Source of the DNA: an uncultured Bacteroidia bacterium
Lineage (GTDB): Bacteria > Bacteroidota > Bacteroidia > Bacteroidales > F082
Reading direction: 5' to 3'
Length of the DNA stretch: 64,000 bases
Assembly: GCA_902799345.1 (NCBI GenBank)
Contig: CADBZW010000019.1
Coordinates: forward strand, 1-64,000
The notes under the pieces are model-generated. The model worked only from the letters and a program-made list of their open reading frames with translations. It had not been told where the DNA came from and made no database searches. Both the position numbers and the translations under genes were made by a program. Shown here piece by piece: positions 1 through 64,000 of the stretch (position 1 is its first letter; each line of letters starts with the position of its first letter).

Positions 1-72
1 AGGCAAGCAGAGCAGGATACAGAAAATGGTCATAAGTAAATAACCCGAAAACAGAGAGAAAGGAGACAAGAC

Positions 73-354
73 ATGAAAAACGTAAAAGAGAACAGAATCG
101 TGAGAAGGTCAATGATAATGCTTGTGACCATGCTGTTGATGGCAATGCCGCTGCGCTCGCAGGTGTTCCTGACGCAGGAGGACCTGGACTCGGAGCGCGC
201 CGGCCAGTGGGAGGACCTCGGGCTGATCATCCCCATCCATGAGCAGGACTTCGACCAGGCGGAGCCATGGGCACCGGTGGGCAGCGGCATCGCGGTGCTC
301 GCCGCCCTGGGCGGGGCTTATCTGCTCGGTAAAAAGCGCAGAGAAGAGGATTAA
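73..354 (+). CDS. small exported protein with C-terminal membrane anchor
   Basis: This 93-residue protein is not a family I can name. Residues 12-30 form a signal peptide (basic MKNVKENR start, hydrophobic core, then RSQ). The middle is acidic (DLDSERAGQWEDLG). Residues 70-86 form a glycine/alanine-rich hydrophobic helix (GSGIAVLAALGGAYLLG) followed by the basic tail KKRREED. A helix plus basic tail at the extreme C-terminus resembles sorting or stop-transfer signals, so membrane anchoring from the outside is inferred. AGGAGA lies just upstream of the ATG. The next feature downstream is a strong terminator, so the gene ends its transcription unit. Confidence 0.6.
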   Translation: MKNVKENRIVRRSMIMLVTMLLMAMPLRSQVFLTQEDLDSERAGQWEDLGLIIPIHEQDFDQAEPWAPVGSGIAVLAALGGAYLLGKKRREED

Positions 355-376
355 AGCCTTGCGCTAATTGATGTTC

Positions 377-424
377 CAAAGGGAGCCAAAGAAGGTGCAT
401 AACCTCCTTTGGCTCCCTTTTCTT
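377..424 (+). terminator. intrinsic terminator after the small exported gene
   Basis: The arms AAAGGGAGCCAAAG and CTTTGGCTCCCTTT enclose a loop of about 14 bases and run into TTTTCTTT. The stem is perfect over 14 pairs. Confidence 0.8.
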
Positions 425-519
425 TGGCAAAAGAATGTCAACACCAGCATTCTCGCATGGAAATATGAAATTTTTTGCCACATTTTTTGCAGAAACGCTA
501 TTTGAAACGAAAAAATATG

Positions 520-527
520 TATTTTTG
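520..527 (+). promoter_or_regulatory. TAnnTTTG -7 promoter box of rpmB
   Basis: TATTTTTG matches the Bacteroidetes -7 consensus TAnnTTTG and lies 45 bases before the rpmB start codon. No TTTG is present at the ideal -33 spacing. Confidence 0.65.
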
Positions 528-572
528 CAGCCCGTTAGAAAATAGACAAGTATAATATAAAGGATAAGAGTC

Positions 573-815
573 ATGTCAAAAGTTTGTCAGATTACAGGAA
601 AAAAGGTCATGCACGGAAACAATGTTTCCCACTCCAACAAGAAGACCAAGAGAACGTTTGAGCCGAATTTGAAAATCAAGAAGTTCTATGTTCCGGAATG
701 GGATGAATGGATTGTGCTGAAGGTTTCAGCTGCCGGTATGCGCACCATCAACAAGAAGGGTGTCTACCAAGCCATCATGGATGCTTCCGAAAAGGGTAAC
801 CTTGAACGTTGGTAA
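573..815 (+). CDS. rpmB: 50S ribosomal protein L28
   Basis: This 80-residue protein is ribosomal protein L28 of the large subunit. The N-terminus [20 protein letters not shown] is the typical L28 opening, followed by the basic [13 protein letters not shown] segment and the [14 protein letters not shown] motif. Length is usual for the family in Bacteroidetes. In many Bacteroidetes rpmB is followed by rpmG and a small DUF4295 gene, but here a terminator follows at once and neither partner is in the neighbourhood. A TAnnTTTG promoter box lies at 520-527. Confidence 0.97.
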
Positions 816-842
816 TTCATTGCCGATGTGAACCATATCAGA

Positions 843-871
843 GCTGCTGTGCCTTGCGCAGCGGCTTTTTT
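843..871 (+). terminator. intrinsic terminator of rpmB
   Basis: GCTGCTGTGC pairs with GCGCAGCGGC (two G-U pairs) across a short CTT loop, followed by TTTTTT. Confidence 0.8.
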
Positions 872-912
872 CGTTTTAGATAATATTTTCCGCCTTTTTC
901 AGTTATCCCTTC

Positions 913-3438
913 ATGCGAGCCAAGTTCATCATCATAGCAATGTTGCTGCTGTCGTTGGCTGCCAAGGCGCAACAACTGCCGACGGCTACGGTCTACGGCA
1001 AGGTCACCGACGAGCAGGGCCATCCCATCGAGATGGCCAACGTGGTCGTGCCTGAGCTCCTTGTGGGCTATACGACCAACTCGCGCGGTTACTATGAGCT
1101 GTCGTTGCTGGCCGATTCCACATGGAGCATCCATTTCTCGTTTGTGGGCTTTGAGCATGGCCAAGCCTCGGTGCGACTGAGGCCGGGGGAGAAACGCAAA
1201 CTCGACATGGTGCTGCATTCCACCGCCACGATGCTGCCCGATGCCGTCATCAGCGACCGTGCTGTCGATGCCTCCAGCCTGACACGACTCAACCCCAAGC
1301 AGGCCACACTGTTGCCTACCATGGGCGGCGGCGTGGAAACACTTATCAAGACCCTGCCAGGCGTGGTGTCGAACAACGAACTAAGCTCACAGTATCGTGT
1401 GCGTGGCGGCAACTTCGACGAAAACCTGATCTATGTCAATGGCATCGAAATCTATCGTCCCTTCCTCGTTGGCTCAGGACAGCAGGAGGGTCTGAGTTTC
1501 GTCAACTCCCAACTGGTCAACAATATCGAGTTCTCGGCAGGAGGCTTTGCGGCAGAGTATGGCGATAAGATGTCGTCGGTGCTCGACGTGACCTACAAAA
1601 CCCCGCGCGAGTTCGCGGCCTCCTTGGGCCTTAGCCTCTTGGGCGCTGAAGCCCACGTGGAAGGCGCAACCAAAAACGAGAAGTTCAGCTATCTGGTGGG
1701 AGCACGCTATAAAAACACCGCCTTGGCACTGGGCATGATGAACACCAAAGGCGACTACAAGCCTAACTTCACCGATGTGCAGATGCAGCTCGGATATAAG
1801 TTCAACGAGAAATGGGACCTGACCTTCTTGGGCTATTTCTCAAAGAATCGCTATAAGTTCATCCCGCAAAACGCCCAAATCAATACGGGTACCATCGACA
1901 TCCCTCTGCAAATCAACGTGTTTTTCGACGGACAGGAAATCGATGACTATACCATGGGACTTGGTGCTTTGACCTTGTCGTATAAGCCGACTAAAGACTT
2001 GAACCTGAAGTGGATAGCATCGGCTTATTCGACCTACGAGACCGAAAACTACGACCTTCGCGAACAGTATTTCTTTGGCATACGCAACACCTCCATCGGC
2101 AACGAGCAATTCGGTGAGCTGATTGAAAACCATGAGGTGGGCACGCTGACCAAACACGCGCGCAACGGCTTCTATGCCCAGGTCTATAACCTTGACCACA
2201 AAGGCATCTATGCCTATGGCAACAACCTGTTGAAGTGGGGACTGCGCTTCCAGCATCAGGAAATCGACGACGTGGTGGACGAATGGCAGATGTTTGACTC
2301 GGCTGGTTATATCATTCCCCATGTGCCCGACGTGATTGGCGGCTATCCCGAAGTGCTACCTGAAATCGCAACGGACTTCATGCACAGGGCACACAATCGG
2401 CTTTCTGTCAACAATCTTGACGGCTTTGTCCAAAACTCATGGACCATTCCCTACAAGGACAAAGGTGAGTTTGTCATCACAGGCGGTTTGAGGGCCAACT
2501 TCTGGGGTTATAATAACAAGGTATATGTCAGCCCGAGGGCCGGTATTGCTTACAAGCCGGAAAATAATAAGAAGAATGAGATGGTATATCGCCTGTCGGG
2601 TGGTGTCTACACGCAGACACCTTTCTATCGCGAGATACGCAACCGCGACGGTAGCCTCTTCAAGGATGCCAGGGCGCAGCAGTCGTATCAGGTGGTGGCA
2701 GGCAACGACTTCAAGTTCCATGCATGGAATAGGCCTTTCATCCTGACTACGGAAGCCTATTTCAAGTGGTTTACCCATGTGATTCCTTACGACATCGACA
2801 ACGTGCGCATCCGCTATTATGCCGACCAGTCGGCACGTGCCTACGCCACAGGTATCGACTTCAAGGTGAACGGTGAGTTCGTGAAAGGCATCGACAGTTG
2901 GGCGAGTCTCTCCCTCATGCAGACCAAGGAAGACATACGTGGCGACTATTATCTCCTCGATGCCGACGGCAAACGCTTGCCTTTCTACAACCATACCGAC
3001 GCACAGGTGGCCGACACGGTTTGGTCCAGCTGGCATAGCCGCCCGTCCAACCAACTGGTCAACTTCTCGTTGTTCTTCCAGGATTACATCCCCGGCTTCC
3101 CGACATGGCGCGTCAATATGACCTTGACATTCGGCATGGGCCTGCCTTATAATAGTAACAACTCCGATTTCTACGAACCGTCGGGCCGTTATCCTGCCTA
3201 TCGCCGTGTCGATATCGGCTTCAGCAAGCAACTCATCAGTGAGGCCAGCAGCTTCAGCAAAGGGAACCCGCTGCGATATATCAGGAATATGTATGTCAGC
3301 GTTGATGTCTTCAACCTGCTCAACATCCCCAACACCATTTCCTACACTTGGGTGAAATATATCGACAATAGATACTATGGGGTGAACAACTACTTGACAC
3401 CCCGTTATGTCAACGTGAAACTGGTGATGGAGTTCTAA
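913..3438 (+). CDS. TonB-dependent outer-membrane receptor
   Basis: This 841-residue protein is a TonB-dependent receptor for uptake of an unknown ligand across the outer membrane. A signal peptide (residues 1-19, ending LAAKAQ) is followed by a carboxypeptidase-regulatory-like beta domain at about 24-105 (GKVTDEQGHPIEMANV), then a plug at about 130-235 (TLIKTLPGV, YRVRGGNFDENLIYVNG). The rest is a beta-barrel ending in the aromatic residue of YVNVKLVMEF, as expected for barrel assembly. No SusD partner lies nearby, so this is not a SusC-type glycan locus; the substrate cannot be told. The start chosen is the ATG that begins the signal peptide. Confidence 0.92.
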   Translation: MRAKFIIIAMLLLSLAAKAQQLPTATVYGKVTDEQGHPIEMANVVVPELLVGYTTNSRGYYELSLLADSTWSIHFSFVGFEHGQASVRLRPGEKRKLDMVLHSTATMLPDAVISDRAVDASSLTRLNPKQATLLPTMGGGVETLIKTLPGVVSNNELSSQYRVRGGNFDENLIYVNGIEIYRPFLVGSGQQEGLSFVNSQLVNNIEFSAGGFAAEYGDKMSSVLDVTYKTPREFAASLGLSLLGAEAHVEGATKNEKFSYLVGARYKNTALALGMMNTKGDYKPNFTDVQMQLGYKFNEKWDLTFLGYFSKNRYKFIPQNAQINTGTIDIPLQINVFFDGQEIDDYTMGLGALTLSYKPTKDLNLKWIASAYSTYETENYDLREQYFFGIRNTSIGNEQFGELIENHEVGTLTKHARNGFYAQVYNLDHKGIYAYGNNLLKWGLRFQHQEIDDVVDEWQMFDSAGYIIPHVPDVIGGYPEVLPEIATDFMHRAHNRLSVNNLDGFVQNSWTIPYKDKGEFVITGGLRANFWGYNNKVYVSPRAGIAYKPENNKKNEMVYRLSGGVYTQTPFYREIRNRDGSLFKDARAQQSYQVVAGNDFKFHAWNRPFILTTEAYFKWFTHVIPYDIDNVRIRYYADQSARAYATGIDFKVNGEFVKGIDSWASLSLMQTKEDIRGDYYLLDADGKRLPFYNHTDAQVADTVWSSWHSRPSNQLVNFSLFFQDYIPGFPTWRVNMTLTFGMGLPYNSNNSDFYEPSGRYPAYRRVDIGFSKQLISEASSFSKGNPLRYIRNMYVSVDVFNLLNIPNTISYTWVKYIDNRYYGVNNYLTPRYVNVKLVMEF

Positions 3439-3444
3439 AACAGG

Positions 3445-3474
3445 AAAAAAGCGAGGCATTGCCTCGCTTTTTTC
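3445..3474. terminator. bidirectional terminator between convergent genes
   Basis: AAAAAAGCGAGGCA and TGCCTCGCTTTTTT form a near-perfect hairpin with A and T runs on the two sides. It can serve both the receptor gene and the convergent aminopeptidase gene. Confidence 0.85.
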
Positions 3475-3478
3475 TTGA

Positions 3479-4900
3479 TCAATACAATCCTGGCATCTTA
3501 ATCCATTCTCGACCTTGGGCGCACATGTCCTCGACCTCAGCGACGGTCTTGGGGATGGGCCGACCGAGAACGCGGTTGCCGTCTTTGGTGATGAGCAGGT
3601 CGTCTTCGATGCGGATGCCACCGAAGTCTTTGTAGGTCTCCAACTTGTCGTAGTTGATGAAATCCTTGAACTTGCCTTCTGCCTTCCACATGTCGATGAG
3701 GGTGGGGATGAAGTAGATCCCTGGCTCGTCGGTAACCACAAAGCCCGGCTTCAAGGTCTTGCCACAGCGCAGGCCGCTGAAGCCAAGATTGGTGGAACGC
3801 AGTATCTTGCCGTCGTAGCCTACGAAGGACTCACCGAGGCCTTCCATGTCGTGAACGTCCATGCCTAGCATGTGGCCGAGGCCGTGGGGCATGAAGAGCC
3901 AATGGACACCGTTCTTCAAGGCTTCGTCGGTGTCGCCTTTCATCAGGCCGACGCCTTTCAGACCTTCGATCAAGGTGCGGCAGGCGAGGGCGTGCATCTC
4001 CACGTAGGGGATGCCAGGACGGGTCTGGGCGGCAACCACTTGGTTGGCTTTCAGCACGATTTCGTAAATCTCGCGTTGGCGTTGGTTGAACTTGCCGCCC
4101 ACGGGCGTGGTACGGGTGAAGTCGGAGGCATAGTAGTTCTCCGTCTCGGCGCCGGCATCACATACCATCAAGCGACCTTCTTTCAGCACGTTGTGGTGAC
4201 CATGGTTGTGAAGGGTCTGTCCGTCGACGCTGAGGATGACGGGGAACGACACGGGGCCGCCGCCCGACAGTGAGAGGCCTTCCACCACGCCGGCAATCTC
4301 TTGTTCGATCATGCCAGGCTTACACATCTTCATGGCGGTGGTGTGCATGTAATAGGCGGTGTTGGCGGCGCGTTCCATCTCGGCGATCTCCAGCTCGCTC
4401 TTTATCTCGCGCATGGCGATGACGGCTTTGATGAGTTCGAGGCTGACATAGTCGGCCACCTTATTAATATTACAGCCGAGCCATTCGGCACATTGGATCT
4501 TCGTGTCGGCTCGATAGGTCGGCAGGATGTGGATCTGACGGCCTTGGGCGATGGCCTTTTGAAGGTATTCGCCAAATTTGTTGAAGTCGCGGCAGTCGGT
4601 GATGCCGATGCTGTCGCCTTGTTCCTTCAGCGAGGGCAGGGGACCGCACCAGATGACATCGTCGATGGTGACTTCGACGCCGAAGAGAATCTCATCGCCC
4701 GTCTCAAAGTCGATGACACCAACCAAGTCGGGATGGTTGAGGCCGAAGTAATAGGAGAAGTTGCTGTCCTGGCGGTAGATATAGGTGTTGTCGGGATAGT
4801 TGAAGGGGGCCTCGTTGTTGGCAGGGAAGAAGGCGATGCCCTTCGAAATCATTTTCTTCAAGGTGGCGCGACGGCCACTATAAACGTCTTTATTGAACAT
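3479..4900 (-). CDS. pepP: Xaa-Pro aminopeptidase (M24, aminopeptidase P family)
   Basis: This 473-residue cytoplasmic metallopeptidase removes N-terminal residues before proline. The N-terminal aminopeptidase P domain (about 1-170) is followed by the pita-bread M24 domain. Metal ligands are visible in order: the aspartates of VCDAGAE and ASDFTRT, the histidine of HGLGHMLGMDVHD, and the glutamates of VVTDEPGIYF and IRIEDDLLI. The start MFNKDVYSGRR was chosen because it begins the conserved domain and lies about 22 bases after a TAnnTTTG box; upstream in-frame methionines precede that box. Length fits the Bacteroidetes PepP group. Confidence 0.92.
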   Translation of the reverse strand: MFNKDVYSGRRATLKKMISKGIAFFPANNEAPFNYPDNTYIYRQDSNFSYYFGLNHPDLVGVIDFETGDEILFGVEVTIDDVIWCGPLPSLKEQGDSIGITDCRDFNKFGEYLQKAIAQGRQIHILPTYRADTKIQCAEWLGCNINKVADYVSLELIKAVIAMREIKSELEIAEMERAANTAYYMHTTAMKMCKPGMIEQEIAGVVEGLSLSGGGPVSFPVILSVDGQTLHNHGHHNVLKEGRLMVCDAGAETENYYASDFTRTTPVGGKFNQRQREIYEIVLKANQVVAAQTRPGIPYVEMHALACRTLIEGLKGVGLMKGDTDEALKNGVHWLFMPHGLGHMLGMDVHDMEGLGESFVGYDGKILRSTNLGFSGLRCGKTLKPGFVVTDEPGIYFIPTLIDMWKAEGKFKDFINYDKLETYKDFGGIRIEDDLLITKDGNRVLGRPIPKTVAEVEDMCAQGREWIKMPGLY

Positions 4901-4922
4901 AACGGATAGATTTTGGATGGGA

Positions 4923-4930
4923 CAAAAGTA
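4923..4930 (-). promoter_or_regulatory. TAnnTTTG -7 promoter box of pepP
   Basis: On the minus strand this reads TACTTTTG, 22 bases before the chosen pepP start codon. It supports the shorter start. Confidence 0.65.
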
Positions 4931-5026
4931 CAAAATAAAAGACAAACAAGGAAAAAATGATGCTTCTGTTTTTTGTGTTGTCACCTGAAATTTTGGGCGA
5001 TTGGGTGCTGTTATTGGAAAAATGAC

Positions 5027-5034
5027 TACTTTTG
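5027..5034 (+). promoter_or_regulatory. TAnnTTTG -7 promoter box of barrel gene
   Basis: TACTTTTG lies 32 bases before the ATG at 5067, giving a short leader and supporting that start over an upstream in-frame one. Confidence 0.65.
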
Positions 5035-5066
5035 CCACAAATATTAACCTTAAATCTATAATCAAA

Positions 5067-5825
5067 ATGAAGAAAACATTACTATTCGTTGGCTTGATGC
5101 TGGCTCTTTCGCTGGGTGCATCGGCCCAAGACCAAGAATTTTCCTTTGGTTTGAGACTTGGTCCCAACTTCACCTGGACTGCTTCGAGACAAGGTGCTGC
5201 TGTCAATGAAGGCACTGGGGTCGGCTTTGACATGGGTTTCATTGCCGAGTATTATTTCACTGAGAATTATGCAATTGTCTCTGGCGTCAATGTCAATTTC
5301 GTCAAAGGTCACTATTCATTCGATGATAAGTATGTTACAGCCCCTGACACGTTGTTGTACAACATTGATAGACAATTCAGGACCACAGTCTATGAAATCC
5401 CGTTGATGCTGAAATTGGTGACGCCTGAGATAGGCGGTATTCCGCTTCGCGCTTATGCCCAACTTGGCGGTGCTTTTGGCATTACCCCCAGCGTAAAGGT
5501 GAAAGACAAATTCACTTTGGATGGTAATACCGATCCTGCGTTTGAAAACGATGCTTATTCTGCCTCCAGAAAAGGTGAGTACAATCCGATCCATGCTTCA
5601 TTGCGTGTCGGTGCTGGCGCCGAGTATGCCTTCTTGGAGTCGACCCGCGTTTTCCTTGGCTTCTACTATTCCTACGACTTCCTGAATAGCATCAGCAGTG
5701 GTGCACAGGGCATCACCAGCAACTACAGAAAATACTATTGCGGTAATGAAGCTTTTGGTCAGCGTCCTGTTAGGCTTGACTTCCGTCAACATCGCATCGG
5801 TGTTGAATTGGGTATCCTCTTCTAA
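5067..5825 (+). CDS. outer-membrane beta-barrel protein (PorT-like family)
   Basis: This 252-residue protein has a clear signal peptide (MKKTLLFVGLMLALSLGASA, cut before QDQEF) and then alternating aromatic/glycine strands typical of the small OMP_b-brl family often annotated as PorT-like. Motifs such as FGLRLGPNF, GFIAEYYF and YAIVSGVNV recur in the gene at 6758-7450, so the two are paralogues. The C-terminus HRIGVELGILF ends in phenylalanine. The function of this family is mostly unknown. The gene has its own promoter and terminator, and three more barrel genes follow. Confidence 0.85.
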   Translation: MKKTLLFVGLMLALSLGASAQDQEFSFGLRLGPNFTWTASRQGAAVNEGTGVGFDMGFIAEYYFTENYAIVSGVNVNFVKGHYSFDDKYVTAPDTLLYNIDRQFRTTVYEIPLMLKLVTPEIGGIPLRAYAQLGGAFGITPSVKVKDKFTLDGNTDPAFENDAYSASRKGEYNPIHASLRVGAGAEYAFLESTRVFLGFYYSYDFLNSISSGAQGITSNYRKYYCGNEAFGQRPVRLDFRQHRIGVELGILF

Positions 5826-5844
5826 ACCGTTTTGCTGAAAAACT

Positions 5845-5882
5845 AAGAGAGCGGCTCAATGCAAATTGGGCCGCTCTCTTTT
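5845..5882. terminator. bidirectional terminator between convergent barrel genes
   Basis: AGAGAGCGGC pairs with GCCGCTCTCT, followed by TTTT on the plus strand. It lies between the convergent genes at 5067-5825 and 5902-6639. Confidence 0.8.
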
Positions 5883-5901
5883 GTTGTTGTTCGTCGCTAA
5901 A

Positions 5902-6639
5902 TCAGAAGAACTTGAATCCGACGGTCACCAAGAACTGGCCTTGTCGGGTGTTGTCGACATTGACGTTGCCGAAGTCGAAATAGTCATCCATGGTGGTGGC
6001 ACTCAAGTTGTCGAAGATTTTGCTCAAGCCGAAGTTGTAGTTGATGTCGAGGGTGATGCGCCTGAGGAGGTCGATGCCGACGCCGGCTTGCAGGCCCCAG
6101 GCGATGGATTTGGTGTTGAATCTTTGATTACTCACAGCCTCTTGTTGCTGTGGGTTCATCGTGGCTTCCTGCCCGTTGATGGAGTAGGTCTCGTTATACA
6201 AGGTCTTCGAATTGAGGACAAAGTTGGCCGTGGGTCCTGCTTGTACACGCAACGTGATAATCGTATTGTCGATAATGTTGAAGCCGACCAATACGGGAAG
6301 TTGAAGGTTCATCTGGGTCAATGTCATGTTGACATTGGCACCGGTGGGAAGATTGAATAGGTTGGCGCTCCCCGTGCCTGTAACGCTTACGTCAAAAATG
6401 TTGGAAGTCTTGAAATACAGCAACTCGGGCTGGAGATAGACCCTGCCAAAGGTCATGCGGGCAAAGATGCCTGCGGTGAAATGGTTCGAGAAGCCCGACT
6501 TGATGTCGGCTGCTTTGTAGGAGAGCCTAGCGGTCTGGTAACCCACTTTAGGGCCGATGCCGAAGTCGAAGCCGCCTCCAGCAAAGGTAGTGCTACTCAA
6601 CAACAAGAGGGCAGCAATCAGTAATAAGGTTTTTTTCAT
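5902..6639 (-). CDS. outer-membrane beta-barrel protein (PorT-like family)
   Basis: This 245-residue protein starts with a signal peptide (MKKTLLLIAALLLLSSTTFA) and continues as a small barrel: FDFGIGPKVGYQ, the strand pair FARMTFGRVYLQPELLYF, and a final GQFLVTVGFKFF with terminal phenylalanine. The phrase YLQPELLYF is typical of the outer-membrane barrel domain annotated as PorT family in Bacteroidetes. It differs more from the two paralogues at 5067 and 6758 than they do from each other. Its role is not known; it is monocistronic with its own promoter. Confidence 0.85.
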   Translation of the reverse strand: MKKTLLLIAALLLLSSTTFAGGGFDFGIGPKVGYQTARLSYKAADIKSGFSNHFTAGIFARMTFGRVYLQPELLYFKTSNIFDVSVTGTGSANLFNLPTGANVNMTLTQMNLQLPVLVGFNIIDNTIITLRVQAGPTANFVLNSKTLYNETYSINGQEATMNPQQQEAVSNQRFNTKSIAWGLQAGVGIDLLRRITLDINYNFGLSKIFDNLSATTMDDYFDFGNVNVDNTRQGQFLVTVGFKFF

Positions 6640-6679
6640 CTTCGTTTGTTTTAGTGAATGATATAGAATGATTTGACTA

Positions 6680-6687
6680 CAAAATTA
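6680..6687 (-). promoter_or_regulatory. TAnnTTTG -7 promoter box of barrel gene
   Basis: The minus strand reads TAATTTTG, about 40 bases before the start at 6639. It is back to back with the divergent promoter at 6730-6737. Confidence 0.6.
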
Positions 6688-6729
6688 AGAATCATTTTCG
6701 TTTTTTTAGGAATTGTCAGCAAAATAAAT

Positions 6730-6737
6730 TACCTTTG
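6730..6737 (+). promoter_or_regulatory. TAnnTTTG -7 promoter box of barrel gene
   Basis: TACCTTTG lies 20 bases before the ATG at 6758, leaving a very short leader. Confidence 0.65.
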
Positions 6738-6757
6738 TAGGTCTAAATCTTTTTATT

Positions 6758-7450
6758 ATGAAGAAAATATCATTGATTATCAGTTTTGTAGTGCTGTTTT
6801 CCCTTGCGGGTAATGCACAGATTGACAACCTTAGAATTGGATTTAAGATTGGTCCTAGTCTCGACTGGGCCAGCTCTGGGTCGATTGAGACGGAGAACAA
6901 GGGTGTGGGCCTTGGGCTGAATATGGGCCTTGTCCTTGACTATTATTTTACTGGCAATCTCGCGGTTTCCTCGGGTTTGAATTTCGATTTGTTTAGCATG
7001 AAGTATAACTTCACCGATTATAGAAGGCCAGAAGATTTCTTGGAAGAGTCCAATGTCATGGTGCGGCGCCGGGTGAAAGGGAGCAACCTTGAGATTCCGA
7101 TTATGCTGAAGGGTAAGTACAATATTGCCAACTTGTTTGATGCCTATATTGAGGCTGGCTGCGGCTTAGGTTTCAACCTCAAGGACCGCTGCAAAGATGA
7201 GTTTGACTTCTATTGGACTCACTATGCCGACGAGCGCTATGTGGACTGCACCAACCAATACCGTGCATTTCAGCCTTCGCTGTTGTTTGGCGTAGGTGTC
7301 GAATACGAAATCAATGAAAAACTCGACGCTTTCGTCCAATTGTCTTTCAACCATGCTTTCGCCAATGCTTTTGTCAAGTCGTTGGAGAGACAAACGGGTA
7401 GCATTATACGTAACAATTACATCGGCATAGAGTTTGGCGTCATGTATTAA
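6758..7450 (+). CDS. outer-membrane beta-barrel protein, paralogue of the gene at 5067
   Basis: This 230-residue barrel protein has a signal peptide (MKKISLIISFVVLFSLAGNA, cut before QIDN). Its strands RIGFKIGPSLDW, GVGLGLNMGLVLDYYF and AVSSGLNFD line up with the same positions in the protein at 5067-5825, so the two arose by duplication. The C-terminus NNYIGIEFGVMY is a barrel closing strand. The central half carries acidic stretches unlike the paralogue, probably surface loops. Function is unknown. The gene ends at a shared hairpin terminator with the convergent OmpA-domain gene. Confidence 0.82.
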   Translation: MKKISLIISFVVLFSLAGNAQIDNLRIGFKIGPSLDWASSGSIETENKGVGLGLNMGLVLDYYFTGNLAVSSGLNFDLFSMKYNFTDYRRPEDFLEESNVMVRRRVKGSNLEIPIMLKGKYNIANLFDAYIEAGCGLGFNLKDRCKDEFDFYWTHYADERYVDCTNQYRAFQPSLLFGVGVEYEINEKLDAFVQLSFNHAFANAFVKSLERQTGSIIRNNYIGIEFGVMY

Positions 7451-7474
7451 GCTTTGACTTAATAACAATCCATG

Positions 7475-7509
7475 AAAAAAGCCTGGCGGAATTTCCGTCA
7501 GGCTTTTTT
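7475..7509. terminator. bidirectional terminator
   Basis: AAAAAAGCCTGGCGGAA and TTTCCGTCAGGCTTTTTT form a long hairpin between convergent genes, with A and T runs on opposite sides. Confidence 0.88.
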
Positions 7510-7530
7510 GTGTTGTTTATGGATTAGGAA

Positions 7531-8916
7531 TTATTCAGCTTCCTTCACCAGCTGGATGAGCACGCGGCGGTCATATTCCGTCGGGTCGAGTTGCTTCACA
7601 CCACCGATAGGCTCGATGATGATTTGGTCGGCGGGGATGCCCAATTCCATAAGTTCGGACTTGATCTTGTTGCAGCGGTTTTCAGACAAGGTCTGGTTGT
7701 AGGCCGGCGTAGCGGTGGCGCTGTCGCACGAACCCGTCAGGCGGAGCTTGTAACCATTCTCCTTGGCCACATTGGCAATCTCTCTCAAGTTGACGATGTC
7801 TCTTCTCGACATGAGTTGATAAGAGTCGCGGTTGAAGAAAATGGAGAAAGGATAGCTGAGGATGTCTTCGGTCTGCATGTTGACGAACTTCACGACGGTG
7901 TCATGAACGGGAACCGGAATGGGAGGGCAGACAAACTCATCAAGTTTCTTTTTGAGAGAATCCATCTCGTTGCAGCAGTTGATAGGCAGGTCGTACTCTC
8001 TGGTGAAGTAGTAAATCAAACCGAGAGAAGCGGTGTACATGTTATCGAATCTCTTGGGTCTGAGGTCTCCAACATAGCCGTTGTTATCAGTGGCACCAAA
8101 TTCGTGTTCCCATGAGTCGATTGTCCATCTTTGGAACGTCCAGTTGATATCAAGGTTGATGTCGAAATGCTTTGCCACGCGGAAGTTGTTGCTCAAGCCA
8201 GCACCTAAAGCCAACTCAAAGTTGCTGCCGGGAGCATACAATTCCGGACGTTCCGAATCAGCGTGTTCTTTCTTGGCCTTAAATCTGTCAATCAAAGTCT
8301 TGGTGGTAAAGAAAGCTTCTGAAGTGTGTGCGGCACCCATGCTCACATAAAGTACAGGAGTCCAAATTCTGTTTTCGTTGTAATAACCCTGGAAAAAGTC
8401 GATGGGGCTAAACAAGAAATCACCCTGCAAACGATGGTAGCGCATCGAGGTTCTGTAAATATTCTCTTCAACTGCTTCGCCATCGTATGAGAGACAATGA
8501 GGTTGACCATTGCCATTAAGAACGTATTCACCGTTTTCGTCCATCTCATAGGTGAACGTTCCGTCATAGAGGAAATTACAATATGGGCTACTCGGAGCAT
8601 AGCCATAAGTGTAACTGTTGATTCTGGTGTTGCTGTAACCCAGTCTGACACCGACCTTGTGGTTGATCCACTTACCAACATAAACGTTGAAACCAACGGT
8701 GGGCTTGCCCCATTCCACGGCGGTGTAACTCTTTTCATATAGTCCTTCAGGTGTTCTCATACTGCCTTGCCACCAGTTGCAGGTGGCACTGGCTGAGATG
8801 TACCAGTTTTTCCAGGCCTTGGTCGTCAGATAACGAACCGAGTCCACATGTCCGTCGGCCATCACTGATGATGAAATGGCGAGGAACGCGATCATCGTAA
8901 TAAATACTTTCTTCAT
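7531..8916 (-). CDS. OmpA-family outer-membrane protein
   Basis: This 461-residue protein pairs an N-terminal outer-membrane barrel with a C-terminal peptidoglycan-binding OmpA domain. After the signal peptide (MKKVFITMIAFLAISSSVMA) the barrel covers about 25-310. A short coiled linker (DSLKKKLDEF) and a proline-rich stretch lead to the OmpA domain at about 350-458, with YKLRLTGSCDSATATPAYNQ and LSENRCNKIKSEL matching the GxxDxxG...N..LS..RA pattern. Such proteins tether the outer membrane to the wall. The gene is monocistronic with a promoter box at 8971-8978. Confidence 0.9.
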   Translation of the reverse strand: MKKVFITMIAFLAISSSVMADGHVDSVRYLTTKAWKNWYISASATCNWWQGSMRTPEGLYEKSYTAVEWGKPTVGFNVYVGKWINHKVGVRLGYSNTRINSYTYGYAPSSPYCNFLYDGTFTYEMDENGEYVLNGNGQPHCLSYDGEAVEENIYRTSMRYHRLQGDFLFSPIDFFQGYYNENRIWTPVLYVSMGAAHTSEAFFTTKTLIDRFKAKKEHADSERPELYAPGSNFELALGAGLSNNFRVAKHFDINLDINWTFQRWTIDSWEHEFGATDNNGYVGDLRPKRFDNMYTASLGLIYYFTREYDLPINCCNEMDSLKKKLDEFVCPPIPVPVHDTVVKFVNMQTEDILSYPFSIFFNRDSYQLMSRRDIVNLREIANVAKENGYKLRLTGSCDSATATPAYNQTLSENRCNKIKSELMELGIPADQIIIEPIGGVKQLDPTEYDRRVLIQLVKEAE

Positions 8917-8970
8917 TGCTTTTATTTGTGCTATTGATAATTAAACTCGAAACTGTCTAGATTTGAGCGG

Positions 8971-8978
8971 CAAAAATA
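8971..8978 (-). promoter_or_regulatory. TAnnTTTG -7 promoter box of ompA-like gene
   Basis: The minus strand reads TATTTTTG, 54 bases before the start codon at 8916. Confidence 0.62.
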
Positions 8979-9036
8979 GACATTTTTTTAATACGACAAG
9001 TTGGAAAGCGGAAAAAAATTCAGATTTCGGGCTTGT

Positions 9037-9915
9037 TCATTTTGCGGTAAGGCGTTCCAGTGTGCTTTCAACGAGTTTCCTTACGTATGGATGATAGTCC
9101 GTGGTGAACTTTTCAGTGACGCGGTTGGCAATGGCCACACATATTGTCAAGCAGTTGTGCCCCATCATCTTGCCGAGGCCATAGAGCGCCGATGATTCCA
9201 TCTCGAAGTTGCACACACGCCAGCCTTGGTAATCGAAATTCTCAATCTTGTTGTTGTTTTCGGGATAGGAGAGGTGCATTCTCAAAGTACGTCCTTGTGG
9301 TCCGTAAAAGCCTGGCGCCGTGGCCGTAACACCTTGGTAATAGCCCTCGGCCAGTTTGTCGAAGAGCATCTTTGAGCCTTCCACGACATAAGGCTTGGGC
9401 AGGTCTTTCGGGTAGTCCATCTGCTTGATGAAGGCGTCGCGCATGGCGATTTCGTTCACTTCTTTGTGCTTTTCATAAAAATACAGCAGACCGTCCAAAC
9501 CGATGGCATAGCGTGTAGCCACGTTGTTGCCCGGCTCGATGTCAGGTTGCAAGGCGCCGCAGGTGCCGAGACGGATGAGGTTGAGCGAACGGTGTGTCTC
9601 TTTTGGCATCCTTGTCTTCAGGTCGATGTTGGCCAAGGCATCAAGCTCGTTCATCACGATGTCGAGGTTGTCGGTGCCCATGCCGGTCGAGAGCACGGTG
9701 ATGCGCTCGCCGTTGAACCAGCCAGTGCGGGTGACGAGTTCACGGTTTTGGCGCTCCACCTCGATCTTGTCGAAAAACGAGGCAATCATGTCGACGCGGC
9801 CAGGGTCGCCCACCATGATGACATTGTCGGCCAGCTGGTCGGGATGCAGGTTCAAGTGATATATCGCACCCTCGTTGTTGAGGACGAGTTGCGATGCTGG
9901 GATAGGTTGATTCAT
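9037..9915 (-). CDS. nucleoside phosphorylase (uridine phosphorylase-like)
   Basis: This 292-residue enzyme splits nucleosides with phosphate to a free base and (deoxy)ribose 1-phosphate, serving nucleoside salvage in the cytoplasm. The family signature is visible: GDPGRVDMIASFF for phosphate binding near the N-terminus, STGMGTDNLDIVMNEL, IRLGTCGALQ, and the ribose-binding NFEMESSALYGLG. The length and the EMES motif fit the PNP_UDP_1 hexameric class; Bacteroidetes homologues are usually called uridine phosphorylase, but base preference cannot be read from sequence. The ATG starts 23 bases after a TAnnTTTG box. Confidence 0.9.
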   Translation of the reverse strand: MNQPIPASQLVLNNEGAIYHLNLHPDQLADNVIMVGDPGRVDMIASFFDKIEVERQNRELVTRTGWFNGERITVLSTGMGTDNLDIVMNELDALANIDLKTRMPKETHRSLNLIRLGTCGALQPDIEPGNNVATRYAIGLDGLLYFYEKHKEVNEIAMRDAFIKQMDYPKDLPKPYVVEGSKMLFDKLAEGYYQGVTATAPGFYGPQGRTLRMHLSYPENNNKIENFDYQGWRVCNFEMESSALYGLGKMMGHNCLTICVAIANRVTEKFTTDYHPYVRKLVESTLERLTAK

Positions 9916-9937
9916 GGTTTTAAAGTATTTGAAAATG

Positions 9938-9945
9938 CAAAGATA
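9938..9945 (-). promoter_or_regulatory. TAnnTTTG -7 promoter box of nucleoside phosphorylase gene
   Basis: The minus strand reads TATCTTTG, 22 bases before the start codon. A divergent box for cinA lies at 9998-10005. Confidence 0.65.
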
Positions 9946-9997
9946 CGAAAATTATTGAAAACTCCGTTCTTTTCTGTCCAAAGGTCAAAAAATGGCC

Positions 9998-10005
9998 TAT
10001 CTTTG
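9998..10005 (+). promoter_or_regulatory. TAnnTTTG -7 promoter box of cinA-gldB
   Basis: TATCTTTG lies only 14 bases before the first ATG of cinA, so the mRNA leader is very short. Confidence 0.65.
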
Positions 10006-10019
10006 CACCAAATTGAATA

Positions 10020-11267
10020 ATGATGAAAGAAATCGTTGTAAAGAATATCTCCATTGGTGATGAACTGCTTATCGGTCAGGTGATTAATACCAATGCCGCA
10101 TGGCTGGGTGAACAGCTTTCCAGTGCCGGCTTCCGTTTGGACTCCACCTTGACCATCGGTGATTCCGAAAAAGCCATCCTCGATGCCTTCAATGCCTGCA
10201 TGGATGCTGACTTGGTGCTGGTGACAGGAGGACTTGGCCCCACGGCCGACGACATCACCAAGCCTACGGTCTGCAAGTTCTTTGACACCGAGTTAGAGTT
10301 TTGCCAAGAAGCTTACGAGAACGTCGTCTCGTTTTTTAAGCGTCGTGGTTTCCAGATGAGTGAGCGCAACCGCGGTCAGGCTATGCTGCCGAAGGCTTGC
10401 CAGTATATCCCCAACACCTATGGCACGGCACCCTGCATGTGGCTGGAGAAGCAAGGCGTCGTCTTTGCCTTCATGCCTGGCGTACCATTCGAGATGAAGG
10501 GCATCTTCAACGATGAGTTGCTTCCACGCATCAAGGAGAGGTTCCATTCGGTGCCTTACGAGAAGCGCGTCATCATGACCACGGGCATAGGCGAGTCGTT
10601 TTTGGCCGATAAAATCAAGGACTGGGAAGAGTCATTGCCCGATTTCCTCTCTTTGGCCTATCTGCCCCAATATGGCATGGTGCGTCTCCGCCTGAGCGGC
10701 CGACACGAGGATGCCGAGCTGCTTCACCAGACGTTGGATGCCGAGGTCGAAAAGTTGACCCGGTTGATTTCCGAGTACATCTTCTCTATGCAAGACCAGC
10801 CCATCGAACGCACCGTATTTGATCTGCTGATTAATAAAGGTATGACGTTCGCCTCGGCGGAGAGCTGCACAGGGGGCAACATCGCCCATGTGTTTACATT
10901 GATTCCTGGAAGTTCTGAAGCATTTAAGGGAACCGCTGTCACCTATGCCACCCCGATGAAGACCAAAGTGCTGGGGGTGCCTGCCGAGACCATTGAAAAA
11001 TACGGTGTGGTCAGCCAACAAGTTGTTGAAGGCATGGCAAAAGGTGTCCGCAACCTGATGGAGGCTGACTTCGGCGTAGCCACGACGGGTGTCGCCGGTC
11101 CCAGTGGCGGCACGGAAGAAAACCCCGTCGGCACGGTGTGGATTGGCGTGGCTTCGGCCCACGGCGTCGTCTCCCAACGCTTCAACTTCGGCAAAGACCG
11201 CGAGAATGTCATCAACCGCGCCACGATAGCGGCCTACGAGATGCTTAGACAAGAAATAATTAGATAA
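10020..11267 (+). CDS. cinA: CinA-family protein (nicotinamide-nucleotide amidohydrolase)
   Basis: This 415-residue protein has the two classic CinA parts. The N-terminal MoCF-like domain (about 4-170) shows IGDELLIGQVINTNAAWL and VLVTGGLGPTADDITK, linked in this family to ADP-ribose pyrophosphatase activity. The C-terminal domain (about 255-412) shows SAESCTGGNIAHVFT, FKGTAVTYA and TTGVAGPSGG, the deamidase that turns NMN into nicotinic acid mononucleotide for pyridine-nucleotide recycling. Two consecutive ATG codons (10020, 10023) are possible starts. gldB begins 6 bases after the stop, so they are probably co-transcribed. Confidence 0.93.
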   Translation: MMKEIVVKNISIGDELLIGQVINTNAAWLGEQLSSAGFRLDSTLTIGDSEKAILDAFNACMDADLVLVTGGLGPTADDITKPTVCKFFDTELEFCQEAYENVVSFFKRRGFQMSERNRGQAMLPKACQYIPNTYGTAPCMWLEKQGVVFAFMPGVPFEMKGIFNDELLPRIKERFHSVPYEKRVIMTTGIGESFLADKIKDWEESLPDFLSLAYLPQYGMVRLRLSGRHEDAELLHQTLDAEVEKLTRLISEYIFSMQDQPIERTVFDLLINKGMTFASAESCTGGNIAHVFTLIPGSSEAFKGTAVTYATPMKTKVLGVPAETIEKYGVVSQQVVEGMAKGVRNLMEADFGVATTGVAGPSGGTEENPVGTVWIGVASAHGVVSQRFNFGKDRENVINRATIAAYEMLRQEIIR

Positions 11268-11273
11268 CACAAT

Positions 11274-12281
11274 ATGAAGACCATAGCAAAAACCCTAACC
11301 CTCCTCAGTCTCGCCCTCATCATGGCCGCCTGCCAAGAGAAAGCGCCTGCCTATAAAGCGAAACTCGACATCAAACCCGAGCCTGTCGACCTCGAGTTCG
11401 ACCGCTACGAGGAGGTCCTCTTCAACCTCGACACTGCCGACTTCCAAAACGAGCTGATGAAAATCCAAGACCGCTACCGTGTCTTCCTCGGTGGCGACCT
11501 CAGCGATGCCGATGCGGTCAACTACCTCAAGGACTTCGCCATCGACCCATTCAGCATCATGCTTTACAATAAGGTGAAAGCGGCTTTCCCCGACCTGAAG
11601 CAGGTGGAGCCTTTGGTGGAGGATGTGATGGCGCATTTTCACCACTATTATCCTGATATCCAGTTGCCCAAGAAGGTATATACCTGTGTCACTGGCGTAA
11701 TCGCCGATGTGCCTGCCGTCCAGATCTTCGACGACGCGATGGTCGTTTCCTTGGACTGGTATCTTGGCGCCGACGAGGTGTACGACCAAATCGGGATGCC
11801 GAGATACATGGCCTTGCGTAGGAATCTGCCTACCTTGGCTAAAGATGTGGCCAAGGCCTTGTATGAGAGTTATTTGTACCAATGGCGCAAGCAAGGACAG
11901 ATTATCGATGAGATGGTATATAACGGCCAAGTGGACTTCTTCATCGAGGCGATGTGTCCCGCCATGCCCGACAGCGTGTTGCTTGGCTATTCGACAACGC
12001 AATGGCAATGGGCTGTTGATAACGAAGGCGCAGTCTGGGCTGACATCGTGGGCAACCGCCGGCTATACGACTCCAACTTGAACGCCTACATGATGTTCTT
12101 TGGCGATGGACCTTTCACACAGTCCTACAGCAACGACGCGCCATCGCGCCTGGGTGAGTTCTATGGCCTCAATATCGTCCGCTCTTATTTCTCGAATCAC
12201 GACATTTCGCTTCAAGACCTGATGGAACAGTCGGATTTGCAAGGTCTTTTCCAAGAATCTGGCTATAAGCCAAGGAAATGA
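11274..12281 (+). CDS. gldB: gliding-motility lipoprotein GldB
   Basis: This 335-residue protein has a lipoprotein signal (hydrophobic segment ending MAACQEK, lipidated Cys20). The body has the GldB pattern: RYRVFLGGDL, the central VYTCVTGVIADVPAVQIFDD, YLGADEVYDQIGMPRYM, and the conserved C-terminal RLGEFYGLNIVRSYFSNHD. GldB is needed for gliding in Flavobacterium and is widespread in Bacteroidetes that have type IX secretion, even when they do not glide. Three type IX sorting-domain proteins in this window fit that context. It follows cinA by 6 bases. Confidence 0.85.
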   Translation: MKTIAKTLTLLSLALIMAACQEKAPAYKAKLDIKPEPVDLEFDRYEEVLFNLDTADFQNELMKIQDRYRVFLGGDLSDADAVNYLKDFAIDPFSIMLYNKVKAAFPDLKQVEPLVEDVMAHFHHYYPDIQLPKKVYTCVTGVIADVPAVQIFDDAMVVSLDWYLGADEVYDQIGMPRYMALRRNLPTLAKDVAKALYESYLYQWRKQGQIIDEMVYNGQVDFFIEAMCPAMPDSVLLGYSTTQWQWAVDNEGAVWADIVGNRRLYDSNLNAYMMFFGDGPFTQSYSNDAPSRLGEFYGLNIVRSYFSNHDISLQDLMEQSDLQGLFQESGYKPRK

Positions 12282-12407
12282 TAATCAACAATATATCCGA
12301 CAGCAAACGACAACAAACGACTACAGTCGACTACAAACGTTTAATCAACGGCTTTTTCTTGACAAGGGTTGCATCTTTGCGGCATGAAACTTTAAACACT
12401 AAGAATT

Positions 12408-13940
12408 ATGCTAGTAAAGACATTTGGATGTGCCCTTTTCGGCATCGAAGCCATTCTGGTCACCATTGAGGTGAACATCGACAGAGGTATTAACTTCTTT
12501 TTGGTCGGCCTGCCCGACAACGCGGTCAAGGAGAGCCAGCAGCGCATTGAGGCTGCCGTCACCAACCTTGGCTATAGCTATCCTCACAGAAAAACCGTCA
12601 TCAACATGGCGCCCGCCGACATCCGTAAGGAAGGCTCGGCCTACGACTTGCCCATCGCCATCGGCATGCTGGCGGCATCGGAACAGATCAGCGCCGACTT
12701 GTTGGAGCAGTTCGTCATCATGGGCGAGCTCTCCCTCGACGGCACGCTCAAACCCATCAAAGGCGCCTTGCCCATTGCCATCAAGGCAAAACAAGACGGC
12801 TTCCGCGGGCTTATCGTACCTAAATCCAACGCACGCGAGGCCGCCGTGGTGGAGGGCTTGGACGTGTATGGCGTGGAAAACATTCATGATGTTGTCTCTA
12901 TCCTAAACGGAGAACTGCTCATTCAGCCCGTGACCGTCGATATGGCGGAGTCGAGGCAGGATAACGGCTTTGAGTTCGACTTCAGCGACGTGAAAGGGCA
13001 GGAGAACATCAAGCGCGCCTTGGAAATCGCAGCTGCTGGTGGACATAATGTCATTCTCATCGGCCCTCCCGGCAGCGGCAAGACCATGCTCGCCAAGCGC
13101 ATGCCCACCATCTTGCCGCCTTTGACGATGGCTGAAGCCTTGGAGACGACCAAGATCCATTCCGTGGCAGGGCTGATGGGCCGCAATGCGACCCTGGTCA
13201 GGACACGACCGTTTCGTAGTCCCCATCACACGATAAGCGATGCCGGCCTGGTGGGCGGTGGCACCTATCCTCAGCCTGGAGAGATATCGTTGGCTCACAA
13301 CGGCGTGCTCTTTCTTGACGAGCTTCCCGAGTTCAAACGCACTGTCTTAGAGGTAATGAGGCAGCCGATGGAGGATAGGATCGTGACCATCTCTCGCGCC
13401 AAGATGACCGTCGACTTCCCAGCCAGTTTCATGTTGGTGGCGGCCATGAACCCCTGTCCCTGCGGCTATTACAACCACCCCGACAAGGAATGTACCTGCA
13501 AGCCGGGCATGGTGCAGCAGTACCTCAACCGCATCAGCGGCCCTTTGATGGATCGTATCGACTTGCATGTTGAAGTGGTGCCTGTGGCCTATAAAGACCT
13601 GTCGTCAAAGAGCAGCGGCGAGCCGAGCGCGGTGGTACGCGAGCGCGTCATCAAGGCGCGGAAGATACAAGAGGAACGTTATGCGGAATACCCTTCCATC
13701 CATGCCAACGCCCAGATGACTTCTCAACTCATCCAGAAATACTGTGACTTGGACGAGGACTGCCGCACTATCCTGAAAAATGCCATGAACCGCTTGGGAC
13801 TCTCTGCCCGTGCATACGATAGGATTCTGAAAGTCTCCCGTACCATCGCCGACCTCGATGGTAGCGAAAATATCCAAACAGGGCATTTGGCGGAGGCTAT
13901 TAATTATAGGAGCTTGGATAGGGACAATTGGGGGAGCTGA
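12408..13940 (+). CDS. YifB/ComM-family magnesium chelatase-like AAA+ ATPase
   Basis: This 510-residue protein is the YifB/ComM type. The N-terminal ChlI-like domain (about 1-170; VNIDRGINFFLVGLPDNAVK, NMAPADIRKEGSAYDLP) is followed by the AAA+ core with Walker A GPPGSGKTM at about 218-226 and Walker B GVLFLDELPEF near 299. The cysteine pattern CPCGYYNHPDKECTC and the C-terminal Mg-chelatase domain (about 400-505) complete the family. In Haemophilus and Vibrio, ComM is a helicase promoting branch migration during natural transformation; that role here is inference. CATCTTTG upstream is one base off the promoter consensus. Confidence 0.93.
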   Translation: MLVKTFGCALFGIEAILVTIEVNIDRGINFFLVGLPDNAVKESQQRIEAAVTNLGYSYPHRKTVINMAPADIRKEGSAYDLPIAIGMLAASEQISADLLEQFVIMGELSLDGTLKPIKGALPIAIKAKQDGFRGLIVPKSNAREAAVVEGLDVYGVENIHDVVSILNGELLIQPVTVDMAESRQDNGFEFDFSDVKGQENIKRALEIAAAGGHNVILIGPPGSGKTMLAKRMPTILPPLTMAEALETTKIHSVAGLMGRNATLVRTRPFRSPHHTISDAGLVGGGTYPQPGEISLAHNGVLFLDELPEFKRTVLEVMRQPMEDRIVTISRAKMTVDFPASFMLVAAMNPCPCGYYNHPDKECTCKPGMVQQYLNRISGPLMDRIDLHVEVVPVAYKDLSSKSSGEPSAVVRERVIKARKIQEERYAEYPSIHANAQMTSQLIQKYCDLDEDCRTILKNAMNRLGLSARAYDRILKVSRTIADLDGSENIQTGHLAEAINYRSLDRDNWGS

Positions 13941-13941
13941 T

Positions 13942-14403
13942 ATGGAGTATTATCAGGGAAGTCTCAAGCAATTTGCTGAGGAGTTGTTGGCAAAGGGGAG
14001 GGGCAATGGGATGATGGTTGAAGTTGCCCCTGTCAACGAATTGGTTATTGAGGATGCTGTGAAGAAAGGCTTATTGTTTCATTCGATGACCATAGTTGTA
14101 ACTCAAAACACCATTTTTAAATATGCCAATCATCCAAAGGAGAAAAAAGGAGCTGTTGTTCCTGTCTGTAAATATGACCTAATAGAGAAAGCATTAAAGA
14201 CGCCACTTCATATTTATGAAGACCCCATCCAAAATGAAATTATATATGTGTTTACATACCCATACGATGATAGTAAGTTGATAAAAGTCGTGGTGCATCC
14301 TAACTACAAACTGAAACGAGGAGTCTTCATTAATTCAGCAAAGTCATGGGGTATAGTAGTTAGTGAGGCATTTTATAATTCACAATACAGAATGATAAAA
14401 TAA
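13942..14403 (+). CDS. unrecognised 153-residue protein, possibly BECR-fold
   Basis: The function is not recognised. The start MEYYQGSLKQF begins one base after the yifB stop, so the two may be co-transcribed. No signal peptide or membrane segment is seen. The C-terminal half alternates basic and hydrophobic strands (EIIYVFTYPYD, LIKVVVHPNYKLKRG, FINSAKSWGIVVSEAF) in a way that recalls the barnase-EndoU-ColicinE5-RelE-like nuclease fold found in phage and toxin proteins, but no catalytic set can be named. The gene is much more AT-rich than yifB, which hints at acquisition. It ends at a hairpin shared with the tRNA-like gene. Confidence 0.6.
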   Translation: MEYYQGSLKQFAEELLAKGRGNGMMVEVAPVNELVIEDAVKKGLLFHSMTIVVTQNTIFKYANHPKEKKGAVVPVCKYDLIEKALKTPLHIYEDPIQNEIIYVFTYPYDDSKLIKVVVHPNYKLKRGVFINSAKSWGIVVSEAFYNSQYRMIK

Positions 14404-14428
14404 AAGGAATGGCATGAACCATTCCTTT
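14403..14428. terminator. bidirectional terminator hairpin
   Basis: AAAGGAATGG and CCATTCCTTT form a perfect 10-bp stem with a 6-base loop. It follows the plus-strand gene directly (sharing the last base of its TAA) and the minus-strand tRNA-like RNA, where it runs into a T-rich stretch. Confidence 0.8.
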
Positions 14429-14430
14429 AT

Positions 14431-14507
14431 TACTGGCGGTCGGAGTTGAACCGACAATCATCCCACCTTGTGAGGCGTGAAGCTACCCGTTGCGGTCATC
14501 GACCAGT
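14431..14507 (-). tRNA. tRNA-like RNA with irregular anticodon arm
   Basis: On the minus strand a canonical T-arm is plain: stem GTCGG/CCGAC around the loop TTCAACT. The ends pair as an acceptor stem, ACTGGTC with CGCCAGT (one T-G wobble, one C-C mismatch), and 3' CCA is not encoded. The middle is odd: the best anticodon-arm pairing leaves only a 6-base loop TCACAA, which would place CAC (valine) as anticodon, and the D-arm pairs poorly. A TAnnTTTG box sits 12 bases upstream and a strong hairpin follows, so a short transcript is likely. It may be a degenerate or specialised tRNA. A valine identity is only a guess. Confidence 0.6.
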
Positions 14508-14519
14508 ATTTCATTGCTG

Positions 14520-14527
14520 CAAAAATA
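14520..14527 (-). promoter_or_regulatory. TAnnTTTG -7 promoter box of the tRNA-like gene
   Basis: The minus strand reads TATTTTTG; the tRNA-like 5' end lies 12 bases further on, the spacing expected for a short-leader tRNA transcript. Confidence 0.65.
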
Positions 14528-14643
14528 CACATTTTTCGTGGAAGAGCAAGTGCTAAATATAAAAAAACAAAATTATTCCTTTCAATCTCCCTTGCAAAGC
14601 CCCCTGTCCACTGACGGTTAAATCGAGAAATGAGCTGTTTTTA

Positions 14644-14673
14644 TTTGAATTGGCGACAAAATGTTTAATTTTG
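14644..14673 (+). promoter_or_regulatory. full promoter of the bcp operon (TTTG-N18-TAATTTTG)
   Basis: TTTG at 14644-14647 and TAATTTTG at 14666-14673 are separated by 18 bases, near the Bacteroidetes ideal. The predicted transcript start near 14680 rules out most upstream starts of bcp. Confidence 0.7.
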
Positions 14674-14707
14674 CACCTATAAAGTGAAGAATTCAAACTT
14701 ACAAACC

Positions 14708-15151
14708 ATGCTACAAAAAGGAACAAAAGCCCCTTATTTTGAAGGGCAAGACGAAAACGGCAATCTCGTGAAACTCACCGATTTTGCCGGAAAGAAACTG
14801 GTGCTCTATTTCTATCCCAAGGACAGCACCCCAGGCTGCACCGCTGAGGCCTGCGACCTTCGCGACAACTATGAACGTTTCCTTGCTTTGGGCTATAACG
14901 TGCTGGGTGTCAGCCGCGATAGCGCCAAGTCGCACCAAAACTTCATCGCCAAATATAACCTGCCTTTCCACCTCATCGCTGATACCGATTTGACCATCTT
15001 GAAGGCCTACGAAGCTTGGGGCGAGAAGAAGATGTATGGCAAAGTGACTGAAGGCACGCTGCGTACCACTTACGTCATTGATGAAGAAGGCGTTATCATT
15101 GACGCCATAGGCAAAGTTGACACTAAAAATCACACTGCTCAAATACTATAG
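14708..15151 (+). CDS. bcp: thioredoxin-dependent thiol peroxidase (peroxiredoxin Bcp)
   Basis: This 147-residue peroxiredoxin reduces hydrogen and organic peroxides with thioredoxin. The active-site region DSTPGCTAEACDLRDNY carries the peroxidatic Cys44 and a resolving Cys49, the Bcp/PrxQ arrangement. FYPKDSTPGCTAEAC and GVSRDS match the family, and the length is usual. The ATG at 14708 was preferred to the GTG at 14684, which would sit almost on the predicted transcript start. The next gene begins 3 bases after the stop, so the two are co-transcribed. Confidence 0.93.
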   Translation: MLQKGTKAPYFEGQDENGNLVKLTDFAGKKLVLYFYPKDSTPGCTAEACDLRDNYERFLALGYNVLGVSRDSAKSHQNFIAKYNLPFHLIADTDLTILKAYEAWGEKKMYGKVTEGTLRTTYVIDEEGVIIDAIGKVDTKNHTAQIL

Positions 15152-15154
15152 AAT

Positions 15155-16552
15155 ATGAAACGTATTACTATGCTGATGTTTGCCGCCATCCTATTCTGCG
15201 GCAGCCTTCAAATCAAGGCACAAAACAACGATGTTAAGTTGTATTTCAGCACAGAGGAGCTGCCTGACCTCATCAAGTGCCTGCCACCTCCGCCTGATTT
15301 TAACAGCCCGGAGTTCTCCTATGATGTGCTCCGCTATCAATGGGGGAAGACCCAGCGTCTCGACTCGGTGCGTGCGGCCATTGCCAGGCGTGATGCCGTT
15401 TGGTCATACGACGCGCTGTTGGCCGAGTTCAATGTCCCCTTCGGAATGACTATCTCCAGAACGGAAACCCCTGAGATATGGAGACTTATGGTGAACAGCT
15501 TGGCCACCACCGACCAGATGCGGGTAGCGCCCAAGGCTTATTACCATAGGTTGCGTCCGTTCGAGATGTACGAAGAGCACCTGCTGTCGACGGAAACAGA
15601 GGCAGAGTTGAGCGGCGAAGGCAGCTATCCTTCGGGCCACACCATGCGAGGCTGGTTGGCTGCCTTGCTTTTGGCAGAAATCAACCCGGCACGTGCCGAC
15701 ACCCTCTTTGCCCGAGGGTGGATGTATAGCGAAAGCCGCGTGATCGAAGGCGCTCACTGGCAGAGCGACATTGACGCTACACGGGTGGGAGCCAGCATCG
15801 GCTATGCAGCCTTGCACACCAGCCCCGATTTCCTCGCGCAGCTCGAGAAAGCAAAAAACGAATTCAGATGGCTGACGGGTGCCTTGAAACCGACCGACGA
15901 TTGCAGCCAGTTTGTGAATCTGGCCGATGCTGTCCCCGATGCCATTTTGGAGATCCGTTATTACAGCACATATAACTTCGTTGGTGCTCGTGTGGATGGC
16001 TATGAAGAGCCGGTCGCACTGCTCACCCGTCAGGCTGCCGACAGTCTGCGTGCCGTGAGCGACGACTTGCTGAAGCAAGGCTATCGCCTTAAGATTTTTG
16101 ATGCCTACCGCCCGCAGTGCGCCGTCGACCACTTTATGCGCTGGGCCGCCGATGTCAACGACACGCTCATGAAGCCTTATTTCTATCCCAAGGTGCCACG
16201 AAATAAACTTTTCGAGTTGGGCTATATCTTGGAGAAGAGCGGTCACACTCGAGGCTCCACCGTCGACCTGACCTTGTTCGATATGGCAACGGAGAAAGAA
16301 GTCGATATGGGCGGCACCTTCGACTGGTTTGGTCGTGAGAGCCATCCCGACTATGGAGGAGACCCACAAACGGGCAAGTACAAAGGCAATGCCCCAATCA
16401 CCGCCGAACAGTTCCACAACCGCATGATTTTGCGCGAAGCCATGATGCGTCACGGCTTCAAACCTCTCGATGAAGAGTGGTGGCATTTCACTTTGAAGAA
16501 TGAGCCGTTCCCGGATACCTATTTTACCTTCCCGGTGAAAAAGCTTAAATAA
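15155..16552 (+). CDS. fusion of PAP2-type acid phosphatase and VanX-like D-Ala-D-Ala dipeptidase
   Basis: This 465-residue exported protein joins two enzymes. After the signal peptide (MKRITMLMFAAILFCGSLQIKA) the first half is a class A/PAP2 phosphatase: GEGSYPSGHTMRGW around 150-165 and SRVIEGAHWQSDID around 190-203 hold the histidines of that fold. The second half (from about residue 240) is a VanX/DdpX-type M15 metallopeptidase: SGHTRGSTVDLTLF near 361-374 gives the zinc histidine and aspartate, and EEWWHF near 440-445 gives the catalytic glutamate and third ligand. Such dipeptidases cut D-Ala-D-Ala. A role in cell-wall turnover and phosphate release in the periplasm is inferred. Confidence 0.88.
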   Translation: MKRITMLMFAAILFCGSLQIKAQNNDVKLYFSTEELPDLIKCLPPPPDFNSPEFSYDVLRYQWGKTQRLDSVRAAIARRDAVWSYDALLAEFNVPFGMTISRTETPEIWRLMVNSLATTDQMRVAPKAYYHRLRPFEMYEEHLLSTETEAELSGEGSYPSGHTMRGWLAALLLAEINPARADTLFARGWMYSESRVIEGAHWQSDIDATRVGASIGYAALHTSPDFLAQLEKAKNEFRWLTGALKPTDDCSQFVNLADAVPDAILEIRYYSTYNFVGARVDGYEEPVALLTRQAADSLRAVSDDLLKQGYRLKIFDAYRPQCAVDHFMRWAADVNDTLMKPYFYPKVPRNKLFELGYILEKSGHTRGSTVDLTLFDMATEKEVDMGGTFDWFGRESHPDYGGDPQTGKYKGNAPITAEQFHNRMILREAMMRHGFKPLDEEWWHFTLKNEPFPDTYFTFPVKKLK

Positions 16553-16570
16553 ACGAATAAGAAAAGAAAA

Positions 16571-17407
16571 ATGAGATATTTCATCGTCGATGCTTTTACC
16601 GACCAGCTTTTTGGTGGCAATCCCGCGGGTGTGGTGTTGCTCGAATCGGAGCGTTTCCCCGAAAAGAAGCTGATGCTGAAAATCGCTGCTGAGTTGCGAT
16701 ATTCGGAAACGGCTTTCATCAGACGGCATTCCGATAAGGAGTTTACTATCAGGTATTTCACGCCCAAAGCCGAGGTGGAGCTGTGTGGTCACGCTACTAT
16801 CGCATCGTTCTATTTGTTGCACCATGAAGGGTTGGCTAAGGGAACCTGTCTTTGCCATACCCTTGCTGGCGATTTGCGCATCGAAGCAGGGAAGAGGGTG
16901 ATGATGCAGATGGCTATGCCTCGCATTGTTGCTACTATTGAAGAGACAGGAGAAATCTATAAGGCATTGGGCGTCAGAGATTACCATCCATCCATGCCCG
17001 TCCAAATCGCCTATTCCGGCCTTCCCGACCTGATGATCCCACTGCCCGATGTGAATACTTTGCAGGCATTGAATCCCGACATGGAGGCCATCACGGTCAT
17101 CACCCAGAGATACGATGCCGTCAGCTTCCATGTCTTTGCCTTCGCCAACGATGGCTATACGGCCCATGTCCGCGACTTCGGGCCTTTGTACGGTGTGCCT
17201 GAGGAATCGGCCACTGGCACGGCCAATGCCGCTTTGACCTATTACCTACAACAAAATGGATGCCTCGGCGCCGAAGCGGATTGTGCCTTCATGCAAGGGG
17301 AAGCCATGGGACGGCCTTCGGTGGTGGCCACACAAATCCGAAAGGATGGCACCATCTATGTGGGCGGCACGGCTGCGATTGTCGCGAAAGGAGAATTGTG
17401 TGTTTAG
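16571..17407 (+). CDS. PhzF-family isomerase-like protein
   Basis: This 278-residue protein belongs to the PhzF family, which has a diaminopimelate-epimerase-like double fold. The N-terminal MRYFIVDAFTDQLFGGNPAG and the catalytic glutamate in RYSETAFI (Glu46) are intact, as are TPKAEVELCGHAT and the C-terminal PEESATGTANAAL. In Pseudomonas PhzF acts in phenazine synthesis, but isolated homologues like this one have unknown substrates. It lies 18 bases after the phosphatase/dipeptidase gene and 3 bases before the next, in the bcp operon. Confidence 0.9.
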   Translation: MRYFIVDAFTDQLFGGNPAGVVLLESERFPEKKLMLKIAAELRYSETAFIRRHSDKEFTIRYFTPKAEVELCGHATIASFYLLHHEGLAKGTCLCHTLAGDLRIEAGKRVMMQMAMPRIVATIEETGEIYKALGVRDYHPSMPVQIAYSGLPDLMIPLPDVNTLQALNPDMEAITVITQRYDAVSFHVFAFANDGYTAHVRDFGPLYGVPEESATGTANAALTYYLQQNGCLGAEADCAFMQGEAMGRPSVVATQIRKDGTIYVGGTAAIVAKGELCV

Positions 17408-17410
17408 CCT

Positions 17411-17905
17411 ATGTCGGAGCTGAAAACCATATTGTCCGGCAGAATCAGCGGAGGCGATGCCCGAGCCTTAGCTGGTGGCGACTTCAAAGAGGAACTGTTT
17501 CAATTGCTCTTCGATGAAGACAAGCGTACTTCGGACAATGCCGCCTGGGTGTTGACGCAACTGCCCAAGACCGCAGATGCCTGGCTGGCCGAAAGGCAGG
17601 ACACCCTTATCGACGAGGTCTTGCGGACCACCAGCACCACCAAGCGCCGTCTCGTTATGAACCTGTTGGAAAGAACTCCCTTTGAGGCCGACAGCATCCG
17701 CATCGACTTCCTTGATTTCTGCTTCAACGCCATGCTCTCCGACGAACCCATCGGCGTGAAGTCATTGGCCATCAAGCTGACTTATGCGCAAAGCAAATTC
17801 TATCCCGAACTTCTTGAAGAGTTCAACACGGCACTCCAAATGATGGAGCCAGAGGTGCTGCCGGCCGCGTTGAAACATATTAGGGGAAAGATGCTGGAAA
17901 AATGA
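17411..17905 (+). CDS. conserved HEAT-like protein of unknown function
   Basis: This 164-residue protein has no signal peptide and is predicted to be all helical: pairs such as DNAAWVLTQLPKTADAWL and IGVKSLAIKLTYAQSKFYPE resemble HEAT-type repeats. I know similar short helical-repeat proteins from Bacteroidetes only as hypothetical. It starts 3 bases after phzF and ends the bcp-phosphatase-phzF unit. No enzymatic motif is seen. Confidence 0.75.
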   Translation: MSELKTILSGRISGGDARALAGGDFKEELFQLLFDEDKRTSDNAAWVLTQLPKTADAWLAERQDTLIDEVLRTTSTTKRRLVMNLLERTPFEADSIRIDFLDFCFNAMLSDEPIGVKSLAIKLTYAQSKFYPELLEEFNTALQMMEPEVLPAALKHIRGKMLEK

Positions 17906-17906
17906 T

Positions 17907-17914
17907 TAGTTTTG
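17907..17914 (+). promoter_or_regulatory. TAnnTTTG -7 promoter box of HNH gene
   Basis: TAGTTTTG lies 39 bases before the ATG at 17954, so the HNH gene has its own promoter. Confidence 0.5.
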
Positions 17915-17953
17915 TGTTAAAATAATCATTGTTGGAATCAATAATATGCTATT

Positions 17954-18865
17954 ATGGAATTTGTATTGAACGAATATCATCGAAATACTCCAGACGAAGA
18001 ACTGATAGAGGATGTGAAACGAGTGGCAGATTTGCTCAAAAAGGAATCCTTGTCATGCAAAGACTATTCTTCGTACGGTCGTTTTAGTTATGGTACTTTG
18101 AGGAATCGATTTGGCTCTTGGAACGAAGTATTAAGACGCGCTGGGCTATCTGTTGAAAAAGGACGCCTTAAGTTTCATGATTATTGCGAATCGGATGAGG
18201 TCTTTTTCGCTGATTTACGACGTGTTGCGAAGTTAATGGGACGTGGTTATGTTACGCGAACGGAATATGAAAAACATGGGAGATTTAATTACGGGGAGAG
18301 GACAAAAAAATATGGGGGATGGGGTTCTTTGCTGAAAGTGGCAGGATTAGAACAAACACCTTTTAGAACTGGCCCTAAGCAAATGTATTCTGAAAAAGAA
18401 TTGTTTGAGGAAATAGAACATATATGGATAAAACTGGGACGCCAACCGAGATATGAGGAGTTTAGCATTGAGAAAGGAGCTGAGATTAGTGCAGGAACAT
18501 ATCGCCGGCGTTTTGGAAGTTGGCGTAAAGCTTTAGAAGCTTTTGTGTCTTACATCAACTCTGAGGATGATGAAGATAAGAAAGTTGCTATACTAGATGA
18601 AGTTTCTGATAATGCTAAGATAGAGGAACAAACTTTCAAACATAAAACAAAACGAGATATTAACCTTCGTTTACGTTTTAAGGTGATGGCTCGGGATCAT
18701 TTTAAATGCTGCAAATGTGGCAAATCGCCCGCAACAGACCCTTCTGTAGTATTGTATATAGACCATATTTACCCTTATTCAAAAGGCGGTGAGACAATAA
18801 TGGAAAACCTTCAAACTCTTTGTTCCGACTGCAATTTGGGCAAAAGCGACCTTGTGATTCTTTAA
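17954..18865 (+). CDS. HNH endonuclease with three homing-endonuclease-associated repeats
   Basis: This 303-residue protein has three helical DNA-binding repeats (about 13-62, 72-122, 129-183), each ending in a RFGSW/KYGGW-type motif: RNRFGSWNEVLRRAGL, KKYGGWGSLLKVAGL, RRRFGSWRKALEAF. These match homing-endonuclease-associated (HNH_repeat) units. The C-terminus is an HNH nuclease: CCKCGKSP, then YIDHIYPYSKGG (catalytic His) and LQTLCSDCNLGKSD with the second zinc cysteine pair. No intron surrounds it, so it is a free-standing nuclease. It is AT-rich compared with its neighbours and has its own promoter, suggesting recent arrival. Confidence 0.85.
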   Translation: MEFVLNEYHRNTPDEELIEDVKRVADLLKKESLSCKDYSSYGRFSYGTLRNRFGSWNEVLRRAGLSVEKGRLKFHDYCESDEVFFADLRRVAKLMGRGYVTRTEYEKHGRFNYGERTKKYGGWGSLLKVAGLEQTPFRTGPKQMYSEKELFEEIEHIWIKLGRQPRYEEFSIEKGAEISAGTYRRRFGSWRKALEAFVSYINSEDDEDKKVAILDEVSDNAKIEEQTFKHKTKRDINLRLRFKVMARDHFKCCKCGKSPATDPSVVLYIDHIYPYSKGGETIMENLQTLCSDCNLGKSDLVIL

Positions 18866-18895
18866 AGATATATAGTGTTACAAATTGAACCGATC

Positions 18896-19381
18896 ATGAA
18901 TACTTCGTTTATCATCCGTCCCGCGAAACCTGAAGAAGCAGGCCTCGTCCTTGAGTTTATCAAGAAACTCGCCGTTTACGAGAAATGCGCCGATGAGGTC
19001 GTGGCCGACGAAGCCACCATCTATCATTCCCTGTTTGTGGAACATTCCGCCGAGGTGGTCTTTGCCGAGGAAGACGGCGCGGTCGTCGGATTCGCCTTGT
19101 TTTTCCACAACTTCTCCACTTTTGTTGGGCGCAAGGGCCTGTATCTCGAAGACCTGTTCATCCTTCCCGAGAAACGCGGTCGAGGCTACGGCAAGGCCTT
19201 GTTGAAATACCTGGCCAAGATTGCCGTGGAGCGCAACTGCGGTCGCATGGAGTGGATCTGTCTCGACTGGAACAAACCCGCACTTGAGGTCTACCGCAGC
19301 ATCGGCGCCGTGCCCATGGATGAATGGACCGTGCAGCGTTTGAACGAAACGGCATTGAAAAAGTTTGTATCGGAGGATTGA
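18896..19381 (+). CDS. GNAT-family N-acetyltransferase (diamine/thialysine acetyltransferase-like)
   Basis: This 161-residue protein transfers an acetyl group from acetyl-CoA to an amine. Acetyl-CoA motif A is plain in LEDLFILPEKRGRGYGKALL, and the C-terminal DWNKPALEVYRSIGAVPMDEW resembles diamine/thialysine N-acetyltransferases; the actual substrate is not certain. The ATG at 18896 begins the GNAT fold (MNTSFIIRPAK). ogt starts 2 bases after the stop, so both are translated from one mRNA. Confidence 0.88.
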   Translation: MNTSFIIRPAKPEEAGLVLEFIKKLAVYEKCADEVVADEATIYHSLFVEHSAEVVFAEEDGAVVGFALFFHNFSTFVGRKGLYLEDLFILPEKRGRGYGKALLKYLAKIAVERNCGRMEWICLDWNKPALEVYRSIGAVPMDEWTVQRLNETALKKFVSED

Positions 19382-19383
19382 CG

Positions 19384-19881
19384 ATGGACGTGTTCCGCTA
19401 TCAGACACCTGATGGTTTCGATGACCTTATGATGAGCACCGACGGCAAGTCGTTGACGGGCCTTTGGTTTGCTGGATCGCGTGACGAGAACAAACATCTA
19501 TTGGGCGTTGTAGAGACGTGCCATGGCACGTCTCTACCGCCCGTAATCCATGACACCTATCAATGGCTGGACGTCTATTTCGCAGGCCGTCAACCTGATT
19601 TCACACCGGCCTACCGCATGGAAGACCTGACGCCATTCCGCAAGGCGGTGTTGGATATCGTGAGAGAGATACCTTTCGGGAAAACCATGACCTATGGAGA
19701 AATCGCAAAACGGTTGAAAATCAATTCGGCGCAGGCTGTAGGTGGCGCAGTGGGCTGGAACCCCATCTGTCTCATCGTACCTTGCCATCGCGTGATGGGT
19801 GCCAACGGCAACCTCACGGGTTACGGTGGGGGCATTCACAACAAAATCGCCTTGCTGAAACTGGAAGGAAACCTTGTGTAA
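19384..19881 (+). CDS. ogt: methylated-DNA--protein-cysteine methyltransferase with palindrome insertion
   Basis: This 165-residue protein repairs O6-alkylguanine by moving the alkyl group to its own Cys134 in the motif IVPCHRV. The helix-turn-helix (TYGEIAKRLKINSAQAVGGAV) and the N..GYGGG loop that follows the active site are intact. The N-terminal domain contains ten residues, VETCHGTSLP (43-52), coded by a perfect 28-bp palindrome at 19510-19537 that keeps the frame. The insert falls at a loop just before the conserved TYQWLDVYFAG segment, so the enzyme may still fold. Start at 19384 is chosen because it follows the GNAT stop by 2 bases. Confidence 0.92.
   Translation: MDVFRYQTPDGFDDLMMSTDGKSLTGLWFAGSRDENKHLLGVVETCHGTSLPPVIHDTYQWLDVYFAGRQPDFTPAYRMEDLTPFRKAVLDIVREIPFGKTMTYGEIAKRLKINSAQAVGGAVGWNPICLIVPCHRVMGANGNLTGYGGGIHNKIALLKLEGNLV
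19510..19537. repeat. 28-bp perfect palindrome inside ogt
   Basis: GTAGAGACGTGCCA is followed directly by its reverse complement. It reads in frame as VETCHGTSL. Same family as the palindromes at 29387, 32714 and 57857: the outer nine bases GTAGAGACG are constant, the centre varies. Confidence 0.93.
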
Positions 19882-19894
19882 ATCCCAAAAGTAT

Positions 19895-19902
19895 TATCTT
19901 TG
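19895..19902 (+). promoter_or_regulatory. orphan TAnnTTTG box
   Basis: TATCTTTG lies 14 bases after the ogt stop and faces a 116-base stretch with no real gene on the plus strand. A small hairpin (GTGAAT...ATTCAC, 19911-19928) and a 12-codon reading frame from 19940 follow. It could drive a small RNA or be chance. Confidence 0.3.
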
Positions 19903-20018
19903 TGCGACAAGTGAATGTGCATATTCACACTTTCATCTCGATGAACACAATTCTTTGGAGGAACACTCAGTGGAATTAATCGTCGAGAAACTACCAGATT
20001 AAGCAATTGGGAGACTGG

Positions 20019-20678
20019 TCATTTGAACCCAAAGAACTCCTTCAAGCCTTTCTTTTCTTTCAGTTCATCGGGTGTGAATCCATAATGCGCAGCCGCCGAA
20101 AGCGTCACCACATTTTCAAGAAATTCGTCGTAGGACAATTCAAACCATTCTTCGGGGATGTCGGTGTGGATGGTGCCGCCGTCATTGTGGCCGCCACCCC
20201 ACCACCATGATTCGTCGAGTGCCGCCTCGTATGTGCCATCGTCCATCTTGACGAAGGCATACCAGGTGGTCCATTCCCTCATCCCTTCCGGCGTTTTTTC
20301 ACCTTCATAATGCGGAGCGGAATGGTCTTTGTCCGAGTAGCCAGGCTCATTCTTCTTGGCACCTCGGCTATACACTAGGAAGCGGTCGTTGGTCTCCTGA
20401 GGAATTCGCTTCAAGGTGAAGTCTCCGACCTTATAAATAGGCCTTTTCGTGCCTGCGACGCGGTATTCCTCCTTCATCATCGCCTCAATGGCGGCGACAG
20501 GTTCCTTCGATTCTATGTCTTTCAGCAGGCCCATCTGTGCCAACAGGTCTTTGCAGTCCTTGATGTCGGATTCCCAACTGCTGACCCTATAGTCGTAGGT
20601 GTGGTCGTCGAAAACATAATAAACTCCTACGAATTTGTCGTTGTGGGTCAGGTTGTAATGATCTTTAATCCTAGCCAT
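20019..20678 (-). CDS. unrecognised cytoplasmic protein, 219 residues
   Basis: I do not recognise this protein. No signal peptide or membrane helix is seen. It is rich in Trp, Tyr and acidic residues, with the striking run ALDESWWWGGGHNDGGTIHT near residue 150 and the region ELSYDEFLENVVTLSAAAHY downstream. The start MARIKDHYNLTHND was chosen because a promoter box at 20736-20743 places transcription shortly upstream and the longer frame would be leaderless. It is monocistronic and faces away from fusA. Confidence 0.7.
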   Translation of the reverse strand: MARIKDHYNLTHNDKFVGVYYVFDDHTYDYRVSSWESDIKDCKDLLAQMGLLKDIESKEPVAAIEAMMKEEYRVAGTKRPIYKVGDFTLKRIPQETNDRFLVYSRGAKKNEPGYSDKDHSAPHYEGEKTPEGMREWTTWYAFVKMDDGTYEAALDESWWWGGGHNDGGTIHTDIPEEWFELSYDEFLENVVTLSAAAHYGFTPDELKEKKGLKEFFGFK

Positions 20679-20735
20679 AATCTTGAGATTTGTAGAGTTT
20701 TTTCCTGTGTTGATGATGTTTGCTAATACGCGAAG

Positions 20736-20743
20736 CAAAGATA
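20736..20743 (-). promoter_or_regulatory. TAnnTTTG -7 promoter box of the 219-residue unknown gene
   Basis: The minus strand reads TATCTTTG, 57 bases before the start at 20678. Confidence 0.6.
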
Positions 20744-20847
20744 GTAAAAAGTTGTATGATTTCCGAAATAAGGTAAGTTTTCGGCCTTTTGAATTCCGTA
20801 GGAATGAGCCAAATTGGAATGAGCTTTTTTGGTATTGATTTTTTCCC

Positions 20848-20855
20848 TACCTTTG
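20848..20855 (+). promoter_or_regulatory. TAnnTTTG -7 promoter box of fusA-like gene
   Basis: TACCTTTG lies 57 bases before the EF-G start codon. Confidence 0.65.
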
Positions 20856-20912
20856 CAGCCCGAATCAAAAGCCTGATTTGTATTTGCAAATAATTGAAAA
20901 TCAGTTAAAATA

Positions 20913-22982
20913 ATGAGTTTAAACATTTCAAAATTGAGAAACATCGGTATCGCCGCGCATATCGATGCTGGTAAGACTACGGTTTCAGAACGCATCCTGT
21001 TCTTCACGGGCGTCAACCGTAAGGTGGGTGAAACGCATGATGGACAAGCCACCATGGACTTTATGAAACAAGAGCAGGAGCGCGGTATCACCATCGCTTC
21101 GGCGGCCATCACGGCACACTGGAACGGCTATCAGATCAACTTGATCGATACTCCCGGCCACGTCGACTTCACGGTGGAGGTGGAGCGCTCGCTGCGTGTC
21201 ATCGACGGTATGGTGGCAGTGTTTTGCGCTGTGGGTGGCGTGGAGCCGCAGTCGGAGACGGTGTGGAACCAGGCCGACAAATACCGCGTGCCACGCATCG
21301 CCTTCGTCAACAAGATGGACCGCACGGGTGCCGACTTCCAAGAGGTCGTCAACCAAATGCATAAATATCTGGGTGCCAACGCGGTGCCGTTGCATCTGCC
21401 CATTGGTGTGGAGAACACCTTTGAGGGCATGGTCGACCTGGTGCAGATGAACTCGGTGCGCTTCATCGAGAAGGAACGCATCGTGGGTCCCATCCCGGAG
21501 AACATGATGGAGCAGGCCAAGGAAGCCCGCCGCAACCTCATCGAGAAGGTGGCCGACCTCGACGACGAAATCGCCGAGCTTTACCTCGAAGACAAGGAAA
21601 TCCCGACCGACAAGTTGATGGCCGCTATCCGTCAGGCCACCATCAAACTGATGATGGTGCCGGTGCTCTGCGGTGCCGCCTATAAGAATAAAGGTATCCA
21701 GCTTCTTTTGGACGCCATCGTCGACTACCTGCCTTCGCCCAATGACTTGGGTGCCGTCATCGCGCACGACCCCGCCAACGAGGAGAAGACCTACCGTCGC
21801 AACCCCTCTGAGAACGAACCTTTCTCGGCCTTGGCCTTCAAGCTCATCAACGACCCGTATGTAGGTCAGCAGACCTTTATCCGCATCTTCAGCGGCAAGC
21901 TGACCAACGGCATGAGCGTTTACAATACCAACAAGTTGAAGAGTGAGCGCGTGGGCCGTATCTTCCGCATCAAGGCGAAGGAACGCGAGGAAATCAACGA
22001 GGCTAGCGCGGGCGAAATCGTGGCGCTCGTGGGCATGAAATACACCAAGACGGGCGATACGCTCTGCGACGAAGATCAGCCTATCTTGTTGGAATCCATC
22101 AATATACCGCCTGCGGTTATTGAGATGAAGGTCAACCTCGACGACAAGAAGAACCGCAGCAAGTTGAGCGAGGCCTTGGCCAAGCTCTGCAATGAGGACC
22201 CGTCGTTCCACGCCCACTTCGATGAAGAGACGGAAGAGACCATCATCGCGGGCATGGGCGAGTTGCATCTGGAGATCATCGTCGACCGCCTGAAGGAAGA
22301 GTTCAAGGTGCCGGTCACGGTGGGCGCGCCTTCGGTGTCGTTCCGCGAGACCATCACTGCGCCGTTCGAGTGCAACTACAAATACGCCAAGCAGACCGGC
22401 GGCAAGGGCCAATTTGCCCACACCGTCATCCGCTTCGAGCCGAATCCGGGCAACGGCTTCGAGTTCGTCGACATCACCAAGGGCGGCGTCATCCCGAAGG
22501 AATACATCCCCTCGGTGCAGAAGGGTCTGGCTGCGGCCATGAACAAAGGCCCATTCGCGGGCTATCCCGTGGTGGACGTGAAGTGCGTCCTCGTCGACGG
22601 CAGTTCTCACCCTGTCGACTCCAGCGACATGGCCTTCCAGCTCTGCGCCCAGATGTGCTTCAAGCAGGCCTTCATGAAAGCCAGCCCTGTGCTGCTTGAG
22701 CCTGTGATGAAGGTGGAAATCAACACGCCTGATGATTATATCGGCAACGTGACTGGCGACCTCAATAAGCGTCGTGGTCGCATCGAGGCCATGCGTCGTT
22801 TCCGTAAAGGCTCGCAGAAACTGGATGCCTTCGTTCCGCTGATGGAGATGTTCGGCTATGCCACCGCCTTGCGCAACCTCACCTCGGGCCGCGCCAACTA
22901 CTCGATGGAGTTCCATCAGTACATGCCAACGCCGAAGGACAAGCAGGAAGAGATTGTGAAGGAAAGAAACCAGAAAGAATAA
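20913..22982 (+). CDS. fusA: translation elongation factor G, stand-alone copy
   Basis: This 689-residue GTPase moves tRNA and mRNA through the ribosome after peptide transfer. All G motifs are present: AHIDAGKT at 15-22 (P-loop), RGIT for switch I, DTPGHVDF and NKMD. The C-terminal domains end normally ([19 protein letters not shown]). The gene is not in a str operon (no rpsL, rpsG or tuf near), has its own promoter and ends at a hairpin repeat. Bacteroidetes often carry a second EF-G, such as the specialised EF-G2 described in Bacteroides; whether this is the main or second copy cannot be told from the window. Confidence 0.93.
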
Positions 22983-23010
22983 GCAGCTGTCGCTTTGCGT
23001 CACTGCGAGG

Positions 23011-23049
23011 AACGAAGCAGTCCAGAAACAAACTCTGGACTGCTTTGTT
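23011..23049 (+). repeat. dispersed hairpin repeat acting as fusA terminator
   Basis: AACGAAGCAGTCCAGA pairs with TCTGGACTGCTTTGTT around a 7-base loop, followed by a T-rich run. The wording CACTGCGAGGAACGAAGCAGTCC belongs to a REP-like sequence common in many bacterial genomes. It probably ends fusA transcription. Confidence 0.7.
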
Positions 23050-23091
23050 GTTTTTGTACCTAATGACGCAAAACATGTCGAATGGTTATTG

Positions 23092-23110
23092 ATTACACTT
23101 TTTGTGTAAT
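23092..23110. promoter_or_regulatory. palindromic operator-like site, distal copy
   Basis: ATTACAC-TTTTT-GTGTAAT is a 19-bp palindrome 100 bases before the -7 box of the ATPase gene. It repeats the half site of the proximal operator at 23161. Confidence 0.55.
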
Positions 23111-23160
23111 TGCTGAAAATAGCTGAGAATGGTAATACATTTCAATTGATTTCACTTTTA

Positions 23161-23195
23161 GTGTTACACAAAAAGTGTAACACCTTTTGTGTAAT
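23161..23195. promoter_or_regulatory. palindromic operators overlapping the ATPase promoter
   Basis: GTGTTACAC-AAAAA-GTGTAACAC (23161-23183) is a palindrome with 9-bp arms, and a further GTGTAAT half site follows at 23189-23195. The second part covers the -33 TTTG at 23186-23189, so a dimeric regulator bound here would control the promoter. Confidence 0.6.
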
Positions 23196-23217
23196 TAGAA
23201 AATAATGTATATCTTTG
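23186..23217 (+). promoter_or_regulatory. full Bacteroidetes promoter of the ATPase gene
   Basis: TTTG (23186-23189), a 20-base spacer and TATCTTTG (23210-23217) match the TTTG-N19-21-TAnnTTTG consensus exactly. The ATG follows at 23243. Confidence 0.8.
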
Positions 23218-23242
23218 CAGCGTCAATCTAAAAAACGCTGCC

Positions 23243-24370
23243 ATGGAGAATCCTTTTGTCATCAAAGCATACGAGTCGAAAGAACTGTTTTGCGACCGTG
23301 AAGAGGAGTTGCAATTGATGTTGCGCAATTGTCTCAATCAGACTGATATGACTATGGTTTCGCAACGTCGTCTCGGCAAGACGGGATTGATATTGCGTCT
23401 GTTCGATGAATTGAAAGACACTCATCGTGAAATCCAAACCATTTATCTCGACATCTTCTCTTCTCGCAACCTCGATGACTTCATCAAATTGTTTTCGGAG
23501 GCAGCACTGCGGTCGTTTCAGCCGAAGACCCCCATTGGCGAGCGGCTTTTGAGCTACATCAAGTCGTTTCGCCCCATCGTTTCTTACGATTCACTTACGG
23601 CACAACCCCAGTTGCAACTTGCCTATCATACCGTCCACGAGAAGGAATACACCTTGCGAGGCTTGTTTGATTTCCTCGATGGTCAAAACACTCCGATTAT
23701 TGTTGCCATAGATGAATTTCAGCAAATCAGGGAGTATCCCGAACAGAACATGGAGGCATTGCTTCGCACTTACATCCAGCAGTGCAGGAACCTTAATTTC
23801 ATCTTCAGTGGCAGCAAGAAACACATCATGACGGACATTTTCGCCAACGAGCGAAAGCCTTTCTATTCGAGCACTGCCTTTGTTTCTTTGGGCAAGATTT
23901 CCGTGGAAAGTTATTCCGCGTTCATTCGGAAACTCTTTGGACAAGATGACCGCTCCATTACCGACGAAGCCATCCAATTCATTTTGGAATGGACACAAAG
24001 GGTGACTTATTTCACCCAACAGCTTTGTCATGTCATTTTTGCCAACGGCATCACGACGATTGATTTGGCAGTGGTGAAATCGGCCTGTGACCAGATTCTG
24101 AAACTGGGCGAAACGGTGTATTTGCAATACCGCCAGATGCTGACCGAAAAACAATGGAACTACCTCATTGCTGTAGCCAAAGAGGGGAGCGTCAGGCAGA
24201 TTACCGCTGCCGATTTCTTGAAACGGCATCAAATTGGTGGCGCATCGGCTTCGCGGAAGTTGGCTGAGTCGCTTAGCCAAAAAGGGTTACTCAATGTTGA
24301 GGTCAGTCTTGACGGAATCGACTACTCCGTTGACGACGTTTTCTTCTCCCATTGGCTCGAAAGGCTGTGA
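23243..24370 (+). CDS. archaeal-type AAA ATPase, possible STAND-like NTPase
   Basis: This 375-residue protein belongs to the 'ATPase domain predominantly from Archaea' group. Walker A is SQRRLGKTG (residues 40-48), Walker B is IIVAIDEF (152-159) and the sensor region is NFIFSGSKKHIM. The C-terminal part (from about 290) looks like a winged helix (RQITAADFLKRHQIGGASASRKLAESL) that could bind nucleic acid. Genes of this family occur in many copies in Bacteroidetes with no firm role; defence or mobility have been considered. It sits alone behind palindromic operators (23092-23195), which points to tight regulation. Confidence 0.85.
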   Translation: MENPFVIKAYESKELFCDREEELQLMLRNCLNQTDMTMVSQRRLGKTGLILRLFDELKDTHREIQTIYLDIFSSRNLDDFIKLFSEAALRSFQPKTPIGERLLSYIKSFRPIVSYDSLTAQPQLQLAYHTVHEKEYTLRGLFDFLDGQNTPIIVAIDEFQQIREYPEQNMEALLRTYIQQCRNLNFIFSGSKKHIMTDIFANERKPFYSSTAFVSLGKISVESYSAFIRKLFGQDDRSITDEAIQFILEWTQRVTYFTQQLCHVIFANGITTIDLAVVKSACDQILKLGETVYLQYRQMLTEKQWNYLIAVAKEGSVRQITAADFLKRHQIGGASASRKLAESLSQKGLLNVEVSLDGIDYSVDDVFFSHWLERL

Positions 24371-24399
24371 ATTTTATCCTTTTTTCCAAAAAATCATAG

Positions 24400-24415
24400 G
24401 GACAAAATTTTGTCC
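24400..24415. repeat. 16-bp perfect palindrome downstream of the ATPase gene
   Basis: GGACAAAATTTTGTCC lies 30 bases after the ATPase stop. A half copy GGACAAAA recurs at about 24475. It is not followed by a T-run, so it is not an ordinary terminator. Confidence 0.5.
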
Positions 24416-24526
24416 ATACGAAAACCATATCGTTGATTGTCAATAAAATAAATCTGGATAATCCAAAAAAGCATGGACAAAACCGAGAGGCTCCCCAAAA
24501 ACCTCTTGACAAGCATTTTTTCTGTA

Positions 24527-24534
24527 TATTTTTG
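24527..24534 (+). promoter_or_regulatory. TAnnTTTG -7 promoter box with long leader
   Basis: TATTTTTG, with CTTG 18 bases upstream, lies 180 bases before the TPR lipoprotein gene at 24714. The leader in between holds the composite repeat at 24579-24668. Confidence 0.5.
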
Positions 24535-24578
24535 CATCGATGGACATGGGACTGGGGGGCAATACCCTTACTCCTTTA

Positions 24579-24668
24579 CCGTCATGGCGGAGGGACATCC
24601 GCCATCTCCTGAGCGCGAAGACGGATCCATTTCGTTCAGGAGATTGCGGGTCAAGCCCGCAATGACGG
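24579..24668. repeat. composite palindromic repeat in a gene-free stretch
   Basis: The gene-free stretch 24371-24713 contains two facing units. The first (24579-24609) has the core TGGCGGA...TCCGCCA, the second (24639-24668) TTGCGGG...CCCGCAA, and they share the ends CCGTCAT and ATCTCC in opposite orientation. The first unit recurs exactly, inverted, at 39552-39582. No open gene is seen here. Confidence 0.75.
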
Positions 24669-24713
24669 CAAGGGGTGAAAGTCCCGAAGGCCCGACAGAA
24701 AAAAGTCAACCCT

Positions 24714-26192
24714 ATGAAAGCAACACTAAAATCACTCATCCTAACGACCCTCGCGCTCGGCGTGATGCTGTCCTCGTGCGACACTCCCGCCAAACGCGTG
24801 CAGCAGGCGCGTGCCTTATATGATGAAGGTACCGAACTGCGCCAGCAACGCCTCTCGGAAGAGGCCACCGACCGTTTCCTGCAAGCCCTCGCGCTGATGC
24901 AAGACTGCCAACCGACCACCGAGAACCTCCGCCTCAAAGGCCAACTCAAAGACAACCTCGGTGCGATGTACAACAAACACGGCCTCTTCGACGATGCCCT
25001 CAAGATGCACTGCGAAGCCATCGCGTGCTTCCGCCAAATCGACGACTCCACCGCCGTGATGACCACGATGCGCAACTGTGGCCGCGTGGCGAAGTCGCTG
25101 GAGCAGTTCGCTCAAGCCAAGCGTTATTACGACACGGCCTTCAGCATCGCCACCTTATTAAACGATAAGGCCATGCAGAGCGACATCTACCTGGAGATGG
25201 GTCGCGACTACTACCTGCCCGTGGGCAACTATCCCGAAGCCATGACTTGCGTTCGCCGCGCCTTGGAAGGCGAACTCGACGACAACAACACCGACATCGC
25301 CAACATGACGCTCGGCGTACTTTATTACTACACAGACGATTACGCCACGGCGAAGACCCACCTCGAAGCCGCTCTCCGCAGCGAGAGGGCAGGGCTGAAG
25401 CAGTCGGTCTACCAGACGCTCTATGCCATCGCCTACAACGAGGGCAACCTCGCGCAGGCCATGGAATACCAAGACCTGTTCACCGAGTGCATGATGCAGG
25501 CCGACAAGGAACACGCCTCCGACAACCTACAACGCCTCAAGGCCGAATACGAACTGAAGGCGCAGAAGAGCGAGATGGAGAGTCTGCTCCGCAACCGCAG
25601 TCTGAAGCTGTGGCTCATCATCGCCGCAACGGTGATTGCACTGTTGGTCATCGTGCTGATTGTGAGGAAGAAGGTGAGCGACCATAAGTTGGCCGTGGAG
25701 CAGTTCCGCAGCCAGGTGGAGCGCGACCAAAACCGCATCCACGAGTTGGTAAGCGATATGGAAAACCTCATCCGCACCAACGACGACCTGCGCCGCGACC
25801 GTCAGACACTCTCGCAAAAAGACCTGCTGATGACAAGCAAGATCATGGGGCGCAACAAGGTCTACACCACAGCGCAAGGCCTTGGCGAGCAGGTGACCGC
25901 CGACACGATGAACTTCGCCCTCAGCGACGACGATTGGGCCGACTTCATCAGCCTTACCGACTTGGTGTACGACGGCTTCTCGCAGCGCCTCCTCGAACTC
26001 TATCCTAAACTCGGCAAGTGGGACGTGCGCATCTGTTGCCTCTCTAAGAACGGATTCTCCAACCAGGTGATTTCCATCCTCTTGGACACCCAAACTGAGT
26101 CGTACTACCGCCGCAAGACCCGCATCAAGCAAATGAAGATGAACCTTGCAGAGGACACACGGACTTTTGAGGAAATTGTGAATGCGGTTTAA
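24714..26192 (+). CDS. TPR lipoprotein with transmembrane helix and C-terminal helix-turn-helix-like domain
   Basis: This 492-residue protein begins with a lipoprotein-type signal (MKATLKSLILTTLALGVMLSSC). TPR helices fill about 25-280 (LGAMYNKHGLFDDALKMHCEA, LGVLYYYTDDYATAKTHLEAA). A single membrane helix (LWLIIAATVIALLVIVLIV) near 300-318 is followed by a coiled coil (VERDQNRIHELVSDMENLIRTN) and a C-terminal domain with LYPKLGKWDVRICCLSKNGFSNQVISILL, which looks like the helix-turn-helix of Bacteroidetes TPR regulators. These proteins are thought to sense at the membrane; targets are unknown. The next genes encode surface proteins. Confidence 0.82.
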   Translation: MKATLKSLILTTLALGVMLSSCDTPAKRVQQARALYDEGTELRQQRLSEEATDRFLQALALMQDCQPTTENLRLKGQLKDNLGAMYNKHGLFDDALKMHCEAIACFRQIDDSTAVMTTMRNCGRVAKSLEQFAQAKRYYDTAFSIATLLNDKAMQSDIYLEMGRDYYLPVGNYPEAMTCVRRALEGELDDNNTDIANMTLGVLYYYTDDYATAKTHLEAALRSERAGLKQSVYQTLYAIAYNEGNLAQAMEYQDLFTECMMQADKEHASDNLQRLKAEYELKAQKSEMESLLRNRSLKLWLIIAATVIALLVIVLIVRKKVSDHKLAVEQFRSQVERDQNRIHELVSDMENLIRTNDDLRRDRQTLSQKDLLMTSKIMGRNKVYTTAQGLGEQVTADTMNFALSDDDWADFISLTDLVYDGFSQRLLELYPKLGKWDVRICCLSKNGFSNQVISILLDTQTESYYRRKTRIKQMKMNLAEDTRTFEEIVNAV

Positions 26193-26218
26193 TCACAAAA
26201 CAAATAATATCTTATGAG

Positions 26219-26386
26219 AAACTACAGATTACACAGATTTGACAGATATACGACGAGAAATTTGCAGGACGCAAGCGTCCAATTATTACAGATTTCCGCC
26301 TATGACAGTCTATCCGTATCAATCGGGAGCCTGCGACCCATAAATTCTACGGGAAGAAATCGGTACAATCTGTAAAATCTGTAGTT
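26219..26386. repeat. inverted-repeat element about 170 bp long
   Basis: AACTACAGATTACACAGATT (26220-26239) is the imperfect reverse complement of AATCTGTAAAATCTGTAG (26367-26384). The interior holds a small palindrome GGACGCAAGCGTCC (26267-26280). Similar ACTACAGATT...AATCTGTAGT elements are common between genes in Bacteroidetes and are probably non-autonomous mobile repeats. Confidence 0.65.
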
Positions 26387-26431
26387 AAATAAAGTCGAAA
26401 TCAAATAATTAACAATCAAATAATTAGATCT

Positions 26432-29400
26432 ATGAAAAAGTTAGTATCAACCCTCATCCTTTGCCTGGCTTGCTTCGGCGGCTTGAAGGCACAAAACTAT
26501 TGGGAGTTCATCGACCATCCAGCCACCTCCTTGTTGGGTGTGGGACCCGATGGCAGCCTGTTTTTCAATGAAGGCAGCAGCGGCATCAGCCGTATGCAAA
26601 TTCCAAACGGAGCTTGTACAACCGTGCTCGGACCAGAGGCAGGCTACAATACGCATTGTTTCAGTGTGAGTCCTGAAGGAAGAATCTTCGTTTTTCATGA
26701 TGACACACAGACCGTAATGTACTCCGACGACAACGGCGACACTTGGCACCAAACCACTTCGCTTTCACCTAATTGCGCATTTCCCACTAAAGCAGGTTTG
26801 TATGCTGTATCCAATGACATTTTTGTCGTGTGGGCCAAAGAAGGGGAAATTCTCTATACCCTCGACGGAGGTGAGACGTGGAGTGGCTGTGTACTTGATT
26901 TTCTCGAAAACTCTGAATCCGTCAAAGACCTTATAGTCAATGAAAATGGAGATGTGTATGTCAGTGTATCCTATTACATTATGAATATCGTCGGCATTTA
27001 TCATTCCACGTTGTCCGACATGCAAAACTGGGAACTCGTTGCCTTTGAAGGTGTTGACATAGAAGATATGGCCTTCGACCCCGAAGGCAATGTGGTGGCT
27101 TGCGGCTATAATGGCGATGGGAGCAGTGTTGGCTTCCAGCACATTCCTGGTTTTTACCTGTTTGCTGGCTCGAGTTTAGCCATTAGCGATGGCGGAGTGG
27201 TTTACACGCCTAATTTTGCAGGTCATTCGGCTGTGCTTTCCTATTCCCTCGACCATGGCGAGACGTTTGTCAGCGCAGGCGAGGACATCCCCCTTGTTGA
27301 CATTGCTCCTGGCGATGGAAGCGGTTATCTTTTCAAAGGGTATGACAATTACCTGTATTTTGTCTCTGGAACTGAGTATTGGAAAAGCATCCCTAATGCC
27401 GACGAGATTCCCACATTCAACCCTTTGGTGGGCGTGAAGTTTTATGACGAAACCAGCCGTTTGTATTACATCATCACCAGCGGCAACACCGTGGAAGTGA
27501 CCTATGACCAATGGCATTTCAACACTTACGTGGGCGACTATGTCGTGCCCGAAACGGTGACCTACGAGGGCGTTACCTATACCGTCACGGCCATTGGTGA
27601 GTTGGCCTTTGGCGGCTGCGAAGGCGAGCTGAACTCTGTGATTGTGCCTAATACTGTAACCACCATTGAAAGATCGGCGTTTGAGTCGAGCGCGAAACTG
27701 CGTACCGTTGTCCTGCCCAATTCCGTGGACACCATCGCTCCGCGAACCTTTGCTAACTGCCCCAAACTGTCTTCGGTACGGCTTCCCGACGGCATCACCT
27801 ATATCCCGAATTTCATGTTCGAGCGCTGCGAGAGCCTCACTTCGTTCACGATACCGCCCACGGTGACGCACATCGGCGAAAGTGCTTTTAATAATTCGGG
27901 CATCGTCATCAACAGCATTCCCGAAAATGTGACCTCCATCGGAAACAACGCCTTCTATTACTGCGAAGGCATCACCTCGATGGTAATACCCAACACGGTG
28001 ACATCATTGGGATGGGGCGTGTTTTGCTTTTGCAGGGAATTGCAATCCATCCAGCTGCCCGACAACCTTGAGGCGATTCCCGCCACGTTCTTGAAGAATT
28101 GTTTCGCCTTAAGTTCCATCACCATTCCTGAGTCGGTGACTTCGATAGGGGAGGAGGCGTTTTCGGGGTGTACGCATCTGACTTCGGTGGTGATTCCCGA
28201 AGCCGTCACTTCAATGGGCAATGGCGTTTTCCAGAATTGCTATAACTTGGCCTCCATCGACATGCCCGAAACCTTGGATTATCTTGGTGAAAAGGCGTTC
28301 CGTAAGTGCGAACGATTGACGAGCATCACCCTTCCCCGAAATTTGACCAAAGTATGCAATGAGGTGTTTGAAGGATGCTCTGCCTTGCATCAAATCGAAA
28401 TTCCCGAATCGGTGACCTCGATTGGAAACAGGGCTTTTGTAGATTGTAATTTGGAAGAAGTTGTAATTCCTAACCAAGTGGATTCCATCGGGTTGAATGC
28501 GTTTGATGGCTGTCAAGGTCTGTCGCATGTGGTGTTAGGCACATCGGTCTCTTATCTTGGTGAGTACGCATTGAATACAGTGGAAAGTGTGGGCGATTCT
28601 CTCATCGTAGAATGCCTCGGCACTACGCCGCCACGATGCGGCTACACCACTTTCCCCGATGCTGCGCTACAAGGCAAGATGATTGTCCCATGCGGCTATG
28701 AGGATATCTATCGCGAGGCTTTGGGCGAGTATTGGGCGAGCGGCAACTTTGAGGAAGACTGCGACTTTGCCGGTTTGGAATGGTACTACGAAATCTTGAA
28801 CGAAAACGGTAGTATCACTTACCAGCATCTGGAATATACTGCTGACACGACCATCAACCATAAGGAAGTGCAAATTATCATCCGCACGAACACCTTATAT
28901 GATAAGGGCGAGCACAGCGAGGTGACGCGAGAATATGTCTATGGTGAAGACGGCATAATCTATTGGTGGAACAAGGATTTGCAGGACTTTACGGTGCTAT
29001 ACGACTACAACGCCGAAGCCGGCGACGAATGGGAAATCAAGGTGGGTACACAACGTATCACCATGCATGTGGATGCCGTGGAGCAATACGAATATGAGAA
29101 CCAACAATTCAGGCTGTTGCAGGTGCGCGATGCAGACGATCTCTTCAGCGGCACCATCGTGTGTGGCGTTGGCCACTTGACCAGTTTCTTCCCCGAAAAA
29201 CTGATGAACCGTGGCAAGAACTACCGCGTGGAAGGTATGCGCTGCTACTGGCGCGAAGGCGAATTGTTCTTCAAATACGGCGAAGAAGATTGCGATGCCG
29301 TTTACAAGGTTTATCACAACGGCCTCGATGATCATGAGGATGATGTGTTTGCGGTTTATCCCAACCCGACCAATGGCGTTCTCGTTGTAGAGACGGTGTG

Positions 29401-29569
29401 CACACCGTCTCTACCAGCAGCAATCTACCGTATCACCAACCTGATTGGCCAAACCCTAATGTCAGGCCAAATCACCTCCGAAACCCAACAAATTGATGTT
29501 TCCAATTTGCAAAAGGGAATGTATTTCATTACCTTTGCAGGCGAAACACGAAAATTTGTGGTGCGTTAA
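26432..29569 (+). CDS. secreted BNR-propeller and leucine-rich-repeat protein with type IX sorting domain
   Basis: This 1045-residue surface protein has a signal peptide (MKKLVSTLILCLACFGGLKA). The region 25-340 contains Asp-box motifs of a beta-propeller (SDDNGDTW, TLDGGETW, SLDHGETF). Residues about 375-760 are BspA-type leucine-rich repeats (SIGEEAFSGCTHLTSVVIPE). A module at about 780-970 (WYYEILNENGSITYQHLEY) is shared with the next gene. The C-terminal sorting domain (VYPNPTNG to the terminal KFVVR) marks secretion by the type IX system. The domain contains residues VETVCTPSLP coded by the 28-bp palindrome at 29387-29414. BspA-type repeats often mediate adhesion. Confidence 0.88.
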   Translation: MKKLVSTLILCLACFGGLKAQNYWEFIDHPATSLLGVGPDGSLFFNEGSSGISRMQIPNGACTTVLGPEAGYNTHCFSVSPEGRIFVFHDDTQTVMYSDDNGDTWHQTTSLSPNCAFPTKAGLYAVSNDIFVVWAKEGEILYTLDGGETWSGCVLDFLENSESVKDLIVNENGDVYVSVSYYIMNIVGIYHSTLSDMQNWELVAFEGVDIEDMAFDPEGNVVACGYNGDGSSVGFQHIPGFYLFAGSSLAISDGGVVYTPNFAGHSAVLSYSLDHGETFVSAGEDIPLVDIAPGDGSGYLFKGYDNYLYFVSGTEYWKSIPNADEIPTFNPLVGVKFYDETSRLYYIITSGNTVEVTYDQWHFNTYVGDYVVPETVTYEGVTYTVTAIGELAFGGCEGELNSVIVPNTVTTIERSAFESSAKLRTVVLPNSVDTIAPRTFANCPKLSSVRLPDGITYIPNFMFERCESLTSFTIPPTVTHIGESAFNNSGIVINSIPENVTSIGNNAFYYCEGITSMVIPNTVTSLGWGVFCFCRELQSIQLPDNLEAIPATFLKNCFALSSITIPESVTSIGEEAFSGCTHLTSVVIPEAVTSMGNGVFQNCYNLASIDMPETLDYLGEKAFRKCERLTSITLPRNLTKVCNEVFEGCSALHQIEIPESVTSIGNRAFVDCNLEEVVIPNQVDSIGLNAFDGCQGLSHVVLGTSVSYLGEYALNTVESVGDSLIVECLGTTPPRCGYTTFPDAALQGKMIVPCGYEDIYREALGEYWASGNFEEDCDFAGLEWYYEILNENGSITYQHLEYTADTTINHKEVQIIIRTNTLYDKGEHSEVTREYVYGEDGIIYWWNKDLQDFTVLYDYNAEAGDEWEIKVGTQRITMHVDAVEQYEYENQQFRLLQVRDADDLFSGTIVCGVGHLTSFFPEKLMNRGKNYRVEGMRCYWREGELFFKYGEEDCDAVYKVYHNGLDDHEDDVFAVYPNPTNGVLVVETVCTPSLPAAIYRITNLIGQTLMSGQITSETQQIDVSNLQKGMYFITFAGETRKFVVR
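29387..29414. repeat. 28-bp perfect palindrome inside a sorting-domain coding region
   Basis: GTAGAGACGGTGTG is followed by its reverse complement. It is read in frame as VETVCTPSL, the same phase as the copy in ogt. Confidence 0.93.
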
Positions 29570-29578
29570 TCGCGGTCC

Positions 29579-29650
29579 TGTAGGGCTGTCGTATTACGGC
29601 AGCCGCGCATGGTAAACCCAAGGCGGCTGCCACGGTGTGACAGCCCTACA
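29579..29650. repeat. 72-bp hairpin repeat, first copy
   Basis: The ends TGTAGGGCTGTC and GACAGCCCTACA pair, as do the inner CAGCCGC and GCGGCTG. The identical element follows the next gene at 32906-32977, and flanking bases back into the coding end are also the same, so gene and tail were duplicated together. Confidence 0.85.
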
Positions 29651-29695
29651 ACAGACCGAAACGAATAGATAAATAACAATCAAAAACATACGACA

Positions 29696-32600
29696 ATGAA
29701 AAAACTAGTTTTAACCTTAGCAATCCTGCTCGCCTTTGCGTTCAATGGCATGACGCAGCAAAGCAGTTTCGCTCCTCAAGGCGCGGAGTGGTATTTCAAT
29801 GTCGCTTCCTTTATGGGCAGCCCAACCACTTATTTCCACATGGAGGTATTGGACGATACGATTATCCAAGGCCACACCTGTAGCGTCATCTCGCCGCAGT
29901 ATGGGGGTGGCAATGGCGACAAACAGTTTGTCTATGAAGACAACGGCGTGGTGTATTGGTATAACCAGACTATTCAAAATTTTACGACACTATATGACTT
30001 CAATGCTGAGGCAGGTGAATCGTGGTATTGCGACATCGATTCCTGCTCTTTTGAGTGTCAGGTGCAGTCTGTTGAAGAGGTTGCTTTGGAAGGCCGTACT
30101 TATCGTGTTCAAACCGTTATACCCTTAATTGGTGACAACAACTATAGTGCTGAGGTGTTTTTCTTTGGAGGGGGACGCATCATCGAAGGCATTGGAGCAG
30201 TAGGTTTGTTCCCTAATTCTTGGGCATGCTCTAATGAATTTGTGTGTGGGGCGTATCTCGATTATTTGCGCTGTTATCTCGTTGACGGCGAGATGGTGTT
30301 GCACCTTGGTGCATACGATTGTGATGAACAAGGCTATTGCTGGGACGGCACTGTGGCTGAATCCTACGGAGGTGGCGACGGTACCGAAGAGAACCCATAT
30401 CAGATTTATACTTCAAATCAGTTGGCTTTACTCGCCCAGCAAACCAACAATGGCACAGGTGGCGATGCCTATTACAAGATTATGGAGAATATCAATCTGG
30501 CCAATTGTGATGGCGGTATTCAGCAATGGATTTCCATAGGGACACCCGAACATCCTTTCACGGGACATTTTGATGGCTGGGGCGATGCCAAAACCATTTT
30601 GAATTTGCATCAAACCATCACTGACGGTGATGCACAGCCTGTGGGTGGTCTCTTCGGCTGCACCAACGGTGCCGAAATCAACAATGTCCATTTAGCGCAG
30701 TGTTATGTCAGCGGAAATGGAAAATATGTGGGCACCCTTGTGGGTTATGCTGGCTTGACCAACATTTCTAATTGCAGTATTTATGACGGACGCGCCTCAA
30801 CTGACAAACAATATGGTATTGCGGGTGGTTTGGTAGGCTTGGCGGGCTACACTTACGGAGAACAGGGAGCGAGCGATCAGACATACTCCATCACGGCGTG
30901 TCAAGTGCAAGAGGCTGTGAAGGTGGAAGCCCATATTGCTGGTGGCGTTGTGGGCCAGATTAACGATTTGCGTGCGAAAGCACAATATGTGATGGATGGT
31001 TGCGTGATGAGTGGCTTGGCCGATAGTTTTTGTGTTCATGGAGGTTCTTCAACTGGTGGTATAGTTGGGATAATGTGGTGGGCGACGATATTGCGCTGCA
31101 CTAACAATCAAAAAGTTGTTGGAGGTCTTTCACCTGGTGGTGGAGGTGTCGGCGGTATTGTAGGAATGGTTGGCTATGGCAGTGTTGAGGAATGTATCAA
31201 CAATGAAACAGGACAGATTAGTAGTGTCGAAGGCTTTAAAGGTGTTCATGTTGGTGGAATTATCGGTATTATTCATAGTAGCGTCGAGAGTAGGGCAAGT
31301 GATATAAGAGGTTGTCAGAACTTTGCCGATTTGTCTGGCACTGGTTGTTGTGGCGGCATTGTTGGTGGTTATCATTTGAATCATTCAGGTACGCCTTCTT
31401 TTGTACAACAATGTAATAATTATTCAAGGGTGACATGTCATCGTCCTGCAAACGCTATTGGCGTTGAAAGTGTTGGCGGCATTGTTGGCCATGTTGGGCA
31501 GGGCTTTGGAAATCTTTGTATCGTTGAATGTAGCAATTTCGGTGATATGGTGATGGAGAGTGAGGAGCAAGGAGATGCTGGCGGCATTTTAGGTTCAAGA
31601 GAAGCGGGCAATATATACATTGTGAATGTGTTCAACAGAGGAACAGTGAGTGCTCCCAAATATGCAGGCGGCATTATTGGCGGTGCTGAGAATATAGGTA
31701 ACTGCGTCATCCAGAATGTGTATAATGCAGGCGAGGTGATTACCAGAGAAGAAATCAAAGGAGCCATCGCTTATAATCAGCAAGAAACAGACCATTTCAG
31801 CGATTGCTATTGGTTGGGCCATCTTGAAAACCATGACGGCGTAAGCCAAGGTGAACCGTTGCAACATTCCTGTGCTTTCTGGCCTACCACTTATTTTGGT
31901 GAATGGAGTCTCGACAGCCTGCAATTCGGACACGATTTGGTAGAGGCTTTGAATACAGGCGCTGAAGCCTTGGTGGAGCAATATCCTACGGTACTTGCCA
32001 TGGTTCACCGTTGGGATTATGACAATGACCATAATAACGACGGCTTCCCCGTCTTTACTGGAGTTGAAGTTGGTTATCCCTTTGGTGAAACGGAATGGTA
32101 CTACGAAATCGAGAACGAGAACGGCAGCATCACTTATCAGCATCTGGAATATGCCGCCGACACGACCATCAACCATAAGGAAGTGGTTGTCATTATTCGA
32201 ACCAACACGCTTTATGACAAGGGTGAACATCAGGAAGTCACTCGTGAATACCTTTATGAAGAAGACGGTGTGGTGTATTGGTGGAACAAGGATTTGCAGG
32301 AATTCACGACGCTCTACAATTTTGGCGCCGAGGAAGGCGACGAATGGGAAATCAAGGTGGGGATGGAAAGCATTCTTATGCATGTGGGTACTGTGGAGTA
32401 TCAAGAATATGAAGGGAGTCTGTATAAAATGCTGATTGTGAGCGATGACCAAGATCTCTTCAGCGGTACCATCGTGTGTGGCATTGGCCACCTGACCAGT
32501 TTCTTCCCCGAAAAACTGATGACACGCGGCAAGGACTACCGTGTGGAAGGCATGCGCTGCTTCTGGCGCAACGGCGAATTGTTCTTCAAATATGGAGAAA

Positions 32601-32896
32601 GGGATTGCGACGAGGTGTATCAGGAAATCCATAACGGCATCGAGGAAGACGGCCCTTCGACAGGCTCAGGGACCTTAACCATTTATCCCAACCCGACCAA
32701 CGGCGTCCTCTTTGTAGAGACGGTGTGCACACCGTCTCTACCAGCAGCAATCTACCGCATCACCAACCTGATGGGCCAAACCCTAATGACGGGCCAAACC
32801 ACCTCCGAAACCGAACAAATCAACGTGTCCGGCCTGCCCGATGGGATGTATTTCATCACCGTGGGCGACACGACGCGGAAATTTGTGGTGCGTTAA
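29696..32896 (+). CDS. secreted GLUG-repeat protein with type IX sorting domain
   Basis: This 1066-residue protein has a signal peptide (MKKLVLTLAILLAFAFNGMTQ). A module at about 30-200 (ending near LRCYLVDGEMVLHLG) is repeated in diverged form at about 800-985 (WYYEIENENGSITYQHLEY), the latter close to the module in the preceding gene. Between them, about 225-760, run many glycine-rich GLUG-type units (VGGLFGCTNGAEINNVHL, GGIVGMVGYGSVEECINN) expected to form a beta-solenoid. The C-terminal sorting domain ends RKFVVR. Two dispersed repeats are translated inside it: GPSTGSGT from 32651-32674 and VETVCTPSLP from 32714-32741. An adhesin-like surface role is inferred. Confidence 0.87.
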   Translation: MKKLVLTLAILLAFAFNGMTQQSSFAPQGAEWYFNVASFMGSPTTYFHMEVLDDTIIQGHTCSVISPQYGGGNGDKQFVYEDNGVVYWYNQTIQNFTTLYDFNAEAGESWYCDIDSCSFECQVQSVEEVALEGRTYRVQTVIPLIGDNNYSAEVFFFGGGRIIEGIGAVGLFPNSWACSNEFVCGAYLDYLRCYLVDGEMVLHLGAYDCDEQGYCWDGTVAESYGGGDGTEENPYQIYTSNQLALLAQQTNNGTGGDAYYKIMENINLANCDGGIQQWISIGTPEHPFTGHFDGWGDAKTILNLHQTITDGDAQPVGGLFGCTNGAEINNVHLAQCYVSGNGKYVGTLVGYAGLTNISNCSIYDGRASTDKQYGIAGGLVGLAGYTYGEQGASDQTYSITACQVQEAVKVEAHIAGGVVGQINDLRAKAQYVMDGCVMSGLADSFCVHGGSSTGGIVGIMWWATILRCTNNQKVVGGLSPGGGGVGGIVGMVGYGSVEECINNETGQISSVEGFKGVHVGGIIGIIHSSVESRASDIRGCQNFADLSGTGCCGGIVGGYHLNHSGTPSFVQQCNNYSRVTCHRPANAIGVESVGGIVGHVGQGFGNLCIVECSNFGDMVMESEEQGDAGGILGSREAGNIYIVNVFNRGTVSAPKYAGGIIGGAENIGNCVIQNVYNAGEVITREEIKGAIAYNQQETDHFSDCYWLGHLENHDGVSQGEPLQHSCAFWPTTYFGEWSLDSLQFGHDLVEALNTGAEALVEQYPTVLAMVHRWDYDNDHNNDGFPVFTGVEVGYPFGETEWYYEIENENGSITYQHLEYAADTTINHKEVVVIIRTNTLYDKGEHQEVTREYLYEEDGVVYWWNKDLQEFTTLYNFGAEEGDEWEIKVGMESILMHVGTVEYQEYEGSLYKMLIVSDDQDLFSGTIVCGIGHLTSFFPEKLMTRGKDYRVEGMRCFWRNGELFFKYGERDCDEVYQEIHNGIEEDGPSTGSGTLTIYPNPTNGVLFVETVCTPSLPAAIYRITNLMGQTLMTGQTTSETEQINVSGLPDGMYFITVGDTTRKFVVR
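32651..32674. repeat. REP-like sequence translated in frame
   Basis: GGCCCTTCGACAGGCTCAGG and the next four bases match the widespread repeat wording 'CCTGAGCCTGTCGAAGG' in reverse. It adds GPSTGSGT before the sorting domain; the paralogue at 26432-29569 lacks it. Relatives lie at 39404 and 63535. Confidence 0.75.
32714..32741. repeat. 28-bp perfect palindrome inside a sorting-domain coding region
   Basis: Identical to the copy at 29387-29414 and at the matching place of the paralogue, again read as VETVCTPSL. Confidence 0.93.
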
Positions 32897-32905
32897 TCGC
32901 GGTCC

Positions 32906-32977
32906 TGTAGGGCTGTCGTATTACGGCAGCCGCGCATGGTAAACCCAAGGCGGCTGCCACGGTGTGACAGCCCTACA
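32906..32977. repeat. 72-bp hairpin repeat, second copy
   Basis: Same sequence and same position relative to the stop codon as 29579-29650. It may act as a terminator-like hairpin, though no T-run follows. Confidence 0.85.
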
Positions 32978-33028
32978 TACAGACCGAAACGAAATAACAA
33001 ATTGATAAACTGTTAAAAATCAGATAAA

Positions 33029-33745
33029 ATGAAGAAATTGAATTTGTTATGGGCTGTTTTGCTGCTGCTTACGGCTTGCGGCAAGGATCTGTTGCCCACC
33101 GATGTCGTCGCAACCCATTCGCGCGACAACGATGGAAGCATTTATATCCAAGTGGCCTACGGCGACGGCACCGAGCAGTATTTCAAGGTGCTTTCCGAAA
33201 ACACCGCTGAGGTGGTAGGCGTCACGGAATACTTCGGCGGCATTGAGCCTCCCATCGACTTTGGCGGCACGGAAGTGGTCATCCCTTCCGAAATCTCCCA
33301 CGACGGACAAACCTATACCATTGTGGGCATCGGTAGCTATGCGTTCTATGACCGTCAAGAGTTGCGCTCGGTGGAGATTCCCGGCACCGTGCAATATGTG
33401 GGTGCTCGCGCTTTCGACTTCTGCCTCAAACTCAAGACCATCAAACTGCCTGACGGCGTGAACCGAATCGGTAAAATGGCTTTCAGGAGTTGCGTTGAAC
33501 TGACCACCGTGGAATTAGGCTCAGGACTTACGGGCCTCTACTACGATGCTTTCGATGATTGTCGAGGACTTGCCACATTGGTTTGCCATGCGCCAACCCC
33601 TCCGGAAATCCTCGTTGATGTGCCAAATCCAAGTTTTTTATGGAATTGTCCCATCAACGAAATCAAGGTCCCTGCCGAGAGCGTGGAGGCTTACAAAACA
33701 GGCTACCTTTGGAACGAATTATCGGATAGGATTGTGGCTTTGTAA
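33029..33745 (+). CDS. leucine-rich-repeat (BspA-type) lipoprotein
   Basis: This 238-residue lipoprotein has a short signal ending LLLTACGKD (lipidated Cys). Residues about 80-190 hold BspA-type LRR_5 repeats: GIGSYAFYDRQELRSVEIPG, VGARAFDFCLKLKTIKLPD, IGKMAFRSCVELTTVELG. The end NEIKVPAESVEAYKTGYLW is the usual cap of such proteins. It shares the repeat type with the secreted protein at 26432-29569. Surface-exposed lipoprotein is inferred; ligand unknown. Confidence 0.85.
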   Translation: MKKLNLLWAVLLLLTACGKDLLPTDVVATHSRDNDGSIYIQVAYGDGTEQYFKVLSENTAEVVGVTEYFGGIEPPIDFGGTEVVIPSEISHDGQTYTIVGIGSYAFYDRQELRSVEIPGTVQYVGARAFDFCLKLKTIKLPDGVNRIGKMAFRSCVELTTVELGSGLTGLYYDAFDDCRGLATLVCHAPTPPEILVDVPNPSFLWNCPINEIKVPAESVEAYKTGYLWNELSDRIVAL

Positions 33746-33777
33746 CCAATTGATTATCAACTCAAAATTTAAATGTT

Positions 33778-34311
33778 ATGAAAACTATTGCAAAATCAGT
33801 GTTCTTGCTCTTGGTCGTGGTTTCTTTCGCGTCCTGCAAGAAAGACCCGCTTTACCTGTTTGACCCCGCACAGAATGAGATGGTCTTTGGCACCTACAAA
33901 CAAGAGATGAATGTGGCTTACGCTGAATACGAAGACTATTTCAACATTAGTGCAGAATCCAAAGGTGGATTTATCACCCCGACGTTTATCTTCCGTTTTC
34001 GGAATGTTCCTTACGAAGTGGTGGGCCAAACCATCCGTTTGGACGAAATGTCGGATTATACCTTGTCGTTTGAGCTTTTGGGCGAGGTGTCGTGGTTCAC
34101 TTCTCCGGAGAAGGTCTGTGGCAAGATTTGGAATTGGGATGATCAGCTTGAACAAAACGTGGCTACCGACTATCCCGACAAATCGCCGTTCAGCAGCGGC
34201 TGGATGAAATTTGAGGAGGACGAAACGGGTCTCACCTTCACTCTTCACGGCGTGATGAGAAACGGCTACACTCTTCGGACGAAGCTGTTTTTCCCTGCTG
34301 AGGAGAAATAA
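33778..34311 (+). CDS. unrecognised lipoprotein, 177 residues
   Basis: A lipoprotein signal is plain (MKTIAKSVFLLLVVVSFASCKKD, Cys20). The rest, about 155 residues, is not a family I know; it looks beta-rich (ITPTFIFRFRNVPYEVV, GLTFTLHGVMRNGYTLRTKLFF). It begins 32 bases after the LRR lipoprotein gene and is followed by a strong terminator, so the two lipoproteins are probably one unit. Confidence 0.8.
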   Translation: MKTIAKSVFLLLVVVSFASCKKDPLYLFDPAQNEMVFGTYKQEMNVAYAEYEDYFNISAESKGGFITPTFIFRFRNVPYEVVGQTIRLDEMSDYTLSFELLGEVSWFTSPEKVCGKIWNWDDQLEQNVATDYPDKSPFSSGWMKFEEDETGLTFTLHGVMRNGYTLRTKLFFPAEEK

Positions 34312-34328
34312 TCGACGGATTGGTTTCC

Positions 34329-34364
34329 AAAAAACGCCCGAGAAGCGATTCTTGGGCGTTTTTT
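34329..34364. terminator. bidirectional terminator
   Basis: AAAAAACGCCC and GGGCGTTTTTT form a hairpin with an inner AGAAGCGATTCTT, between the lipoprotein gene and the minus-strand ATPase gene. Confidence 0.88.
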
Positions 34365-34377
34365 ATGATGCTTTTTT

Positions 34378-34432
34378 CTACAGAAACGTGCCAAATCTAT
34401 CAAATTTTTGAAGATTTGGCACGTTTCTGTAG
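34378..34432. repeat. 55-bp palindrome flanking the ATPase/nuclease gene, intact copy
   Basis: The left arm starts CTACAGAAACGTGCC and the right arm ends GGCACGTTTCTGTAG; the arms are perfect over 21 pairs around a 13-base centre that also pairs (TCAAA/TTTGA). It lies 6 bases beyond the gene's stop codon. On the gene strand it is followed by an A-run, so it is not a typical terminator. Confidence 0.9.
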
Positions 34433-34438
34433 GATATT

Positions 34439-35857
34439 TTAGAATCTGAACAGGTCGTCTTCCGTTACATCATTCTGAATGTCAAACGAATTTGCGTTTC
34501 TAACCAAGCCCATCGAGGTAACCATCGTGATATGGACGGCTTTTGTGGTCTTGGTCTCTGTTTTAAACAATGCACGTCGTTGCTGAAGGGTTTGTGCGTA
34601 ATCGTCGTCGATGGAAAAAGCTGTCTTCGAATACTTCATTTCGCAAAGGTTGATGACATCGTCGTTCCGGTCAATCAGCAAGTCGATTTGTGCGCCGGGA
34701 TGCTCTTTCGTCTTTTCCACGCGCCATGCGTATTCGCTGCTGACGACACCACTGATACCCAGCTTCTCCTTGATTTGCCTTGAGTGTAGCAGGCAAACGC
34801 GCTCGAAGGCCAAGCCCGACCAAGTGGAAAACAATGGGGTGTCGTGGCTTTTGGTCCAATAGTGCTCGTCGTTAATTAGGTTGTCTTCGATGAACTTGAA
34901 GTAGAATAATGTGTAATTGTCTATTAGTTGGAATATGGCGTTCTTGTTCTTCATCCCTATACTGTGGTATTTGCGAATGAATCCGCAACTTTCCAGGTCT
35001 TTCAGTATGGAGGTCAGCTTGCCGTTGCTGCTTTTTTTCCACGATTCCACCAGTTCCTTTCGGGTCATCCCTGTTTTTTTCTTTCCTAACAGGTTGATGA
35101 TGTCGATATATGGTTCTGGATGGTCGAAAAGCGAGGCGTACAGTTGCGAGAACTCGTTGCGTAGCTCGCCGTTTTGGGCGAAAAACAAACGGTCGATGTT
35201 TTGCGCCAATGATTTCCCTTTTTTTAGTTTTGACCAATAGTAGGGGATGCCTCCCATGATCATATAGCACTCCATGATTTGCTTTCGGTTCATTTCCAAA
35301 CGAAGGCCTTGGGCGTATTGCTCACATTCGTTCAGGGTGAAGGGCTGCAATTGGATGTTGTAAGTCAGGCGGTTGTGAAGTCCGCCATGATTGTGGACGA
35401 TTTTGTTGATGATCCATGATGTTGACGAGCCACAGATAATCAAAAGGATGTCTTTTCGAGCCGAGGCCCACCCGTTCCAAAAGTGTTCCAAGGCGGTCAG
35501 AAAACTTGAGCGGGGCGCGTCCATCCAAGGCATTTCGTCGATGAAAACGATTTTCCGCTGGTCTTTCGACTGGGAAAGCAGAGCGGCCAGCAAATTGAAG
35601 GCTTGGAGCCAATTCTCAGGTTGTGGTGCCTTAGGCATGCCTTGCGATCGCAACGACGACTGGAAGTTTTGCAGTTGGGCTTTGGTGTTCTTTTTGGCCA
35701 AACCCGTATGCGAAAAAGTGAATTTGTAGTCGAAAGTCTCTCTGATGAGAAACGTCTTGCCCACCCTGCGGCGGCCATAAACCGCGACAAATTCAGAATA
35801 CTCAGATTCGTATGCCGACCTCAGCTCTTCTTGTTCTTCAAGTCTTCCTATCAACAT
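34439..35857 (-). CDS. AAA ATPase with C-terminal DUF234-type (PD-(D/E)XK-like) domain
   Basis: This 472-residue protein has an archaeal-type AAA domain: Walker A GRRRVGKT at 28-35 and Walker B KIVFIDEMPWMD near 102-113, then a winged-helix stretch (MTRKELVESWKKSSNGKLTS). The C-terminal DUF234 domain (about 320-460) keeps the pattern QIDLLIDR...INLCEMKYSK, an aspartate followed by ExK as in PD-(D/E)XK nucleases. Families of such ATPases are numerous in Bacteroidetes and archaea and have no settled role. The gene is enclosed by two copies of a 55-bp palindrome, suggesting a mobile cassette. Start MLIGRLEEQEEL lies 26 bases after a promoter box. Confidence 0.88.
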   Translation of the reverse strand: MLIGRLEEQEELRSAYESEYSEFVAVYGRRRVGKTFLIRETFDYKFTFSHTGLAKKNTKAQLQNFQSSLRSQGMPKAPQPENWLQAFNLLAALLSQSKDQRKIVFIDEMPWMDAPRSSFLTALEHFWNGWASARKDILLIICGSSTSWIINKIVHNHGGLHNRLTYNIQLQPFTLNECEQYAQGLRLEMNRKQIMECYMIMGGIPYYWSKLKKGKSLAQNIDRLFFAQNGELRNEFSQLYASLFDHPEPYIDIINLLGKKKTGMTRKELVESWKKSSNGKLTSILKDLESCGFIRKYHSIGMKNKNAIFQLIDNYTLFYFKFIEDNLINDEHYWTKSHDTPLFSTWSGLAFERVCLLHSRQIKEKLGISGVVSSEYAWRVEKTKEHPGAQIDLLIDRNDDVINLCEMKYSKTAFSIDDDYAQTLQQRRALFKTETKTTKAVHITMVTSMGLVRNANSFDIQNDVTEDDLFRF

Positions 35858-35882
35858 CTTGTTATTCAGTTTGATTTTGCTG

Positions 35883-35890
35883 CAAAGGTA
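35883..35890 (-). promoter_or_regulatory. TAnnTTTG -7 promoter box of the ATPase/nuclease gene
   Basis: The minus strand reads TACCTTTG, 25 bases before the start codon. The palindrome copy at 35901-35955 begins 10 bases upstream and would cover the -33 region. Confidence 0.65.
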
Positions 35891-35900
35891 ATCATTTTTT

Positions 35901-35955
35901 CTACAGAAACGTGCCAAATCTATCAATTTTTTGAAGATTTGGCAGGTTTACGTCG
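35901..35955. repeat. 55-bp palindrome flanking the ATPase/nuclease gene, decayed copy
   Basis: The first 44 bases match the copy at 34378-34432 except for one position in the centre; the last arm has several changes (GGTTTACGTCGG in place of CGTTTCTGTAG). Both copies are in the same orientation, as direct repeats around the gene. Confidence 0.85.
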
Positions 35956-35970
35956 GTTTTTCCAAAAACA

Positions 35971-35998
35971 AAGGCTGCCGCAACCCCGCGACAGCCTT
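35971..35998 (-). terminator. terminator of the flavin/iron-sulfur fusion gene
   Basis: On the minus strand AAGGCTGTCGC and GCGGCAGCCTT form an 11-bp stem (one G-U pair) followed by TGTTTTT. Confidence 0.75.
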
Positions 35999-36003
35999 AA
36001 TTA

Positions 36004-36031
36004 TCAATTGTCAATTGTCAATTTTCAATTA
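36004..36031. repeat. four tandem 7-bp units overlapping a stop codon
   Basis: TCAATTG, TCAATTG, TCAATTT and TCAATTA follow each other without gaps. The last unit supplies the stop codon (TAA on the minus strand) of the fusion oxidoreductase gene. Confidence 0.7.
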
Positions 36032-39000
36032 CTTAAACGCATTTTCGCTCAGTCCGTGTCCAGAGAGGGCCAAGTCCTTCATGTAGCCAGGAACCTCCTT
36101 GCCGAGGTACTTGTCCACATACAGTTTGGCGAGGTATTGGCCGAGCATGAAGCCGTGGCCGCGCAAGCCGGTGAGGATACCGACCTCCGGGTCGACGATG
36201 TAACGCGGCTCGGTGTAACGACCAGCCCAGCAAGCCAAGAAGCTCACCTCGCCCAGGTTGGGAATCCACTCGGCGAAGACCTCGGAGACAATCTCCAAGA
36301 ACTCCTTGCTGTTGTACTTGATGTTCTGGCGTGCCTCGTAAGCGTCGGTGTCGGGGCTGGCGCAGCCGATGATCTGGCCGGTGTGGGCCCACTGCTGTCC
36401 GTAGACGGCGCTGAAGCCCTTGTAGTGACGACGATCGATGATCATGTCGAGCGGGCCACCATTGGGTCCCATCATGGGCAAACGGCGCGTGATGAAGGCT
36501 TGGTGCTTCACTGGATAGAGACCCGTATCCAAGCCTAACATGTCGTTGAACTTCTCGGCACCCCAGCCCATTGCGTTGACGAAGTGGTCGCAGGTGTACT
36601 CGATGAACTCGCCCTCGTGGGTTCGCACCAAGGCGATGTAATGTCCATTGGCTTTCTGCACATGGAGCAGCTCGCAGTCCTCGAAGTAGCGGCCGCCCTG
36701 CTGCACGCCGATCCAGCGGATGTAGTCGATGACGCGGCCAGGCGTGGCCTGCCAGCAGTCGCGGGTGATGAGGGCGTGGCTGTAGGTGTCCTTGCTGTCG
36801 TCCCACAGCGGCGAAATCTCTTTTTTGAAGTCCTTGCGCTCAATCATGTAGGCATCGCTCCATGCGCGTGATGCATCGAGAGAGTTGTAGGTGGCTTCAT
36901 CGTGTACCAAGTTGACGTAATGCGTCGGGTGGTAGTTGATGTTGTGCTCCTTCTGCATGTTCTTGAAAATCTCGTGGTTGTGCACAGCGATGTCGGCGAT
37001 GTCAGGGTTGGAGAAGGCCGGACGGCCGCCACCGATGCAACGCCACGAAGCGCCACGGCTGTAGTTGATCATCACAGGTTTCTTGCCGGCTTCCGAGAAG
37101 TAGCGGAACAAGGCACTACCTGCGATGCCGCCACCCGCGATGAACACTTCGACCTGTTCTTTCTTCACGCCGTTCATTTCGGGGAAGATGAAGGTCTCTT
37201 TGGTGTGCGGGTTGTAGAGGTCGCCAAGGCTGACTTGGTTCGACAGCGGGGCACGTGGCGTGGCGTCGCCAACCAATTCGATGCCGTAGGAACGCAAGAT
37301 TTGACGGGCGCGTGGGATGCAACGCTTACCGCGGCACGGACCCATACCCATGCGGGTGATGTGTTTCAGCTCGTCCACCGAGATGGTCTTGCGGTTGCCG
37401 ATGACGCGCAGGATGCGGTCGAGTTTGATGTCCTCGCAGTGGCAGACGTAGGTCTCGCTCTCGCCTTCGGCCAGTTTCTTGGGCGAAATCGGGGTGGTGA
37501 GTTCCTTGTTGGCGTTGTAACGGTCTTTCAGGATGAAGCCTCTCACGTCGGTCAGCTCGAACACGCGGCTTGCCTCACCCGACGGACGTGACGAGCGGGC
37601 TTTCACGCGAGCCACGTTGGTCTTGTTCGACTTCTTGAGGATCTTCTCGATGACGCCTTCGCCAATCTTTTGGCCGTCGTTGTCGACGAGATAGACCTCT
37701 GCGCCTTCCTGGGCTTCATATTCGATGGGCAGGAAGCAGGTCGACTTCTGCACGTCGTAACCGAAGATGGCCAAGCCCGGGCAACTGGAAACACACAGCA
37801 TACAGCCGATGCACTTGTTGTAGTCGATGGTGGGTGTGCTGCTGGTGGAGGGCTTGGTGATGGCGCCTTGCGGGCAACTGAATGAGCAGGGGTTGCAGGC
37901 GAAGCCGTAGAGGCAGTCGGCCTGCACGAAAGCCTTCTGCATCATGCGCTCGGGCGTAGGCAGGTTGGGCTTTTCGAGGAGACGCACAGGATGCTGTTGC
38001 GAGTCGATATATTGTCTCGAAATCTCAAGATAATCGTCGTAGTTGAAGCGCACGCCGATGGCTTGGGCCACCTCGTAGGCGACTTGTTTGCCACGCAGCA
38101 CGGCGCTGGTGCCTTCGCCGATGCGGATGGCATCGCCGGCACCGTAAGTGTTGAGGCCGAAGACCTCGCGTCCTTTCACCAACAGTTGGTTGTCGGGGAT
38201 AAGGCCGGTGCAGATGTTGATGATGTCGATGTCGTCGATGACTTGCTCAGTGCCAGGGATGGCCTTGAAGTTCTCGCACTTGGCGATGACGGCGCCTGTG
38301 ATGCCGGTGTAGTCGGCATTGGGGATAGCGCGCACCAGGACGTAGCTGGTCATGATCGGAATGCCGAGACGGCGCACACGGTTGGCTTGCACGGGGAAGC
38401 CGCCCTCGCGGGGCATGGCCTCGATGATAGCCTTGATGGTGGCACCCGCCTGCATGCCTTGGTAAGAGGTCAGGTAGCCGATGTTGCCAGCACCCACGGT
38501 GAGGACTTTCTTACCGAGCAAGGTGTGCTCTTGGTTCATCATCTTCTGGAACACGGCAGCGGTGTAAACGCCCGGCACGTCGTCGTTCTCGAAGGTCGGC
38601 ATGAAGGGCACGGCACCCGTGGCCACCACGAGGTGTTGTGCGTCGATGTAGCCAATCTCGCCAGTGACGATGTTCTTGATGGCCACGCGACCGCCTTCAA
38701 GCAGGTCCCAAACGGTGTTGTTCAGCAGGATGCCTTCGTGGTTGTCGCCCGCCAAGGTCTTGGCGATGTCGAAGCCACGCATGCCACCGAATTTCTTCTC
38801 CTTCTCGAAGAAGAAGAACTGGTGGGTCTGCATGTTGAATTGGCCACCGATGTTGGCGTTGTTGTCGACGACGATGTTGCTGATGCCGAAGGCGTTGAGT
38901 TGCTCACGGCAGGCGAGACCCGCGGGACCGGCGCCGATGATGGCGACTTGGGTCTTGTAGACCTTCACCTCGCGGGGCTGCTGCTCCTTGGGCTCGGGAA

Positions 39001-39298
39001 GGATGGTGTCCTCCTTGTCGATGCGGCGCACTTCCTTGACGCCATCGACTTTAGTGATGCAGATACGGCGTATCTTGCCATCGACCAGCATCTCGCAGGC
39101 ACCGCATTTGCCGATGCCGCAGTTGAGGCTTCGGTTGCGGCCGTCGAGCGAGTGGCTGTGGACGGGATAACCGGCTTGGTGAAGGGCGGCGGCGATGGTC
39201 TTGCCGCGCTGACCTTTGACGGTCTTGCCTTCATATTGGAATTCCACAAGGTCTTCCTGCGGGATGTCCAAGATGGGGTGTTTCTCGATTTTGTACAT
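36029..39298 (-). CDS. multi-domain FAD/iron-sulfur oxidoreductase (amine/opine/hydroxyproline dehydrogenase type)
   Basis: This 1089-residue protein joins what are usually separate subunits. Residues 55-85 hold a [2Fe-2S] site (Cys60, 65, 68, 80). An FAD/NAD domain follows with AIIGAGPAG near 119-127. A two-cluster ferredoxin part near 500-550 shows CNPCSFSCPQGAI and CIGCMLCVSSCPG. A BFD-like [2Fe-2S] motif (YVCHCEDIKLDR, GMGPCRGKRC) precedes a second FAD domain from about 719 (VFIAGGGIAGSALF) of the D-amino-acid-oxidase type. The order matches HcnA-HcnB-HcnC and sarcosine/hydroxyproline/opine dehydrogenase subunits. It probably oxidises an amine or imino acid and passes electrons on; the substrate is unknown. 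Confidence 0.85.
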   Translation of the reverse strand: MYKIEKHPILDIPQEDLVEFQYEGKTVKGQRGKTIAAALHQAGYPVHSHSLDGRNRSLNCGIGKCGACEMLVDGKIRRICITKVDGVKEVRRIDKEDTILPEPKEQQPREVKVYKTQVAIIGAGPAGLACREQLNAFGISNIVVDNNANIGGQFNMQTHQFFFFEKEKKFGGMRGFDIAKTLAGDNHEGILLNNTVWDLLEGGRVAIKNIVTGEIGYIDAQHLVVATGAVPFMPTFENDDVPGVYTAAVFQKMMNQEHTLLGKKVLTVGAGNIGYLTSYQGMQAGATIKAIIEAMPREGGFPVQANRVRRLGIPIMTSYVLVRAIPNADYTGITGAVIAKCENFKAIPGTEQVIDDIDIINICTGLIPDNQLLVKGREVFGLNTYGAGDAIRIGEGTSAVLRGKQVAYEVAQAIGVRFNYDDYLEISRQYIDSQQHPVRLLEKPNLPTPERMMQKAFVQADCLYGFACNPCSFSCPQGAITKPSTSSTPTIDYNKCIGCMLCVSSCPGLAIFGYDVQKSTCFLPIEYEAQEGAEVYLVDNDGQKIGEGVIEKILKKSNKTNVARVKARSSRPSGEASRVFELTDVRGFILKDRYNANKELTTPISPKKLAEGESETYVCHCEDIKLDRILRVIGNRKTISVDELKHITRMGMGPCRGKRCIPRARQILRSYGIELVGDATPRAPLSNQVSLGDLYNPHTKETFIFPEMNGVKKEQVEVFIAGGGIAGSALFRYFSEAGKKPVMINYSRGASWRCIGGGRPAFSNPDIADIAVHNHEIFKNMQKEHNINYHPTHYVNLVHDEATYNSLDASRAWSDAYMIERKDFKKEISPLWDDSKDTYSHALITRDCWQATPGRVIDYIRWIGVQQGGRYFEDCELLHVQKANGHYIALVRTHEGEFIEYTCDHFVNAMGWGAEKFNDMLGLDTGLYPVKHQAFITRRLPMMGPNGGPLDMIIDRRHYKGFSAVYGQQWAHTGQIIGCASPDTDAYEARQNIKYNSKEFLEIVSEVFAEWIPNLGEVSFLACWAGRYTEPRYIVDPEVGILTGLRGHGFMLGQYLAKLYVDKYLGKEVPGYMKDLALSGHGLSENAFK

Positions 39299-39333
39299 AT
39301 AGAATGTGATTTTGAGTCTTAAAAATACGGGCG

Positions 39334-39341
39334 CAAATTTA
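39334..39341 (-). promoter_or_regulatory. TAnnTTTG -7 promoter box of the fusion oxidoreductase gene
   Basis: The minus strand reads TAAATTTG, 35 bases before the start codon at 39298. It excludes the longer in-frame upstream extension. Confidence 0.6.
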
Positions 39342-39403
39342 GGAAAAACATAAAAAGAGGAATCTTTTTTGTCTTTTTTTTGAAAAAAATGTACAAAAAC
39401 CAA

Positions 39404-39582
39404 GGTTCCTGAGCCCAAGGTTGCTGAGCCTGTCGAAGTGTCGGGGAGCCGACAATAAAAGGTCTGGCTTCTACGGGCGACATCGATCCATGGGCCGTCA
39501 TCGCGGACTTGATCCGCGATCTCCTGTGCAAAAGGGACTCCCTTCTGCGGAGGAGATGGCGGATGTCCCTCCGCCATGACGG
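39404..39582. repeat. cluster of dispersed repeats between two minus-strand genes
   Basis: Three repeat types lie in a row: a 'GGTTCCTGAGCC' REP-like unit (39404-39450), a CCGTCAT...ATCTCC unit with core TCGCGGA...TCCGCGA (39495-39524), and an exact inverted copy (39552-39582) of the unit at 24579-24609. No gene is seen in the gap between 39298 and 39626. Confidence 0.75.
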
Positions 39583-39625
39583 CAAAGGGGGGCTGTTTTT
39601 GTTGTTTTGACTGGGTCGTCGGGTG

Positions 39626-40909
39626 TTAATAACTTAACACGAACTGCATCGTACTCCTGCTCCCTTGTTTCACCAGGACCTTCTTCCCCTTGATGAAGTC
39701 AGTCTCCAAGCCGTCTTGGTAATGTCGAATAGTGAACAGCTGCAGTCCGTCGTTGTATTTGACGCTGAAATCGTCTTTGAGGTTGGCCCTCAGCTGTTTC
39801 AGCTTCTGTTCGTTGCTATCGAAACAGAACGAGAGCATCAAAGCGGAAGTCTGAATCATGTTGGCGTGGATGTTGAGGTCGGCGCAGACGGCGAAGATGG
39901 TCTTCAGGTTGCGCTCGTCCATGAACGAGTAGTCGCGGGGCGAGATGGAGACCAGCGTTTGGTTGTCCTTGACGATGTAGGAGGGGATGCTCTCGTCGTT
40001 TTTCCTATGGCCGCCGTCGATGAGCGATGGCTCGTGGCCGGGGTGGAGGAACGACTGCACTTTCAGTGTTATCCCCTTGTTTTGCAGCGGCTTGATGGTC
40101 TTGGGGTGGATGATGGTCGCGCCATAGAAAGCCAACTCAATGGCCTCGGAGTAGGGAATATGCGGCAGTTGAACCGTGTCGGCAAAGCGTTTCGGGTCGG
40201 CATTGAGCAGGCCGTCCACGTCTTTCCAGATAGTGACCTCCTCGGCATCGAGGCAGTTGGCGAAGATGGCAGCGGTGAAGTCGGAGCCTTCACGTCCTAA
40301 GGTGACGCTGTGTTTGCCGTCGGCCGTACCTCCGATGAAGCCTTGCGTCAGGCATACGATGCCTCGGATATGCTCATCGTTCAACTTGCTGATTCTCAAA
40401 CGGGTCTCATCCCAATCGGGGTTGGCGGCGCGGTAGTGGGTGTCGTCTTCAGCGATGACGTATTTTCGTGCGTCGAGCCAGCGTGTCGGGATGTCGCATT
40501 TGCTGAGGTATTCGTGGATGATGCTGGTCGAGATAAGTTCACCGTAGCAAACGGTCTGGTCATATTGGTAGTCGTAGGGCGTGTCGGTCTTCTGCAGCTT
40601 CTCCCACAGCTCGATGAAGAGTCCGGCGATGTTCTCTCCGAAGGCGGGGTTGGCGTCGTTGCCGAAGAGCTCGTTGATGATGCCGTCGTGGTAGGCGATG
40701 ACGTCATGCAGGGCCTCCATGCCAAGTTGTCCGTCGTGTTCGCGGAAGTCGGCCAAGGCTTTTTCGAGGGCGTTGGTCGTTTTGCCCATAGCGGAGACCA
40801 CCAACAGAATATCCTCGTCCTTATGTAGGCTGACGATGTCGGCCAAATTTCGCACGGCATCGGCATCCTTCACCGACGCGCCACCGAATTTATAGATTCT
40901 TTTGATCAT
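39626..40909 (-). CDS. aspartate kinase
   Basis: This 427-residue enzyme phosphorylates aspartate, the first step to lysine, threonine and methionine. MIKRIYKFGGASVKDADAV is the kinase N-terminus (KFGGxSV), LGREGSDFTAAIFAN binds substrate, and KDVDGLLNADPK is typical. A regulatory C-terminal part (about 290-427) with ACT-like strands follows (TLVSISPRDYSFMDE). Its length fits single-function aspartokinase rather than the fusion with homoserine dehydrogenase. The start at 40909 lies 22 bases after a promoter box. It is monocistronic and divergent from the Bat operon. Confidence 0.93.
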   Translation of the reverse strand: MIKRIYKFGGASVKDADAVRNLADIVSLHKDEDILLVVSAMGKTTNALEKALADFREHDGQLGMEALHDVIAYHDGIINELFGNDANPAFGENIAGLFIELWEKLQKTDTPYDYQYDQTVCYGELISTSIIHEYLSKCDIPTRWLDARKYVIAEDDTHYRAANPDWDETRLRISKLNDEHIRGIVCLTQGFIGGTADGKHSVTLGREGSDFTAAIFANCLDAEEVTIWKDVDGLLNADPKRFADTVQLPHIPYSEAIELAFYGATIIHPKTIKPLQNKGITLKVQSFLHPGHEPSLIDGGHRKNDESIPSYIVKDNQTLVSISPRDYSFMDERNLKTIFAVCADLNIHANMIQTSALMLSFCFDSNEQKLKQLRANLKDDFSVKYNDGLQLFTIRHYQDGLETDFIKGKKVLVKQGSRSTMQFVLSY

Positions 40910-40930
40910 TTTAGTCACCGATTGAAGATG

Positions 40931-40938
40931 CAAAAGTA
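40931..40938 (-). promoter_or_regulatory. TAnnTTTG -7 promoter box of aspartokinase gene
   Basis: The minus strand reads TACTTTTG, 21 bases before the chosen start; the longer in-frame start would overlap the box. Confidence 0.68.
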
Positions 40939-40990
40939 AGAAAACTCCGCAATAAATTTATTAAATAGGAGTTATTTACTCCGAAACTGC

Positions 40991-40998
40991 TATTTTTG
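40991..40998 (+). promoter_or_regulatory. TAnnTTTG -7 promoter box of the Bat operon
   Basis: TATTTTTG lies 57 bases before the moxR ATG and directly ahead of a 28-bp palindrome. Confidence 0.68.
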
Positions 40999-40999
40999 C

Positions 41000-41027
41000 A
41001 CGGTTTTTGCCATTCGGCAAAAACCGT
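41000..41027. promoter_or_regulatory. palindrome at the Bat operon transcript start
   Basis: ACGGTTTTTGCC and GGCAAAAACCGT are perfect 12-bp arms around ATTC. It starts 2 bases after the -7 box, so it covers the expected transcript start and would be either an operator or a hairpin at the very 5' end of the mRNA. Confidence 0.6.
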
Positions 41028-41054
41028 ATAACAGAACAATTAACAACTGACACA

Positions 41055-42019
41055 ATGATAGAAACTGACATTCGTGAACTGAACGAAAAAATCCAACGTG
41101 AGAGTCAATTCCTCGACCTCATCAACCTCGAAATGAACAAGGTCATCGTCGGATTGGCCTGCTGGCCAATGGACACATCCTTCTCGAAGGTGTGCCTGGC
41201 CTAGCCAAGACCTTGGCCATCAAGTCGATGGCCAGTGCCATCGACGCCGACTTCGCCCGTATCCAATTCACTCCCGACCTGCTGCCTGCCGACCTCATCG
41301 GCACGCTGATTTATAGTCAAAAGAAGGAGGAATTTGTGGTGCGTCGTGGCCCCATCTTCGCCAATTTCGTGTTGGCTGACGAAATCAACCGTTCTCCCGC
41401 CAAGGTGCAGAGCGCCTTGCTCGAGGCCATGCAGGAGCATCAGGTGACCATCGGCGACGAGACCTTCAAGCTGCCGGATCCCTTCCTCGTCATGGCCACA
41501 CAGAACCCCATCGAGCAGGAAGGTACCTATCCGCTGCCCGAGGCTCAGGTGGACCGTTTCATGCTGAAGGTCATCATCAACTACCCCAAGAAAGAGGAAG
41601 AGAAACTGATTTTGCGTCAGCAGATTGCCAGCGCAGGTGCCAAGATCAACGCCGTGGTGAAGCCCGAGGACATCATCCGCGCCCGCGAGGTGTGCCGCGA
41701 AATCTATCTCGACGAGAAGATTGAAAACTACATCACCGACATCGTCTTCGCCTCACGTTATCCTTCAGATTACAAACTGAAGAAGTTCGCCAATATGATC
41801 AGCTACGGCGGCTCGCCGCGTGCCACCATCAACCTGGCCTTGGCTGCCAAGGCCTACGCCTTCATCAAGCACCGTGGCTATGTCATCCCCGAGGACATCC
41901 GTGCCGTGGCCCCTGACGTGCTGCGTCACCGTATCGGTCTGACCTACGAGGCCGAAGCCGAAAACATCACCACCGAAGAAATCATCAACGAGATCCTGAA
42001 TACCATCGAGGTGCCGTGA
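41055..42019 (+). pseudogene. moxR: MoxR-family AAA+ ATPase, frameshifted by an internal deletion
   Basis: The N-terminal frame ([20 protein letters not shown]... NKVIVG) stops at 41204. The rest of MoxR continues in another frame from GLLANGH at 41156 through the Walker A GVPGLAKT, Walker [16 protein letters not shown] and sensor motifs to 42019. MoxR proteins normally have about ten residues (as in VIVGQ...LLIGLL) between these parts; here two bases remain, so about 28 bases are missing. A GTG at 41192 could restart translation just at the Walker A motif and give 275 residues. MoxR is the chaperone-like first member of the Bat operon. A sequencing error is possible. Confidence 0.85.
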
Positions 42020-42024
42020 TTTAG

Positions 42025-42050
42025 TTGAGAGTTTAGTGTTGAGAGTTTAG
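42025..42050. repeat. direct repeat between moxR and the DUF58 gene
   Basis: TTGAGAGTTTAG occurs at 42025-42036 and 42039-42050. Such TTGAGAGTTTAG strings are frequent between genes in Bacteroidetes. Confidence 0.6.
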
Positions 42051-42053
42051 AGT

Positions 42054-42082
42054 TGTAGGGCTGTCACACTGTGGCAGCCGCA
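42054..42082. repeat. half copy of the 72-bp hairpin repeat
   Basis: TGTAGGGCTGTCACACTGTG and the next nine bases match the reverse complement of the right arm of the elements at 29579 and 32906 with two differences. Only one arm is present. Confidence 0.7.
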
Positions 42083-42097
42083 CATTCGAAATAGCCA

Positions 42098-42976
42098 ATG
42101 GAATCAACAGAAATATTCAAGAAAGTCCGCAAAATCGAAATCAAGACGCGAGGCCTCTCGAACCATATCTTCTCGGGGCAGTACCACAGCGCCTTCAAAG
42201 GGCGTGGTATGACCTTCAGCGAGGTGCGCGAGTACGAGTATGGCGACGATATCCGTAACATCGACTGGAACGTCACCGCCCGCTTCAACAAGCCTTTCGT
42301 CAAGATCTTCGAGGAAGAGCGTGAGATGACGGTCATGCTGCTCATCGACGTGTCGGGTTCCAACGACTTCGGCTCACAGAGTCAGTCGAAACGCGACCTG
42401 ACTGCCGAATTGGCAGCCGTCTTGGCGTTTTCTGCCATCCAGAACAACGACAAGGTGGGCGTGATTTTCTTCAGCAGCAAAATCGAGAAGTTCATCCCGC
42501 CGAAGAAGGGCAGTTCACATATCTTGCGTATCATCCGCGAGATCGTCGACTTCAAGCCGACGGAACGCGGCACCGACATTGGCGAGGGCTTGCGTTTCCT
42601 GACCTCGGCCATCAAGCGCCGCACCACGGCCTTCCTCATCTCCGACTTCATGACGGACAAGAGCTTCGAGAAGGAGATGCAGATTGCCGCCAACAAGCAC
42701 GACCTCGTCGCCTTGCGTATCACCGACCGCCGTGAGATGGACATCCCCAAGGTGGGTCTGGTGAAGTTCCGCGACTCGGAGACGGGTAAGGAACGCTGGG
42801 TCGACACGTCGAGCCGCGCCTGGCACGATGCCTACCAGCAGATGATTCAATACAAATCGGCGGAGCTGAACCGTGAGTTTACCAAACACGGCATCGACAA
42901 CTCGTTGATTTACACTGACGAAGACTATGTGAGACCTTTGATGCAACTCTTTAAGAAAAGGGAGGCAAGAAGATGA
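42098..42976 (+). CDS. DUF58-family protein of the Bat operon
   Basis: This 292-residue protein carries a DUF58/VWA-like domain, with FSEVREYEYGDDIRNIDWNV as the family signature and MLLIDVSGSNDFGS as a metal-site-like DxSxS motif. It is a cytoplasmic or membrane-associated partner of MoxR ATPases. In Bat operons it always follows moxR, as here (78 bases, with repeats between). Its stop overlaps the start of the next gene by 4 bases (ATGA), so translation is coupled. Confidence 0.9.
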   Translation: MESTEIFKKVRKIEIKTRGLSNHIFSGQYHSAFKGRGMTFSEVREYEYGDDIRNIDWNVTARFNKPFVKIFEEEREMTVMLLIDVSGSNDFGSQSQSKRDLTAELAAVLAFSAIQNNDKVGVIFFSSKIEKFIPPKKGSSHILRIIREIVDFKPTERGTDIGEGLRFLTSAIKRRTTAFLISDFMTDKSFEKEMQIAANKHDLVALRITDRREMDIPKVGLVKFRDSETGKERWVDTSSRAWHDAYQQMIQYKSAELNREFTKHGIDNSLIYTDEDYVRPLMQLFKKREARR

Positions 42977-44001
42977 AGAAAACTATTTTGATATTGATGG
43001 CGGCGTTCGCCCTGCTGGGTGGCCTCAAGGCACAAAACGTGGAGGTGGAAGGCAAGGTCAACGACACGAAAGTGCAGGTGGGCAAGCCCTTCACGCTCGA
43101 CTTGAGCCTCAAGGTGCCCTACGGCTGGTTCGTGGAATGGAACGACTTCGCCATCGACACGCTGTCGGAGCAACTCGACATCATCAAGCGCAGCGAGGTG
43201 GAACGCACCGCCGATGCGGATAGCAATGTCATCGTCCGTCAGCAACTGACTTTGATGACCTTCGACACGGGAGCGGTGCAGGTGCCGTCAGTCGGCCTGA
43301 CCTATGCCCGTTCCTTCGACGACCCGAACCGCCTGATGGCCTATACCGACCCCATCGACCTGTATTCGACCACCATCACGGTCGACACCACCATGGCCTA
43401 CAAACCCATCGTGGAGCCGCTGGCAGCGCCGATTCAGATGAGAGAGGTGTTTCCTTGGATTCTGGGTGCTCTGCTGCTCGTGCTGGTGTGTCTCGGCATC
43501 TGGCTGCTCCTCAAACGCCGCAAGACGAGGGTCGACGAGAACGGCAACATCGTCCGTGGCCCCGTCATCCCGCCTTACGACAAGGCGGTTACTGACCTCG
43601 AGAACCTGCGCCAACAGAAGCTATGGCAGTCGGGCAAGGTGAAGGAGTATTTCTCCTCGCTGACCGACATCGCCCGCGAATACATCGAAGGCCAGTTTGG
43701 CGTCAACGCCGTCGAGATGACTACCGACGACATCTTGGAGGAAGTCAAGCCGTTGCGTTTCTCGCAAGAGACCTACGACAAGCTGAAGGAGACCATGGAA
43801 GTGGCCGACTTGGTGAAGTTCGCCAAGTACACGTCATCCAACCTAGAGAGCGAGAACGCCATGAACCGCATGACGGAATTCGTCAACGAGAGCCATGAGC
43901 AGTATCAGAAGCGTAAGGCCGAAGAGGAGGCGCGACTCGCCGAGATGAAGAAACAGAAACAAGAAGAACCCGCAGGAAAGGAGGACCAGACAAATGTTTG
44001 A
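42973..44001 (+). CDS. BatD-like membrane protein between DUF58 and BatA
   Basis: This 342-residue protein has a signal peptide (MKKTILILMAAFALLGGLKA), a beta-rich periplasmic domain (about 22-155; VQVGKPFTLDLSLKVPYG), one membrane helix (FPWILGALLLVLVCLGIWLLL, about 160-180) and a cytoplasmic helical part (AVTDLENLRQQKLWQSGKVKEYFSSLTDIAREYIEG) ending in a charged coiled tail. The layout resembles the C-terminal half of BatD. A protein of this kind stands at this place in many Bat operons. It overlaps batA by 8 bases. Confidence 0.85.
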   Translation: MKKTILILMAAFALLGGLKAQNVEVEGKVNDTKVQVGKPFTLDLSLKVPYGWFVEWNDFAIDTLSEQLDIIKRSEVERTADADSNVIVRQQLTLMTFDTGAVQVPSVGLTYARSFDDPNRLMAYTDPIDLYSTTITVDTTMAYKPIVEPLAAPIQMREVFPWILGALLLVLVCLGIWLLLKRRKTRVDENGNIVRGPVIPPYDKAVTDLENLRQQKLWQSGKVKEYFSSLTDIAREYIEGQFGVNAVEMTTDDILEEVKPLRFSQETYDKLKETMEVADLVKFAKYTSSNLESENAMNRMTEFVNESHEQYQKRKAEEEARLAEMKKQKQEEPAGKEDQTNV

Positions 44002-44995
44002 AAACATTGAATTTGCGAATCCCAAGTTGTTGTGGCTCTTATTGTTGGTGCCATTAGCCATCGTATGGTACATCCTGCGTCACAAGAAACAGGAGGCTGC
44101 AGTGACCTTCTCCGACCTGAAAGGCATGATGAAATTGCCGAAGACCTGGAAGGCCTACCTGCGTCACCTGCTTTTCGCCTTGAAGATGGCGGCCTTAGCA
44201 CTGCTCATCGTGGCTTTGGCCCGTCCTCAGAGCTCCTCGACCAACTCGACCTCCAACATTGAAGGCATCGACATCGTCATGGCCATGGACGTCTCAGGCT
44301 CCATGCTGGCCCGCGACCTCAAGCCCGACCGTCTGACGGCTGCCAAGAATGTGGCCTCCGACTTCGTGAAGAATCGCCCCGGCGACCGCATGGGCCTGGT
44401 CATCTTCTCGGGTGAGACCTTCACCCAGGTGCCGCTGACCACCGACCATGGCGTGATGCTCAACATGCTGGCCGAGATGAAGAACGGCCTCATCGAAGAC
44501 GGCACCGCCATCGGCGACGGCTTGGCCACGGCCATCAGCCGACTCAAGGACAGCGAAGCCGTCTCCAAAGTGGTCATCCTGCTCACCGACGGCATGAACA
44601 ACGCCGGTTCCGTCGACCCCTATACCGCTGCCGAGATCGCCAAGCTCTATGGCATCCGTGTCTACACTATTGGCGTGGGTACCTATGGCATGGCACCTTA
44701 CCCCGTGCAGGACTTCTTCGGCAGGACGGTGATGCAGCAGATGAAGGTTGAAATCGACGAGAAGCTGCTGTCCAACATCGCCAACTCGACGGGTGGCAAG
44801 TATTTCCGTGCCAACAACAACCAGAAGTTGGACGAGATTTATCAGGAAATCGACAAGCTGGAACGCTCCAAGATCGAGGTGACCGAGTTCCGCCGCCTCC
44901 ACGAGGAGTTCTATCCTTTGGTGGCATGGGCCTTGGCCTTGCTGCTGCTCGAGTTCCTGCTGCGTAAGACTATTTTCAGAACTTTAACCGATTAA
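43994..44995 (+). CDS. batA: BatA, VWA-domain membrane protein
   Basis: This 333-residue protein has two N-terminal membrane helices (LLWLLLLVPLAIVWYIL and LLFALKMAALALLIVALA), a von Willebrand A domain with the intact metal site MAMDVSGSML near 95-104 and LLTDGMNNAGS near 195-205, and a C-terminal membrane helix (VAWALALLLLEFLL). Bat proteins were named for aerotolerance in Bacteroides fragilis and form envelope complexes; the exact task is still unclear. batB follows after 4 bases. Confidence 0.92.
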   Translation: MFENIEFANPKLLWLLLLVPLAIVWYILRHKKQEAAVTFSDLKGMMKLPKTWKAYLRHLLFALKMAALALLIVALARPQSSSTNSTSNIEGIDIVMAMDVSGSMLARDLKPDRLTAAKNVASDFVKNRPGDRMGLVIFSGETFTQVPLTTDHGVMLNMLAEMKNGLIEDGTAIGDGLATAISRLKDSEAVSKVVILLTDGMNNAGSVDPYTAAEIAKLYGIRVYTIGVGTYGMAPYPVQDFFGRTVMQQMKVEIDEKLLSNIANSTGGKYFRANNNQKLDEIYQEIDKLERSKIEVTEFRRLHEEFYPLVAWALALLLLEFLLRKTIFRTLTD

Positions 44996-44999
44996 AGCC

Positions 45000-46052
45000 A
45001 TGGAAAACGTATTGCGATTTGAACACCCCGAGTACCTCTACTGGTTGATTCTCATCCCGGTATTGGTCATCATCTATATCCTGTTCCGCCTCGGTCAGAA
45101 GCGCCGTTTCGAGCGTTTCGCCAAAATCGGGATGCGCGAACATCTGGTGCCGAGTTATTCCACCCGTCGTGCCAACTTCAAGTTCGTCATCTTCTTGCTT
45201 ATCGTCGCTTGCTCCGTCTTGGCGTTGGCCAACCTGCAGAGCGGCAGCAAGATGGAGGAGGTGAAACGCGAAGGCATCGACCTCTATTTGGCCGTCGACG
45301 TGTCCAACTCGATGAACGCCGAGGACATCGTTCCGAGCCGTATGGAACGCTCCAAGCAGGCCATCAACAAACTCATCGGCGACATGCGTGGCGACCGCAT
45401 CGGCGTCATCGTCTTCGCCGACAAGGCCTTTGTGCAACTGCCCATCACCACCGACTATTCAGCAGCGAGGATGTTCCTCTCTACCATCAACACGGGCCTC
45501 GTGGCCTCGCAGGGTACCGCCATCGCCGAAGCCATCAACTTGGCGCTCAAGTCGTTCCCCGACGAAGCCCACAGCCGAGCGATCATCATCATCTCCGATG
45601 GCGAGGACCATGAGAACGACGCCGCGGTGAAGGCGGCGCAAGAGGCGGCCAAGCAAGGCGTGCACGTCTATACCATCGGCATGGGTCTGCCCGACGGCGC
45701 CCCCATCCCGGAATACAACCAATACGGCCATCAGACGGGTTACCGCAAGGACCGCAACGGCAACACCATCATCACTCGTTTGGACGAGCAGATGCTGCAA
45801 AAGATTGCGTCGGCAGGCAACGGCATCTATGTCCGTGCTAGCAACTCCAACGTGGGTCTGGAGAAGATCTACGACGACATCAACAAACTCGACAAGACTG
45901 AAATAGATGCCAAGGTCTTCACCGACTATGAGGACCAGTTCCAGTGGTTTGTGGCCACCGCCATCGTCCTCCTGCTGATTGAGATTTTCATCTCATCGGG
46001 TAAGCGAGCCTGGGAGCGGAAGTTTAACATTTTTGAGAAGAAAGATGAATAA
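45000..46052 (+). CDS. batB: BatB, VWA-domain membrane protein
   Basis: This 350-residue paralogue of BatA has the same plan: N-terminal helices (WLILIPVLVIIYILF, FVIFLLIVACSVLALA), a VWA domain with AVDVSNSMNAED as metal site and IIIISDGEDHEND, and a C-terminal helix (FVATAIVLLLIEIFI). The variant SNS instead of SGS in the metal site still keeps both serines. Its stop overlaps the batC start by 8 bases. Confidence 0.92.
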   Translation: MENVLRFEHPEYLYWLILIPVLVIIYILFRLGQKRRFERFAKIGMREHLVPSYSTRRANFKFVIFLLIVACSVLALANLQSGSKMEEVKREGIDLYLAVDVSNSMNAEDIVPSRMERSKQAINKLIGDMRGDRIGVIVFADKAFVQLPITTDYSAARMFLSTINTGLVASQGTAIAEAINLALKSFPDEAHSRAIIIISDGEDHENDAAVKAAQEAAKQGVHVYTIGMGLPDGAPIPEYNQYGHQTGYRKDRNGNTIITRLDEQMLQKIASAGNGIYVRASNSNVGLEKIYDDINKLDKTEIDAKVFTDYEDQFQWFVATAIVLLLIEIFISSGKRAWERKFNIFEKKDE

Positions 46053-47676
46053 GCTTGTTAAATATCTGACAATCATTGTTTTTCTGTCGTCTGCTTTGAC
46101 TCTCTCGGCACAAAGCGACGAGAAGGCCATACGCAAAGGCAACCGAAACTACAAGAGCGGTAACTATGAAGAAGCCATCGCCAAATATCGGGAAGCCTTG
46201 GAAATCAGGCCGAACAATGCCAAGGCACAGTTCAACTTAGGTGATGTGTACTATGCCAAGCAGTCGTACGACACGGCGTATGCCGAGTTCCAGAAGGTGC
46301 TTGAGATTTCGCCCGATGCCAAGCTGAAGTCGGATGCCGTCTACAACATGGGCAACTGCCTCTTGGCGCAGGACAAATACTACGATGCCTTTAATGTATA
46401 TAAGGTGTCGCTGAAACTGAATCCGGAGAACGAAAATGCCTTGTATAACCTTGAGTACTGCCGTGCCCACCTCGTCAAGAGTGAGGTATGGGTGGTGCAG
46501 CCCGAGCATGGCACGGTGGAGGCTAAGGAAAAAATGGCCTTCAACGGGCAGCGCGTGACGTTGACTTCGCGCCCCGACGAGGATTATGCCTTGTCGGAGT
46601 ACATCGTGGCGAGAGCCGACAACATGGAGGTGAAGGTCGATGTGAGCGGCAGCAGCTTTATCATGCCAAAGTTTGATGTGATGGTAACGGCTGTGTTTAA
46701 GCCTTCACATAAGATCGAAATCGACAAGGACATCAAGCACGGCACGGTGCGCGCCGACCGCCAAAAGGCTGTCGAAGGACAAAGCGTAAAGCTGGAAGCC
46801 CAGGGCGAGGATGACTATGTGCTCGATAAGTACACGGTCTACCGCACGGGCAATGTAAAAGACACCATCCCGGTCAACAAGGATGTTTTCCAGATGCCTA
46901 ACTTTGATGTGACGGTGACGGCAACGTTCCGCACGGCTTTGAAAGTCAGCATCGACAGCGTGGCTAACGGCACGATCTCGGTAACCGACAGCCTGGTGAA
47001 GCCCGGACAAGACGTGGGCATCATCGTGAGGCCCAACAAGGGCTACCAGTTGGGCGACCTGCAGGTGGTCAGCCAAAAGGATGCCACCGAGTCGGCTCCC
47101 GTTTCCGACGACAATATGTTCCAGATGCTCGACTCCGACGTGACGGTGAAAGCCACTTTCGTGGAGGCGACAGACTATTATAAGGTGCAGCCCGACACCG
47201 CGGTGAAAGGCGGCCATGTGTTGCTCGACCAGACCGAAGCCACGCGCCGCGAGACGGTGAAGCTCGACAACGCCCCCGAGCCAGGTTACCAGTTCAAGGA
47301 GTATGTCATCCATCAGGTGGGCGACACCGCCGTGAAGGTGCAAGCCTTGGGTAATTTCTTCACCATGCCCGACTTCGATGTGGAGGTCTCGGCCATCTTC
47401 GAGAAGAGCGAAGGCGAAGACCAGCAGCAACAACAGCAACAACAAGAACAGCAGCAAGATCAGCAACAAGAGCAGGAGCAACAACAAGACCAGCAACAAA
47501 ACCAAGACCAGCAACAGCAGCAGCAAAACCAGCAGCAGCAGAGTCAGCAGATGTCGAAGGAAGACGCCCAGCGTATGCTCGACGCTCTTGAAAACCAAGA
47601 GAAGAAGACCATGGAAAAGGTCAACGAACAGAAAGTAAGACAACAACCCAAAAAGAAATCCGACAAAGACTGGTAG
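46045..47676 (+). CDS. batC: BatC, TPR protein enlarged by four InlB-like repeats
   Basis: After a signal peptide (MNKLVKYLTIIVFLSSALTLSA) three TPR units fill about 25-140 (GNYEEAIAKYREALEIRPNN). Then come four units of about 75 residues each (147-218, 221-296, 298-372, 377-452), each with a GT.. start, a GxxVxL strand, a GYxLxxY middle and an MPxFDVxVxAxF end, as in divergent InlB/'bacterial repeat' domains. A glutamine-rich stretch (459-502) and the BatC tail KEDAQRMLDALENQEKKT finish the protein. Ordinary BatC is about half this size with TPR directly joined to the tail. The stop codon TAG lies in a palindromic repeat (47674-47697). Confidence 0.88.
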   Translation: MNKLVKYLTIIVFLSSALTLSAQSDEKAIRKGNRNYKSGNYEEAIAKYREALEIRPNNAKAQFNLGDVYYAKQSYDTAYAEFQKVLEISPDAKLKSDAVYNMGNCLLAQDKYYDAFNVYKVSLKLNPENENALYNLEYCRAHLVKSEVWVVQPEHGTVEAKEKMAFNGQRVTLTSRPDEDYALSEYIVARADNMEVKVDVSGSSFIMPKFDVMVTAVFKPSHKIEIDKDIKHGTVRADRQKAVEGQSVKLEAQGEDDYVLDKYTVYRTGNVKDTIPVNKDVFQMPNFDVTVTATFRTALKVSIDSVANGTISVTDSLVKPGQDVGIIVRPNKGYQLGDLQVVSQKDATESAPVSDDNMFQMLDSDVTVKATFVEATDYYKVQPDTAVKGGHVLLDQTEATRRETVKLDNAPEPGYQFKEYVIHQVGDTAVKVQALGNFFTMPDFDVEVSAIFEKSEGEDQQQQQQQQEQQQDQQQEQEQQQDQQQNQDQQQQQQNQQQQSQQMSKEDAQRMLDALENQEKKTMEKVNEQKVRQQPKKKSDKDW

Positions 47677-47697
47677 GGACGCAACGCTTGCGTCCGC
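47674..47697. repeat. palindromic repeat supplying the batC stop codon
   Basis: GGACGCAA and TTGCGTCC pair around CGC; the preceding TAG, part of the repeat's TAGGGACG wording, ends batC. A related core lies at 26267-26280. Confidence 0.6.
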
Positions 47698-47719
47698 AAA
47701 AAAAACGGACAAAATATGT

Positions 47720-47727
47720 TATTTTTG
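47720..47727 (+). promoter_or_regulatory. TAnnTTTG -7 promoter box inside the Bat operon
   Basis: TATTTTTG lies 22 bases before the batD start. batD and batE may therefore be transcribed also without the upstream genes. Confidence 0.6.
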
Positions 47728-47748
47728 CATCGTGAAAACAATAGATCA

Positions 47749-49626
47749 ATGAAGACAATATTCAGGCTAGTATTATTCATCGTGTGTGCCGTGCCTATGA
47801 CAATGTGGGCACAGGATGACCCGACCTTGAAGGCCTCGGCCCCCAAACAAGTCATGGTAGGCGAGCGTTTTCAGGTGGTGTTTGAAGCCAACGCAGAAGG
47901 CAAGAATTTCCAGGCCCCTTCGTTTGGCAACCTCACGTTGCTGGGCGGCCCGTTTACTTCGACGAGCTCCAGCTTCTCGATGGTCAACGGCTCAATGTCA
48001 CATTCCGTCAAGTGCACCTACACCTTCGCCCTGCAGGCCAATCATGAAGGTACTGTCCATGTGGGTGCGGCCTCGCTGACCGTCAAGGGCGACAAAGTCA
48101 GCAGCCAGCCATTCGACATCCAGGTGGTGCCAGACGATGGCAGCCATAACGACAATTCAGGTGGCGGATATGGCGGCGGACACGGCAGCCAAGGAGGACA
48201 ACAGCAAAATACCAACGACCCGCAAGTTAGCGGCAAGGACTTGTTCCTCAGGGTTATACCCTCTAAGAAATCGGCATACGTCGGCGAGCAGGTCGTGCTG
48301 ACCTACAAGCTCTATACCAAGGTGGCGGTGTCGTCGGTGTCGCTCTCCAAGATGCCCTCATACGCCGGCTTCTGGACCAAGGACATCTCCGACAACAGCG
48401 GCACGCTGAACCAATCCAGCGAATACGTCAACGGCATCGAATATACCACGGCGGAGATCCAGAAGGTGATCGTCGTCCCGCAGCGTTCAGGCAAACTCAC
48501 CCTCGACCCGATGACGATGGAATGTATCGCACAAATCCGCACCGAGCGTAACAACAGCCGTAGCATGGATCCTTTCGAGGCCTTCTTCAACGACCCCTTC
48601 TTCAACCGTAACATCGTCAACGTGAAGAAGGAACTCACTTCGCAGCCGTTCACCCTCGACGTGAAGAGCCTCCCCGAAAACGGCAAGCCCGCATCCTTTG
48701 CAGGAGCTGTGGGCAACTATAACTTCAAGTCGGAAATCGACAAGAAGGAGCTGAGCACCAACGAAGCCGTCACCATCACCTTGACGGTGTCGGGCACGGG
48801 CAACGTAGAGCTGCTGCAGATGCCAGCGCCCGTCTTCCCACCTGACTTTGAATTGTACGACCCGAAAGTCACCACATCAAGCAATGTCGGTTCACAAGGC
48901 CTGACGGGGACGAAGAAAGCAGAGTATCTGGCGATTCCTCGTCGTGCAGGCACCTTCACCATCCCAGCCGTGGAGTTTTCCTATTTCAACCCCACAAGTG
49001 GAAGCTATGAGACGATAATGTCAGAGCCCTACGAAATCAATGTGGAGAAAGGCTCTGGCTCTGACGATGGCGGTGGCATCTATGCCTCCAACCAAGAGGA
49101 CATCAAATATTTGGGTAGCGACATCCGCCATATCATGACGGGCAAAGCGCATCTGAAGCCCATGCATACGGTGTTCTTTGGGTCAGCGGCCTATTTTGTG
49201 GCGTTGCTGGTCTTGTTGGCGCTCTTTGTCATGCTGCTGTTTGTCCTGAAAAAACGCGAGCAGCTGACCCAAGACACGGCAGCCAACCGTAACCGCAAGG
49301 CCGACAAGGTTGCCCGTGGCCGCCTCAAGAACGCCTACCAGCATCTGAAAGCCAAGGACCAAGAGAAGTTCTATGTGGAGATGTCACAGGCTTTATGGGG
49401 CTACATCGCCGACAAGCTCGGCATCGAGCGCTCCAAGCTCTCGATGGACACGGTCAGCGAGACCATGAAGGGCAAGAACGTGCCCGAAGAGCTGACGCAA
49501 CAGTTCATCGACACCCTCAACAGCTGTGAGTTCGCCCGCTTCGCCCCTGGCAGTGCCGAGGAGAAGATGGACGACCTCTACCAGAAGGGCATCGACGTGA
49601 TATCGAAAGCGGAAAAAGTCTTGTAA
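47749..49626 (+). CDS. batD: BatD, exported membrane-anchored protein
   Basis: This 625-residue protein has a signal peptide (MKTIFRLVLFIVCAVPMTMWA), repeated beta domains of the BatD family (APKQVMVGERFQVVFEANAE, KKSAYVGEQVVLTYKLYTKV, LSTNEAVTITLTVSGTGNVEL), a low-complexity linker of Gly, Gln and Asn, a membrane helix near 480 (YFVALLVLLALFVMLLFVL) and a cytoplasmic helical domain. The start at 47749 was chosen because it begins the signal peptide and follows a promoter box by 22 bases. Confidence 0.92.
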   Translation: MKTIFRLVLFIVCAVPMTMWAQDDPTLKASAPKQVMVGERFQVVFEANAEGKNFQAPSFGNLTLLGGPFTSTSSSFSMVNGSMSHSVKCTYTFALQANHEGTVHVGAASLTVKGDKVSSQPFDIQVVPDDGSHNDNSGGGYGGGHGSQGGQQQNTNDPQVSGKDLFLRVIPSKKSAYVGEQVVLTYKLYTKVAVSSVSLSKMPSYAGFWTKDISDNSGTLNQSSEYVNGIEYTTAEIQKVIVVPQRSGKLTLDPMTMECIAQIRTERNNSRSMDPFEAFFNDPFFNRNIVNVKKELTSQPFTLDVKSLPENGKPASFAGAVGNYNFKSEIDKKELSTNEAVTITLTVSGTGNVELLQMPAPVFPPDFELYDPKVTTSSNVGSQGLTGTKKAEYLAIPRRAGTFTIPAVEFSYFNPTSGSYETIMSEPYEINVEKGSGSDDGGGIYASNQEDIKYLGSDIRHIMTGKAHLKPMHTVFFGSAAYFVALLVLLALFVMLLFVLKKREQLTQDTAANRNRKADKVARGRLKNAYQHLKAKDQEKFYVEMSQALWGYIADKLGIERSKLSMDTVSETMKGKNVPEELTQQFIDTLNSCEFARFAPGSAEEKMDDLYQKGIDVISKAEKVL

Positions 49627-49646
49627 ACAATGAAAGGGAAACAGAA

Positions 49647-50405
49647 ATGAAACGATACACCTTATTTATATTAATGACGCTTTTCGCCTTGGCGGGCAAG
49701 GCCCAGGAAAATGTAGACGTCTGGTTTGAACAAGCCAACAAGGCCTATACCATGGGCAACTACGACTCGGCTAAAATCGTCTATGAGAAGATATTGGCTG
49801 CCGACATGGAGTCGGTGCCGCTCTATTACAATTTGGGCAATGCCTACTACAAGATGCACGAGTATCCCATGGCAATCTGGTGCTACGAGAAGGCCTTGAA
49901 ACTCGACCCTTCCAACGAAGAGGTGCAGACCAACCTGGCCATCGCCAACCATGCCATCGTCGACAAGATAGAGCCTGTGCCGCAGTCGTTTATCGTCAAG
50001 GGATGGCGCAACGCCAGGGCATCGCTGTCGGGTGACGGATGGGCATGGTGTTCCATTGTCTTTTTTGCTCTGTTGTTGGTTTCTCTGTTTTTGTTCCTGC
50101 GTTCGCGTAAGGTGGGACTGAGGAAACTGGGCTTCTTCACGGGACTTGTATTCCTGTTGGCTTTCGCCTTGTCGGTGGTCTTTGCCGCACAGCTGAAGCA
50201 GGCCTCGACAACGCAGGACCAGGCCATCTTGATGACCCCTACGGTGACGGTGAAAAGCTCTCCTAGCGAGGCCAGCGTCGACCTTTTTGTGCTACACGAA
50301 GGCACCAAAGTCAGCGTTTTGGATACCGCCAACGGGTGGTGTAAAATCAAAATCGCCAACGGAAGCGTGGGATGGCTTGAAGCGGATAATATGCGCTTTT
50401 TCTGA
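49647..50405 (+). CDS. batE: BatE, TPR and SH3-domain membrane protein
   Basis: This 252-residue protein has a signal peptide (MKRYTLFILMTLFALAGKA), two TPR units (about 24-105; YYNLGNAYYKMHEYPMAIWCYEKALKLDP), two membrane helices (about 135-185) and a C-terminal bacterial SH3 domain (VKSSPSEASVDLFVLHEGTKV, WCKIKIANGSVGWLE). This is the usual last gene of Bat operons. It follows batD by 20 bases. Confidence 0.92.
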   Translation: MKRYTLFILMTLFALAGKAQENVDVWFEQANKAYTMGNYDSAKIVYEKILAADMESVPLYYNLGNAYYKMHEYPMAIWCYEKALKLDPSNEEVQTNLAIANHAIVDKIEPVPQSFIVKGWRNARASLSGDGWAWCSIVFFALLLVSLFLFLRSRKVGLRKLGFFTGLVFLLAFALSVVFAAQLKQASTTQDQAILMTPTVTVKSSPSEASVDLFVLHEGTKVSVLDTANGWCKIKIANGSVGWLEADNMRFF

Positions 50406-50488
50406 CCATTTTTGGGGTTTAAAATGACTTTTTTGAAAAAAACTGAAATTTTTTTTCTTCAAAATGTTTTTTCTTTCAAAGAATGTCC

Positions 50489-50496
50489 TATATTTG
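50489..50496 (+). promoter_or_regulatory. TAnnTTTG -7 promoter box of the type IX-secreted propeller gene
   Basis: TATATTTG lies 82 bases before the ATG at 50578. Confidence 0.6.
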
Positions 50497-50577
50497 CAGA
50501 CCATATTAAAGTGAAAAAGTGTCATTAGACGCGTAAAATTGTAGTGTAAAACAGAGAATTAATTAAAATTTCGTGAT

Positions 50578-53520
50578 ATGAAAAAGAGATTTTTACCTTT
50601 CAGTTTACTTCTGGTAATCATGATCTTGGGACAGTCGGTTATCGCTGACCAAGGTGGACACTATGTGCCGCGCACGCAACCCACAATGAACGCGGAGAGC
50701 TACATGGGCAGCCTTCGTGCCAACCAAAACACGGGCTTGATTGACCCGGCCGACATGTTCAAGGCCATGCAAGCCCCTGCGACGAAAGATGCCGCCAACG
50801 ATCCTTTGTATTGGATTAGCATGGGCCCCGACAACATGGGCGGTCAGACGACGGCTATCGTTTATGACAACCAATCCAATGTCGTCTACATCGGCTCCAA
50901 AGGCGGTGGTGTCTATAAGACTTACAACTTTGGTGTCACCTGGCACCAAGTGGGAAACCTTGACCTTATGGTTAGCACCATGGTGCAAGACGAAAACGGT
51001 ATCATCTATGTGGGTACCGGTGACGGTGGTGTCAACATTGACCACAACGGTCTCACGGATTTGAACTACAGCAACAGCTTTATCGGCACGGGTATCTACA
51101 CCGTTGATGTCCGCAACAACGACTTGATGACGCAGGTCGTCGCCCCCACCGCTGACGAATGGCTGTATATCAACGAGCTTGCCGTCGCTGGCAATAAGCT
51201 GTTGGCTGCCACTCCCGAAGGCCTGAAATATTCTACCGATAAAGGCCAAACCTGGCAGGTGGCCCTCGAAGGCAATGCCGAAGAGGTGAAGGTCGGTAGT
51301 GGCAATGTCATCGTCGCTTCCGTCGATGGCATGGTTTACATCGGCACCGATGTCAACAATCTCGAATGCCATTCACATTCCGGTACGAACGAAATGCAAG
51401 GCGACACGCTGCTTCCCAAAGCTGCCGGCCTGGTTGATATCGCTATTGCCCCTAAGGACGATAACGTCATCTATGCTTCGTGCATCGATGCTAACGGTGA
51501 CCATACTGGTGTGTTTGTCTCCAGAGACAAAGGCGCTACTTGGGCTAAGGCTTTGCCCAAAGTCACTAGTAATTTGGGTCATACCATCTATGACGGCCAA
51601 GGCCGTTACAACCACGGCATCGTTGTCGATCCGACCGACGACGGCATCCTTTATGTCACGGGTTACAAACTGTGGCGCTTGACGCGCCCCGCTAGCGGCG
51701 ACGGTTACTATCAGTGCCTCAACCTTACTTCAAACACCACGATTTCTTCTACCGCTTACCTCCATGTCGGTCTTCATGTGATGGCCTTCAACCCCAAAAA
51801 CAGCAATGAGTACTACATCGGCACCGATGGTGGCGTCTACAAAGGCGATAGGAACTTCGAGTTCTTTAACTGCAACAGACAATATGTCACCAGCCGTATG
51901 TTCAATGTGGCCTTCTCTGGCAAGGACACGCGCGTCATGGCTGCCGGCCTTGACCACGGCTTGGTGATGATTGAAGGTGAAGAAAACACGAACACCCCTG
52001 GCACTGGTGCATGGATCAATCCTTCGGGCGACGATATGGGCTTGTGGTCCGAAAGCTCATCAGCTGGTCCTTGCGCCTTCTCGATGATCAACCCCAACAC
52101 GATTTTCGTCACCTCGAAGGAGGGCGGCTTTAATCGTTCTGAGACTGCTGGTCAGGACTGGGTGTCCACCAACTTCATCTCCTCCATCAGCTTTAGCACG
52201 ACCAATTTCCGTTTGCCTATCGTGTTGTTCGAAAGCTATGATGCCGACTGGAATCCTGGCACTGTTTGGTATTACAACACCAGCGGTCATACCCAACATG
52301 CTGACGATGTTGTGGAGTGCATGAGCAACAGCAACTACCCGTTCAACTACACCTTGGAAGCGAATTTGCCCAATGGCGACTCAATCGAAGTGCATGACCC
52401 CATCGGAGCCAAGCTGTTCTTCACCGTCAAGGATAACCTCTACATGACGTTGACTCCCTTGAACTTCGCTGTTGAAACGCAATGGATTAAGCTTGCTGGT
52501 AAGGTTAGCAATACGGTGATTAACCATCAACCCGAAGCCGCTGAGTACAACTATACTGGTGGCGAGCCTGTTTGCATGAGCATCTCCGCTGATGGCGACA
52601 TCCTGTATGTGGGTTACAGAAACGGTAAATTGTATCGTCTGACCAATTTGAACACGGTCGTCGACGCTGCCACGGGTACCTATTACAACTCTGGCGACAC
52701 CATCCTCAACCCCGATTGCCAAGTGGTTACCAAGTCACTCGCCTTCGAAGTGAATGGCACGGCTATCACTCAAGCCATCACCTCGGTCTCTATCGACCCG
52801 CGTAATCCCAATAAGGTCATTGTTACCTGCGGTAACTATGGCAACGACAGCTATGTGTTCTATTCGAACAACGCCATGTCCGATAACCCGACCTTCGTTT
52901 CAGTGCAAGGCAACCTGCCTAAGATGCCCGTCTATTCTTCAGTGATTGAGATGGCCACGGGCGATGTCATCCTCGGCACGGAACGCGGTATCTACAGAAC
53001 CAAGAATATCGGTGCCTCCAATGTGGAATGGATTGCCAACAACCACATGATGGGTGAAGTGCCGGTGATGGATCTGAAGCAACAGCTGATGAGCCAAGAG
53101 GACAAGGAAGTCTCCCACGTGACCGAAGACGGCATCTTCATCACCGAATATCCTGGCGTTCACAACACGGGTGTCATCTATGCCGCCACCTATGGCAAGG
53201 GCGTGTTCCGCTGCGAGAACTACAAGGTCAGTGGCACCAGCGTTACTGAAGCCCCCGCCGCTGTTGAGACTACCGTGTCGCTCTATCCTAACCCGGTTCA
53301 GGGTATGGCTACCGTCAGCTTCAACGCTACTGAGAACACGGACGTCAATTATCAAGTGTTCGACTTGACGGGCCGTATGGTGATGAGCCAAAACATCGGC
53401 CGTGTTGCCGAAGGCACACAAGAGTTCAGCATCAACACCGAAAACCTCAGCACTGGCTCCTACATCCTGCGCCTCAACCAGGGTGCCAATAGCAGCTGCA
53501 CGAAGTTCATGGTGTATTGA
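50578..53520 (+). CDS. secreted beta-propeller protein with type IX sorting domain
   Basis: This 980-residue protein has a signal peptide (MKKRFLPFSLLLVIMILGQSVIA). Asp-box motifs of BNR/sortilin-like propellers recur (TYNFGVTWHQV, STDKGQTWQVA, SRDKGATWAKA), and GSKGGGVYKT and GTDGGVYKG mark blade ends. The C-terminal domain (LYPNPVQGMATVSF ... YILRLNQG) is a type IX sorting signal. The N-terminus after the signal (GHYVPRTQPTMNAESYMGS) is reminiscent of large Bacteroidetes surface propellers of unknown role. It is monocistronic, with its own promoter and terminator. Confidence 0.88.
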   Translation: MKKRFLPFSLLLVIMILGQSVIADQGGHYVPRTQPTMNAESYMGSLRANQNTGLIDPADMFKAMQAPATKDAANDPLYWISMGPDNMGGQTTAIVYDNQSNVVYIGSKGGGVYKTYNFGVTWHQVGNLDLMVSTMVQDENGIIYVGTGDGGVNIDHNGLTDLNYSNSFIGTGIYTVDVRNNDLMTQVVAPTADEWLYINELAVAGNKLLAATPEGLKYSTDKGQTWQVALEGNAEEVKVGSGNVIVASVDGMVYIGTDVNNLECHSHSGTNEMQGDTLLPKAAGLVDIAIAPKDDNVIYASCIDANGDHTGVFVSRDKGATWAKALPKVTSNLGHTIYDGQGRYNHGIVVDPTDDGILYVTGYKLWRLTRPASGDGYYQCLNLTSNTTISSTAYLHVGLHVMAFNPKNSNEYYIGTDGGVYKGDRNFEFFNCNRQYVTSRMFNVAFSGKDTRVMAAGLDHGLVMIEGEENTNTPGTGAWINPSGDDMGLWSESSSAGPCAFSMINPNTIFVTSKEGGFNRSETAGQDWVSTNFISSISFSTTNFRLPIVLFESYDADWNPGTVWYYNTSGHTQHADDVVECMSNSNYPFNYTLEANLPNGDSIEVHDPIGAKLFFTVKDNLYMTLTPLNFAVETQWIKLAGKVSNTVINHQPEAAEYNYTGGEPVCMSISADGDILYVGYRNGKLYRLTNLNTVVDAATGTYYNSGDTILNPDCQVVTKSLAFEVNGTAITQAITSVSIDPRNPNKVIVTCGNYGNDSYVFYSNNAMSDNPTFVSVQGNLPKMPVYSSVIEMATGDVILGTERGIYRTKNIGASNVEWIANNHMMGEVPVMDLKQQLMSQEDKEVSHVTEDGIFITEYPGVHNTGVIYAATYGKGVFRCENYKVSGTSVTEAPAAVETTVSLYPNPVQGMATVSFNATENTDVNYQVFDLTGRMVMSQNIGRVAEGTQEFSINTENLSTGSYILRLNQGANSSCTKFMVY

Positions 53521-53545
53521 TTTTGATTCACTAAGTTAAAGATTA

Positions 53546-53576
53546 GAGGACGACCTTTTGGGCCGTCCTCTTTTTT
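53546..53576 (+). terminator. intrinsic terminator
   Basis: GAGGACGACC and GGCCGTCCTC pair (one mismatch) and run into TTTTTT. Confidence 0.85.
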
Positions 53577-53581
53577 GAAAC

Positions 53582-55573
53582 ATGAACAGCAAGAGAATAC
53601 ATAAAGTCCTCATTGCCAACCGTGGCGAGATAGCGGTGCGTATCATAAAGACCTTACGCAAACTGCATATCGCCTCCGTGGCCGTCTTTGCCGACAACGA
53701 CGCCAACGCCCTGCACCGTCGTATGGCCGACGAGGCCTGCCCCTTGGGCAACGGCACCTTGAAAGACACCTACCTTAACGTCCGTAAGATCATCGACGCG
53801 GCCCTGGATGCTGGTGCCGACGCCATCCATCCTGGCTATGGCTTCCTCTCCGAGAGCCCCGAGCTGGTGGAGGCATGCGAGGCCAACAACCTCATCTTCA
53901 TTGGCCCCGACGCCCAGTCGATGCGCCTGATGGGCAACAAGATTGAAGCGAGGAAGGTAGCCATCAAAAACGGCATCCCCGTCACCTTCGGCGCCATGGG
54001 CTGCCACGAAGACATCATGGCACAAGCCGACAAACTGCCTTATCCCGTCCTGATCAAGGCGGCGGCAGGCGGTGGCGGCAAAGGCATGCACATCGTATGG
54101 AAAAAAGAGGACTTGAAAGACGAACTGGAACGCGCCTCACGCGAAGCGGAGAAATACTTTGGCGACGGCACGGTGTTCGTGGAGCAATACATCGAGAACC
54201 CGCGCCATATCGAAGTGCAGGTGCTCGCCGACCACTTCGGCAACGTCATCCATCTACATGAGCGTGAATGCACCATACAACGCCGCTACCAGAAAATCAT
54301 CGAGGAGTCGCCCTCGCCGACGCTGACAGAAGACAGACGCCAACAACTGTGCGAAACCGCCGTCAAGCTGTGCAAGGCCATAGGCTACCGCAACGCAGGC
54401 ACGGTGGAGTTTCTCGTCGACAAGGACTTGAACTTCTATTTCCTTGAAATGAACACCCGCATCCAGGTGGAGCATCCCGTCACAGAGATGCGCACGGGCA
54501 TCGACATCGTGGAGGAGCAAATCCGTATCGCGAGAGGGAAGGAGATGGGGTGGACACAAGACGCCATCCAGCCTCAAGGCCACGCCATAGAGTTGCGTAT
54601 CTACGCCGAAGACCCCGCCAATGGCTTCCTGCCCACGCCAGGTAAGGTGACCGCCTACCACGAGCCACAGGTGCGTGGCACCCGTGTCGACAGCAGCATC
54701 GACGGCGCATGCCAGATCTCGGAGGCCTACGACCCGATGATCGCCAAGCTGACTTGCCACGGCAAAGACCGTCAAACGGTTCTCGAAACCGCACGACAGG
54801 CATTGCGAGAGTTCATCATCCAAGGCCTGACCACCAACAAGGCGTATCTTTGGGAGGTCGTCAAGGACGAAGACTTCGTCGCCAATAAGATCGACACTTC
54901 GTTCTGCGCCACCCATCAAGAGACGCTGTTGAAGGCCATGGAGATGAGCCGCAACAACCAGAATGTGAACGACATCGTGTCCGCTTTCCTGATGTATGAC
55001 TTCTGTAAGAAACAAGTGGAACAGCATCCCGAGAACGTCTGGGAGGAGATCGGCTATTGGCGTTATCAGATGCAGTTGACCGTCGACGTGGAAGGCAAGA
55101 AGGTGCCGGTGAGCATCAAGGCGGCCGAGGCCGGAAAGATCATCGGCGTGATAGGGGAGACACCTTTCGTGGTGGAGTTCATCCAATACGATAACAAACA
55201 ACTGAAAATCATGCTCAACGGCCGCACAGAGACGGTGTATTGTTCCGTCAACGACGAGCAAAAGACCATCGTCAACTTCCACGGCCTCAACTTCACCTGC
55301 TGCCGCACCGACCAGCTGAACGAGACATGGGACTACGCCAGCAAGGAGATGGTGAACGACAAGACCAGACTGGTGTCGCCCATGCCAGGCAAGGTGGTGA
55401 AAATCAACGTCAAGGAAGGCGATGAGGTGAAAGAAGGAACGATAATGATGGTGGTGGAGGCCATGAAGATGGAGAACAACATCGTGGCTTCGGGCACCGC
55501 TAAGGTGAAGAAGATTCTTGTCACCGAAGGTCAGATGGTAGACAATAAAATGCAGCTATTGGAGTTGGAATAA
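53582..55573 (+). CDS. mccA: biotin-dependent acyl-CoA carboxylase alpha subunit (methylcrotonyl-CoA type)
   Basis: This 663-residue protein joins biotin carboxylase and biotin carrier domains. The N-terminal KVLIANRGEIAVRII, ATP-grasp loop KAAAGGGGKGM and FLEMNTRIQVEHPVTE are biotin carboxylase motifs. The C-terminal VEAMKMENNI holds the biotinylated lysine. It carboxylates its own biotin for transfer to an acyl-CoA. The only carboxyltransferase in the window (60935-62542) is of the methylcrotonyl-CoA type, so leucine breakdown is the inferred role; propionyl-CoA or geranyl-CoA are alternatives. It follows a terminator by 6 bases and no promoter box is obvious. Confidence 0.88.
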   Translation: MNSKRIHKVLIANRGEIAVRIIKTLRKLHIASVAVFADNDANALHRRMADEACPLGNGTLKDTYLNVRKIIDAALDAGADAIHPGYGFLSESPELVEACEANNLIFIGPDAQSMRLMGNKIEARKVAIKNGIPVTFGAMGCHEDIMAQADKLPYPVLIKAAAGGGGKGMHIVWKKEDLKDELERASREAEKYFGDGTVFVEQYIENPRHIEVQVLADHFGNVIHLHERECTIQRRYQKIIEESPSPTLTEDRRQQLCETAVKLCKAIGYRNAGTVEFLVDKDLNFYFLEMNTRIQVEHPVTEMRTGIDIVEEQIRIARGKEMGWTQDAIQPQGHAIELRIYAEDPANGFLPTPGKVTAYHEPQVRGTRVDSSIDGACQISEAYDPMIAKLTCHGKDRQTVLETARQALREFIIQGLTTNKAYLWEVVKDEDFVANKIDTSFCATHQETLLKAMEMSRNNQNVNDIVSAFLMYDFCKKQVEQHPENVWEEIGYWRYQMQLTVDVEGKKVPVSIKAAEAGKIIGVIGETPFVVEFIQYDNKQLKIMLNGRTETVYCSVNDEQKTIVNFHGLNFTCCRTDQLNETWDYASKEMVNDKTRLVSPMPGKVVKINVKEGDEVKEGTIMMVVEAMKMENNIVASGTAKVKKILVTEGQMVDNKMQLLELE

Positions 55574-55580
55574 TAAATAA

Positions 55581-55655
55581 AGCCATCAGCTTTCAGCGGT
55601 CAGCTATCAGCCTTGGTGCCACCAAGCTGAAAGCTGAAGGCTGATAGCTGAAAGC
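55581..55655. repeat. imperfect inverted repeat between mccA and the acyl-CoA dehydrogenase gene
   Basis: AGCTTTCAGC, GTCAGCTATCAGCC and the later GGCTGATAGCTGAAAGC pair with each other. The repeated wording CAGCT/AGCTG is a known type of Bacteroidetes intergenic repeat. It could form a large hairpin in the mRNA between the two genes. Confidence 0.6.
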
Positions 55656-55671
55656 AAACAAATACAAAATT

Positions 55672-56814
55672 ATGAATTTCGACCTCACCAAAGAACAGGA
55701 AGCCCTCCGCCAGCGTGTGCGCGACTTCGCCGAACAGGAAGTGAAACCTGTAGCCCGCGAAAATGACGAAGACCAGCATTTCGATGTCGGCCTGACCCTC
55801 AAGATGGCTGAACTCGGCCTGCTGGGCATGACCGTCCCGAAAGAATATGGCGGTCAAGGACTCGACAACCTGAGCTATATCATCGCCGTGGAAGAGCTGG
55901 CCCGTGTGGACGGCAGCACCGCCGCCACCATCGCCGCCGACAACTCACTCGGTATCGGCCCCATCAAAGACTATGGCACCGAGGAGCAGAAACGCAAATA
56001 CCTGCCCCAGCTTTGCAAGGACCGTCTTTGGGGCTTCGGCCTGACGGAAGAAGACGCCGGCAGCGACTCGCGTGGCACCAAGACGACCGCCCAATACGAC
56101 GGCACCTTCTGGCACCTCAACGGCTCGAAGATCTTCATCACCAACAGCGCGACGCCCATCAGCCTCGGCACCACCGTGCAGGCCGTGTCGGGCATAAAGG
56201 ACGGCAAGCCGGAGTTCACCGCCTTGTTGGTGGAGAACAAGAAAGAAGGCTTCACGCAGACGCCCATGCACGACAAGATGATGTGGCGTGCCTCCAACAC
56301 GGGCAAGCTCATCTTCAACGACGTGCGCCTCTCCGACGACTGCATCCTCGGCAAGCCAGGCGAAGGCTCACATATCATGCTTGCCACCTTGGACTCAGGC
56401 CGTCTTTCCATCGCCGCCATGGGTCTGGGATGTGCACAAGGCGCCTATGAGATGGCGTTGGCCTACTCCAAGAAACGCGAGCAGTTCGGCAAGCCGGTGT
56501 GCAAGTTCCAGGCGGTGAGTTTCAAGCTGGCCGACATGGCCATGAAGATCGACGCCGCTCGTGGCTTGCTCTATCGTGCCTGCTGGCTCAAGGACCAACA
56601 TCGTCCCTTCGGCAAGGAAGCCGCCATGGCCAAGCTGTATTGCTCAGAGGTGGCTGCCGAGGTCTGCGACAAAGCCGTCCAGGTAATGGGCGGTCACGGC
56701 CTGCTGAAGGAGTTCGACATGGAACGCTTCTACCGCGACCAACGCATCCTGCAAATCGGAGAAGGCACCTCCGAGATTCTTCGTCTCGTGATCTCACGTG
56801 CCATCGGCTGCTGA
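55672..56814 (+). CDS. acyl-CoA dehydrogenase
   Basis: This 380-residue flavoenzyme introduces a double bond into an acyl-CoA and passes electrons to ETF. GFGLTEEDAGSDSRGTKTTA and FITNSATPI are FAD-binding segments, and the catalytic glutamate is present in QIGEGTSEILRL near the C-terminus. That glutamate is at the position used by short-chain and branched dehydrogenases; isovaleryl-CoA dehydrogenase usually has alanine there, so the enzyme is more likely butyryl- or methylbutyryl-CoA-like, despite its place after mccA. It follows mccA by 98 bases. Confidence 0.88.
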   Translation: MNFDLTKEQEALRQRVRDFAEQEVKPVARENDEDQHFDVGLTLKMAELGLLGMTVPKEYGGQGLDNLSYIIAVEELARVDGSTAATIAADNSLGIGPIKDYGTEEQKRKYLPQLCKDRLWGFGLTEEDAGSDSRGTKTTAQYDGTFWHLNGSKIFITNSATPISLGTTVQAVSGIKDGKPEFTALLVENKKEGFTQTPMHDKMMWRASNTGKLIFNDVRLSDDCILGKPGEGSHIMLATLDSGRLSIAAMGLGCAQGAYEMALAYSKKREQFGKPVCKFQAVSFKLADMAMKIDAARGLLYRACWLKDQHRPFGKEAAMAKLYCSEVAAEVCDKAVQVMGGHGLLKEFDMERFYRDQRILQIGEGTSEILRLVISRAIGC

Positions 56815-56831
56815 TCAATCGTCATCGTGTT

Positions 56832-57848
56832 ATGGAAAAACAGATTCTTTTAGGCAAGACGCCTGCCGAGTTGCAGGAGGTCGTCGAACAGTTGGGACTG
56901 CCCAAGTTCACGGGTAAGCAACTCGTTGACTGGCTTTATCAGAAGCGTTGTGCGTCGTTCGACGACATGACCAACCTCAGCAAGGCCTCAAGGGCATTGC
57001 TGGCCGAACACTATGAGACCGGTTTGCAGGCTCCTGTCAAGGAGCAGGTGTCGACCGACGGCACGAAGAAATATCTCTTCCCTGCAGGTGAGCATTTCGT
57101 CGAGGCGGCCTACATCCCCGATAGGGAGCGTGCCACGCTCTGCGTCTCCACGCAGGTGGGCTGCCAGATGGACTGCCTCTTCTGCGCCACGGGCAAACAA
57201 GGCTTCCAGAAGAACCTCTCCGTGGCCGAAATCATGAACCAGATCCTCAGCCTGCCCGAGTTCGACGAGCTGACGAACATCGTCTTCATGGGCATGGGTG
57301 AGCCTTTGGCCAACTATGACAACCTGATGCGCTCGCTCGACATCCTCACGCAGGAATGGGCACTCGGGTGGAGCCCGACCCGCATCACCGTCTCCACCAG
57401 CGGCCTCATCCCCAACCTCAAACGTTTCCTCGAAGAGTCGAAGTGTAACCTCGCCATCAGCATGCACAGCCCCTTCCACGACGAGCGCCTCAAGCTGATG
57501 CCCGTCGAGAAGAGCTATCCCATCAAGGAAGTGATTCACGCCGTGAAACAGCATGACTGGCACGGGCAACGCCGCCTCTCCTTCGAGTACATCATCTTTA
57601 AGGACTTGAACGCCACTAAGGACCATGTCAAGGAAATCGCTAGACTGTTGGGCAGTACAAGGTGTCGTTTTAATTTAATAAGGTATCACGCCGTGCCCGG
57701 CATCCCGCTGAAGAGCCCTGATGCCGCCACGATGACGTGGTTCCGCGACGCCTTGAACGAGAAAGGCATCGTCGCCACCATACGAGCGTCACGAGGGCAA
57801 GACATCGACGCTGCCTGTGGGCTGCTGTCGACGAAAAATCTGTTGTAA
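56832..57848 (+). CDS. rlmN: 23S rRNA (adenine-2503-C2)-methyltransferase RlmN
   Basis: This 338-residue radical SAM enzyme methylates C2 of A2503 in 23S rRNA, and in some bacteria A37 of certain tRNAs. The cluster cysteines are Cys111, Cys115 and Cys118 (VGCQMDCLFCATG), and the C-terminal AACGLL holds the methyl-carrying cysteine. VFMGMGEPLANYDN is the SAM-binding motif. Length is normal. It begins 17 bases after the dehydrogenase stop and ends just before the palindrome at 57857. Confidence 0.95.
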   Translation: MEKQILLGKTPAELQEVVEQLGLPKFTGKQLVDWLYQKRCASFDDMTNLSKASRALLAEHYETGLQAPVKEQVSTDGTKKYLFPAGEHFVEAAYIPDRERATLCVSTQVGCQMDCLFCATGKQGFQKNLSVAEIMNQILSLPEFDELTNIVFMGMGEPLANYDNLMRSLDILTQEWALGWSPTRITVSTSGLIPNLKRFLEESKCNLAISMHSPFHDERLKLMPVEKSYPIKEVIHAVKQHDWHGQRRLSFEYIIFKDLNATKDHVKEIARLLGSTRCRFNLIRYHAVPGIPLKSPDAATMTWFRDALNEKGIVATIRASRGQDIDAACGLLSTKNLL

Positions 57849-57856
57849 TAAAACTG

Positions 57857-57884
57857 GTAGAGACGTAGCGCGCTACGTCTCTAC
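57857..57884. repeat. 28-bp perfect palindrome between convergent genes
   Basis: GTAGAGACGTAGCG is followed by its reverse complement. It fills most of the 41-base gap between rlmN and the GH97 gene and may help to end transcription from both sides. Same family as the coding copies at 19510, 29387 and 32714. Confidence 0.92.
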
Positions 57885-57889
57885 ACATA

Positions 57890-60855
<2,966 letters not shown>

Positions 60856-60887
60856 CAAACTCTGTAGGTTTCATCGAAAATCGGGTG

Positions 60888-60895
60888 CAAAGATA
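60888..60895 (-). promoter_or_regulatory. TAnnTTTG -7 promoter box of barrel-like gene
   Basis: The minus strand reads TATCTTTG, 32 bases before the start at 60855. Confidence 0.63.
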
Positions 60896-60934
60896 GGGAA
60901 AATATGTGAACGCTTGATGATTTGTGTAGGGCTC

Positions 60935-62542
<1,608 letters not shown>

Positions 62543-62566
62543 GTTCGTTGATAGTAAAACAAAGCA

Positions 62567-62574
62567 CAAAAATA
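62567..62574 (-). promoter_or_regulatory. TAnnTTTG -7 promoter box of mccB
   Basis: The minus strand reads TATTTTTG, 24 bases before the mccB start. A divergent box for ftsX lies at 62607. Confidence 0.66.
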
Positions 62575-62606
62575 GGTTTTTTTTCCAATACCCCGCAAGA
62601 TTTGTT

Positions 62607-62614
62607 TATCTTTG
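62607..62614 (+). promoter_or_regulatory. TAnnTTTG -7 promoter box of ftsX
   Basis: TATCTTTG lies 41 bases before the ftsX start codon. Confidence 0.66.
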
Positions 62615-62655
62615 CCGTTTCAAATTTATAGTTTGGCAATTAGTACCAACAAAAA

Positions 62656-63534
62656 ATGTCCGAAAAGAGTTCAAGCAGACGCCGCGTGGCAGGGTCTTAT
62701 TTTATGTCGCTGATGAGTATCGCATTGGTACTCTTCCTGTTAGGCATATTCGCCCTGCTCATGTTGCACGCCCATAAACTCTCCAACTACCTCAAGGAAA
62801 ACATCGGCTTCGAAATCGTGATGAACAGCAACGTCAAGGAAGCCAACATCCTCAAGCTGCAAAGCGAACTCGACGCCATGCCCGCCGTGAAGTCGACGGA
62901 ATACATCACCAAGGAGGAGGCCATCCGCCGCCTCAGCGACGACCTCGGCGAGGACTTCCTGCAATGGCTCGGCAACGAGGAGAACCCGCTGCTGCCCTCC
63001 ATCGACGTGCGCTTCAACGCCGACTGGGCCAACAACGACAGCATCGTGGCGTTGCAGACACAGCTGCTGAAAAACTCCGACGTCAAGGAGATCTATTACC
63101 AGAAGTCGCTCGTCGGCCTCATCAACCAGAACGTGCGTCGCATCGGCTTTGCGCTGATGGTGGCCAGCGTCGTGCTGCTCATCATCGCCATCACGCTGAT
63201 ACGCAACACCATACGTCTTAGCATCTACTCCAAACGATTCCTCGTGCGCTCCATGCAGCTCGTGGGCGCCACGTCGGCTTACATCCGTCGTCCCTTCATC
63301 CGCAGCGGCGTCACGCAGGGCTTCTTCGGCGCCTTGATTGCCGACGCCATGCTGGCCCTTCTGCTCTATGGCCTCATGCAACGCATCCCCGAACTGACCT
63401 TCGTACAAGACTATAAACTCATCATCGGCATCTTCGTCGGCATCATCCTGTTGGGTATCCTGCTCGGTGGACTCTCCACACGGCTGGCCTTGCAGAAATA
63501 CCTCCATGCCGACATCGACCGACTCTACGCATAA
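62656..63534 (+). CDS. ftsX: cell division protein FtsX
   Basis: This 292-residue permease-like protein works with the ATPase FtsE to control wall hydrolases at division. It has a first membrane helix (IALVLFLLGIFALLML, about 22-38), a periplasmic domain (about 45-165) and three further helices (about 168-190, 220-240, 262-282) with TRLALQKYLH at the end. The fold and order are those of FtsX. ftsE is not in the window. The DUF3098 gene follows, as is common in Bacteroidetes. Confidence 0.92.
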   Translation: MSEKSSSRRRVAGSYFMSLMSIALVLFLLGIFALLMLHAHKLSNYLKENIGFEIVMNSNVKEANILKLQSELDAMPAVKSTEYITKEEAIRRLSDDLGEDFLQWLGNEENPLLPSIDVRFNADWANNDSIVALQTQLLKNSDVKEIYYQKSLVGLINQNVRRIGFALMVASVVLLIIAITLIRNTIRLSIYSKRFLVRSMQLVGATSAYIRRPFIRSGVTQGFFGALIADAMLALLLYGLMQRIPELTFVQDYKLIIGIFVGIILLGILLGGLSTRLALQKYLHADIDRLYA

Positions 63535-63585
63535 GGGTCCCTGAGCCTGAGGTTGCTGAGCAAAGTCGAAGCATCGAAGGGCCCG
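63535..63585. repeat. REP-like repeat between ftsX and the DUF3098 gene
   Basis: GGGTCCCTGAGCCTGAGG, TTGCTGAG and GTCGAAG...GAAGGGCCC belong to the same repeat family as 32651-32674 and 39404-39450. It starts right after the ftsX stop. Confidence 0.65.
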
Positions 63586-63633
63586 AATTGAATTTTGAAA
63601 TTATAAATCTTGAAATTTTGAAATAAAGAATAT

Positions 63634-63903
63634 ATGGCAAAAGAAACAAACAAGAAAGAAATGGCTCAACCCACCGACGAACAGAAGGCCCTGCCCTTCG
63701 GCAAACAGAACTTCATCATCGTGCTCATCGGCCTCGCCCTCATCGCCTTGGGCTTCATCCTGATGATTGGCGGCGGCTCCGACGACCCCAAGGTGTTCAA
63801 CGAATCCATGTTCAACTTCCAGCGCATCACCCTTGCCCCGATTTTGGTCTTGGCAGGATTTGTGGTGGAGATCGTGGCCATCTTTTGGAGAGGGAAAAAA
63901 TAA
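63634..63903 (+). CDS. DUF3098 membrane protein
   Basis: This 89-residue protein has a charged N-terminus and two membrane helices (FIIVLIGLALIALGFILMI, LAPILVLAGFVVEIVAIF) around a short loop GGGSDDPKVFNESMF. It matches DUF3098, a small Bacteroidetes protein found between ftsX and uppP (undecaprenyl diphosphatase). A role near the cell-wall machinery is inferred from that setting only. Confidence 0.9.
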   Translation: MAKETNKKEMAQPTDEQKALPFGKQNFIIVLIGLALIALGFILMIGGGSDDPKVFNESMFNFQRITLAPILVLAGFVVEIVAIFWRGKK

Positions 63904-63946
63904 TCACAAAACTTACAAAACGAGCAAAACATAAAGGAACAGATGG

Positions 63947-63998
63947 GGAAAGCACGCCAACTGGCTGCTTTCCGGCGGCGACCGGTTGGGACGCCGCC
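63947..63998. repeat. two adjacent hairpins at the window end
   Basis: GGAAAGCA pairs with TGCTTTCC (63947-63973), and GGCGGCG pairs with CGCCGCC (63974-63998). They may be a terminator or repeat after the DUF3098 gene; the window ends before more can be seen. Confidence 0.4.
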
Positions 63999-64000
63999 CA

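Follow-up and report, generated by a model that had tools for sequence, protein, structure and literature searches.

Double-foot REPs, in which a long hairpin opens with a 5′ GT[AG]G foot and closes with C[TC]AC, have been described for subclass 2.4 of the TnpA_REP (RAYT) proteins in Bacteroidetes and Cyanobacteria, where they also lie in frame inside the tnpA_REP gene itself, between its HuH and Y motifs (PMC6006769). A published table equates this subclass with Bertels group 4. In the sections of that paper considered here, other host genes come in only through its reference to Di Nocera, and neither a lineage-specific core nor core turnover at a fixed site appears. The GTAG REPs of Di Nocera et al. 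2013 (PMC3733652) share with the elements described below the GTAG tag, the link to RAYTs and the intragenic copies, many of them in repair genes. They differ in that both ends of the present elements match symmetrically, and the single ‘Bacteroid’ mention in the consulted main text of that paper concerns CGTC repeats.

In Rickettsia, the elements RPE-4, RPE-6 and RPE-7 (PMC3767692) are likewise in-frame palindromes at conserved gene sites, in exposed regions, and the same gene carries different RPE groups in different species, for which their authors held a common origin likelier while keeping hotspots possible. These ATGAC-rich insertions measure 68-192 bp and no transposase is named for them in the text considered. 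By length and motif, the 28-bp GTAGAGACG...CGTCTCTAC elements do not belong with them. Nor do they belong with the CGTC REPs, which have an unpaired CGTC at one end, their own ends being GTAG and CTAC, complementary to each other. REPINs are paired REPs, whereas most of the copies mapped here are single symmetric palindromes. The REPINs of Pseudomonas (PMC3116915) are nevertheless comparable as dispersed REP populations tied to a RAYT. The mobility of RAYTs is, according to PMC8266576, not yet understood.

The palindrome in ogt and its copies

The window, that is the whole stretch of 64,000 nucleotides analysed, carries ogt (O6-methylguanine-DNA methyltransferase, 165 aa; PF01035, DNA_binding_1, E=4.6e-30) as a plus-strand reading frame at 19384..19881, with its ATG at 19384 and its stop at 19879-19881. 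Inside this gene, at 19510..19537, lies a 28-bp perfect palindrome, GTAGAGACGTGCCATGGCACGTCTCTAC, built as a double-foot REP with the core TGCCATGGCA (palindromes are given here without strand). It is read in phase 0 without any break of the frame, as the sequence-only reading of this DNA had claimed, through the codons GTA GAG ACG TGC CAT GGC ACG TCT CTA C(CG), giving VETCHGTSLP; 28 being no multiple of 3, these ten codons include two flanking bases. The three further window copies announced by that reading are present as well. Two of them, at 29387..29414 and 32714..32741, have the core GTGTGCACAC and are read in phase 0 (the former as VETVCTPSLP) at equivalent positions of the sorting domain in two adjoining T9SS cargo genes, one at 26432..29569 (plus strand; BspA-type LRR and C-terminal sorting domain; PF13306, PF18962) and one at 29696..32896 (plus strand; PF18962). 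As these adjoining genes are partly duplicated and the two copies match in position, they are not mutually independent. The last copy, at 57857..57884 with core TAGCGCGCTA, is taken as intergenic, no ORF longer than 73 aa covering it. The window thus has 4 matches to the pattern GTAGAGACG-N(0-30)-CGTCTCTAC, whereas 100 shuffles gave 0.

Two other kinds of repeat can be mentioned for the same window. A 67-nt repeat with long inverted arms (CTACAGAAACGTGCCAAATC...) is found at 34372-34438 and 35895-35961, 1.5 kb apart, and a GTAG-containing, hairpin-like repeat of 32 nt, TGTAGGGCTGTCGTATTACGGCAGCCGCGCAT, at 29579-29610, 32906-32937 and 42054-42085.

The palindrome had been proposed to be a dispersed repeat, and a whole-genome pattern search bears this out, with 55 copies in the 3.13 Mb of the own genome (G000) and 0 for the reversed control pattern. 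Fifty of the 55 were mapped, and 49 distinct ones with a core of 8-12 nt were analysed: 46 are 28 bp long, 32 are perfect 28-bp palindromes and 11 more have one mismatched pair. Length is more variable in the loci of named genomes, where 90 of 124 copies have 28 bp and 26 have 29 bp. A copy was counted as lying inside an ORF when this ORF had at least 200 aa, with 25 aa on either side of the copy, a long ORF alone being no proof of a gene. By this rule 13 of the 49 own copies are inside (9 in phase 0, 4 in phase 1), as are 16 of the 124 distinct copies of the named-genome loci (12 in phase 0, 4 in phase 1). Phase 2 starts with a TAG stop, a point correctly made before, and therefore cannot be inside an ORF; the accompanying claim of a single coding phase fails, since both open phases are in use.

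The ORFs with both an own copy and a Pfam domain are ogt, an AlkZ-like glycosylase, a U32 peptidase, five sorting-domain proteins (one of them, L214, slightly below the Pfam cut-off), PhoH (copy near the C-terminus), Vsr (copy at the domain end) and a Macro-domain ORF (copy well ahead of the domain). One more copy, at the end of RuvX and ahead of peptide deformylase, may be intergenic. In-frame copies of other organisms lie in RecG (Candidatus Moranbacteria), a family 2 glycosidase, a Mur ligase and an FHA protein. Repair genes recur among the hosts here, as they do in the part of the work of Di Nocera et al. considered (PMC3733652). As an observation apart, G000 has 120 matches to PF18962, the T9SS C-terminal sorting domain, in one genome.

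Beyond this genome, the palindrome is present in 73 of 100 sampled genomes (own included) and in 58 of 59 same-genus relatives, G039 being without it. A scan of named genomes, in which the arms were fixed by the query and the cores differ, returned at least 117 stretches; among the matches listed, 59 are from Bacteroidota, 37 from Cyanobacteriota and 21 from others or unplaced, and the first two are the phyla named for subclass 2.4. The feet of 249 distinct elements fitting GTxG...CxAC, many of them fetched by a GTAG...CTAC pattern, are GTAG/CTAC in 238, GTTG/CAAC in 3, GTGG/CCAC in 1 and asymmetric in 7. Where both feet are changed symmetrically (L295, L298 and L253 with GTTG/CAAC, L306 with GTGG/CCAC), it is as if the whole element or hairpin had been corrected as a unit.

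We consider the palindrome very probably to be a double-foot REP (GTAG...CTAC) of a RAYT/TnpA_REP subclass 2.4 system. The window element begins with the 5′ GT[AG]G foot and ends 3′ with the reverse complement of this foot, the own copies form long hairpin stems and are numerous, RAYT genes with NHxH, WQ and, in part, YIxNNP are present in the genome, and REPs lie inside tnpA_REP in three own genes (C5, with an exact copy in frame between HuH and Y and further copies upstream, and C13 and C37, with decayed copies; not C2) and in many relatives. The genomes without RAYT and the partial Y motif lower our confidence slightly. This kind of repeat is already known from the literature. The sequence-only reading knew of no description for Bacteroidales, yet PMC6006769, as far as considered, has double-foot REPs in frame in tnpA_REP for a subclass abundant in Bacteroidetes, and PMC3733652 has GTAG REPs within many genes, repair genes included; that reading is, overall, partly supported. 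The present survey extends in-frame REPs of the double-foot kind to non-transposase genes of Bacteroidales: ogt, the AlkZ-like glycosylase, Vsr, the U32 peptidase and the T9SS sorting domains.

RAYT genes and the 10-bp core

By analogy with the described systems, processing of the REPs by a cognate protein is putative here. Pfam Y1_Tnp proteins were considered as the cognate enzyme and rejected: their three matches in G000 are of the YIxNQ/TQ...HH kind, IS200-like in NCBIfam, no GTAGAGACG half site was found in the loci of these matches, and several palindrome-rich relatives are without any Y1_Tnp match. Two IS200-like transposase genes of G000, L016 (C20) and L017 (C10), are flanked by other short-repeat arrays (CCCCGTAGGGG; GGCGACGTAAGTC).

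The loci of the named-genome scan include RAYT genes with the palindrome inside. Because 6 of 7 tested subclass 2.4 RAYTs score below the Pfam cut-off, a search based on an alignment (A1) of seven RAYTs was used; with NCBIfam REP_Tyr_transpos the scores were 36-58 bits, the cut-off of 80 not being reached. This search gave 4 strong and 2 weak matches in G000, and matches in 59 of the 100 genomes (own included). The C5 gene, whose identification as a RAYT rests on it, reads NHIH/WQ/YIQNNV and contains an exact in-frame palindrome between NHIH and YIQNN, with decayed copies of the same core upstream. A decayed copy lies inside the C13 gene (NHVH/WQ/YIENNV) and another inside the C37 gene (NHIH/WQ/YVANNV), whose match ends in TGA, while no palindrome was found inside the C2 gene (NHIH/WQ/YIQHNP) or within scan reach of it. 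The own strong RAYTs therefore have the published HuH and WQ motifs, and YIxNNP in part, three genes having V instead of P. A loose-pattern palindrome is found in 20 of the 30 best RAYT loci; these 30 are the best-scoring ones from the 100 genomes and the other rows of the tree below came from loci at hand, so that they form no random sample.

The core is distributed among these genes in a characteristic way. Of 39 RAYT loci, 19 have at least two palindromes in the gene or within 600 nt, and 15 of these 19 carry one core label throughout. Among the mixed ones, L262 has a single odd copy in its flank, while L251, L252 and L266 combine two related cores, L252 and L266 being one gene. On a RAYT tree computed with the insert columns left out, the core labels require 10 changes, for a minimum of 9 and a shuffled mean of 17.0, and 0 of 200 shuffles were as low; 27 of the 38 rows are labelled, some of them near copies, which inflates the clustering. 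GGCC (9 rows) and AATT (4 rows) form one clade each, CATG requires 2 changes and TGCA 3. Labels were assigned from an author-written list of consensus cores and the majority per locus, those of L251, L252, L266 and L267 being set by hand and L252 being dropped as the same gene as L266. These sequence comparisons show that the 10-bp core tracks the RAYT lineage, though the 9-bp arms are common to all. In the literature searched, which consisted of open-access papers, we found neither this coupling nor core turnover at fixed coding sites.

Copy number also goes with the presence of a RAYT. Among the 59 same-genus genomes, the median is 23.5 copies in the 40 with a RAYT match and 11 in the 19 without (Mann-Whitney p = 0.004), and copies and RAYT matches are correlated (Spearman rho 0.43), both values being uncorrected for kinship and completeness. 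Of the 19 genomes in which the A1 search found no RAYT match, 11 hold at least 10 copies, and some of these genomes are nearly complete; G040, 98% complete, has 14 copies and no match. Since copies are abundant in such genomes, either they can persist without a present RAYT or it was missed. In G000 itself (assembly 90.8% complete), no RAYT was identified for the cores GTGCAC, CATG and GCGC, all of which are present there.

Core turnover at fixed coding sites

For ogt, it had been predicted that close relatives would lack the ten residues. The segment is on the contrary kept in all the best 120 of 6782 protein matches, mostly as V-E-T....S-L-P and in some with one of these positions changed, the candidates having been picked by shared words, a choice that tilts towards sequences with the segment. 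The palindrome or a decayed form is at the site in 11 of the 30 best ogt loci, that of the window among them and all from this genus; L059 is unclear and the other 18 have none by the scans used. More distant Ogt proteins have, by eye, a shorter loop. The ogt insertion is old in this clade and common to the relatives. The segment is probably a loop ahead of WLDVYFAG. The AlphaFold model, weak as a whole (mean pLDDT 60), places it between strand 24-29 and helix 53-66, with residues 41-50 as the least confident stretch (pLDDT 35), and it is not confidently structured in this prediction.

The alkZ site is spanned by 21 loci (one per genome), of which 14 have the element or a decayed form, 2 a CATTGCGAGG-type repeat and 5 neither. 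In all 14 the palindrome begins, by eye, at the same codon. Four core types occur among them, with 7 changes on the gene tree for 7.3 in shuffles, 106 of 200 of which were as low. This tree (14 loci, L289 included) has 3 of its 11 inner branches starred and several weak forks; the starred branches force three changes each for GCGC and GTGCAC. The 11 ogt loci have 3 core types and 4 changes; 18 of 200 shuffles needed no more. In the U32 peptidase, 8 loci with exact arms have 3 core types and 2 changes, the minimum, and there the core follows the gene tree. For alkZ and U32 the items were selected with patterns that fix most arm letters, which biases the identity of the arms and leaves that of the cores unbiased.

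Junctions, 20 bases each, were compared in 10 different-core pairs from alkZ, ogt and U32, or in 11 if both own pairs of U32 are counted. They are identical (20/20) in two alkZ pairs, G028/G002 and G021/G002, agree at 18-19 of 20 in six pairs (three alkZ, three ogt), and are poorer in three wider pairs, namely own/G003 at alkZ (13/20) and those of U32 (15/20 and 11/20). One same-core pair, own/G002 at U32, has 14/20. Despite its 20/20 junction bases, G028/G002 has 6/10 core mismatches, and in the alkZ pair G012/G007 the core differs at 6/10 positions between flanks identical at 589/626. That point mutation would yield at least six core differences has a binomial p = 5e-5 at the flank divergence of G028/G016 (67/800) and p = 7e-6 at that of G012/G007 (37/626).

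Two other proteins add to this picture. At one place of the T9SS sorting domains, own paralogues have VCTP or RLIA cores, and other genomes QNFA, RHGT or RRAT. The distance from YPNP to G[QR], two spurious matches being left out, is 31-33 aa with the palindrome (10 sequences) and 25-31, mostly 27, without it. In the tail of phoH the palindrome is present in 3 of 30 loci; own PhoH and that of G002 have about 96-97% protein identity, different cores and a 12-base flank difference. The phoH and intergenic sites are described from their sequences and left out of the junction counts, since the own/G002 comparison sets opposite strands side by side and the own/G032 and intergenic ones are ungapped. 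No clean empty site was found at ogt, alkZ or U32, and neither a target site nor a clean 28-bp footprint could be established: five alkZ relatives at 70-73% identity have no element, but their loop differs, and what comes closest to an empty site, the phoH tail of G003, has a differing flank. At the level of aligned genes, the comparisons show that ogt, alkZ, the U32 peptidase and the T9SS sorting domains hold old shared sites whose cores differ between species, and that closely related species can have different cores at one fixed coding site with both junctions intact.

Possible routes to different cores at one site

To account for this turnover we tentatively favour a reading in which RAYT lineages compete, all with the same arms and feet but each with a 10-bp core of its own, and one lineage overwrites the REPs of another at their fixed positions in coding genes. 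The element itself is a non-autonomous hairpin composed of the GTAG foot, the common arms GTAGAGACG/CGTCTCTAC and the core, very probably dispersed by the subclass 2.4 TnpA_REP/RAYT proteins that its genome encodes. Its copy in the probable Ogt loop ahead of WLDVYFAG very probably landed there long ago, with the frame kept and the insertion tolerated. We suppose that a RAYT recognises the foot and arms common to all members and installs its own core. Any existing REP would then be a ready target, and the exchange would be frame-neutral because the length of the element is mostly constant.

Different cores could also result from separate insertions in separate lineages, if permissive surface loops accept many repeats. 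We regard such a hotspot as possible, if rather doubtful. The U32 loop and the phoH tail do hold quite other repeats in other species, and two alkZ loci (L296, L297) hold the CATTGCGAGG-type repeat, one of them decayed, where the palindrome sits elsewhere. Independent insertion would likewise fit an intergenic site with a different core, whose junctions are off by a few bases, and the only partial likeness of the junctions in the three wider pairs. It is harder to reconcile with the agreement of the junctions in the close different-core pairs at alkZ and ogt, and with the same start codon for the palindrome across the 14 alkZ loci.

Gene conversion between dispersed copies, whereby host recombination or hairpin template switching copies the core without a RAYT, is expected to give an outcome that looks the same, and the evolution of REPs by this means was proposed as early as 1988 (Higgins et al.). 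The symmetric new feet (3 GTTG/CAAC, 1 GTGG/CCAC) rather suggest that the element was replaced as a whole or repaired inside the hairpin, but another 7 elements are changed on one side only. The shared arms are only 9 bp, far under the usual recombination lengths, and we hold this route to be unlikely. Very unlikely, in our opinion, is that the site is kept by selection, through a function in Ogt of the peptide (VETxxxxSLP) or of an mRNA hairpin. V43, E44, T45, S50, L51 and P52 do stand in columns at least 90% conserved among 37 Ogt proteins, in line with the retention of the segment in the best 120 of 6782 protein matches; against this, the choice of these matches by shared words favoured the kept segment, the four core residues vary, unrelated proteins contain the same peptide and the segment is the least confident stretch of the weak Ogt model. 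Moreover, most of the ten other ogt loci have the palindrome in decayed form, which speaks against its being selected as a palindrome.

If overwriting by RAYT lineages is the correct reading, a coding site once colonised would be recycled over the long term, with about four host codons rewritten each time, and a core change at an old coding site would name the RAYT lineage that acted. Cores marking RAYT lineages could in this way give a readable history of how REPs move.

Several loci have other repeats at these loops or tails. A CATTGCGAGG...GCAATCC-type repeat, in some cases decayed or partial, is present instead of the GTAG palindrome in alkZ (L296, L297), U32 (L326, L332, L333) and phoH (L383, L388), and other palindromic or tandem repeats are present in L322, L328, L330 and L335.
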